A stretch of 33,193 nucleotides of DNA from Coriobacteriia bacterium (lineage in GTDB: Bacteria; Actinomycetota; Coriobacteriia; WRKU01; WQUG01). The notes beneath the pieces are model-generated. The model ran no database searches, was not told where the DNA came from, and worked only from the letters and a program-made list of their open reading frames with translations. Position numbers and translations under genes: made by a program. Positions 1 through 33,193 of the stretch are shown here, in pieces; the first letter of the stretch is position 1, and the number at the start of each line of letters is the position of its first letter. The stretch is from the NCBI GenBank assembly GCA_009781115.1, contig WQYT01000015.1:1-33193 (forward strand), read 5' to 3'.

Positions 1-762
1 ACGAAGACCTTCCCGGACAACGAGTACCTGCTGTTCGCCACGCGCGCCGGCATGGTGAAAAAGACCGCCATGGACGCCTACAAGAACGGCCGGCGCGACG
101 GTATCATCGCGATCAAGATGCGCGACGACGATGCGCTGATCTCGGTACGTCGCGTGCATGAGGGCCAGAAAGTCATCATGGTGAGCACGGTGGGCAAGGC
201 GATACTGTGGGACGAGGACGAGGCCCGGCCCATGGGGCGCGACACCCAGGGCGTCAAGGGCATGAACATCAAAGAGAGCGAGGGCGAGGCAGTCCTCGGC
301 ATGGAGATCGCGCCGAAAGGCTCCGAGCTCTTCGTGGTAACCGAGCGTGGCTACGGCAAGCGTACGCCCATTGACGACTACCCGAAGCATCACCGCGGTG
401 GTCAGGGCGTCAAGACCATCGTGGTCACGCCTAAGAAGGGCCTGCTTGCCGGCATGAAGATTGTCGGCCCCGGCCACGAGCTCATGCTGGTCAGCGAGGA
501 AGGCGTGGTCATCCGCGTCAAGTCCGACGACATCAGCAAGCTGGGCCGCTCGACCCAGGGCGTCAAGGTCATGAACGTCGGCGAGACCGACCGCGTGAGC
601 GCCATCGCCCGCGTGAGCAGCGGCAAGAAGAAGGCGAAAGCTGCACGGGCGGCGAAAGCTCCCGAGGGCCAGGAAGCCCTCGCCGTCGAAGGCCTGGAAC
701 TCGAAGAGCCCGAAGCAGACGAAGCCGACGCGTTACTCGACGAGGAGTTCAACGAAGAGTAG
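1..762 (+). CDS. gyrA: DNA gyrase subunit A, C-terminal part (5' truncated by window)
   Basis: The frame is open from base 1, so this is the 3' end of a longer gene; the ATG at 52 in the ORF track is internal. The 253 visible residues are the C-terminal beta-pinwheel of GyrA, which wraps DNA around the gyrase A2B2 complex so that negative supercoils can be introduced with ATP. Recurrent blade motifs are visible (for example GMVKKT, GRDTQGVKGMN, and its near-repeat GRSTQGVKVMN), as expected for this domain. The catalytic tyrosine and breakage-reunion domain lie upstream of the window. The protein ends in a very acidic tail rich in Glu, Asp and Leu, common in gyrase A proteins, preceded by a short Lys/Ala-rich stretch. 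Parologue ParC is the main alternative, but the well-kept pinwheel and acidic tail favour GyrA. Confidence 0.93.
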   Translation, partial: TKTFPDNEYLLFATRAGMVKKTAMDAYKNGRRDGIIAIKMRDDDALISVRRVHEGQKVIMVSTVGKAILWDEDEARPMGRDTQGVKGMNIKESEGEAVLGMEIAPKGSELFVVTERGYGKRTPIDDYPKHHRGGQGVKTIVVTPKKGLLAGMKIVGPGHELMLVSEEGVVIRVKSDDISKLGRSTQGVKVMNVGETDRVSAIARVSSGKKKAKAARAAKAPEGQEALAVEGLELEEPEADEADALLDEEFNEE

Positions 763-796
763 CCCCCATTCGTGCGTAGGGGTTGCGGAGCGCCTG

Positions 797-821
797 GAGA
801 AGGCTCCGGTGGAGCCTTCTC
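797..821. terminator. perfect hairpin after gyrA, possible terminator
   Basis: GAGAAGGCTCC and its exact reverse complement GGAGCCTTCTC are separated by three bases (11-bp stem), 34 bases after the gyrA stop. There is no U-tract after the stem, so an intrinsic terminator is not proven. It could also be a small mobile palindrome. Confidence 0.45.
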
Positions 822-881
822 AGCGGAGCCAAGGGCGAGCTGGGCGAGCCCCCCGGCGCCCCTCCTCCGGTCGTCAGCTCA

Positions 882-970
882 ATATTCGGCCAATAAATCT
901 GCACAACGCGCATAATATTCGCTGTAAAAATCTGCACCAGCATAACAACATTCGGCGTAATAATCTGCAC
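882..970. repeat. three degenerate repeats at exact 33-bp period upstream of the ATPase gene
   Basis: Three 23-base units start at 882, 915 and 948. Each begins A(T/C)ATTCG and ends AATCTGCAC; 16 of 23 positions are identical in all three, and the 10-base spacers differ. The constant 33-bp period puts the units on nearly the same face of the helix (about three turns). The last unit ends in CTGCAC at the place expected for the -35 box of the promoter of the following gene. An operator array for an autoregulator is the simplest reading; the binding protein is unknown. Confidence 0.8.
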
Positions 971-993
971 ACACCTCTCTGACCTGCTACAAT
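965..993 (+). promoter_or_regulatory. candidate sigma-70-type promoter of the DUF4143 ATPase gene
   Basis: A TACAAT -10 box (988-993) stands 17 bases after CTGCAC (965-970), a weak -35 that is the end of the third 33-bp-period repeat. Transcription would start around 1000, leaving a short leader before the ATG at 1036. Overlap of repeat and -35 suggests repression by occlusion. Confidence 0.5.
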
Positions 994-1035
994 AGCAACA
1001 TGCCACGCACATTAAGCCAGAGGAGGCCATCACCC

Positions 1036-2334
1036 ATGCTCAGCCGCAAAATAGACGCCCAGCTTCTCGCCTGGAAAACCCGGCTCGATCACAAGGCCCT
1101 AGTGGTAAAAGGCGCGCGGCAAGTGGGCAAAACCTTCAGCATCGATCACTTCGCGCGGCAAAATTACCGTTCCTACATCCCCATCAACTTCGAGGAGACC
1201 CCCTCGCTCAAAGCAATCTTTGAAGGCGACCTCGACGCCACAACGATCATCAAGCAGCTCACTCTGCGCATCCCCGGCGCGACGATCATCCCCGGCGGCC
1301 ATACGCTGCTGTTTCTCGACGAGATACAGAGTTGTCCCCAGGCGCGCACGGCTCTGAAATTCCTGGTTCAGGATGGTCGTCTTGATGTCATAGCATCCGG
1401 CTCGCTGCTCGGGATCAACTACGCGGAGGTCTCCTCGTTTCCTGTCGGCTACACCGATCAGCTTGAGATGCACTCGCTGGATTTCGAGGAGTTCTGCTGG
1501 GCGAGCGGGGTTTCGCACGCGGCGCTCACAGACCTGCTTGCGCACTATCAGCAACGTACCCCGATCCCTCAGGCAACGCACGATTATATGCTCCAGTTAT
1601 TCAAAGAGTATATTGTCATCGGAGGGATGCCCGCCGTTGTATCCGCCTTCACCGCACACCACGACTTCAACGAGGCGCTGCGGCTGCAAAAAGGGGTCGT
1701 CAATGACTACCTTGACGACATTGCAAAATATGCGAAGGACGCCGAGAAGGCCAAGGCGCGCGCGTGCTTTCGCTCGGTTCCGCGCCAGCTTGCCAAAGAC
1801 TACAAGAAGTTTCAGTACAGCGTAGTCGAGAAAAACGGGAGCTCCCGCAAGTTCGCCGGCAGCCTGATGTGGCTGCTGGACGCAGGCATCATCACGATCT
1901 GTCACAATCTTAAACGTCCGGAACTCCCCCTGGAGGGCAATGCCGATGAGGCGGCGTTCAAAGTCTACTTAAGTGACACCGGCCTTTTGGTGTCGATGCT
2001 TGAGGAAGGCTCTGCCGCTGACATCATTGACGGAAACCTCGGCATCTACAAAGGGGCAATTTACGAGAACATCATCGCCGATGTCTTTAACAAGGCCGGG
2101 CGCAAGCTCTACTACTTTGAGTATCGCCACCAGATCGAGATAGACTTCTTCATCCGCTACCGCGGCGCCGCAACTGCAGTTGAGGTCAAATCAGCGGAGA
2201 ACACCAAGTCGAAATCACTGCGCGCCATACTCGATAACTACCAGGTGACCCAGGCGATCCGGCTCTCAACCAAAAACATCGGAGAGAGCGGCCCAATTCT
2301 GAGCCTCCCTCTCTATCTGGCCCCCTTTATCTAA
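1036..2334 (+). CDS. AAA ATPase with DUF4143 domain (AAA_14 family)
   Basis: A 432-residue protein of the AAA_14/DUF4143 family. Walker A GARQVGKT is at residues 26-33 and Walker B LLFLDEIQ near 92-99. The C-terminal DUF4143 part contains YLSDTGLL and then a PD-(D/E)XK-like segment, EIDFF followed by AVEVKS, as in many members. The ORF track starts at 1000, but I prefer ATG 1036 because AGAGGAGG lies about 10 bases upstream and the family begins close to this Met. Members are common, often multicopy and mobile in anaerobes; their biological role is poorly established (suspected defence or plasmid/TA-like behaviour). It is preceded by a repeat array and a promoter of its own and followed by a TA pair, so it looks monocistronic. 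The family call is strong; the function is not known. Confidence 0.85.
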   Translation: MLSRKIDAQLLAWKTRLDHKALVVKGARQVGKTFSIDHFARQNYRSYIPINFEETPSLKAIFEGDLDATTIIKQLTLRIPGATIIPGGHTLLFLDEIQSCPQARTALKFLVQDGRLDVIASGSLLGINYAEVSSFPVGYTDQLEMHSLDFEEFCWASGVSHAALTDLLAHYQQRTPIPQATHDYMLQLFKEYIVIGGMPAVVSAFTAHHDFNEALRLQKGVVNDYLDDIAKYAKDAEKAKARACFRSVPRQLAKDYKKFQYSVVEKNGSSRKFAGSLMWLLDAGIITICHNLKRPELPLEGNADEAAFKVYLSDTGLLVSMLEEGSAADIIDGNLGIYKGAIYENIIADVFNKAGRKLYYFEYRHQIEIDFFIRYRGAATAVEVKSAENTKSKSLRAILDNYQVTQAIRLSTKNIGESGPILSLPLYLAPFI

Positions 2335-2452
2335 CCCGCTCTCACGCCCTGTCCCTCACATCTCTGCCCTGTAACTTCGCGCCTACAAGAGCGAAGGGCT
2401 TTGGATCGTCGCGCAAAGTGTCGTGTCGCTTCTGGATGGCAGCAGTGTGCCG

Positions 2453-2481
2453 TTATCGTATATACTATAAGCACACGATAA
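2453..2481. promoter_or_regulatory. inverted repeat, likely autoregulatory operator of the Phd/PIN pair
   Basis: TTATCGT (2453-2459) and ACGATAA (2475-2481) form an inverted repeat around a TATACT-like -10 (2461-2466), directly before the antitoxin Shine-Dalgarno AAGGAG. GTGTGC (2445-2450) and GCACAC (2471-2476) add a second, overlapping pair. Phd-type antitoxins usually repress their own operon from such sites; assignment here is by position. Confidence 0.5.
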
Positions 2482-2491
2482 GGAGCACACT

Positions 2492-2791
2492 ATGGTATTC
2501 ATGACAACGCGTGAATTGCGCACCAACACAAAAGAACTGTGGGAAACCCTGGATTCTCAGCAGGAGATCGTACTGACCAATAACGGTAAGCCCCGGGCGG
2601 TTGTGATCCCTACTGATCCCGAAGACCTGGAAGAGACGCTCCTCAGGATCCGCAGCGCTCGCGCAAAGGCGGCATGGTATTCCATCCGCGCGCAGTCCGA
2701 AGCAAATGGCACAGGCAACTTGAGTATGGACGAAATAGATGCGATCATCGCTGAGTCGCGTGCAGAAAGGCGCGCACAGCAGAGCGCCTGA
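2492..2791 (+). CDS. Phd/YefM-type antitoxin
   Basis: A 99-residue protein with the Phd/YefM N-terminal DNA-binding fold: TTRELRTN, then IVLTNNGKPRAVVIP, the typical strand-turn-strand that ends in a conserved Val/Ile-Pro. The C-terminal half is charged and helical (ending in a Glu/Arg/Ala-rich stretch), the usual toxin-wrapping region. Start: AAGGAG lies six bases before ATG 2492; Met-4 (2501) is possible but less well spaced. Its stop is one base before the start of the PIN gene, so the two are one operon with likely translational coupling. It should neutralise the downstream PIN toxin and repress the promoter at the 2453-2481 inverted repeat. Confidence 0.85.
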   Translation: MVFMTTRELRTNTKELWETLDSQQEIVLTNNGKPRAVVIPTDPEDLEETLLRIRSARAKAAWYSIRAQSEANGTGNLSMDEIDAIIAESRAERRAQQSA

Positions 2792-2792
2792 T

Positions 2793-3197
2793 ATGGGAGC
2801 ACCACGCCTGGTTGTTCTGGATACCAATGTTCTGGTATCAGGGAATATCACAAAGCATAATTCCCCTCCCACTGAACTGGTTGGGATGGTGCTTGATGGC
2901 TTATTGCGCCTTTGTTACGACACCCGCATGATGGCTGAGTACCGCGAGGTACTTTCAAGGCCACAGTTCAATTTTGATACTCGCGAGAAAGAGCTCCTGT
3001 TTGAAATGATCACAAGGTATGGCTTCGACGTTGATCCTCCTCGCTCCACTCTTGACTTTTCTGATGAATCAGATCGCCCGTTCTATGAAGTAGCAGAGCT
3101 CTGCCTTTGCCCGTTGGTAACAGGCAATAAAAAGCACTTTCCGCAGAGGGAGTGGATACTCAGCCCGGCGGAGTACCTTGCCGCGCTGTGGGAGTGA
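2793..3197 (+). CDS. PIN-domain toxin (COG1569-type ribonuclease)
   Basis: A 134-residue PIN protein. The first acidic site is in VVLDTNVLVSG (Asp-10); the middle carries the family's YREVLSRPQF segment; the end has SDESDRPFYEVAE followed by LVTGNKKHFP and LSPAEYL, the classic COG1569 pattern. PIN toxins are Mg2+-dependent endoribonucleases that cut tRNA, rRNA or mRNA when freed from antitoxin. The ORF track begins at 2739, inside the antitoxin; ATG 2793 is chosen because it follows the antitoxin stop directly and starts at the beta-strand before the catalytic Asp. A decayed relative of the same family lies on the minus strand at 5387-5557. Confidence 0.85.
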   Translation: MGAPRLVVLDTNVLVSGNITKHNSPPTELVGMVLDGLLRLCYDTRMMAEYREVLSRPQFNFDTREKELLFEMITRYGFDVDPPRSTLDFSDESDRPFYEVAELCLCPLVTGNKKHFPQREWILSPAEYLAALWE

Positions 3198-3234
3198 GCT
3201 GCTACAAACTGTATCAGAGGAACAACTGTGACAG

Positions 3235-3305
3235 GGAGACTGTCTCCTTCCGGTACTGGGCAATGAGCCCGGGCTCATGCGTAGCGCGCGGGGACCCGGC
3301 GCGCC
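3235..3305. other. cluster of three palindromes after the PIN gene
   Basis: GGAGAC-T-GTCTCC (3235-3247), ATGAGCCC/GGGCTCAT (3263-3278) and GGCGCGCC (3298-3305) lie within 71 bases of noncoding sequence. None has a T-tract. The first resembles the GGGGAC...GTCCCC type of REP-like palindromes. They may end the upstream transcript or be mobile-palindrome debris. Confidence 0.4.
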
Positions 3306-3336
3306 ATCCTTCCTTTCTGGCGGAGGATTTTGACGG

Positions 3337-3365
3337 TTGACAGATCAGCGTATATGAAGTAATAT
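3337..3365 (+). promoter_or_regulatory. strong sigma-70-type promoter for the BrnT-like/RHH pair
   Basis: TTGACA (3337-3342), a 17-base spacer and TAATAT (3360-3365) match the consensus almost perfectly. It sits 38 bases before the start of the toxin-like gene, in an AT-rich stretch. Confidence 0.8.
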
Positions 3366-3403
3366 ATTTATGTATTATCTTTAAGTATGATAAAAGAGGT
3401 GGC

Positions 3404-3691
3404 ATGGATAAGGTTTTTGTGGATGACAGGGTTCCACAGCGACATCCAAATATCTCAAAGAATGATGCAATGGTAGCGTGGAAGAATTGCATGAGGTCTC
3501 GGCCCAGGATCAACAAGAACCCCAGTGAGTGTCTGGCTATTGGAGTAGACGGGAAAGGCAGACTCTTGGAACTTGTTGCCCTGAGGGACACTGAGGGGGA
3601 CTGGTTGATTTATCATGCAATGACGCCGCCTGCGGAAAACGCGAAAAGAGAGCTTCAGTTTGACCGGAGGAAAAGCCATGAAAAACGATGA
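3404..3691 (+). CDS. BrnT-like toxin candidate
   Basis: A 95-residue protein. RHPNISKNDAMVAWKN, then SECLAIGVDGKGRLLEL, then the late APxxAK-like segment (TPPAENAKREL) follow the order of BrnT/DUF4258-type RNase-fold toxins: a helix with RHxIS, strands with a GxDxxGR turn, and a C-terminal helix. BrnT proteins are small RelE-fold ribonucleases. AGAGGTGG lies just before the ATG. The next gene is a ribbon-helix-helix protein that overlaps its end by 14 bases, the toxin-first order usual for BrnT/BrnA. Family assignment is by pattern only, so a different RelE-like group cannot be excluded. Confidence 0.6.
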   Translation: MDKVFVDDRVPQRHPNISKNDAMVAWKNCMRSRPRINKNPSECLAIGVDGKGRLLELVALRDTEGDWLIYHAMTPPAENAKRELQFDRRKSHEKR

Positions 3692-3953
3692 ATTGCATAA
3701 GAAGTTCGGCGTTACCGATGCACAGCTTGATGAACGGGCCGCTGAGTACGAGAGCGAGTCCTGGGAAGGGATGGAGTTCGGTAGAATAGTTCAGGGCCGA
3801 CCTAAGATTTGCGATGAGGAACTAAAGCCGTTGACCATCAAAGTGCCCGCCTCGCGCATTGCGGCTATACAAGAGTCTGCTGCCAGGCGCGGCGTCTCAC
3901 GTTCAGAGTTCGTACGTCAGGCGATCGACAACGAGCTTGCGACCGCCTCCTGA
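3678..3953 (+). CDS. ribbon-helix-helix (BrnA/CopG-like) antitoxin
   Basis: A 91-residue protein. The C-terminal 45 residues hold a CopG/Arc-type ribbon-helix-helix: the strand LTIKVPASRIAAIQ, then ARRGVSRSEFVRQAIDNEL, the canonical turn and second helix. The N-terminal half is acidic and helical (ERAAEYESESWEG), fitting a toxin-binding arm. Start: GGAGGAAAA is directly upstream of ATG 3678; the ORF track's 3660 would start inside that Shine-Dalgarno. It overlaps the preceding BrnT-like gene by 14 bases, so the pair is co-translated and probably autoregulated through the promoter at 3337-3365. Confidence 0.78.
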   Translation: MKNDELHKKFGVTDAQLDERAAEYESESWEGMEFGRIVQGRPKICDEELKPLTIKVPASRIAAIQESAARRGVSRSEFVRQAIDNELATAS

Positions 3954-4020
3954 CTGTCTTTGCCCGCTCGTCTCTTCGCGAGTTAAGAAGTTAGTTCACT
4001 GTGAAAAGTATTGGTAGCCT

Positions 4021-4082
4021 CTGCCTGGTATACCATTTGCACCATCTTTAAGATACTGTTTGCACCCTGCCTGGTATACCAT
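4021..4082. repeat. direct repeat with palindromic core TGGTATACCA
   Basis: The 16-base sequence CTGCCTGGTATACCAT occurs at 4021-4036 and again at 4067-4082; TTTGCACC is also repeated (4036-4043 and 4059-4066). Each copy contains the 10-bp palindrome TGGTATACCA. They lie in the 274-base gap between two TA modules. A two-site operator or a recombination remnant is possible. Confidence 0.7.
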
Positions 4083-4116
4083 ATTCCCTCTAGATGCTAG
4101 TCGGAATCAATATTGC

Positions 4117-4160
4117 TCGTTAGCAACGAATAGAATTCATCCATTATCAATGGATGAATT
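4117..4160. repeat. perfect 12-bp palindrome with a second weaker one, related to those inside the DUF1016 gene
   Basis: AATTCATCCATT-ATC-AATGGATGAATT (4134-4160) is a perfect 12-bp inverted repeat with a three-base loop. Just before it TCGTT-AGC-AACGA (4117-4129) is a shorter one. Both share the TT-NNN-AA centre and the AATTC/GAATT ends with the in-frame palindromes at 5988-6055. Confidence 0.75.
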
Positions 4161-4169
4161 AGAATGTAC

Positions 4170-4198
4170 TTGGTCAAGTTGGTCAAGTATGCTATGAT
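4170..4198 (+). promoter_or_regulatory. promoter of the second Phd/PIN pair, overlapping a tandem TTGGTCAAG
   Basis: TTGGTC (4170-4175), 17 bases, TATGAT (4193-4198). The sequence TTGGTCAAG is repeated in tandem from 4170 to 4187, covering the -35 and spacer, a likely operator for the antitoxin. Confidence 0.6.
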
Positions 4199-4227
4199 GA
4201 GGTTATCTTGAAAGGATGGTTCCCTTT

Positions 4228-4485
4228 ATGTTGACCTTGCCATTGGCAGAGGCGAAGACTCAGTTTTCGCAGGTGATGAAAAAAGTGCGTACAGGTGAAT
4301 CAGTCACGGTGTCGTACGGGAAAAAGCGTGAACCGATCGCCGTCATCATCCCCTTTGATGACTGGTCGAAACTCAATCGCAAGCCGCGCAAGCTGGGAGT
4401 TCTGCAGGGCAGAGGGTCGGTGGAGTTTGCTGATGACTGGGCGATGACGGCTGAAGAACTGATCGGTGAAGAGCCGGTTGTCTAA
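4228..4485 (+). CDS. Phd-type antitoxin
   Basis: An 85-residue Phd/YefM-family antitoxin: LPLAEAKTQFSQVMKKVRTG, then ESVTVSYGKKREPIAVIIP and DDWSKL, the standard DNA-binding N-domain; the short acidic C-terminus (DDWAMTAEELIGEEPVV) would bind the toxin. Start chosen at ATG 4228, because AAAGGA ends immediately at the upstream ATG 4216, too close to serve it, but is well spaced for 4228. The stop overlaps the toxin start by one base (TAATG), so the two are translationally coupled. It probably represses the promoter at 4170-4198. Confidence 0.85.
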   Translation: MLTLPLAEAKTQFSQVMKKVRTGESVTVSYGKKREPIAVIIPFDDWSKLNRKPRKLGVLQGRGSVEFADDWAMTAEELIGEEPVV

Positions 4486-4880
4486 TGGGCTATCTTCTGG
4501 ACACCCACACGATTCTCTGGATGCTGCTGGAGCCGGAGAAGCTCTCGGCGGAAACGCACAAAGTTTTGCTGAATAATGATGTTGATATTTATTATTCACC
4601 TATTAGCTTGTGGGAGATCGCTATCAAATACTCGATTGGAAAGCTTAATCTGCACGGGGTTACTCCTGATGATGTGATGGCGGCCCTTGATGAGGAGCCT
4701 TTTGACTGTCTTGATGTCTTTCCGGGCATCTGGGCGCAGAGTTATCAGCTGCCCCGGCTCCACAGCGACCCTTTCGATCATCTGCTCGTCTGGGAGGCGC
4801 TCACCAACGACCTGACCTTTTTGAGCGCAGACAAAAAACTCCGTGCGTACGAAAGCGAAGGCCTCCGGATCATTGCGTGA
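4485..4880 (+). CDS. PIN-domain toxin, VapC-like (COG3744 type)
   Basis: A 131-residue PIN protein of the group usually paired with Phd antitoxins. It opens with YLLDTHTILWML (first catalytic Asp-6), has SPISLWEIAIKYSIGKL with the conserved Glu, and ends with DPFDHLLVWEA and FLSADKKLRAY, supplying the remaining acidic residues. All expected motifs are intact, so it should be an active metal-dependent ribonuclease. It follows its antitoxin with a one-base overlap. It belongs to a different PIN branch from the gene at 2793, so the two systems are not a simple duplication. Confidence 0.88.
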   Translation: MGYLLDTHTILWMLLEPEKLSAETHKVLLNNDVDIYYSPISLWEIAIKYSIGKLNLHGVTPDDVMAALDEEPFDCLDVFPGIWAQSYQLPRLHSDPFDHLLVWEALTNDLTFLSADKKLRAYESEGLRIIA

Positions 4881-5040
4881 GCCCTGCTGCAATGACTAAC
4901 CAACAACTCATTCCGGCCCGGCGCAATACTTCAAGCGGAGCATATGCCGGTATCTTTTCGTCAGGTAATGTTCGTTATAATAACAGCCAGTACACTAATG
5001 TTGTCTGCTCGCGATTGGGCCTTGCGGTAAAGGAGATGAT

Positions 5041-5337
5041 ATGAGTTTTTGTCAACAGTGTGGGACGCAGCTTCCTGAAGAGGCGGTGTGCTGTTCTGGT
5101 TGCGGTGCGAAAACAGGGCCAGAAGATACCGGGAGAAGTTTCGGTTTTGGCGCTCTGGGGTTTTTCTTTCCTCTTATTGGCATGCTCCTCTATTTCGTCT
5201 GGTATAGGAAGCGACCCGGCCCAGCAAAATCTGCGTTAATAGGGGCGATCATCGGTGTGGTTATCTGGCTTGTCCTCATTTTGCTTGGCACATTTAGCTC
5301 CTCTGGGTTGACCACTATAACCAGCGTCTCTGGATAA
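5041..5337 (+). CDS. small zinc-ribbon membrane protein
   Basis: A 98-residue protein with an N-terminal zinc ribbon (FCQQCG and CCSGCG; ligands Cys-4, Cys-7, Cys-18, Cys-21) followed by two hydrophobic segments at about residues 38-57 and 65-87, separated by a basic loop (WYRKRPGPAKS). Proteins of this zinc_ribbon_2 plus TM layout are common and usually uncharacterised. AAGGAG lies six bases before the ATG, and TATAAT at 4976-4981 may be its -10. It stands alone between a TA pair and a relic PIN gene on the other strand. No specific function can be given. Confidence 0.7.
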   Translation: MSFCQQCGTQLPEEAVCCSGCGAKTGPEDTGRSFGFGALGFFFPLIGMLLYFVWYRKRPGPAKSALIGAIIGVVIWLVLILLGTFSSSGLTTITSVSG

Positions 5338-5386
5338 CGCGCTAAGCTCACGCGAAGAATTCCGAGCTGGCGACTATAAGCCCTGC

Positions 5387-5557
5387 TTAGCAGCTGCGCA
5401 GCGTGTGATAGAACCCGGCGGGGGACAGGACGACGGAGGGCTCATTGGGAAAGTGCTTCAAGTTGCCGGTGACCAGCGGGCAGAGGCAGAGGTGCGCCAC
5501 TTCCAGAAAGGGCAGATTATCCGCATCGGGAAGCGTGATATTAAGCTCAACCAGAAA
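5387..5557 (-). pseudogene. C-terminal relic of a PIN toxin (COG1569 type)
   Basis: Read on the minus strand, a start-less frame from a TGA (5558-5560) to a TAA (5387-5389) encodes PDADNLPFLEVAHL, CPLVTGNLKHFP and LSPAGF. These match the end of the intact PIN gene at 2793 (SDRPFYEVAEL, CPLVTGNKKHFP, LSPAEYL). Only the last ~56 codons remain; the N-terminal part with the first catalytic Asp and any antitoxin partner are gone. This frame is absent from the ORF track because it lacks a start. It shows that the island has lost at least one TA system. Confidence 0.8.
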
Positions 5558-5708
5558 TCAGTAAAAAAACGCACGTCTGTCCGTACTCTCTGTTATACTG
5601 GAAATCAGCGACATTCCCATCAGGTCACCGCAGCTCAGCGCCCTGTTTCGTCACTCGCTGGCGGAAAGTGTCCTTGTTATTTCACCCGATGAACCTAAGG
5701 AGGACCCC
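5558..5708 (+). other. leader region of the DUF1016 gene, possibly with an antitoxin-like relic
   Basis: AAGGAGG sits five bases before ATG 5709 and TATACT (5594-5599) may be a -10. The frame of the DUF1016 gene stays open upstream of its start through a segment reading EISDIPIRSPQLSALF and SVLVISPDE, which has the flavour of an antitoxin N-terminus. Whether this is coding, a relic, or chance is unclear. Confidence 0.35.
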
Positions 5709-6884
5709 ATGAGCGAGAAGATCGAAACCTACCGGGATGCTGTTGTAAGAATCAAGAACGCGGTGCTGCAAAGCAGGTACCGGGCAGCAAGCGCCGCAAA
5801 TGCAGAGCAGCTGAACTTGTATTTCAGCGTTGGCGGATACATTTCTGTCAATACACGTTCTGGAAAATGGGGAAGTGGTGCCATTGAGGCCATATCGCAA
5901 CAACTCCAGACGGAACTGCCGGGGCTACGCGGGTTTTCGCCGACGAGCATGAAAAGCATGAGGTTGTTTTATGAGGAGTGGAGTGACGTAATTCGTCCGT
6001 TGGCAACGGACGAATTACCGCTTGGAACAAATCGGCAGTTGCTAACTGCCGATTTAGAAAGCGCAAATGGTCCAACCGGGCCTGCTATTGCAAACGCAGT
6101 TGAGTCAGAGGACTTCGCAGCATTTCTGCGGGTGGGATTTACTCATCACCGTCAGATTATCGCAAAGTGCAAAGACCTCGATGAGCGCTGGTACTACATC
6201 AAGCGTTGTGCCGCTGAGTTCTGGTCGGTCGAGGCGCTCAAGTCTCATATGCGCGCAAGGGATTATCAGCACAGCGGCGGCCTGCCAAACAACTTCACTC
6301 TGACGCTGCCTGATGAGCACACTGCGGCAAGGGCGGTGCGTTCATTTAAGGATGAGTATCTGCTGGACTTCATCAACATTGAGGATGAAACTGATCCGGA
6401 GCTTATCGACGAACGTGTTGTAAGTCATGAAATCGTACGCAATATCACGAAGTTCATCATGAGCATGGGCCGAGGCTTTACTTTTGTCGGTGAGAATCAT
6501 CGAGTGATTTTTGATGAGCAGGAATACTTCATTGACATCTTGCTGTACAGTCGAGACCTGCGTTGTCTGGTCGCGTTGGAGCTTAAGAGTGGCGGCTTCA
6601 AACCTTCCTATCTCGGGCAACTTTCGTTCTATCTTTCTGCTTTGGACGAGCTGGAGAAGATGCCGGATGAGAACGGCTCGATTGGACTCTTGCTCTGCAA
6701 GAAGGCCAGCAAATCGACCGTGGAGTTTGCTGTGCGGGACTATAACAAGCCGATGGGTGTTGCCGTTTATAAGGCTGCCGAGGATGTCCCGGAGCAATAT
6801 CAATCCTTGAAACCCCTTATCGACGGCGTGCAGGGTATTCTGTCTGAGGAGAACGAGGTTGATAGTGCAGCACCCTCGCAGTGA
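5709..6884 (+). CDS. DUF1016 family protein with PD-(D/E)XK nuclease domain (YhcG-like)
   Basis: A 391-residue member of the DUF1016/YhcG family. The N-terminal domain (about 1-140) includes YFSVGGYISVNT, GFSPTSMKSMRLFYEEW and THHRQIIAKC, typical of DUF1016_N. The C-terminal domain (about 240-370) is the PD-(D/E)XK-like part: FIDILLY (Asp-276), then VALELKSG (Glu-291, Lys-293) and KPSYLGQLSFYLSAL. Catalytic residues are in place. Relatives are often found in defence islands and beside restriction genes, but the substrate is not established. Start ATG 5709 has a strong AAGGAGG. Oddly, residues 95-103 and 108-116, at the N-domain junction, are encoded by two perfect DNA palindromes. It is the last gene of the TA island. 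Confidence 0.85.
   Translation: MSEKIETYRDAVVRIKNAVLQSRYRAASAANAEQLNLYFSVGGYISVNTRSGKWGSGAIEAISQQLQTELPGLRGFSPTSMKSMRLFYEEWSDVIRPLATDELPLGTNRQLLTADLESANGPTGPAIANAVESEDFAAFLRVGFTHHRQIIAKCKDLDERWYYIKRCAAEFWSVEALKSHMRARDYQHSGGLPNNFTLTLPDEHTAARAVRSFKDEYLLDFINIEDETDPELIDERVVSHEIVRNITKFIMSMGRGFTFVGENHRVIFDEQEYFIDILLYSRDLRCLVALELKSGGFKPSYLGQLSFYLSALDELEKMPDENGSIGLLLCKKASKSTVEFAVRDYNKPMGVAVYKAAEDVPEQYQSLKPLIDGVQGILSEENEVDSAAPSQ
5988..6055. repeat. two perfect palindromes inserted in frame in the DUF1016 gene
   Basis: Arm 5988-6001 and its exact complement 6005-6018 (14 bp, loop GGC), then 6029-6040 and 6044-6055 (12 bp, loop GCT). They encode IRPLATDEL and NRQLLTADL, two variants of one peptide pattern, and because of the symmetry the minus strand encodes almost the same peptides. 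The centre TT-NNN-AA and ends match the intergenic palindrome at 4134-4160, which would read IHPLSMDEL. Confidence 0.85.
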
Positions 6885-7054
6885 TCGGGCGGGGGCAGGC
6901 TTGCTGGTTAACGCTCTTGTGGAAAAGCGCGAGACGGGGCGTTTGATCCCCCAACTCGTGTATGATACAAGTGCAGTGAAACGTCGGGAGAAATCACCCG
7001 TCTGATGCGTCAGGGGAGCGCTGCCAGCAAGTTCCTGGAAGGAGCCACAAAACT

Positions 7055-8176
7055 ATGAGTACGATCATGGACATACCACAAGAAGAAACACCCCAGTTGG
7101 AACCCCAGCCAGCAGCGCCAGCAGCGCCGGGAACTACCGACCTGGCAAAGATCGGCAGCAGGTCTGACCTCAATCCAGAGCAGCAGGCGCTGGTCGACCA
7201 GCGCGCACAGGGGCTCACTTTTGATATCAACAGCATCCAGGCTTACGGCAGCGCTGCGCAACAGCGTATGTCCACGTTTACGGAGTCTGCCCTGGGCCGG
7301 GTCCGCGGCAAGGACATGGGGGAGGTCGGCGGCCTGATCACCAACTTGATGGTAGACCTCAAGGGCTTTAACCCCAACGACTCCAAGGGCATCATGGGCC
7401 TCTTTCGCAAGGCGGGCGCCAGCATCGCGAAGATTCAGGCACGCTATACCGCCATCGAATCAAGCGTTGACAAGGTGGTCGAGAAACTCAAAGGGCACGA
7501 GATGGAGCTTAAGGCAGACGTCACGATGCTTGACACCATGTATGACGAGAACCTGAAGTACTACCAGGACCTGACGCTCTACATCCTGGCGGGCAATCAG
7601 GCGCTGGAAAAGGGCCGTGCAGATCTTGCCACGCTCCAGGCAACCGCACAGGAAAGTGGAGAGGCGGCAGACGCGGAGAAATCCTACCGGCTCAGCGAGG
7701 CGATCAATCTGTTCGAGAAGCGGCTGTATGACCTGCAGCTGACCCGCACGATCTCCATCCAGACAGCGCCCCAGATCAGGCTGATCCAGGGCGCGGACAA
7801 CGCCATGGTCAACAAGATCGACAGCACCATCAATAACACGATCCCGCTGTGGAAGCAGCAACTGGTTCTTGCAAAGAGCCTCTTCAACCAGGCCGAGGCA
7901 GAAAAGACGCAGGCAGAAGTCGATGAAACCACTAACGAGCTGCTCAAGCGCAATTCGGCCCAGCTCAAGGCCGGGTCCATTGAGGCCGCCAAAGCCTCAG
8001 AGCGCGGCATCGTTGAAGTAGAGACCTTAGAGCAGACCAACCAGGACCTCATGACTACGCTCGATGAAGTGCTGGCGATCCAAAAAGAGGGCCACGAGAA
8101 GCGCCAGGCAGCAGAAGTCAGGCTTCAGGCCATCGAAGGCGAGCTCAAGGCCAAGCTGCTCGAAACCGCCCGGTAA
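7055..8176 (+). CDS. toxic anion resistance protein, TelA/KlaA/YaaN family
   Basis: A 373-residue TelA-family (COG3853) protein. After a Pro/Gln/Ala-rich N-terminus come YGSAAQQRMSTFTESAL, a KDMGEVGGLI stretch, GLFRKA and long charged coiled-coil helices to the end, the usual layout. No membrane segment is seen, so it is cytosolic or membrane-associated through partners. The family was named for tellurite resistance, but in Gram-positives it is linked more generally to cell-envelope stress. GGAAGGAG is about ten bases before the ATG; TATGAT at 6961-6966 is a possible -10. It is the first gene of an apparent operon with a two-TM coiled-coil protein and a VWA lipoprotein. Confidence 0.88.
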   Translation: MSTIMDIPQEETPQLEPQPAAPAAPGTTDLAKIGSRSDLNPEQQALVDQRAQGLTFDINSIQAYGSAAQQRMSTFTESALGRVRGKDMGEVGGLITNLMVDLKGFNPNDSKGIMGLFRKAGASIAKIQARYTAIESSVDKVVEKLKGHEMELKADVTMLDTMYDENLKYYQDLTLYILAGNQALEKGRADLATLQATAQESGEAADAEKSYRLSEAINLFEKRLYDLQLTRTISIQTAPQIRLIQGADNAMVNKIDSTINNTIPLWKQQLVLAKSLFNQAEAEKTQAEVDETTNELLKRNSAQLKAGSIEAAKASERGIVEVETLEQTNQDLMTTLDEVLAIQKEGHEKRQAAEVRLQAIEGELKAKLLETAR

Positions 8177-8248
8177 AGTCTGCGCGTAAGGTGAAACCGG
8201 TGCGGGCACATACGCACATAAGCGGGCGCAACAGAGGAGGCGCTCCCC

Positions 8249-9037
8249 ATGCGCACGCGCACTAAAGGCAAAGGCCTCCTGACCGGCGGGCTGAGCGTTC
8301 TGGTGGTCGGCGGCCTGGGGCTTGCTGCGACAAGCATCTTCCGGGTTGCCCTCATCGTCAACCTGGGCATCATCGCGGCAAACGCCGCCCCGATCCCCTG
8401 CGCCGTCCTTATGGGAGCAGGCGGAGTCACCGCTATCCTGGGCGCTGTGCCGCTCATCCGGCAACAGGCCGACCGCCTCTCCGAGGGCCGGCGCACCGCG
8501 CTGCTGGCCGAGGGCAAAGAGACGCCGGAGGCGATCCGCAGCGAGCTTGAGCGCCTGAAGAAACTTCACCCCCTCCTGACGATGGATCTGGACAGTTGCC
8601 TGGAACAGCTGGACAGCATGGAGCGCCGTAAAACGCAGCTGGATGAGATCCTGCGGATCAGCAAGACGGAGATTGAGTGGTCGAGCGTGGTCGACTTGCT
8701 CCAGTCGGTCGAAAAAGTCATCTGCACCAACCTGCGGGCCGTGATTGTACGCGGCATCGCCTGCGATCAAAGCGACCAACCGAACAGCGCTCACTATGAC
8801 GAGCTCAAAAAACTGATCCAGGCCCAGGAGGCAAAAAATCAGAAGCTGCTTGATGAAAGCAAAGAGGCGCTCAACCATGTTGCCGATCTTATCAGCGGTG
8901 ACACCAGCGGCGGCGGCTCCGTGGAGCTTGAGTCGTGGCTGAAAGTACTGCGAGGCATGGTTGCCCAGAACGCCTCCGCTGAGGGGGAGGGCAACCAACA
9001 ACAAAACACTTCTGTTGAAGAGGAGAAAACAGCATGA
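8249..9037 (+). CDS. two-TM coiled-coil protein, XpaC-like by context
   Basis: A 262-residue protein with two hydrophobic N-terminal segments (about residues 9-31 and 34-62), then a charged, helical cytosolic part with probable coiled coils (EAIRSELERLKKL and later AQEAKNQKLLDESKEALNH). GAGGAGG precedes ATG 8249. The stop overlaps the next start as ATGA, so the two are coupled. XpaC-type proteins are often next to TelA-family genes, and the two-TM-plus-coil layout fits; sequence similarity was not tested, so the name is an inference. Its last 30 codons include a nested palindrome (8959-8996). It may link the cytosolic TelA protein to the external VWA lipoprotein. Confidence 0.6.
   Translation: MRTRTKGKGLLTGGLSVLVVGGLGLAATSIFRVALIVNLGIIAANAAPIPCAVLMGAGGVTAILGAVPLIRQQADRLSEGRRTALLAEGKETPEAIRSELERLKKLHPLLTMDLDSCLEQLDSMERRKTQLDEILRISKTEIEWSSVVDLLQSVEKVICTNLRAVIVRGIACDQSDQPNSAHYDELKKLIQAQEAKNQKLLDESKEALNHVADLISGDTSGGGSVELESWLKVLRGMVAQNASAEGEGNQQQNTSVEEEKTA
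8959..8996. repeat. nested palindrome in the 3' coding end of the XpaC-like gene
   Basis: GGTTGCCC (8959-8966) pairs with GGGCAACC (8989-8996); inside, CCTC-CGCT-GAGG (8973-8984) forms a second stem. It lies in frame near the C-terminus, where the protein is low complexity (QNASAEGEGNQQQN). Confidence 0.6.
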
Positions 9038-10692
9038 AACGTGTTTCTTTGATAGCGCTTGCCGTGATTCTGGTTGTAGCGCTGGTTGGTTGCGCGGGGA
9101 CCTCAGAGGACAATCTGACGCAAAAACAAGCGCAGGAAAAACTTGACGCGCTGGTCAAAAGCAAGGTCAAGACCAAAACGGTCAGTCACCAGCCCGATAA
9201 CAGTTGGGTCGGCTCAAGCGGCTCGATCGATGAGCTGCCAGACATCAACCAAAAGTATCCCTTAAGCGTTAAGGGCACGAGCAGTAACAACATCGAGATA
9301 TTTTCTTCGACCGAGAAATCCAGTGCGGACGGCAGCGGCTGGCTTGACATCGAGGCAAAGGCGTTTAACAAGGCCAACAGCGACCGGTCCGTGTCGGTCC
9401 GCCCGATCGCATCCGGCTCAGCCCTGGGCTACATTACCGGCGGCAAATATGTACCCGGCGCCTACAGCCCCGCCAATGAGCTTTGGGCCGCCATGCTCCA
9501 ATCAAAAGGCGTGACTCTTGACACCATCTCGCAGAAGCTGACCGGCAATGAGGCCGGCATCCTCATGAAGAAGAGCGTCTATCAAACCTACGTCAAAAAG
9601 TACGGGCAGCCGGTCACGATCGACAAGGTGGTCAAGGCCGTCCTGGCCGGCGACTTAAAGCTGGCCCACACCGACCCCAACGTCAGCAGCACGGGGCTTA
9701 ACATCATGACCCAGGAGCTGCGCGCCTTTGACCCCGCCAACCCGTTCAGCGAGAAGGCGCAGACCCAAATGCAGCAGTTCGCCGACAAGGTCCCGCCGGT
9801 AAGCCCCACCACGGCAGAGATGGTCCAGGTGGCGAGCAAGGGCCTGGCAGACGCGATCATCACCGAGTATCAGGCCTGGAAGTCTGACCCCTCCCTGAAA
9901 GACTGGGTCTTTACGCCCTGTGGCGTCCTGCACAACAGCCCACTCTACGCTTTTGACAAAGCAACCCCCGAACAAAAACAAACCCTGAAAGCATTTGCGG
10001 ATTTCTGCACAACCAGCGCCGCCCAGCGGCAGGCCACCAGTCTTGGCTTTAACCCCACAGACGGCTACGCCGGGGTCAAAAACGAGTATACCGGCGCGGA
10101 GCTCTATACCGCGCTTGACTTCTGGAAGCAGAACAAGGATGCGGGCAAACCGGTCCTGTCGGTCTTTGTGATCGATCGCAGCGGCAGCATGGAGGGCGAG
10201 CCGCTCAATCAGCTCAAGGCCTCCCTGCTCAACGGCGCAAACTACATCAACGAGAACTACTATGTAGGGCTTGTCAGCTTTAGTTCATCGGGCGATATCA
10301 CCGTTGACCTGCCCATCGATAAGTTCACGGCAGAGCAGCATTCCGTATTCTGCGGCGCGGTGGGCGACCTGCAGGCGCGCGGCAATACCGCCACAAACAG
10401 CGCGCTGGTGGCGGCCATGAATCTGCTGGTAAAAAAGCAGTCAGAGCTGGGTCTCTCTGACGCCAAACTCAGGGTTTTCCTGTTAAGTGACGGGCAGCAA
10501 AATGAAGGCCTGAGCATGAGCCAGATCAAAGGAATCGTCAGCGGCCTGAAGATCCCCATCTATACGATTGGCTACAACAACGACATCGACACACTCAAAG
10601 AGCTGTCTTCGCTTAACGAGGCCTACTGCGTAAACGCTGACAGCAGCGACGTGGTCATGAACCTCAAGCAGCTTTTTACGGCGCAGCTGTAA
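9034..10692 (+). CDS. lipoprotein with substrate-binding-like part and C-terminal VWA domain
   Basis: A 552-residue lipoprotein. The signal peptide ends in lipobox LVGC (Cys-20). The middle, about residues 60-350, resembles an extracellular solute-binding fold (EIFSSTEK, ANELWAAML, AFDPANPFSEKA). Residues about 375-552 are a von Willebrand A domain: VFVIDRSGSMEG supplies the MIDAS DxSGS at 381-385, RGNTATNSAL the Thr, and VFLLSDGQQNEG the second Asp, so metal-dependent adhesion is expected outside the membrane. It overlaps the upstream gene by ATGA and forms the third cistron after the TelA-family gene. Its end overlaps the convergent flavodiiron gene by 17 bases, leaving no room for a separate terminator. 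Confidence 0.87.
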   Translation: MKRVSLIALAVILVVALVGCAGTSEDNLTQKQAQEKLDALVKSKVKTKTVSHQPDNSWVGSSGSIDELPDINQKYPLSVKGTSSNNIEIFSSTEKSSADGSGWLDIEAKAFNKANSDRSVSVRPIASGSALGYITGGKYVPGAYSPANELWAAMLQSKGVTLDTISQKLTGNEAGILMKKSVYQTYVKKYGQPVTIDKVVKAVLAGDLKLAHTDPNVSSTGLNIMTQELRAFDPANPFSEKAQTQMQQFADKVPPVSPTTAEMVQVASKGLADAIITEYQAWKSDPSLKDWVFTPCGVLHNSPLYAFDKATPEQKQTLKAFADFCTTSAAQRQATSLGFNPTDGYAGVKNEYTGAELYTALDFWKQNKDAGKPVLSVFVIDRSGSMEGEPLNQLKASLLNGANYINENYYVGLVSFSSSGDITVDLPIDKFTAEQHSVFCGAVGDLQARGNTATNSALVAAMNLLVKKQSELGLSDAKLRVFLLSDGQQNEGLSMSQIKGIVSGLKIPIYTIGYNNDIDTLKELSSLNEAYCVNADSSDVVMNLKQLFTAQL

Positions 10693-11926
10693 TCGTCGCG
10701 GCAAACTGGCGGCCAAAGTCTTCGGCTGCTGCCAGGTCGGCTGCGGTTGGCACAAACTTCACGCGCAGCTGCTGCTCAAAGACCGCCGCCTTCATCGAGG
10801 CCAGGCGCTCGACCACATGGGGCACCCCCTCGCCGCTCCAGCCGTAGCTGCCAAACACGGCGACCGGGCGCTTGGCAAAGTTGATGCCCTCGATGCCCGC
10901 CAGCAGCTCCCACACCACGCCCAGGGCGTCGCGGTTGACAGTCGGCGTGCCCAAAGCAAAGGCGTCGCTTGCGTTCATCAACGCGCGCAGTTCGGCAAGG
11001 TCGTACTCGATCAGGTCGTAGAGTTCCACGGTGGCCCCAGCCAGCGCCGCGCGGATGCCTGTAGCGATATGTTCGGCCAGCGCCGCGGTGTTGCCGTAGG
11101 CGCTGCAGAAAAACACGGGCACACGCAGAGGGACACAGCTGCTGCCGCCAGTGGCCCCAGCCCCAGCCCCAGCCCCAGCTCCAGTTTCAGTCGCCCACTT
11201 GCTGTAGCGCGCAATCTGGCGCTCAAGTTCGCAACCGCGCGTCAAAATTGGGCCATGGCTGACACAGACATAGTCCACGTCCAGCGCGCGCACTTTATCC
11301 AGCCCGCAGCGTACGGCAGGCGAAAACGGGCTCATGATGCTGTCGAAGTAGTGTTTTGCGGAGCTCAGGTAGGCCGCGGGATAGGTGATCTTTACATCAA
11401 AGGTATCCGGCTCGCAGTAATGGCTGCCCAAAAAGTCGCAGGTAAAGACCGTCCGCTCCTCGGGGCAGTAGGTAAACATCGTGTCGGGCCAGTGCAGCAG
11501 GGGCGCGCAGATGAATTGCAGGCTCCGCTCGCCCAGATCAAGAACTTCACCGTCACTCACGATCAGACAGTCGAGGTCGTCGCGGTTAACGATGCTTTTC
11601 AAAAACAGCGCGCCGGAGCGGCTGATGACGATCTTTAGCTCCGGGTAGCGCTCTAGCAGCGCCGCGACTGTGCCGGTGTGATCAGGCTCGGTGTGGTTCA
11701 GCACCAGATAGTCCGGCGTCCGGCCCTCAAGCGCCTCGTCCAGATGAGCAAAATAGACGTCGAGAAAGTCCGCATGCGCCGCCTCAATAAGCGCGATTTT
11801 CTCCGAACCTATCACCACATACGAGTTGTAGCTTGTCCCATATTCTGTGCGCATGGCAACATCGAAAACCCGCATGTTCGGGTTGAGCACACTGGTGACA
11901 AGAATTGACGGGGTGACAGAAACCAT
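10676..11926 (-). CDS. fprA: FprA-type flavodiiron protein
   Basis: A 416-residue A-type flavoprotein. The N-terminal metallo-beta-lactamase-like domain carries the diiron ligands NHTEPDH (His-78, Glu-80, Asp-82, His-83), then LLHWPD, TCDFLGSHYC and VSHGPIL with the remaining His and Asp. The C-terminal flavodoxin domain begins VFFCSAYGNTAALAEHIA, the FMN phosphate loop. Such enzymes reduce O2 to water (or NO to N2O) in anaerobes, with electrons from rubredoxin or coenzyme F420. Start: the ORF track extends far upstream, but MVSV at 11926 has GAGGGAG five bases before it. The inter-domain linker is a repeated Gly-Ala run encoded by a hexanucleotide repeat. It converges on the VWA gene with a 17-base overlap. 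Confidence 0.92.
   Translation of the reverse strand: MVSVTPSILVTSVLNPNMRVFDVAMRTEYGTSYNSYVVIGSEKIALIEAAHADFLDVYFAHLDEALEGRTPDYLVLNHTEPDHTGTVAALLERYPELKIVISRSGALFLKSIVNRDDLDCLIVSDGEVLDLGERSLQFICAPLLHWPDTMFTYCPEERTVFTCDFLGSHYCEPDTFDVKITYPAAYLSSAKHYFDSIMSPFSPAVRCGLDKVRALDVDYVCVSHGPILTRGCELERQIARYSKWATETGAGAGAGAGATGGSSCVPLRVPVFFCSAYGNTAALAEHIATGIRAALAGATVELYDLIEYDLAELRALMNASDAFALGTPTVNRDALGVVWELLAGIEGINFAKRPVAVFGSYGWSGEGVPHVVERLASMKAAVFEQQLRVKFVPTAADLAAAEDFGRQFAATITAAP
11155..11184. repeat. hexanucleotide microsatellite (CCCCAG)4 plus one variant in the fprA linker
   Basis: Four exact CCCCAG units (11155-11178) and one CTCCAG. On the coding (minus) strand each unit adds Gly-Ala to the linker between the two FprA domains. 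Unit number could vary without a frame change. Confidence 0.85.
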
Positions 11927-12103
11927 AATGACTCCCTCATGACGAATGATGACAAATAACCCAGCATTTTTATTGTAGCAGCCTGGCCCGTAAAAAGCGG
12001 CGCCCGCATTCTGGCGCCCCGGCGCTTCTGCGCGGCAGATGACAAAACGGTTCCCGCCCCCGCAGGTCAGGTAGGATTGAGAGTGACAGAAAGGAAGCCG
12101 CCC
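11927..12103. promoter_or_regulatory. divergent intergenic region between fprA and the P-loop ATPase gene
   Basis: For fprA the minus strand carries TACAAT (11977-11972) as a possible -10, and for the plus strand TAGGAT (12072-12077) is a weak candidate; neither has a clear -35. The middle is GC-rich with several short GGCGCC/GCGCCGG symmetries. No gene is seen. Confidence 0.4.
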
Positions 12104-12835
12104 ATGTCTCTTAACCTGCTGAAAGCAGCCGACCTCATCACAAAGCCCATCACGATCATCGCCGGACATTACGGTGTGGGCAAGACCAACCTGTCGCTTA
12201 ACCTGGCGATCGATCTGGCCGCCGCCTCCCAGCAGGTCATGCTGGTTGACCTTGATGTGGTCAACCCCTACTTTCGCAGCTCGGATCATCGCGAGGAGCT
12301 TGCCACAGACCAGATCGAGCTGATTGCGCCAACCTTTGCAGGCACCACGCTGGACACGCCGACCCTGCCCCCGGAGGTCGCGGCTGCCTTCAGTCACACA
12401 GGCCCGGTCATCTTCGATGCCGGTGGCGACGACGTTGGCGCCACCGCGCTGGGTGTCTATCATGACCGGCTGCAACAGGCCGCAGACACGGGCGAGCTTG
12501 CAATGTATTACGTGGTCAACCACAACCGCAACCTCACGACGACCGCACGCGACGCGGTTGGCGTGGCGCGCGAAATCGAGGCAACAGCGCGCCTGACGCT
12601 GACCGGCGTCATCAACAACAGCCACCTGGCAGATGAGACCGACCTTTCAACCGTCGCGCAGGGGTATCGCTTTGCGAGCGAAGTCGCCGCGTGCATGGAG
12701 CTGCCGCTGCTGGCGACAACCATCCCGATCGCCCTGGCGCCCGCGGCCCGTACGGCCTCTGAATTTGCCGAAGTCGCCGCAGGCGCAGCCCTTTATCCAA
12801 TAACGCGCCTGGTTCTTCCCCCCTGGGACACATAA
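12104..12835 (+). CDS. P-loop ATPase, ParA/MinD/CobB-like nucleotide-binding protein
   Basis: A 243-residue SIMIBI-type P-loop protein. Walker A is GHYGVGKT (residues 21-28), followed by NLSLNLA. VMLVDLDVVNPYF has the switch-like Asp, and VIFDAGGDDVGA is the DxxG-like segment. YYVVNHNRN and GVINNSHLADETD are characteristic of a poorly studied group found in anaerobes, often near 2-oxoacid oxidoreductase or transporter genes. ATG 12104 is preferred over 12077 because AAAGGAAG lies just upstream. It is cytosolic with no membrane segment. It precedes the livJ-F operon but has about 75 bases between, so cotranscription is uncertain. No substrate can be named. Confidence 0.75.
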   Translation: MSLNLLKAADLITKPITIIAGHYGVGKTNLSLNLAIDLAAASQQVMLVDLDVVNPYFRSSDHREELATDQIELIAPTFAGTTLDTPTLPPEVAAAFSHTGPVIFDAGGDDVGATALGVYHDRLQQAADTGELAMYYVVNHNRNLTTTARDAVGVAREIEATARLTLTGVINNSHLADETDLSTVAQGYRFASEVAACMELPLLATTIPIALAPAARTASEFAEVAAGAALYPITRLVLPPWDT

Positions 12836-12850
12836 AACTCTGCATAAATG

Positions 12851-12878
12851 GTACTTCATGTAGTACACTTGATACACT
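12851..12878 (+). promoter_or_regulatory. inverted repeat and probable -10 upstream of the liv operon
   Basis: GTACT-TCATGT-AGTAC (12851-12866) is a short inverted repeat next to a TACACT -10-like box (12873-12878). The -35 would fall inside the repeat, so it may be an operator. The downstream leader is AT-rich and carries AAAGGAG. Confidence 0.45.
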
Positions 12879-12909
12879 ATCTTTTTACTTGAAAGGAGCA
12901 GAGAAGATC

Positions 12910-14103
12910 ATGTATAAGAAATTCGGAGCGGTAGCGCTGGCCCTCGTGCTGGTTCTGTCGCTCGCACTGGCAGGTTGTTCTTTGAAAAAGGACAACGGCA
13001 GTAGCACAACCGGCAGCACCGGCGACACGATCAAAATCGGCGCCAACTATGAGCTCAGTGGAGCGGTTGCCACCTATGGCAGCGATTCACTCAAGGGCTT
13101 TAAGATGGCCATCGATGAGGTCAACAAGGCCGGCGGCGTCCTCGGCAAGCAGATCGATGTCATCCAGAAGGACAACAAGTCCGATGCGGCTACAGCAACC
13201 TCAGCCGAGGAGGCCCTTGTATCACAGGGCATCGTGCTTTCCGTGGGTCCTGCGACCTCCGGCAACTTCCGCGCGGTCATCCCTGTAGCCCAGAGCAGCA
13301 AGATCCCCGTCATCTCTTCGTCAGCAACGGCGGACGATGACATCACTGTTGACGCAAAGACAAACCAGGTACGCCAGTATGTGTTCCGCACCTGCTTTAC
13401 GGATTCGTTCCAGGGCAAGGTCATGGCCAATTATGCGGGCCAGAAGCTTAACGCCAAGACGGCGGTCATTTATGCGGACAGCTCCAGCGATTACGCCAAG
13501 GGCCTGGCTGCTAACTTCAAGGCGCAATTTACTGCCAATGGCGGCACCATTGCCGGTGAAGATTCTTATGTCGCAGGCGACAAGGACTTCAGCGCCGTGC
13601 TGACCAGCATGAAAGCCAAGCAATTCGACGTCATGTTTGTTCCGGGTTATTACCAGGAGGCTGGCTTGATCATCAAGCAGGCACGCGAGCTGGGCATCAA
13701 GCAGCCGATCCTCGGCGCCGATGGCTTTGACTCGCCGGACCTGGCAAGCATTGCTGGTGCGACAAACGTCAACGACGTGTACTTCTCCAACCACTATTCT
13801 TCGCTTGACCAGGCTTCTGCGGTACAGGACTTCATTACCGCTTATAAGGCTCTCAATAACGGCGAAGAGCCCAACGCCTTCGTGGCCATGGGTTATGACA
13901 TGGGCAAGTACGTGGCTGACGCCATCACGCGCGCAAACTCGACCGATCCGACCAAGATTGCTGACGCGCTGGCTTCTACCACGAGCTTTACCGGTGCAAC
14001 GGGAACGTTCAGCGTTGGCCAGGATCACAACGTGATCAAGTCTGCCGTCGTTATCAAGATGGAAAACGGCCAGCAGGCTTCAGCTGAGCAGATGAAGATG
14101 TAG
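12910..14103 (+). CDS. branched-chain amino acid ABC transporter, substrate-binding lipoprotein (LivJ/LivK-like)
   Basis: A 397-residue periplasmic-binding-type receptor of the Leu/Ile/Val family. Its signal ends in lipobox LAGC (Cys-23), so it is membrane-anchored, as expected in a Gram-positive-like cell. Typical motifs are KIGANYELSGAVATYGSDSLKG, VNKAGGVLGKQIDV, and SSSATADDDITVD near the ligand pocket. It captures branched-chain amino acids (or related ligands) for LivHMGF. Start: ATG 12910 follows AAAGGAG; the track's 12889 uses a TTG that overlaps that site. First gene of a five-gene operon with livH, livM, livG and livF immediately downstream. Confidence 0.93.
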   Translation: MYKKFGAVALALVLVLSLALAGCSLKKDNGSSTTGSTGDTIKIGANYELSGAVATYGSDSLKGFKMAIDEVNKAGGVLGKQIDVIQKDNKSDAATATSAEEALVSQGIVLSVGPATSGNFRAVIPVAQSSKIPVISSSATADDDITVDAKTNQVRQYVFRTCFTDSFQGKVMANYAGQKLNAKTAVIYADSSSDYAKGLAANFKAQFTANGGTIAGEDSYVAGDKDFSAVLTSMKAKQFDVMFVPGYYQEAGLIIKQARELGIKQPILGADGFDSPDLASIAGATNVNDVYFSNHYSSLDQASAVQDFITAYKALNNGEEPNAFVAMGYDMGKYVADAITRANSTDPTKIADALASTTSFTGATGTFSVGQDHNVIKSAVVIKMENGQQASAEQMKM

Positions 14104-14131
14104 TTTCATCTGGCTCTGGTACTACGCACAC

Positions 14132-15028
14132 ATGGAGAATTTTTTACAACAGATTGTTAATGGACTCTCCCAGGGGAGCATTTACGCCCTGATCGCCTTA
14201 GGCTACACGATGGTCTATGGCATCGTGAAGCTGATCAACTTCGCGCATGGCGACGTCTATATGATAGGCGCCTACGTGGGCTTTGCGGTCACGACGTTTA
14301 CGCGCTTTGGGCATTCGCGGTTTGGCTTTATTGCGGCGCTCATCATCTCGATGGTGGCCTGCATGATACTCGGCGTCACCATTGAGCGTATTGCCTACAA
14401 GCCCTTGCGTAACTCGTCGCGTATCGCGGTGTTGATCACGGCGATCGGGGTGTCGCTCTTTCTTGACTATGTGCTGATGTATTTTGTGGGGGCGGCAACC
14501 CGCTCCTATCCGCCGGGAGTTTTGCCCACCCGGGTCTATATGATTGGTGGCGTTGTCATCAAGTTCCAGCAGATCATTGTAGTGCTGGTTTCGATCGTGC
14601 TTATGATTTTGTTGCAGTTCATTGTAAAAAAGACCAAGCAGGGCAAAGCCATGCGCGCAGTCTCTTATGATAAAGAGGCCGCTCAGCTCATGGGCATCAA
14701 TGTTGACCGTACTATTTCATTTACCTTCCTGCTGGGATCGGCGCTGGCGGGCGCCGCAGGGGTGATGGTCGGCATCTACTTCAACTCGATCGATCCGCTT
14801 ATGGGCATGATGCCGGGATTGAAGGCCTTTGTGGCCGCCGTGTTTGGCGGCATCGGTTCGATCCCTGGCGCGATGGTCGGGGGACTTTCCATCGGCGTGA
14901 TAGAGACGCTGGTCGCCGGCTACGGCAGCTCGCTGTATCGTGACGCGGCGGTGTTTGCGATCCTGATCCTAGTCCTGATCATCAAGCCCACGGGCCTTAT
15001 GGGCAAAAACACCGGAAACAAGGTGTAG
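14132..15028 (+). CDS. livH: branched-chain amino acid ABC transporter permease LivH
   Basis: A 298-residue integral membrane permease with about eight hydrophobic helices. It starts as LivH proteins do (FLQQIVNGLSQGSIYALIAL then GYTMVYGIVKLINFAHGD), and has the KAMRAVSYDKEAAQLMGIN cytoplasmic loop that contacts the ATPases and the late GLKAFVAAVFGGIGSIPGA motif. With LivM it forms the transmembrane channel. No good Shine-Dalgarno precedes ATG 14132, only 28 bases after the receptor stop, so translation may depend on coupling. Four bases separate it from livM. Confidence 0.95.
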   Translation: MENFLQQIVNGLSQGSIYALIALGYTMVYGIVKLINFAHGDVYMIGAYVGFAVTTFTRFGHSRFGFIAALIISMVACMILGVTIERIAYKPLRNSSRIAVLITAIGVSLFLDYVLMYFVGAATRSYPPGVLPTRVYMIGGVVIKFQQIIVVLVSIVLMILLQFIVKKTKQGKAMRAVSYDKEAAQLMGINVDRTISFTFLLGSALAGAAGVMVGIYFNSIDPLMGMMPGLKAFVAAVFGGIGSIPGAMVGGLSIGVIETLVAGYGSSLYRDAAVFAILILVLIIKPTGLMGKNTGNKV

Positions 15029-15032
15029 TGCT

Positions 15033-16181
15033 GTGGCGCGCGCACGCAAGAAAGAACTACAGAAGGGGACGGTTCCTCTGCAAGAGGGTGCCAAGGCTAC
15101 TGCGTCTGACAAAGGAACCGTCCCCGGCGCATCAGCTGCAGTGCGCAAAGGCTTTGCGCGCGGCGTTGGCATACTCACTCTGAAAAACCTCCTGATACTG
15201 CTGGCGATGCTGGCTGCTTTTGGCATCGTGCAGCTGCTGAGCTATCTGGGCTGGGTTACCCCCGTGTATGAGAGTGTGCTTGCGACCATCTGCATCTTTA
15301 TCATCCTGGCGGTCAGCCTTAACCTGATCACGGGCTTTACGGGGCAGTTTTCGCTGGGGCATGCGGGATTTATGGCGGTCGGCGCCTATACCTGCGCGAT
15401 CATCGTGTCATATTATCCAACCACCGCGGGCTTTCTGCTTGGTATGCTTGCTGGCGGGGTGCTCGCGATGATCTTCGGCATTCTTATTGGGTTTCCGACC
15501 CTGCGCCTTAAAGGGGACTATCTGGCAATCGCCACGCTCGGCATGGCAGAGATTATCCGGGTGGTTGTCCAGAACCTCACGATCACAGGCGGCGCTTCCG
15601 GCTTGTTCAGCAATTCGCACATGGCAACCTGGCCCTGGTTGTTTTTCTTCATGGCCGTCTCGATACTGGTGATCAACAACTTCATCAAGTCATCGCGCGG
15701 TCGCGCCTGCATTGCGGTGCGCGAGGATGAGATCGCGGCAGAGTCCATGGGCATCAACTCGACCAAGTACAAGGTCATGGCCTTTGCCATTGGCGCGTTT
15801 TTTGCGGGCATTGGCGGAGGGCTTTACGCCTCGTACTTCTTTGTCATCAAACCGGTTACCTTTGGCTTTTTGATGTCGATCAACATCCTGGTGATGGTCG
15901 TCTTTGGCGGGCTGGGCTCCATCAGCGGCTCGGTTGTTTCTGCGGTGTTGCTCACCCTGCTTACGAACTTCTTCACGATCGCGCCGCCGCTGAACGTCTT
16001 TGGCCTGTTCACGATCGACTGGTCGCGCGTCAACATGATCATCTACGCGCTGCTGCTGATCATCATCATGCTCTTCCGGCCGCAGGGGTTGATGGGCACA
16101 ATGGAAGTGGGCGACCTGTTCAAAAAACGCCCGGGCAGGGGCAGGCGCAGGCGCGGCGCCACGCCGGAGCAGGTGGAGTGA
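15033..16181 (+). CDS. livM: branched-chain amino acid ABC transporter permease LivM
   Basis: A 382-residue permease. From about residue 55 it is typical LivM: ILAVSLNLITGFTGQFSLGHAGFM, GFPTLRLKGDYLAIATLGMAEI, then the GRACIAVREDEIAAESMGIN cytoplasmic loop and MVVFGGLGSISGS. The start is GTG 15033, four bases after livH. The first ~50 residues are hydrophilic and not seen in ordinary LivM; they include KGTVPLQEG and DKGTVPGAS, encoded by the arms of a REP-like palindrome (15065-15125). Its stop overlaps the GTG that opens the livG frame. The C-terminus is basic and Arg-rich (KKRPGRGRRRRG). Confidence 0.94.
   Translation: MARARKKELQKGTVPLQEGAKATASDKGTVPGASAAVRKGFARGVGILTLKNLLILLAMLAAFGIVQLLSYLGWVTPVYESVLATICIFIILAVSLNLITGFTGQFSLGHAGFMAVGAYTCAIIVSYYPTTAGFLLGMLAGGVLAMIFGILIGFPTLRLKGDYLAIATLGMAEIIRVVVQNLTITGGASGLFSNSHMATWPWLFFFMAVSILVINNFIKSSRGRACIAVREDEIAAESMGINSTKYKVMAFAIGAFFAGIGGGLYASYFFVIKPVTFGFLMSINILVMVVFGGLGSISGSVVSAVLLTLLTNFFTIAPPLNVFGLFTIDWSRVNMIIYALLLIIIMLFRPQGLMGTMEVGDLFKKRPGRGRRRRGATPEQVE
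15065..15125. repeat. REP-like inverted repeat inside livM
   Basis: GGGGACGGTTCCT (15065-15077) and its exact complement AGGAACCGTCCCC (15113-15125) flank a 35-base centre that holds a small CCTCT-GCA-AGAGG hairpin. From memory, this sequence type (GGGGACGGTTCC) is typical of REP-like palindromes mobilised by REP-associated transposases in many bacteria. Here it is read in frame. Confidence 0.8.
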
Positions 16182-16183
16182 CC

Positions 16184-16972
16184 ATGTCTCTGCTCACATT
16201 GGAAAACGTTACGATCATCTTTGGCGGCCTGACGGCAGTCTACCGGGTCAACATGCATGTCGAAGATGGCGAGCTGGTGGGGCTGATCGGCCCTAATGGC
16301 GCGGGTAAGACGACCATCTTCAACCTGATTACGGGCGTCTATAAACTCACCGAAGGCACGATCGAGCTGGAGGACCGCAACCGCGACCGCACGATCAACC
16401 TGGTGGGCCGCAAGCCCTATGCCGTCACGGCGCTGGGGGTGGCGCGCACCTTCCAGAACATCCGCCTCTTCAAAGAGATGACGGTGCTTGATAACGTGCG
16501 CATCGCGCTCAATCGCGACGTGCGTACGAACTTGTTGACCGCGCTGACCCATCTGGGCGGCTACCACAAAGAGGAGCGCCGCCTGGTGCAAGAGGCGGAG
16601 AAGTTGCTGGATGTCTTTGACCTGCGCGGCAAGGCAGACGAGCTGGCGCGAAACCTCCCCTACGGCGAGCAGCGCCGCTTAGAGATCGCACGCGCCATGG
16701 CCACGCGCCCCAAGCTGCTGTTGCTTGACGAACCCGCTGCCGGCATGAACCCGATCGAGACCGCGGCCCTGGCCCAGACGGTCAAGCGCATCCGCCATGA
16801 CTTTGGTCTGTCCGTGCTGCTGATCGAACATGATATGTCGTTTGTGATGAAGATCTGCGAGCGCATCTACGTGCTGGATCACGGCGCGCTGATTGCCGAG
16901 GGTACGCCGGCAGAGATCCAGAGCGACCCGCGCGTCATCGAGGCCTATCTGGGGGATGACGATGATATTTGA
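16184..16972 (+). CDS. livG: branched-chain amino acid ABC transporter ATPase LivG
   Basis: A 262-residue ABC ATPase. Walker A GPNGAGKT at 36-43; Q-loop region VARTFQNIRLFKEMT; ABC signature region NLPYGEQRRLEIARAMA; Walker B LLLLDEPAAGMNP; and switch His in LLIEHDMSFVM. The loop around VRTNLLTALTHLGGYHKEE is the LivG-type insertion. ATG 16184 is preferred because GGTGGAG lies six bases upstream; GTG 16178 overlaps the livM stop. It powers import together with LivF as a heterodimer. Confidence 0.95.
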   Translation: MSLLTLENVTIIFGGLTAVYRVNMHVEDGELVGLIGPNGAGKTTIFNLITGVYKLTEGTIELEDRNRDRTINLVGRKPYAVTALGVARTFQNIRLFKEMTVLDNVRIALNRDVRTNLLTALTHLGGYHKEERRLVQEAEKLLDVFDLRGKADELARNLPYGEQRRLEIARAMATRPKLLLLDEPAAGMNPIETAALAQTVKRIRHDFGLSVLLIEHDMSFVMKICERIYVLDHGALIAEGTPAEIQSDPRVIEAYLGDDDDI

Positions 16973-17669
16973 GTTGCGCGACCTGGAGGTCAACTACGGC
17001 GTCATCCGGGCGCTTAAGGGCATCAGCCTGGAGGTCGAAACCGGAGAGATCGTCACGCTCATCGGGGCCAACGGCGCCGGTAAGTCAACCACGCTGCGCA
17101 CGATCTCAGGCCTGATCAAGCCCCAGTCCGGGCACGTCATCTTTGATGGCACAGACATCACGCATCTCTCCGCGTCCAAACGCGTTTCTGCCGGAATCTC
17201 GCACGCGCCGGAGGGCCGGCGCATCTTTGCAGAGATGACCACGACAGAAAATCTGGAGATGGGGGCCTTCCTGCGCAACGATAAAGCGGCCGTGCGCAAG
17301 GATATCGAAGAGGTGTTTGAGCGCTTTCCGATCCTGGGGCAGCGCAGCAAGCAGCAGGCCGGCACGCTTTCCGGTGGCGAGCAGCAAATGCTTGCAATCG
17401 GGCGCGCGCTGATGGCCAAGCCGCGCATGATGCTGCTTGACGAGCCCTCGCTGGGCCTGGCGCCCATCGTGGTCAAAGAGATTTTCGCGATCATCCGCGA
17501 GATCAACGCCGCCGGCACCACGATCTTTCTGGTAGAACAAAACGCCCGCATGGCCCTGAAAATCGCCGACCGCGGCTACGTACTTGAAACCGGCGAGATC
17601 ACCCTGTCCGGCACCGGCGAAGAGCTCGCCGCAAGCGACGAAGTCCAACGCTCCTACCTGGGACGCTAA
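16962..17669 (+). CDS. livF: branched-chain amino acid ABC transporter ATPase LivF
   Basis: A 235-residue ABC ATPase. Walker A GANGAGKST at 35-43; RISHAPEGRRIFAEMTTTENL, a LivF hallmark; signature LSGGEQQMLAIGRALM; Walker B MMLLDEPSLGLAP; and IFLVEQNARMALKIADRGYV at the switch. It overlaps livG by about ten bases. Of two near ATGs, 16962 matches the usual start (FELRDLEVNYG) and has a G-rich stretch at the right distance; 16956 is the alternative. Last gene of the operon. Confidence 0.95.
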   Translation: MIFELRDLEVNYGVIRALKGISLEVETGEIVTLIGANGAGKSTTLRTISGLIKPQSGHVIFDGTDITHLSASKRVSAGISHAPEGRRIFAEMTTTENLEMGAFLRNDKAAVRKDIEEVFERFPILGQRSKQQAGTLSGGEQQMLAIGRALMAKPRMMLLDEPSLGLAPIVVKEIFAIIREINAAGTTIFLVEQNARMALKIADRGYVLETGEITLSGTGEELAASDEVQRSYLGR

Positions 17670-17687
17670 CCCGCCCGCCCAGCAACT

Positions 17688-17705
17688 ACAGAGCCCCGGC
17701 TCTGT
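17688..17705. terminator. hairpin after livF, possible terminator
   Basis: ACAGAGCC-CC-GGCTCTGT is a perfect 8-bp inverted repeat 19 bases after the livF stop. No U-tract follows. Confidence 0.5.
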
Positions 17706-17771
17706 CCACGACTATCAAGCCGCACCTGCTGCCGCGCTCCCAAACTTTTCCAACTATTTCCCAAAAAGCCC

Positions 17772-17800
17772 TTGCATTAGCCCGCCACACAGTTCACAAT
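17772..17800 (+). promoter_or_regulatory. candidate promoter of the RHS toxin gene
   Basis: TTGCAT (17772-17777), 17 bases, CACAAT (17795-17800). About 90 bases of leader follow, containing AAGGAG and AGGAGG that are not placed before a long frame. Confidence 0.4.
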
Positions 17801-17896
17801 AGTTTCATTAAGGAGAAATGTTACAGGAGGAATACATTAAGAGGCAATCACTGTTAGTTTGAATATCCACATTCGGTAAAGAGAGTGAGACTGATC

Positions 17897-20800
17897 ATGA
17901 AGGATGCAAGCTACCACCAAACGACGCCAGTAAACGCCAGAACTTGTCCGCGAGGCAATAACTTCGCGCAACCACCGCCTCCACCACACTGCGCAAGCCC
18001 TTGCCCTCCGCCCCCTCTGCCTACTAAACCGCACTTTAAACGTTTCCTTTGTGTTCTTCTGATTTTCTCCCTCTTCTTTTCTGTTTACCCTACCCTTTTA
18101 TTTGCTGCTGACATCCCCCTGTCATCTGATGTGACTTCAGCTTCTGCTTCTTTAGCAGGAGCCGAACCAGTAAGCGATGAGCGCCCCTTAGGACAAAAGC
18201 CCTTAGACAGCAGCCAGCTTGCGCAACTCGGCGCCCAGGCAGAGGCGCAAGCAGGCGAAAGCCCGTACCAGATACCAGAGATCACCGGAGAAGAGACCGA
18301 GCTGCGAACTGAGTCCGTTAAACATTTCAGATGCGCCGATGGCTCATCAGTAGCGGTAGATTATGGCTATCCTGTCCACTTCAAGAGGTCGCTTGACAGC
18401 CCCTGGGAACAGAGAGATTATTCTTTAGTGGATGCAGGGCAGACCGCACGCGATGGTACTAAAGAGTATTCCCTTAAAGCTGCGCCTGATAAGATAACTG
18501 TTGCTGCAACAGCTAAATCAGCCCAGATTCTTTCTGCCCAGGTTGCAGGACACAGTCTCTCTTGGGGATATGCCGGTATTGCTGCAACCAAAGCAGAGGT
18601 TGCAAACGGGCAGGCTGCCATAAGCAGAGATAGCGCCAAGCTTAGCTCTATCAGATCAGAGGTCATAGCAAGTGACATATCAACAACCACACCAAAGCTG
18701 GCAGCTAAGTCCGGCGCACAAAGCCCCGCACAAGCAGAAACAACCAAGCCCGAGGCGCTGACTGGCAATGATAAGTTCTTAACCTTAACCAGTCTTACCT
18801 CATCGTCTTATTACGCTGATATCTATGACAGCGTTGATGTTGACTATGTCATAGGTCCGCTCGGGGTCAAAGACAATTTGATCTTAAAGTCGCCGCAAGC
18901 CCAACATGAGTTTATATCAGACTATGATATTGGGGACTTGACAGCAAGACAGACAGATTCAAAGACCATAGACCTAATGGACGAAACAGGATCAGTTGTT
19001 GCTACCCTCAGCGCACCATATATGACTGACAGCGCAGATGATATCTCCTACGATCTGACGCTTTCTATCGTAAATAACAGCTCCGGAAAGCTCAGCGTAA
19101 AACTTAGCGCTGACAAAACGTGGCTTACCAGCAAAGACAGGGCTTATCCGGTTGTGATAGACCCGATGCTACAAAGCGTCCAGACGACCTATCAGCAGGC
19201 CTATGTTGCTTCAGGGCAGCCCAGCACAGCTCATCCGTATGGCGATATGTATGTCGGCTATGATGGCAACGCCTACAAAATAGCGCGCGGTTATCTGCGC
19301 TTTGATTTTCCCACTATACCAACCGGCTCTATTGTCTTAGAAGCTAACCTTGCAATGTATCAGTATTCCTACAGCGCAGTACCGTCTAATACCACCGCCA
19401 CAACCTATACGTTGCATCCGGTGACAGACACGACCTGGACAGCAAATACGCTGACCTGGAACAATAAACCAGGGTATACCTCAACAGTTTCTGACTACGC
19501 GATTACTTCTTCAGCAAAAAACGCAAACTATCTGACCTTCGACGTTACCAGACTGGTCAAAGATACCCTTGAGACCTCGACTGCTTCAACTAAAAAGCTC
19601 TCAGTCATGCTCAAAGGCAAAAATGAGACCACCACGTCTCCTTACGCAAACGTGCGGCTGCTTACGGCAAACTATCCTGGGCTGCCATCAGGCGCAAAGC
19701 CCTTTATCTATTTCTTCTACCGTGACAGCAAGGGGCTGGAAGACTACTGGTCATATACGACCATAAGTGCCGGAGACGCAGGGACGGCCTCGGTAAATGA
19801 CTACACCGGCAACCTTGTCTTTGAGCACGCAGACGCAGCTACCACAGGGCTCAGGATGCCGGTCGCGCTGTCTTCAGTCTATAACTCCGATATCTCAGAT
19901 GGCTATCGTCCCGGGGGAGCTTCAGGAGAGATCCGTCATGGCAGAGGTTGGAAGCTATCACTGATCTGTCGTGTGCAGACAACAGCTGCCGTTGGCTTTG
20001 CAGGCGACACAACGGTCTATCCTTACGTCTATACTGACGCAGATGGGACGCTGCATTACTTTAGAAAGGACGGAACTAAAATTACCGATGAAGACGGGCT
20101 GAACTTAGAGCTGGCAAAGCTTACTTCAGGCTACAGCATCACTGACAAGAAAGGCGGTGTGATGACCTTTGACGCAGATGGCTATCTCACTCAAATCAAG
20201 GATGCCAATGGTAATGCCGCTACCATCAGCTACGTTTCTGGCTCACACCGCCTGTCACAAGTCAAAGACGGCATTGGGCATATCATCAGCTTTGACGCGC
20301 CACTTAACAGTGCCGGTAATGCTTACTACCTCTCAAAGATCACTGATCCGGCGGGGCGTGTTACGGGCTATTCCTGTGACAGCAATGGACGTCTTGTGCA
20401 GATCAAGTATCCAGACGCTACGCTTTCAAAGTATGAATACAACGCCAAAGGCCAGCTCTACCGCGCCTACTCATCAGATGGTACCGGGGCTGAGTTTATC
20501 TATAAATCAGATGGCAGCGTGTCACGCATACGTGAATATGGAGGAACACCCACAAACCCCATGAGCTCGCCCGGGCTTACCTATCGTTTTGATCGTTCGA
20601 AGTATTGCGCTACTACCATTGAAAGCCCGGGAGCAGACGGAGTCCTTTCTTTAACTGATGGAGACACCCGCAATGACGACAATGTCTTCACAACCCTACA
20701 ATTTGACACCTGGGGGCATACAGTCTCATCCATTGCAAAGGTAGGCAGCACCACACTGGGGGCGGGAACTTCATCTTATACCAAAGGCAGCAATGACAGC

Positions 20801-23800
20801 ACGAGCGACACCGCTAAGCGCAACCGTCTCATTAACTCGGCGACACTGGCCAAAAACTCAGTCAATTTATGTGCCAATCCCGGCGCTGAAGCAGCCTTGG
20901 GCTCAGAGTGGACCAGTCTGCTCTATGGAACAAGCGCTACCTTCAGCTTTGCCCGGACCAGTGCAGATAAATATCAGGGTAACTACTCGCTGAAGCTTAC
21001 TTCAACAGCTGCAGGGACCACCTCGGCTGCCAGGGCTTATCAGGCTTTTTCTACCACTGATGTCAAGGGGGGCTATACCTACACCTTTTCAGCAGACGTA
21101 AAGGCAGCAGGCATAACTCCCGTGCAAGGTTCTGTAAGCTCAAAGGCTGGCGCCGTCCTGCTTTTGTATGCCTACTCGCCAACGGGGAACACTTACACCT
21201 TCTCAGAGTACCTGAGCGGCACTACTGACAGCGCCACAGACAGTGGATGGAGGCGCCTGTATGCCACCTTAAAGATGCCTGATGACACCACCTCTGTGCG
21301 CGCCAACCTCATGATCTATTCAGCCACCGGAAGCGCCTACTTCGATAACATGCAGCTGGAAAACGCCACCGCACCAAACTCTTGCAACCTGATAGAAAAC
21401 GGCAGCCTGGAACGTGGCAGCGGTATTGCTCCAACCAAATGGAGCGCCACAGGCCTTGACGCGTCAACTGATGGGCTGTCAGGCACCTATTATCAGTACA
21501 ACTCAAAGTCTTTCAAGATCGCAGGCGTACCCTCTGCAAGCAAAGAGCTCAAACAAGATATCGCAATCACCGGGGTTGCGCGTGATACCTATATCGTAAG
21601 CGGTTGGGCGCGCGCGACTGCCATCATGCGCGACGACGCCAAATATGACCTGGTGGCCACCGTTACCTATGCAGGCGGCACAACTAAAGACAGAGCAACC
21701 GCCTCATATAACTCCTGCATATCAGACTGGCAATATGTAAGCGCCGCCTTTACGCTGGGGTCAGGAAGCACTTCAAGTGACCTGCCGGTAAAAGTCAGTG
21801 TTCGTCTGCGCTATACCAAGCAAGATAATACCGCCTACTTTGATAACATAGCGCTTATCAAAGACAGCGCGCCTACCTATACCTATGACGCAGATGGAAA
21901 TTTGTTGACCGTATCTGCCAATGCGCAAAATAACGCCGCGATGCAATATACCAATAATGATCTGACCAAGTACACCGATGCCAAAGGCTATGCTTATACG
22001 TATACCTATGACACCAAACACAACATGACCCAGGCAAAAAGCCAAAACGGAGTGACCTCTAACTACGCCTATGTCAACGGCAACCCAAAAACCCTTGATG
22101 TAAAAAGCCCCGGACAGACTCTGGATATTGCAACGTCTCTTACCTATACGGCTGCTACAGGGGGTCTTTCTGCTGGCGGTTATGTGTCGTATGTCTATGA
22201 CCCAGACGGAGTCTCTGAACACTATACCTATGACCAGGCAAAGGGACTTGTGACATCGGCAAGTAACCGTAACAACATCAGTACCACTTATACCTATAAC
22301 GCAAATACTGACCAGATGACCTCCGTGTCCAGCTCAGGAGCTACTGCTTCTTACGGCTATACCGATGATCGCTTAAGCTCTGTTACCCATAACGGCTTTA
22401 GCTATCACTTAAGCTATGATGTCTATGGAAACCCCACGGAGACCAAAGTAGGCAGCCAGTCGCTCTCTAAGCACGCCTACACTGGTTGGGGAGGACTATT
22501 GAGTTCTGAGACCTACGGAAATGGGGACTTGGTGCAGTATGCCTACAACAACTACGGCGCTGTTACCTCCGTCAAGAAAGGAAATGCGACGACTACTCCG
22601 GCTACCAAATACGGTTGGTCATATAACAGTGCGGGAGACCCCTATAAGCACACAGACTATGTATCTGGCCTTACCTATCAGTACCGTACAGACTCAATAG
22701 GGCGGGCTGTCTCCCAGCGTGTCTCATCTACTGCCGACAGCTCTACTAAATACGAGACCCAGTACGGCTATGACGTAAACAACAACATAAACAAAGTGGT
22801 AAACGCAGCTACCGGAGGATCTACGTATACAACCTCATATACCTACGGGCAAGATAACCTGCCCACAACAGCAGGGTTTTTAGGCACGACACGCAAAATT
22901 GACTATACCCATGACGCCTTAAACCGTCTGCAGCAGACTAACCTGAGCTTAGATGCTCCTCTCAATCAGTATTATGGTTACAAGCTCTCTGACAGAAACA
23001 CAACTGATCAAACACAGTATCGCACCACAACGCTTGCTTATGAGTTTATCGGGCTGAGGGGTTATACCTATACCTATGACAGCATGGGCAATCTCTTAAC
23101 CGTCAGAGAAGGCGTCCGTGCAAACCAGGACGTTAACGCAGGTTCAGGCTTTGCTACCAAGATTAGCTATCAATATGACAACCTGGGACAGCTCATAAGA
23201 GAAAACAACGTCTACACTAACAAGACCACGACCTGGACCTATGACAGCGGCGGAAACATTACTTCCAGAAAAGAATACGCCTACACCACAGGAACTCTGG
23301 GGGCAGTGCAAAAGACAGTCAGTTATACCTATAACGCTACCTGGAAAGACAGGCTGGACAACTACGGTGGGAGCGCAATCACTTATGACGCCATAGGTAA
23401 CCCGCTTAGCTATAGAGGTTACAGCTTGGGCTGGAGCGGGGGCAGACAGCTGGCAACCATCTCCGGCAACAAGATTACCTCAGGAAGCTTTAAATATGAC
23501 GCAGCAGGACTACGAAGCCAGAAAAAGATCAATGGAGTCACTACTGACTACTACTATGTAGGAGGACAGCTCCTGGCAGAAAACAGAGGCGGTGTAATCT
23601 ATCAATACCAATATGACGCAGCAGGCAGACCAGCCCGCATCTCTTTTACCAGCTCTGACGGTGTAGCTACCAGTCTCTACCTTATTTCTAACAGCAGAGG
23701 AGACATCGAAGAGATACGCAACGCTGCCGGTAACTTATGCGCTCGTTACTACTACGATGCCACAGGAAATATCACCTCTATCCAAAATGCGAGTGGAGCA

Positions 23801-24592
23801 GAGATTACCAGCGCCACCAACATCGCCATCATCAATCCCTTCCGCTACCGGGGCTACTACTACGATTCAGAGACAGGACTGTACTATCTGGAGAGCAGAT
23901 ACTATGACCCTGCTACCGGGAGGTTTATCAATGCTGATGGCATGGTGCAGACGGGACAAGAGATCAACGGGACTAACATGTTTGCCTACTGCGGCAATGA
24001 TCCAGTGAATAATGTTGATCCATCGGGACAGTTGTTTACGCCTGGAGAGGCGAACTCATACTACTATACGGGCAATCCAAAAGCTCCCGATGCAAAGTTA
24101 TACGCAAAGATTTACCCCAAACAGCAGAAAAAAGCAAATAAAATGCAGCAAGAATTCGTTGGACCATCGGCAGCCAGTCAAAATAGAATTTTTGATACTA
24201 TTGACGAAGCCGCAATAGATTTTGTATTGCGATACAATGCCATATCGATAAGTTCCTGTCGAGAATATGATGTAATTATTGTAAAAACACCTGACGGTAG
24301 ATACACCTATGGGGAGCCAGGGATAGGCCCTAAAAGAACAGGCTATAAGGGGTCAGGTGCTGCTTTGTATTGGGATGCAAATATTGTTGGCTGGGTGCAT
24401 ACACACGGACAATATTATGGCCCGCTAAATGACTACTTCACTAGTACTGGTGCCGATTATGATATTTCAAAAAATTGGAACATACCTGGATATGTGGGAA
24501 CTCCAGCGGGTACAGTGAGAAAATATAACCCCTTTAATGGCAGTGACTTGATAATTTTCTATAATGCTCCGCGTGACCCAAGGCATCCGTAA
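17897..24592 (+). CDS. secreted RHS/YD-repeat polymorphic toxin with DUF4329-like C-terminal domain
   Basis: A 2231-residue protein. Residues 1-46 are an unusual Pro/Cys-rich leader, then a hydrophobic signal segment (about 51-70, FKRFLCVLLIFSLFF, ending ...LLFA-AD). About 425-600 is a DNRLRE domain (YVGYDGNAYKIARGYLRF, TWNNKPGYTS). YD/RHS repeats begin near 755; two carbohydrate-binding-like modules occupy about 990-1155 and 1160-1320 (each ending YFDN); more YD repeats (YTYDAxGN-like) run to about 1970. The RHS core ends near 2045 (YYYDSETGLYYLESRYYDPA, then NVDPSGQ). The remaining ~187 residues form a DUF4329-like tail with HTHG (His-2168, His-2170), FTSTGADYD, and GYVGTPAGTVRKY. This tail is AT-richer than the rest. 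A released tail would be the toxic part. Start ATG 17897 has only a weak Shine-Dalgarno; GTG 17885 is possible. Confidence 0.9.
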   Translation: MKDASYHQTTPVNARTCPRGNNFAQPPPPPHCASPCPPPPLPTKPHFKRFLCVLLIFSLFFSVYPTLLFAADIPLSSDVTSASASLAGAEPVSDERPLGQKPLDSSQLAQLGAQAEAQAGESPYQIPEITGEETELRTESVKHFRCADGSSVAVDYGYPVHFKRSLDSPWEQRDYSLVDAGQTARDGTKEYSLKAAPDKITVAATAKSAQILSAQVAGHSLSWGYAGIAATKAEVANGQAAISRDSAKLSSIRSEVIASDISTTTPKLAAKSGAQSPAQAETTKPEALTGNDKFLTLTSLTSSSYYADIYDSVDVDYVIGPLGVKDNLILKSPQAQHEFISDYDIGDLTARQTDSKTIDLMDETGSVVATLSAPYMTDSADDISYDLTLSIVNNSSGKLSVKLSADKTWLTSKDRAYPVVIDPMLQSVQTTYQQAYVASGQPSTAHPYGDMYVGYDGNAYKIARGYLRFDFPTIPTGSIVLEANLAMYQYSYSAVPSNTTATTYTLHPVTDTTWTANTLTWNNKPGYTSTVSDYAITSSAKNANYLTFDVTRLVKDTLETSTASTKKLSVMLKGKNETTTSPYANVRLLTANYPGLPSGAKPFIYFFYRDSKGLEDYWSYTTISAGDAGTASVNDYTGNLVFEHADAATTGLRMPVALSSVYNSDISDGYRPGGASGEIRHGRGWKLSLICRVQTTAAVGFAGDTTVYPYVYTDADGTLHYFRKDGTKITDEDGLNLELAKLTSGYSITDKKGGVMTFDADGYLTQIKDANGNAATISYVSGSHRLSQVKDGIGHIISFDAPLNSAGNAYYLSKITDPAGRVTGYSCDSNGRLVQIKYPDATLSKYEYNAKGQLYRAYSSDGTGAEFIYKSDGSVSRIREYGGTPTNPMSSPGLTYRFDRSKYCATTIESPGADGVLSLTDGDTRNDDNVFTTLQFDTWGHTVSSIAKVGSTTLGAGTSSYTKGSNDSTSDTAKRNRLINSATLAKNSVNLCANPGAEAALGSEWTSLLYGTSATFSFARTSADKYQGNYSLKLTSTAAGTTSAARAYQAFSTTDVKGGYTYTFSADVKAAGITPVQGSVSSKAGAVLLLYAYSPTGNTYTFSEYLSGTTDSATDSGWRRLYATLKMPDDTTSVRANLMIYSATGSAYFDNMQLENATAPNSCNLIENGSLERGSGIAPTKWSATGLDASTDGLSGTYYQYNSKSFKIAGVPSASKELKQDIAITGVARDTYIVSGWARATAIMRDDAKYDLVATVTYAGGTTKDRATASYNSCISDWQYVSAAFTLGSGSTSSDLPVKVSVRLRYTKQDNTAYFDNIALIKDSAPTYTYDADGNLLTVSANAQNNAAMQYTNNDLTKYTDAKGYAYTYTYDTKHNMTQAKSQNGVTSNYAYVNGNPKTLDVKSPGQTLDIATSLTYTAATGGLSAGGYVSYVYDPDGVSEHYTYDQAKGLVTSASNRNNISTTYTYNANTDQMTSVSSSGATASYGYTDDRLSSVTHNGFSYHLSYDVYGNPTETKVGSQSLSKHAYTGWGGLLSSETYGNGDLVQYAYNNYGAVTSVKKGNATTTPATKYGWSYNSAGDPYKHTDYVSGLTYQYRTDSIGRAVSQRVSSTADSSTKYETQYGYDVNNNINKVVNAATGGSTYTTSYTYGQDNLPTTAGFLGTTRKIDYTHDALNRLQQTNLSLDAPLNQYYGYKLSDRNTTDQTQYRTTTLAYEFIGLRGYTYTYDSMGNLLTVREGVRANQDVNAGSGFATKISYQYDNLGQLIRENNVYTNKTTTWTYDSGGNITSRKEYAYTTGTLGAVQKTVSYTYNATWKDRLDNYGGSAITYDAIGNPLSYRGYSLGWSGGRQLATISGNKITSGSFKYDAAGLRSQKKINGVTTDYYYVGGQLLAENRGGVIYQYQYDAAGRPARISFTSSDGVATSLYLISNSRGDIEEIRNAAGNLCARYYYDATGNITSIQNASGAEITSATNIAIINPFRYRGYYYDSETGLYYLESRYYDPATGRFINADGMVQTGQEINGTNMFAYCGNDPVNNVDPSGQLFTPGEANSYYYTGNPKAPDAKLYAKIYPKQQKKANKMQQEFVGPSAASQNRIFDTIDEAAIDFVLRYNAISISSCREYDVIIVKTPDGRYTYGEPGIGPKRTGYKGSGAALYWDANIVGWVHTHGQYYGPLNDYFTSTGADYDISKNWNIPGYVGTPAGTVRKYNPFNGSDLIIFYNAPRDPRHP

Positions 24593-24612
24593 AACTGAAA
24601 GGAAGTGTTGAA

Positions 24613-25146
24613 ATGAAGAGAGTAACTAATGCAGTTAAGATTCTTACGTTAGTATTCATTTTCATGATCGGGTGCACGGCGTGTGCGCAAGAATCTGGGC
24701 ATGCAGAACCTCATAGTTCTACGAACAGTAGCCAGTCAAAAACAAGCAGTTCTGTTGAGTCTACTGAATCAAATAAGCAAATCGTTTATGATTTATTTAA
24801 CAAGCTGTATATATATGAAGATGATGGTGATACTGCTGCTGATTTTGCAATAGGTGAGGCAGACAAATTATCTGACAAATGTTTAGGGAAAATTACTTCC
24901 GAAGAAGATGCCAAAGAAAAAGCTGAAGTCACTTGGATGAAAATAGACGGATATGGTGACGCCAAAGGTGAAAAACCATATGATGCAACATATTATAAGG
25001 AGTATGATGTCTGGCTGATTCATGGAGCTCTTAATACGCCAAGCACAGATTCAAGCGGCAGAAAGTACGCTATTCCTGGTGGAGTAGATTACATTATCAT
25101 GCGAGCATCAAACGGAGAAGTCTTAGCGGTTTGGGGTGACAGTTGA
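24613..25146 (+). CDS. putative immunity lipoprotein (NTF2-fold-immunity-like), cognate to the RHS tail
   Basis: A 177-residue lipoprotein (signal ending MIGC, Cys-21), then a Ser/Thr-rich linker and a domain with TSEEDAKEKAEVTWMKIDGY, YYKEYDVWLIHGAL and GGVDYIIMRASNGEVLAVWG. The strand pattern around DVWLIHG and GGVDYII with a closing DGxVLAVWG resembles NTF2-fold immunity proteins. It starts 20 bases after the RHS stop, with AAAGGAAG upstream, so it is the natural partner of the current RHS tail. Membrane anchoring outside the cell fits protection from an exported toxin. Family call is by pattern; the pairing is by position. Confidence 0.65.
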   Translation: MKRVTNAVKILTLVFIFMIGCTACAQESGHAEPHSSTNSSQSKTSSSVESTESNKQIVYDLFNKLYIYEDDGDTAADFAIGEADKLSDKCLGKITSEEDAKEKAEVTWMKIDGYGDAKGEKPYDATYYKEYDVWLIHGALNTPSTDSSGRKYAIPGGVDYIIMRASNGEVLAVWGDS

Positions 25147-25163
25147 TTCCGGTGGGGTGCATA

Positions 25164-25239
25164 CCCCGCAGCTCTGCTGCGTGCCGGACGGCGATGCGAA
25201 GCGAGCTAGGCCTGATACCCCGCGGTCTCTGCCGCGGGG
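25164..25239. repeat. REP-like pair of hairpins
   Basis: CGCAGC-TCT-GCTGCG (25167-25181), preceded by CCC, and CCCCGCGG-TCTCTG-CCGCGGGG (25218-25239) flank a GC-rich spacer. Both start with ATACCCCGC, a motif common in REP elements of many genomes. It is a GC-rich island in AT-rich sequence, exactly between the cognate immunity gene and a displaced toxin tail. Confidence 0.75.
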
Positions 25240-25397
25240 AGCGGCTTCGTTTCGATGGATTCGCTGTAAATACGTTTTATGGAGGTGCATACAGTGGGTG
25301 GTTTACAACTGATGTTAAAACGCATCTGTTCTCACTCTCTACAAATCCGGGCGGGTCTGCTGGGATAGATCATTATTGGGACGTAAGTAGTAAATGA
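25240..25397 (+). pseudogene. displaced toxin C-terminus without a start
   Basis: The second half of the 25143 frame is AT-rich and reads VNTFYGGAYSGWFTTD, then FSLSTNPGGSAGIDHYWDV, a compact globular ending. The N-terminal half of that frame is only the REP element translated, so no real start exists. It ends in ATGA overlapping the next gene, the usual coupling of toxin and immunity genes. I read it as an orphan toxin tail left by cassette replacement in the RHS gene. Confidence 0.55.
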
Positions 25398-25636
25398 AGT
25401 ACTATCATTTAATTTTTGGAAGTCTTTCTGTGATTGTGGGTCTCTATTCGATCATTAGAAGGAATCATCCATCAAAGCGCCAAGAAATTCTTTGGGGTGA
25501 GGAATTAATAGAGAAAAGAGCCTACAAAGTATCTTACATTATTCTTAGCATTTTGATCATTTTGGTTGGACTAAATTTAATCGCCAAAGGAATATTTGAT
25601 CCAAACAGTGGGTATTTCTTTGTTCGCTTTAGATAG
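25394..25636 (+). CDS. small two-TM protein, putative immunity partner of the displaced tail
   Basis: An 80-residue protein with two hydrophobic helices (about residues 4-20, LIFGSLSVIVGLYSII, and 49-66, YIILSILIILVGLNLI) joined by a basic and acidic loop. It overlaps the preceding toxin tail by ATGA. Small two-TM immunity proteins against membrane-acting toxins are common. No family is recognised. Confidence 0.55.
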   Translation: MKYYHLIFGSLSVIVGLYSIIRRNHPSKRQEILWGEELIEKRAYKVSYIILSILIILVGLNLIAKGIFDPNSGYFFVRFR

Positions 25637-25656
25637 TCTGCATTTGAAGCAGGTAA

Positions 25657-25764
25657 AGTAAGAGACCACTACCTGGAGCTAGGACGATGGAGAAAATATC
25701 ACCGCCAAAAGGAACACATTCAGTCAATCCAAAATATGAAGGCCGATTCTATAAATATAAGTAG
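25657..25764 (+). pseudogene. start-less toxin tail fragment
   Basis: A 35-codon frame between a TAA (25654-25656) and a TAG (25762-25764) reads TMEKISPPKGTHSVNPKYEG and ends YKYK, stopping just before the Shine-Dalgarno of the next gene. The alternative frame (AFEAGKVRDHYLELG) is also open, so the exact frame is uncertain. It fits another displaced toxin end ahead of an immunity lipoprotein. Confidence 0.4.
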
Positions 25765-25771
25765 GAGGAAA

Positions 25772-25909
25772 ATGAAGAAGCTTATCTTAATTACAATGAT
25801 CGTCTGCTCTTGCGTTCTGGTTTTCTGTAGTAGGAATACGTCATCAGAAAAGCAAGTTCAAGTGTTATTACACAGAGCAAAAACTATATCATTACGCGGC
25901 TTAGTGTAG
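25772..25909 (+). pseudogene. truncated (perhaps frameshifted) lipoprotein
   Basis: AGGAGG precedes an ATG that opens a 45-codon frame, too short for the ORF track: a signal ending LVFC (Cys-19) and SRNTSSEKQ, then a sharp stop. A one-base shift at the A-run near 25848 would instead give a Ser-rich linker and YIITRLSVDKVSSIYN. It is a broken immunity-type lipoprotein lacking its body. Confidence 0.5.
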
Positions 25910-25945
25910 ATAAAGTATCGAGCATATATAACTGAGGTGACAGAG

Positions 25946-26855
25946 ATGAAATTAGTAAAGATATTAATAATTGCTTTACTTTTGTCTGCTCTTTCAGCTT
26001 GTAGTTTAGTGACAAACGGCGATTCTGGTTCCAGCAACACTGTAAGCAGTTCTGGGGCATGGAAATTACATTCGCATCAGTCATTGACGAGCAACGCGAT
26101 CTCGCGAGCAGAGCTACGTGCAAATGAAGGGATGACGATTGATGTTTTGGGTGTCGGATTGAAAAGCGTTGTTGTCAGGAGGAAGGCTGAGGAGCACGTC
26201 ACTAGCTTTAATCAATCCCCTTTATATGCATATATTCTCAGTGATTATCGTTATAATCAGCCTGCCACTCATGATTTCTATTTAGCTGTCGAAACGGGAA
26301 GCAAAGTACTGTTTTACGACTTCGAGAGTTCCAGTCTTGATGATATTTTATGCTTTTGTGACGTGGATGGTGATGGACTGGATGAGATTATTGTCCAACA
26401 AACGATTGATGAGCTCGGAGGGGCGGGGCAATTTTCATCACACATTTTTAAGGTCATTGATAATAAAATTCAAGAAATATTTTATTCATCAACGGCTAAT
26501 CAGTTTGATACTGGTTTTACCAGCATGTTTTTGAATGGGCGCAAATTAAAGATCACGAATAGTATTACTGGATACCATAAGATCATTGATATATCAAAAA
26601 GATATACCAGTGATTTCTTTGACAAAAATGGCAAACCTGTTAGCAAAGAAACGATTTGGTGTGACAGTTTTCATGAGTTTACCCCCAGGGATGTCGATGG
26701 AGACGGCGTTTTTTGAGATGATCTGTTTGCAGTATGTATCCCTGGATAGTCACGCAGATGGCATAGGCGATACCAAAAGTGTTTTGAAATACAATAAGCA
26801 AACAAGAAAGTTTGAAGTTGTCCAGGCAGAGTTCATCCCTGCAAAGTATTTGTAA
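25946..26855 (+). pseudogene. lipoprotein with calcium-loop-like repeats, interrupted by a frameshift at T6
   Basis: The first frame (to 26716) starts at ATG 25946 after GAGGTGA and has lipobox LSAC (Cys-19), a globular body with CDVDGDGLDEIIVQQ, and ends RDVDGDGVF at a stop. The other frame continues EMICLQYVSLDSHADGIGD to 26855. Removing one T from the T6 run (26709-26714) joins them as DVDGDGVFEMICLQ, matching the earlier DxDGDG repeat. So a 302-302ish-residue VCBS/EF-hand-like lipoprotein is split. A sequencing error or phase variation would look the same. Function unknown; the context suggests immunity or surface role. Confidence 0.75.
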
Positions 26856-26865
26856 GGCCAGGTAA

Positions 26866-26961
26866 AATGAAAAAGTGGATCAAGTCAGGAAACTTTCAGT
26901 TCGACGTGTTGAGGCGTATTGGGGTGATGAGTATGAAGATAGATTTTTCATTAAGAAGTAA
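26866..26961 (+). pseudogene. short start-less C-terminal fragment (YWGDE tail)
   Basis: A 31-codon frame between two stops reads VRRVEAYWGDEYEDRFFIKK. The same DNA word TATTGGGGTGATG recurs near 28369, followed by a similar charged tail in another frame. It appears to be the end of a lost immunity or toxin gene. Confidence 0.4.
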
Positions 26962-26970
26962 AGAGGCATC

Positions 26971-27564
26971 ATGCGCAAGAAGTCGTTCCTTATCATTCTC
27001 GTGGTTTTCTTATTGATGGGCTGTAATGGGAAGGACACTCAATTAAATAAACCAAACTTTCCCGCTTCTGTAGATGCGCCTGCTGCGGTTCAGCCCGTAA
27101 TTTCGGAAGGCGAGCAATATAAGGTTGTCGGTGATTTAGAAAACGGGTGGCATTATTATATATATGACCGAAAGGGTGATGTTGTAGATAGTAGTAGCGG
27201 AGATAGAGTTCCTCCAGATATTAATTATGTCTCTAGTGACATCATCGAGATACGTTCGCATGGGGGAACTTATGCTGACGTCTGCAAGTATTATGACGTC
27301 ACTTCCAATCAATTTTCCGAAGACTATGACAATCCATTTCTCGTGCAGGGTGGCAAAATCGTTTACTATGACGCACAGACAAGAATGCTCACAATAAGAG
27401 ATATCTTTGATAAGTCAGTCTTCTATAAGGAATATAAAAGAAATATGTCTTGGGATCGGCCGCCGCTTTCCATTAAATTAGATTACAATGACAGGCAGCT
27501 AACGATAACTTATTATGATGAATCTGATGTTCACATAAAAACGGAAACATTGAAATTGAATTAG
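26971..27564 (+). CDS. lipoprotein of unknown function, putative immunity protein
   Basis: A 197-residue lipoprotein with lipobox LMGC (Cys-18). After a Pro/Ala-rich linker come beta-rich segments (GDLENGWHYYIYDRKGDVV, IEIRSHGGTYADVCKYYDV, KIVYYDAQTRMLTIRDIF), which look like a beta-propeller-like or WG-type sheet repeat. AGAGG lies close before ATG. It sits in the array of lipoproteins after the RHS toxin and is AT-rich like them. No family recognised; the immunity role is inferred from location. Confidence 0.6.
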   Translation: MRKKSFLIILVVFLLMGCNGKDTQLNKPNFPASVDAPAAVQPVISEGEQYKVVGDLENGWHYYIYDRKGDVVDSSSGDRVPPDINYVSSDIIEIRSHGGTYADVCKYYDVTSNQFSEDYDNPFLVQGGKIVYYDAQTRMLTIRDIFDKSVFYKEYKRNMSWDRPPLSIKLDYNDRQLTITYYDESDVHIKTETLKLN

Positions 27565-27720
27565 TTCGGCTGTGAAACAGGTAGATATGACGGAAAATGC
27601 GCTGCAGCAATATCTGGTAATTTTAGTAGGATACCATCAATTTTTATGCAACATACAATTGGTGGGCATCTTGGAAGGCGACAAGATGAATGTAATCTGT
27701 TCATAAATGGGGCGTATTAA
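27565..27720 (+). pseudogene. start-less fragment, probable toxin tail
   Basis: Directly after the stop of the preceding lipoprotein, the same frame continues for 51 codons with CETGRYDGKCAAAISGNFSR, HTIGGHLGRRQDE and a stop that overlaps the next gene. A second open frame (VDMTENALQQYLVILVG) covers most of it, so coding frame is not certain. Lacking a start, it is best read as a relic. Confidence 0.4.
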
Positions 27721-28336
27721 GTTGAAACAAACAAAAATGGTCACCGCCATCCTCCTCTTTCTTATGTTGCTGTTTCTTGTATCTGCATGTCAGCATTTAC
27801 CATCAGGAAGTTCTGGCACTTCGTCGAGTAATAAAAAATTGAGCAGTGATACTAATGTGATGCCAAGCAATATAGGAATGACTCCTGGAGATAATTATTA
27901 CGAAGAAAATGCCAAGTGGTTCAAGAACAATCCCATTGATAAAGCCTACCTTGCGGAAGCTCAACCAGATACTACATATGGCAATGCGGAGCTCGAAATG
28001 AAGTATTTGACTATCTGGCAAAATGAAGTTGCTTTCAGCGCATCAAATTTCAGAAAACGACTAGATGCAAGCGATGCTGCTGCATTCGATCGTCAACAAA
28101 AACTGTGGGAAGAGTGGGCAAATGGCAGTATTGATTTCGACCATGACATAATGAATCACGGAAAATACGGAATTGATATGGGAACAAGCAGGCAGTTTAT
28201 TTACACCGATGCAAAAATGAATATATGGCGAGATAGGGACATGCATTTGAAATACCTTACGTCATACCTGGAATATTATTGTGATAATCCTCTGCCTGAA
28301 AACCAATGGACCTGGAACAAGTTTAATTATCCTTAG
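27707..28336 (+). CDS. lipoprotein of unknown function, putative immunity protein
   Basis: A 209-residue lipoprotein with lipobox VSAC in FLVSACQHLP. The body includes YGNAELEMKYLTIWQNE, LDASDAAAFDRQQKLWEEWA, a helical segment vaguely like LprI-type lysozyme-inhibitor repeats, and a Tyr/Asn/Trp-rich C-terminus. No clear Shine-Dalgarno precedes ATG 27707; TTG 27722 is an alternative start. AT-rich; position in the array suggests an immunity role. The LprI likeness is weak. Confidence 0.55.
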   Translation: MGRIKLKQTKMVTAILLFLMLLFLVSACQHLPSGSSGTSSSNKKLSSDTNVMPSNIGMTPGDNYYEENAKWFKNNPIDKAYLAEAQPDTTYGNAELEMKYLTIWQNEVAFSASNFRKRLDASDAAAFDRQQKLWEEWANGSIDFDHDIMNHGKYGIDMGTSRQFIYTDAKMNIWRDRDMHLKYLTSYLEYYCDNPLPENQWTWNKFNYP

Positions 28337-28468
28337 GAGGATAATAAGACACATCAATAATCTTCTGTATTGGGGTGATGGGTTACGAAGAAAGAAAAAT
28401 AACCCATGGAGCTCAGGAAGAGTAGTAAGCATAACGAAAGTAGGCAACTGCCATTAAGGGAGTGGAAC
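28337..28468 (+). other. noncoding interval with relic sequence
   Basis: An inverted repeat TTATCCT-TAGG-AGGATAA (28327-28344) spans the stop of the preceding gene. After it, CTGTATTGGGGTGATG repeats the DNA of the 26866 fragment, followed by a GYEERKITHGAQEE frame to a TAG. This is a decayed C-terminus. AAGGGAG near the end belongs to the next gene. Confidence 0.45.
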
Positions 28469-29109
28469 ATGAAAAAAGCTGTTATACTGCCAGCCCTTAT
28501 AACGCTGCTTATATTATTAATAGCAGGATGCGCTTTAAACGCTAACAGCAATCCGAATAGCTCGCAGTTATCTTCAAGCACAAATGTAAAGGCAGAGCCA
28601 TGGCAAAATGCGTATGCGGAATTTCTAAAGGGCTTTCCTGCTCTTACTGACTATGATTTCTCGACTTTTTCTTTGAGGGACTTAGATAATGACAGCGTTC
28701 CCGAATTAATAATCATTCAAGGAAAAGAAGATGAACAAATTAAGACCCTATCTGTTTATTCCTATAACGGCCTGTTGTTAAAACTGGCGAATGCGATGAT
28801 CCAAACTCATATGCAGGTGCATTCCGTTTCTCAAAGAGCCCGATATTTCCCGGATTGTTTTCTCTTAGATGGGATGGAGGTGTAGAGTATTACGGATACC
28901 TGTCAGTCAAGGAAAAGCAATTGGTGTTTGAGGATTTATGGCGGATGGATCGGACGTCAGATGTACCGCAACAAATAGAAGTTTCTGATAATAAGGAGCT
29001 TGTCCATGAATCAATGCGCGTATTCTTGCCTGGTGATAATACTGATAATTCGCTCAAAACATACTTAATGAATAACGATAATATCAATGAAATTGTTTTG
29101 CAGAATTGA
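28469..29109 (+). pseudogene. lipoprotein interrupted by a single-base frameshift
   Basis: ATG 28469 (AAGGGAG six bases upstream) starts a lipoprotein with LIAGC (Cys-21) and RDLDNDSVPELIII, one calcium-loop-like repeat similar to that of the 25946 gene. It breaks at 28885 after RARYFPDCF. The other frame supplies PGLFSLRWDGGVEYYGYLS and runs to 29109. Adding one base in the TTTCCC run near 28846-28851 gives YFPGLFSLRWDGG without interruption. So this is a second frameshifted array member. Confidence 0.7.
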
Positions 29110-29192
29110 GGCCCGTCTTGGAAAAAGCGTACTACTTTGTGAAAAATGATAACCAGGTATTCTCAGTGCTGAAACAGAAAGAGCAGGAATGA
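29091..29192 (+). pseudogene. start-less C-terminal fragment
   Basis: A frame between a TGA (29088-29090) and TGA (29190-29192) reads LEKAYYFVKNDNQVFSVLKQ. Its stop overlaps the start of the next gene as ATGA. It is another tail without a head, in the right place to be a displaced toxin or immunity end. Confidence 0.45.
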
Positions 29193-30040
29193 AAAAATTA
29201 ATTGCTGTTTGCATTTTGCTGATGTTGGTTTTGGCGTCATGCACAACGTCACAAAGACCAAACCCGATGGGATCATCATCAGTACAATCAAAGCCTGAAC
29301 TTTCATCGGCAGAGACAACTAATACAACAGGTGATGCTCCGTATACAATAAGCAACTCATATATTGCTATTACAAATACCGCAGCGAAGTATTTCATCCA
29401 AACCTATACGCTGATTGACAATTCACACAAGAACAGTAAAGTCTCTATTCGCTTTCCACAGCTTGTTATGGGGGATGACGCAATAAATAAACTCATAGAA
29501 AATTATGCAATCCATTTTGCAGAAAACGGCTATGGAAAAGATTACGCTAACTTGTCTTTGGACGTGGATTATCATATTACTTACAATGATGATGAGTGGA
29601 TAAGCATTTCATTTAATGGGTTTGGCAATGTAAAAACTGCGCCGCATCCCAATAACATATTAACGACATTAAACATTAATTTGAAGAATGGATCGACTCT
29701 AAAACTGAGTGATATTTATACGATTGATAAAAGTTTTGTACAGATCTATCGGAAAGAATTTGCGAAACAAATGGCTTATCGTTTTGGGGTGGCAGACACC
29801 ACAGCAAATGAAGCCGCCAGGAACTACCTGGATCAATATGACGATAAGACGCTGACAGGGTACCTTAATGATTCTTACTGTTACATGACTTGCGATAAAA
29901 TCGGAATTAGTTTTGAAACGATATTTGCAATGGGCAATCATTTTGAACCTGAAATCCCTTATTCAGATTTGCTACCGTATTTGAAACTGCATACAGCACC
30001 CTTCAGCAAGCCTGGGTTTGGAACTATGGTTGGATGGTAA
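29189..30040 (+). CDS. lipoprotein, DUF4163/DUF3298-like, first of two tandem paralogues
   Basis: A 283-residue lipoprotein (LASC, Cys-18). Body: KVSIRFPQLVMGDDAINKLI, LSLDVDYHITYNDDEWISIS, HPNNILTTLNINLKNGSTL, and KLSDIYTIDKSF. This order (FPxLxxxxxxxxLN, strand pairs, then a LxLxDLF-like helix start) resembles DUF4163 plus DUF3298 as in PdaC-type proteins, without a catalytic deacetylase domain. AT-rich. Its shared features with the next gene show a tandem duplication. AAAGAGCAGGA precedes the ATG. Confidence 0.6.
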   Translation: MKKLIAVCILLMLVLASCTTSQRPNPMGSSSVQSKPELSSAETTNTTGDAPYTISNSYIAITNTAAKYFIQTYTLIDNSHKNSKVSIRFPQLVMGDDAINKLIENYAIHFAENGYGKDYANLSLDVDYHITYNDDEWISISFNGFGNVKTAPHPNNILTTLNINLKNGSTLKLSDIYTIDKSFVQIYRKEFAKQMAYRFGVADTTANEAARNYLDQYDDKTLTGYLNDSYCYMTCDKIGISFETIFAMGNHFEPEIPYSDLLPYLKLHTAPFSKPGFGTMVGW

Positions 30041-30087
30041 GAATACGTGAGCTACTAATCCACAGAATCTTTAAAAAGGAAAAGAAG

Positions 30088-30909
30088 ATGAAATATTTCA
30101 GAGAGTATCACCTCCTCAGGCTTTCAATAACCCTTGCATTGATAACCCTGTTGCTTTCTGGTTGTGCAGGAAATCAAAAACAAACAAGTAGTTTAGGTAG
30201 AGCTGTATCGGGGGGATTTGATGTTGTTTCCTATTGCGCAAAGGAAGAAACTGCCAAAAATCGTATTTATTTTAACTATCCGCAATTTCAAGAGACAACG
30301 CCTGATGCAGACAAACTCAATGGACTGATAACTGGATTTGTAAAAAACGCTTTGCAGATATGTAATGGCGGGGGAGGATTTAAAGGCAACTTAAAAGATA
30401 CTTCTGAGAGTTGGAAATGGGATGAAGATGGCTATAGTGTTTTGGCTCTTGATGTTGACTATAAGATTACACGAAACGACTCAGATTATCTTAGCGTTAC
30501 GTTTGAAGGGGAATTTAATCATAAACGGCTCCCACATCCCACAAACTATTTCAACGCGCTTGTTATTGATATTAGAAAATGCGAATTAGTTTCATTATTA
30601 GATCTATATAATGTCGATGACGACTTTTTGAAAATGCTGAGAAGCGAATTTTCAAAACAGATTATTAGGGACCCGAAATATAATGAGATAAATGCGAATG
30701 AGAGAAAAATGTTGCAAGGATCTTTTGATGATTACACAGATGACTATTTGCGTAAATTGCTGGGACCCGAAGATGCCTATCCAAAATTATATCAGAGGAT
30801 GTTTTTGACTTCAGATATGGTGGGGGTTAGTATGCCACTGTCACATGTCGTAGGCGATCATTTTGAAGTGATGATCAGCTACGACGAATTAAGCAGCTTT
30901 GAAAGGTAA
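30088..30909 (+). CDS. lipoprotein, DUF4163/DUF3298-like, second paralogue
   Basis: A 273-residue lipoprotein (LLSGC, Cys-26). It aligns by eye with the previous gene: FNYPQFQ, LALDVDYKITRNDSDYLSVT, HPTNYFNALVIDIRKCELV and LLDLYNVDDDF at matching spacing, and similar C-termini (VGDHFEVMISYDEL against MGNHFEPEIPYSDL). The sequences have diverged well beyond a recent duplication. Start: AAGGA seven bases before ATG 30088; the track's 30034 overlaps the previous gene. Last gene of the RHS-associated array. Confidence 0.65.
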   Translation: MKYFREYHLLRLSITLALITLLLSGCAGNQKQTSSLGRAVSGGFDVVSYCAKEETAKNRIYFNYPQFQETTPDADKLNGLITGFVKNALQICNGGGGFKGNLKDTSESWKWDEDGYSVLALDVDYKITRNDSDYLSVTFEGEFNHKRLPHPTNYFNALVIDIRKCELVSLLDLYNVDDDFLKMLRSEFSKQIIRDPKYNEINANERKMLQGSFDDYTDDYLRKLLGPEDAYPKLYQRMFLTSDMVGVSMPLSHVVGDHFEVMISYDELSSFER

Positions 30910-31210
30910 ACATGGCCACCTGCATTATCTACAACTTAAGTTTAACGGGTGCGCGTGTATTTTGGTACAAACTTGCCGGTGAAGATTCGCCTCAAGTTTC
31001 TCTCAAGCGACTGGGTTTTTGGCTGCTTGATTTGGGCTCCGCTAAGCGCGTTGTTTCAGGTCTGGTATGGGGCCTCTGAAAGTTGTGCTCTGCTTTGCGC
31101 GCACCGTAATCTTATCCGTTTCTTCCCAGATTGTGGGTGGGAGGTATACCGGCGGGCTGTTTTGCGATATCCTAGATAGTTATTAGCTATCATTTTCGGA
31201 AGGGTATTGT
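30910..31210. other. 300-base gap before the oxidoreductase operon
   Basis: Composition returns from AT-rich to GC-rich here. A 55-codon frame from ATG 30912 with AAAGG upstream (MATCIIYNLSLTG) exists but looks unlike a real protein. An inverted repeat GATAG-TTATTAG-CTATC (31175-31191) lies near the expected promoter of the ferredoxin gene, whose GGAAGGG follows. No other gene seen. Confidence 0.5.
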
Positions 31211-31441
31211 ATGTCAAGGATCATCGTTGACGACAGCTACTGCAAAGGCTGTGGCCTTTGTGTAACCGTCTGTCCGCGCGACGTCATGGAGCTCGATCAG
31301 GAGACCCTGACGTCAAAGGGTTATCACCCGGCGCGGCTGACCGATCAGTCTCGCTGCACGGGCTGCGCGCTGTGCGCACAGATATGTCCCGATGTGGCGA
31401 TCACGGTATTCAAAGACGCCAAAGGGGAGGTGAAAGCCTGA
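31211..31441 (+). CDS. 2-oxoacid:ferredoxin oxidoreductase, 4Fe-4S ferredoxin-type subunit
   Basis: A 76-residue protein with two CxxCxxCxxxCP motifs (Cys-11/14/17/21 and Cys-49/52/55/59), enough for two [4Fe-4S] clusters that pass electrons from the catalytic subunits to ferredoxin. The SKGYHPARLTD segment between the motifs is typical of Kor/Vor delta-type subunits. GGAAGGG six bases before ATG. Stop and next start overlap (TGATG), so it is coupled with the alpha subunit. Confidence 0.92.
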   Translation: MSRIIVDDSYCKGCGLCVTVCPRDVMELDQETLTSKGYHPARLTDQSRCTGCALCAQICPDVAITVFKDAKGEVKA

Positions 31442-32538
31442 TGTCAAGTGAAAAAGTTCTCATGAAGGGCAACGAAGTTCTGGCGGAGGCCGCGCTCAGG
31501 AGCGGCTGCACCTGTTTCTTCGGCTACCCCATCACCCCGCAGACCGAGCTGGCCGCCTACATGGCAAAGCGCATGCCCAAGACCGGCGGCGCTTACCTGC
31601 AGGCAGAAAGCGAAGTCGCAGCCATCAACATGGTCTATGGAGCCGCGGCGGCAGGCGCTCGCGTCATGACGTCGTCAAGCTCGCCGGGTATCTCGCTTAA
31701 GACCGAGGGCATCTCGTATCTGGTGGGCGCCGACCTGCCCGCTGTGATCATCAACGTCATGCGCGGCGGTCCGGGTCTGGGCGGCATCCAGCCGAGCCAG
31801 GCCGACTACTGGCAGGCCACGCGCGCGCTCGGCCACGGCGACGGGCACCTGATCGTGCTGGCTCCTGCCACCGTGCAGGAGATGGCCGACATGGTCGCCA
31901 CCGCCTTTGCGCTGGGCGACACCTACCGCACGCCCGTGATGGTGCTCGCCGACGGCATGCTCGGCCAGATGATGGAGCCGGTCACCTTGCCGGAGCCGCT
32001 CGACCTGACCAGCATCGAGGCCAAGCCCTGGGCGCTGACCGGCGCCGGGAGCCCCGGGCGTACGACGCGCAACATCGCCAACTCGCTTGACTTGGTGGCG
32101 GGCAACCTTGAGCGCCGCAATGACGAGCGTTTCGAGCGCTACGAACAGATCAAAGCCAAGGAGCAACGTGCCGAGACCTACCTGATCGATGACGCCGAGT
32201 ATGTGGTCGTCGCCTTTGGCGCCTGTGCCCGCATCGCGCGCAGCGGTGTCGAGCGCGCCCGCGCCGCTGGCATCAAGGCTGGGCTGATCCGCCCGATCAC
32301 ACTCTGGCCCTTCACGACACAGGCAATCGAAGCTGCCGTGCCTGGCGCGCGCGCGTTCCTTTCGGTAGAGATGAACAAAGGCCAGATGGTCGACGACGTG
32401 CGCCTGGCGGTCAATGGGCGCGTGCCGGTCGAGTTCTTTGGCCACACCGGCGGCGTGATCCCAACACCGGCAGAGGTGGCCACGGTACTGGCAGACTTGC
32501 AGCAGACCGTGACGGCCTGCGACCTAAAGGAGGCGTGA
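31441..32538 (+). CDS. vorB: 2-oxoacid:ferredoxin oxidoreductase alpha subunit, VorB/KorA type
   Basis: A 365-residue alpha subunit. KVLMKGNEVLAEAALRSGC, GYPITPQTELAAYMAKRMP, QAESEVAAINMVYGAAAAGA and SSSSPGISLKTEGISYLVGA match the VorB/KorA branch (branched-chain 2-oxoacid or 2-oxoglutarate). It binds the 2-oxoacid/CoA substrates and pairs with the TPP-binding beta subunit. ATG 31441 overlaps the ferredoxin subunit stop; the track's 31258 start is inside that gene. GGGGAGG lies upstream. The Liv importer in the same window favours the branched-chain (Vor) reading, but specificity cannot be read from sequence. Confidence 0.9.
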   Translation: MSSEKVLMKGNEVLAEAALRSGCTCFFGYPITPQTELAAYMAKRMPKTGGAYLQAESEVAAINMVYGAAAAGARVMTSSSSPGISLKTEGISYLVGADLPAVIINVMRGGPGLGGIQPSQADYWQATRALGHGDGHLIVLAPATVQEMADMVATAFALGDTYRTPVMVLADGMLGQMMEPVTLPEPLDLTSIEAKPWALTGAGSPGRTTRNIANSLDLVAGNLERRNDERFERYEQIKAKEQRAETYLIDDAEYVVVAFGACARIARSGVERARAAGIKAGLIRPITLWPFTTQAIEAAVPGARAFLSVEMNKGQMVDDVRLAVNGRVPVEFFGHTGGVIPTPAEVATVLADLQQTVTACDLKEA

Positions 32539-32543
32539 TCATT

Positions 32544-33193
32544 ATGACTGCTCCTACAGCTACTCCCACAAAAACAGTCGCTGAGCTGGAGGCTCGCGCA
32601 GGTGAGCAGGTCGTTTTCCAACGCCCGCTCTCTCTTACGAGCGCGAACTTCAGCTACTGCCCGGGCTGCACGCATGGTGTGGTCAACCGCCTGATAGCCG
32701 AGACGGTCGATGAGCTTGATATCAAGGGTCGCACCATTGGTGTGGTGCCGGTGGGGTGCTCGGTCACCGCCTATGACTTCTTCGACCTGGACATGGCGCA
32801 GGCGGCGCACGGCCGCGCATCGGCGGTCGCCACGGGCATCAAGCGCGCCAACCCGGACTCGATCGTGTTCGCCTATCAGGGCGACGGCGACCTGGCAAGT
32901 ATCGGCACGGCCGAGACGGTACACGCGGCCACGCGCGGCGAGAACATCACCGTGATCTTTATCAACAACGCGATCTACGGCATGACGGGCGGCCAGATGG
33001 CGCCGACCTCACTGCCCGGCCAGGTCACTCAGACCTCGCCGCTCGGGCGCGATACAAAAACGATGGGCTTTCCCATCCGGGTCTGCGAGATGCTCGCCAC
33101 CCTTGACGGTCCGGCACTCGTGCAGCGCGTGAGCGTGGACAGCCCCAAGAACATCCGGCAGGCCAAAGCCGCCATCAAGAAGGCCTTCAGCTA
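32544..33193 (+). CDS. 2-oxoacid:ferredoxin oxidoreductase beta subunit (3' end cut by window)
   Basis: Starts at ATG 32544 with AAAGGAGG about ten bases upstream, five bases after the alpha subunit stop, and runs off the window (about 216 codons visible). FSYCPGCTHG (Cys-39, Cys-42) and YQGDGDLASIGTAE with NNAIYGMTGGQMAP form the thiamine-diphosphate/Mg2+ site and its typical loop. It is the TPP-binding catalytic half, partner of the preceding alpha subunit. The ORF track does not list it (no stop). A gamma subunit, if any, would lie beyond. Confidence 0.92.
   Translation, partial: MTAPTATPTKTVAELEARAGEQVVFQRPLSLTSANFSYCPGCTHGVVNRLIAETVDELDIKGRTIGVVPVGCSVTAYDFFDLDMAQAAHGRASAVATGIKRANPDSIVFAYQGDGDLASIGTAETVHAATRGENITVIFINNAIYGMTGGQMAPTSLPGQVTQTSPLGRDTKTMGFPIRVCEMLATLDGPALVQRVSVDSPKNIRQAKAAIKKAFS

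Follow-up and report, generated by a model that had tools for sequence, protein, structure and literature searches.

What recognises the three evenly spaced direct repeats that precede a gene for a DUF4143 ATPase, and what does this recognition do for the gene? The question is raised by a contig of a Coriobacteriia bacterium (WQYT01000015.1; the window, 33,193 nucleotides). The preliminary description of this DNA proposed that a single protein binds the repeats cooperatively, perhaps the ATPase itself or a partner. Judging from evidence that is computational throughout, the array is probably a private autoregulatory operator of the downstream gene product, an ATPase-nuclease that would bind it as an oligomer and read its variable core with a loop of the nuclease fold.

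The array and its gene

The array consists of three 23-bp units starting at positions 882, 915 and 948 (Table 1). Counting on the sequence confirms that 16 of the 23 columns are invariant and that the period is exactly 33 bp from unit 1 to unit 2 and again from unit 2 to unit 3. With a unit matrix built without the window, units 1, 2 and 3 score 18.4, 27.8 and 19.7, the next best on the plus strand of the 33-kb window reaching 7.6. When the upstream region is compared with itself, z is about 8 against dinucleotide shuffles. The array is absent from the output of Tandem Repeats Finder at a score of 30, which is a matter of threshold. Copies of the unit elsewhere in the genome, named at the outset as evidence against an operator, were not found: genome-wide statements on the window's own genome rest on pattern searches, and in its 2.0 Mb such a search with up to three mismatches returned the three units and two chance-like matches.

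The best local promoter match has its -35 (TGCACA, 966-971) overlapping the end of unit 3 and its -10 (TACAAT) at 988-993. The likely start codon is the ATG at 1036 rather than position 1000, because homologues begin at residue 13 of the longest ORF (P0001). The array ends 65 bp before this ATG, and residue numbers are counted from its Met.

Other readings of the repeat were set aside. A plasmid iteron or a CRISPR array agrees poorly with spacers of 10 bp and imperfect units, and the neighbours checked in this respect (gyrA, small TA/RHH genes and the DUF4143 gene downstream) comprise neither rep nor cas genes. Full dyad symmetry of the unit, which is perfect in one unit of locus L067 (TGCATATTATTCCTAGGAATAATATGCA), is not claimed for the family, because the left TGCA half (columns -5 to 0) is unconserved family-wide.

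Table 1. Features of the array, its promoter and the downstream gene (positions in the window)
Feature	Position	Strand	Sequence or remark	Basis
Operator unit 1	882-904	+	ATATTCGGCCAATAAATCTGCAC; ATATTC-GGCCAA-TAAATCTGCAC	Sequence and unit matrix
Operator unit 2	915-937	+	ATATTCGCTGTAAAAATCTGCAC; ATATTC-GCTGTA-AAAATCTGCAC; nearest to the family consensus	Sequence and unit matrix
Operator unit 3	948-970	+	ACATTCGGCGTAATAATCTGCAC; ACATTC-GGCGTA-ATAATCTGCAC	Sequence and unit matrix
Best sigma-70-like promoter match	966-993	+	TGCACA-16-TACAAT; weak	Consensus match only
Ribosome-binding-site-like sequence	1019-1026	+	AGAGGAGG	Read from sequence
AAA_14/DUF4143 ATPase-nuclease gene, PDC-S01-like	1036-2334	+		Start by comparison with homologues
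Predicted AAA+/STAND-type ATPase module	1036-2004	+	Residues 1-323	AlphaFold2 model (pLDDT 90) and fold matches
Predicted PD-(D/E)XK nuclease-fold domain	1996-2331	+	Residues 321-432	Fold matches and invariant residues
Putative specificity loop	2122-2133	+	YRHQ, residues 363-366; hairpin preceding the catalytic-D strand	Covaries with operator core

Conservation of the array upstream of homologues

The homologues compared are the best 80 among 84,980 species genomes, with about 45-65% identity; many of these genomes are MAGs, and gene starts are heuristic. They belong to Bacillota, Bacteroidota, Spirochaetota, Actinomycetota, Pseudomonadota, Elusimicrobiota and an archaeal bin. The check proposed beforehand, a search at other DUF4143 loci, had a clear outcome: an array with the same period (32/33 bp) is conserved upstream of 74 of the 79 testable close homologues. 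At least two matrix-matching units 31-34 bp apart precede 55 of the 80 genes, against 0 of 400 shuffles. Of the 25 without such a matrix match, one offers too short an upstream sequence; in 19 of the other 24, self-comparison reveals diverged units that recur every 32 or 33 bp, in Bacteroidales typically AAAACTCGCCCGAAAAAGTGT or AAAAGTCGCCCGAAAAAGTGT. Clear arrays of three units at 33 bp are found before the genes of Segatella copri DSM 18205 (WP_006847938.1, AAAAGTCCCTCATAAAAGTGT) and Collinsella aerofaciens (WP_320677913.1, CATTATTCGATGGAAAAAC).

The consensus of the 23-bp matrix is [AT]TATTC-NNNNN[AGT]-AAAAT[AC]TGCA. Most arrays hold 2-4 units, with ten in a Treponema locus (L058), and the spacings of the homologue arrays (n = 98) are 33 bp in 84 cases, 32 bp in 12, and 31 bp and 34 bp in one case each. 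The preliminary description also noted that the window array reads on the minus strand as an 11-residue repeat; since 32-bp spacings also occur in homologous arrays, a coding origin is rejected and this reading is an accident of 33 being 3 x 11.

Within arrays, identity is 0.86 in the left part of the unit, 0.77 in the core and 0.86 in the right part, against 0.40 in the spacer. The core changes in concert, because its identity of 0.77 within arrays drops to only 0.36 between them. Conservation of the units (0.77-0.86) but not of the spacers argues against a fresh duplication as the cause. Chance or a recent tandem duplication without function, for which nothing speaks except the small number of units, is already contradicted by this difference and by the exact period across phyla, and is next to impossible.

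Private arrays and subfamily-specific periods

The window genome encodes 20 DUF4143 genes above the cut-off, plus one weak match. A clear direct repeat (z >5) lies upstream of 15 of these 20 paralogues; when direct or inverted repeats are counted, 19 pass, some inverted matches (L006, L013) possibly being unrelated. Nearly all of these arrays differ in sequence from one paralogue to the next, including four units of CAAAGTCAAAAGTAAAATACCGC, four of ACCGTGAAAATGGTAGACTAGAC, ATCCTCTATTTC-CGTAG and TTGCATTTGGTAAACTAAACTGG. In a set of 80 DUF4143 genes from the window's genome and related ones, 45 exceed z=4; among control genes the figure is 21 of 330, and of these 21 several adjoin DUF4143 genes.

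The period follows the subfamily of the protein as defined by its P-loop. It is 32-33 (or up to 34) bp in the GARQVGKT subfamily, 23 bp in 36 of the 39 scoring arrays of the G(P/A)K(W/G/A)(C/V)GKT subfamily, and 21-22 bp in the GPRQTGKT subfamily, while the GPRQVGKT and GxRR(C/S)GKS subfamilies mostly have palindromic pairs about 32-41 bp apart. A period set by the protein class, together with a sequence private to each gene, is the pattern predicted by self-recognition.

The array is also largely confined to genes of this family. A two-unit pattern, with three mismatches allowed, was found in 32 of 39 whole genomes, and its reversed control in 0. Nine of the ten contig stretches examined hold extra pattern matches, the tenth (L176) being the already known locus L067. 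Five extra arrays (L167, L168, L170, L171 and L175) sit before another DUF4143 gene, and a further one (L173) precedes a DUF4143-like start, MKRKIY, whose ORF was not recovered. L169 and L172 are orphans, and L174 is a three-mismatch match without array character. The array is private to the gene's own promoter, as is expected of an autoregulatory operator.

A separate host transcription factor regulating many such genes would also suit the operator-like geometry upstream of the -35. This possibility is quite improbable: paralogues within one genome carry different arrays, the same unit family stands beside the same protein in unrelated phyla, the core tracks residues of the protein itself (see below), and the units are absent from the other promoters of the genome. 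As a global-regulator reading it was rejected on the per-paralogue privacy of the arrays.

Several loci deserve separate mention. Outside their arrays, paralogues L017 and L019 have a longer upstream sequence in common, approximately CTGCTGACAGAGTAA.TG..TGCTA.ATTGCA.TTGAGATGGCAATT (score 38.5), perhaps a dispersed intergenic repeat of the window genome. The orphan array of L172 (G023:C9:25000-29193, array at 2393-2445) lies in a promoter stretch nearly identical to that of DUF4143 locus L049 of the same genome and is followed by an unrelated ORF; it is a candidate for gene loss or for a second operator. In a Bacteroidales locus, a second DUF4143 gene (L091, 6585, plus strand) that had surfaced as an apparent control match has its own 33-bp array, GGTGTCAAAATGTTACAAAAAATAATAATTGTT.

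The window itself holds an orphan array of 2-3 units of the 23-bp class on the minus strand at 4021-4082 (GGTGCAAATGGTATACCAGGCAG / GGTGCAAACAGTATCTTAAAGAT), without an adjoining DUF4143 gene; matches to it precede DUF4143 genes of related genomes (L195, L197). Flanked by an RHH gene on one side and a Phd/PIN pair on the other, it may be what remains of a lost copy. The DUF4143 gene is directly followed by two Phd/YefM-PIN toxin-antitoxin pairs and a CopG-like RHH gene that has a small partner (2492-3197, 3404-3953 and 4216-4880), and beyond these TA/RHH genes a YhcG/DUF1016 nuclease (5709-6884), forming a small defence-like cluster behind gyrA.

The ATPase-nuclease and its predicted structure

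The identification of the downstream gene as a DUF4143 ATPase was borne out by matches to AAA_14 (PF13173, 90.4 bits) and DUF4143 (PF13635, 102.2 bits), with cut-offs of 27 and 28.1. The PADLOC model of PDC-S01 (PDLC04786) matches the protein over its full length (E 2e-151, residues 13-442). A sequence search of the PDB with the protein gave no useful match.

The predicted ATPase module contains Walker A (GARQVGKT) and Walker B (LFLDE) motifs, and its AlphaFold2 model (pLDDT 90) is closest to the archaeal ATPases 2qen (Z 16.4) and 2fna (Z 15.4). It also matches STAND proteins of the NLR/CED-4 type (CED-4, RPP1; Z 13-14), mostly over residues 1-323. With its P-loop, its Walker motifs and an archaeal ATPase/NLR fold, the protein has the features of a STAND/AAA+ ATPase, an activity that is predicted. 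The C-terminal domain folded alone resembles McrC (Z 9.1 over 98 residues), EndoMS (Z 8.6) and Can2 (Z 8.2), and Foldseek adds DdmD (E 9e-4). Residues E344, D370, E383 and K385 are invariant in 46 homologues; fold and E/D/ExK site together mark this region as a PD-(D/E)XK domain with putative cleavage activity.

PDC-S01, a single-gene phage defence candidate made of an ATPase fused to a PD-(D/E)XK domain, counts as the fourth most common defence, and few defence candidates of bacteria and archaea are commoner than DUF4143/AAA_14 genes (PMC12988326). In rumen genomes no single locus is more frequent than PDC-S01 (PMC13356809), and DUF4143 appears in one paper in a table only (PMC4406477). The defence activity of PDC-S01 is not validated (PMC12988326), and a defence role of the window protein, which resembles this very common system in sequence, is accordingly that of a candidate. 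The candidate status (PMC12988326) is what could favour the repeat as a recognition mark on phages or plasmids attacked by the system; against this, an exact search of 2.9 million viral contigs (IMG/VR) for the two-unit pattern found none, and such a mark is very improbable.

A four-residue loop covaries with the operator core

In 42 and then 57 arrays, protein columns were examined for whether they predict, over and above general relatedness, how alike the operator cores (unit positions 7-12) are. Four consecutive residues, 363-366, rank at or near the top and form the best of 191 four-column windows (z 6.5). Pairs at 0.60-0.65 overall identity have a core identity of 0.68 if at least three loop residues are common and of 0.24 if at most one is. 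The link appears both in disjoint nearest pairs (P=3e-4) and in leave-one-out prediction (P=2.5e-5).

At the level of single positions, Lys or Arg366 goes with G at operator position 9 (16/21 against 1/36, P=5e-9, the best of 900 tests, the next being 2e-4), and Arg364 with G at position 10 (8/8 against 14/49, P=2e-4). Both pairings are chemically sensible. After thinning to below 75% identity both links are kept (P about 1e-3); among representatives below 65% identity (n=15) the link of Lys/Arg366 loses significance and that of Arg364 is marginal, ancestry being only partly controlled. Loops HNST or YNST mostly accompany the cores CTTTGA or GTTTGA, HNSQ or YNSQ mostly GTACGG, QN[GN]K mostly GCGGG and YR[AHS]x mostly G[AG]CGTA; YRNR is found with GTGGCG and PSDS with GTCGGT. 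Loci L049, L038 and L245 are exceptions to this code. For the 23-bp class, a whole-unit similarity scan gave no loop signal at n=24 or n=41; a k-mer test associates Lys at loop position 3 with GCCAA and Asp with TCGGA, a clade-confounded result that may be regarded as suggestive.

In the predicted structure, residues 363-366 form the hairpin that joins strands 359-363 and 367-375, the latter bearing D370. This position and the invariance of E344, D370, E383 and K385 place the predicted reading loop within a nuclease fold whose active site looks intact. The proposal that one protein binds the array, perhaps the ATPase itself, gains support here: because each paralogue has an array of its own, the period tracks the subfamily and the core varies together with four nuclease-fold residues, the array is probably bound by the ATPase-nuclease itself.

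Promoter geometry and the sign of regulation

The overlap of the last unit with the -35, described for the window, holds for its best local promoter match but not as a family norm: in 33 of 57 loci the -35 starts 6-8 bp past the last unit, and in 6 more 15-17 bp past it, about one turn further. An array of the 33-bp class that lies upstream of the -35, and not over the promoter core, fits an activator as well as a repressor. The spacing of 6-8 bp, with the six loci about one turn further, is what would be expected if an upstream-bound ATPase-nuclease touched RNA polymerase and activated its own gene. Activation nevertheless seems somewhat unlikely: arrays of the 23-bp class mostly run over the predicted promoter core (33/38, with weak promoter scores), as expected of a repressor, and several promoters have good -35 and -10 hexamers that need no activator. 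Autorepression is the favoured sign, and a footprint of 33 bp per unit would reach the -35.

The fixed place of the array relative to the promoter also bears on whether the array is a target or assembly site of the nuclease, for self-targeting or mobility (cleavage, transposition, addiction), with regulation secondary. The invariant catalytic residues E344, D370, E383 and K385, the PD-(D/E)XK fold as predicted reading domain, the multi-copy spread of the gene family across phyla and the rare orphan arrays (window 4021-4082, L172, L169) agree with this explanation. A cleavage or insertion site, however, need not keep a fixed distance from a promoter, and we judge the explanation unlikely.

Proposed mechanism and relation to known systems

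In the autoregulatory mechanism that we infer, from physical binding and oligomeric state to sign and trigger, the ATPase-nuclease would bind its own promoter as an oligomer, with one protomer or dimer per 32-33-bp unit and the protomers on nearly the same face of the helix (about three turns). Binding along the array may be cooperative. The hairpin loop 363-366, just before the catalytic Asp strand, would read the variable core at unit positions 7-12, and invariant parts of the protein would read the flanking ATTC and AAAA..TGCA. Binding would place the gene under autoregulatory control, most likely of a repressive kind: the level of ATPase-nuclease would stay low, and the protein would remain assembled on the operator until released by a signal.

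The closest regulatory parallel found is RptR, a homodimeric repressor of a phage-defence island with three 9-bp direct repeats in its promoter, which shares the three direct repeats at a defence-locus promoter and the autoregulatory logic (PMC12255303). RptR is a separate regulator with 9-bp repeats, whereas here the ATPase-nuclease is the apparent reader, the periods are 32-33 or 23 bp, and the sequence is private to each paralogue. Nuclease or toxin genes whose own locus encodes their DNA-binding regulator are also known from the boxes of type II restriction-modification controller (C) proteins and from autoregulated toxin-antitoxin operators. There the DNA is bound by a dedicated HTH protein or an antitoxin, whereas the array of the DUF4143 gene would require no partner gene, its predicted reader being the nuclease fold. 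The closest solved folds to the ATPase module, the archaeal STAND-like ATPases SSO1545 (2fna) and PABY2304 (2qen), match residues 1-323 only, the C-terminal nuclease-fold domain lying outside. We know of no operator for either of them. The PD-(D/E)XK enzymes McrC, EndoMS, Can2, PspGI and BamHI share the fold of the C-terminal domain, in which E-D-ExK is invariant among the homologues; what sets the present domain apart is its apparent use in reading a promoter array, with cleavage putative.

For DUF4143/PDC-S01, to which the window protein is a full-length match, no operator, promoter array, DNA target or specificity, trigger or regulation was found in the literature searched (subscription papers and preprints apart). 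The window array is one case of a general rule that is apparently undescribed. Taken further, the PD-(D/E)XK domain of DUF4143/PDC-S01 proteins might be an evolvable reader recoded by a four-residue hairpin, besides a possible effector, with the STAND ATPase templated and held inactive on a private, subfamily-spaced array until triggered, so that one protein would be sensor, repressor and nuclease; this wider view is speculative, possible but doubtful.

For the family, the array gives each DUF4143 protein a ready-made predicted DNA ligand, probably read by four residues, and opens the function of this large, unknown family to testing. It also supplies dozens of natural pairs of protein and operator, perhaps mutually orthogonal, and suggests that promoter reading by a nuclease fold is possible and can evolve.
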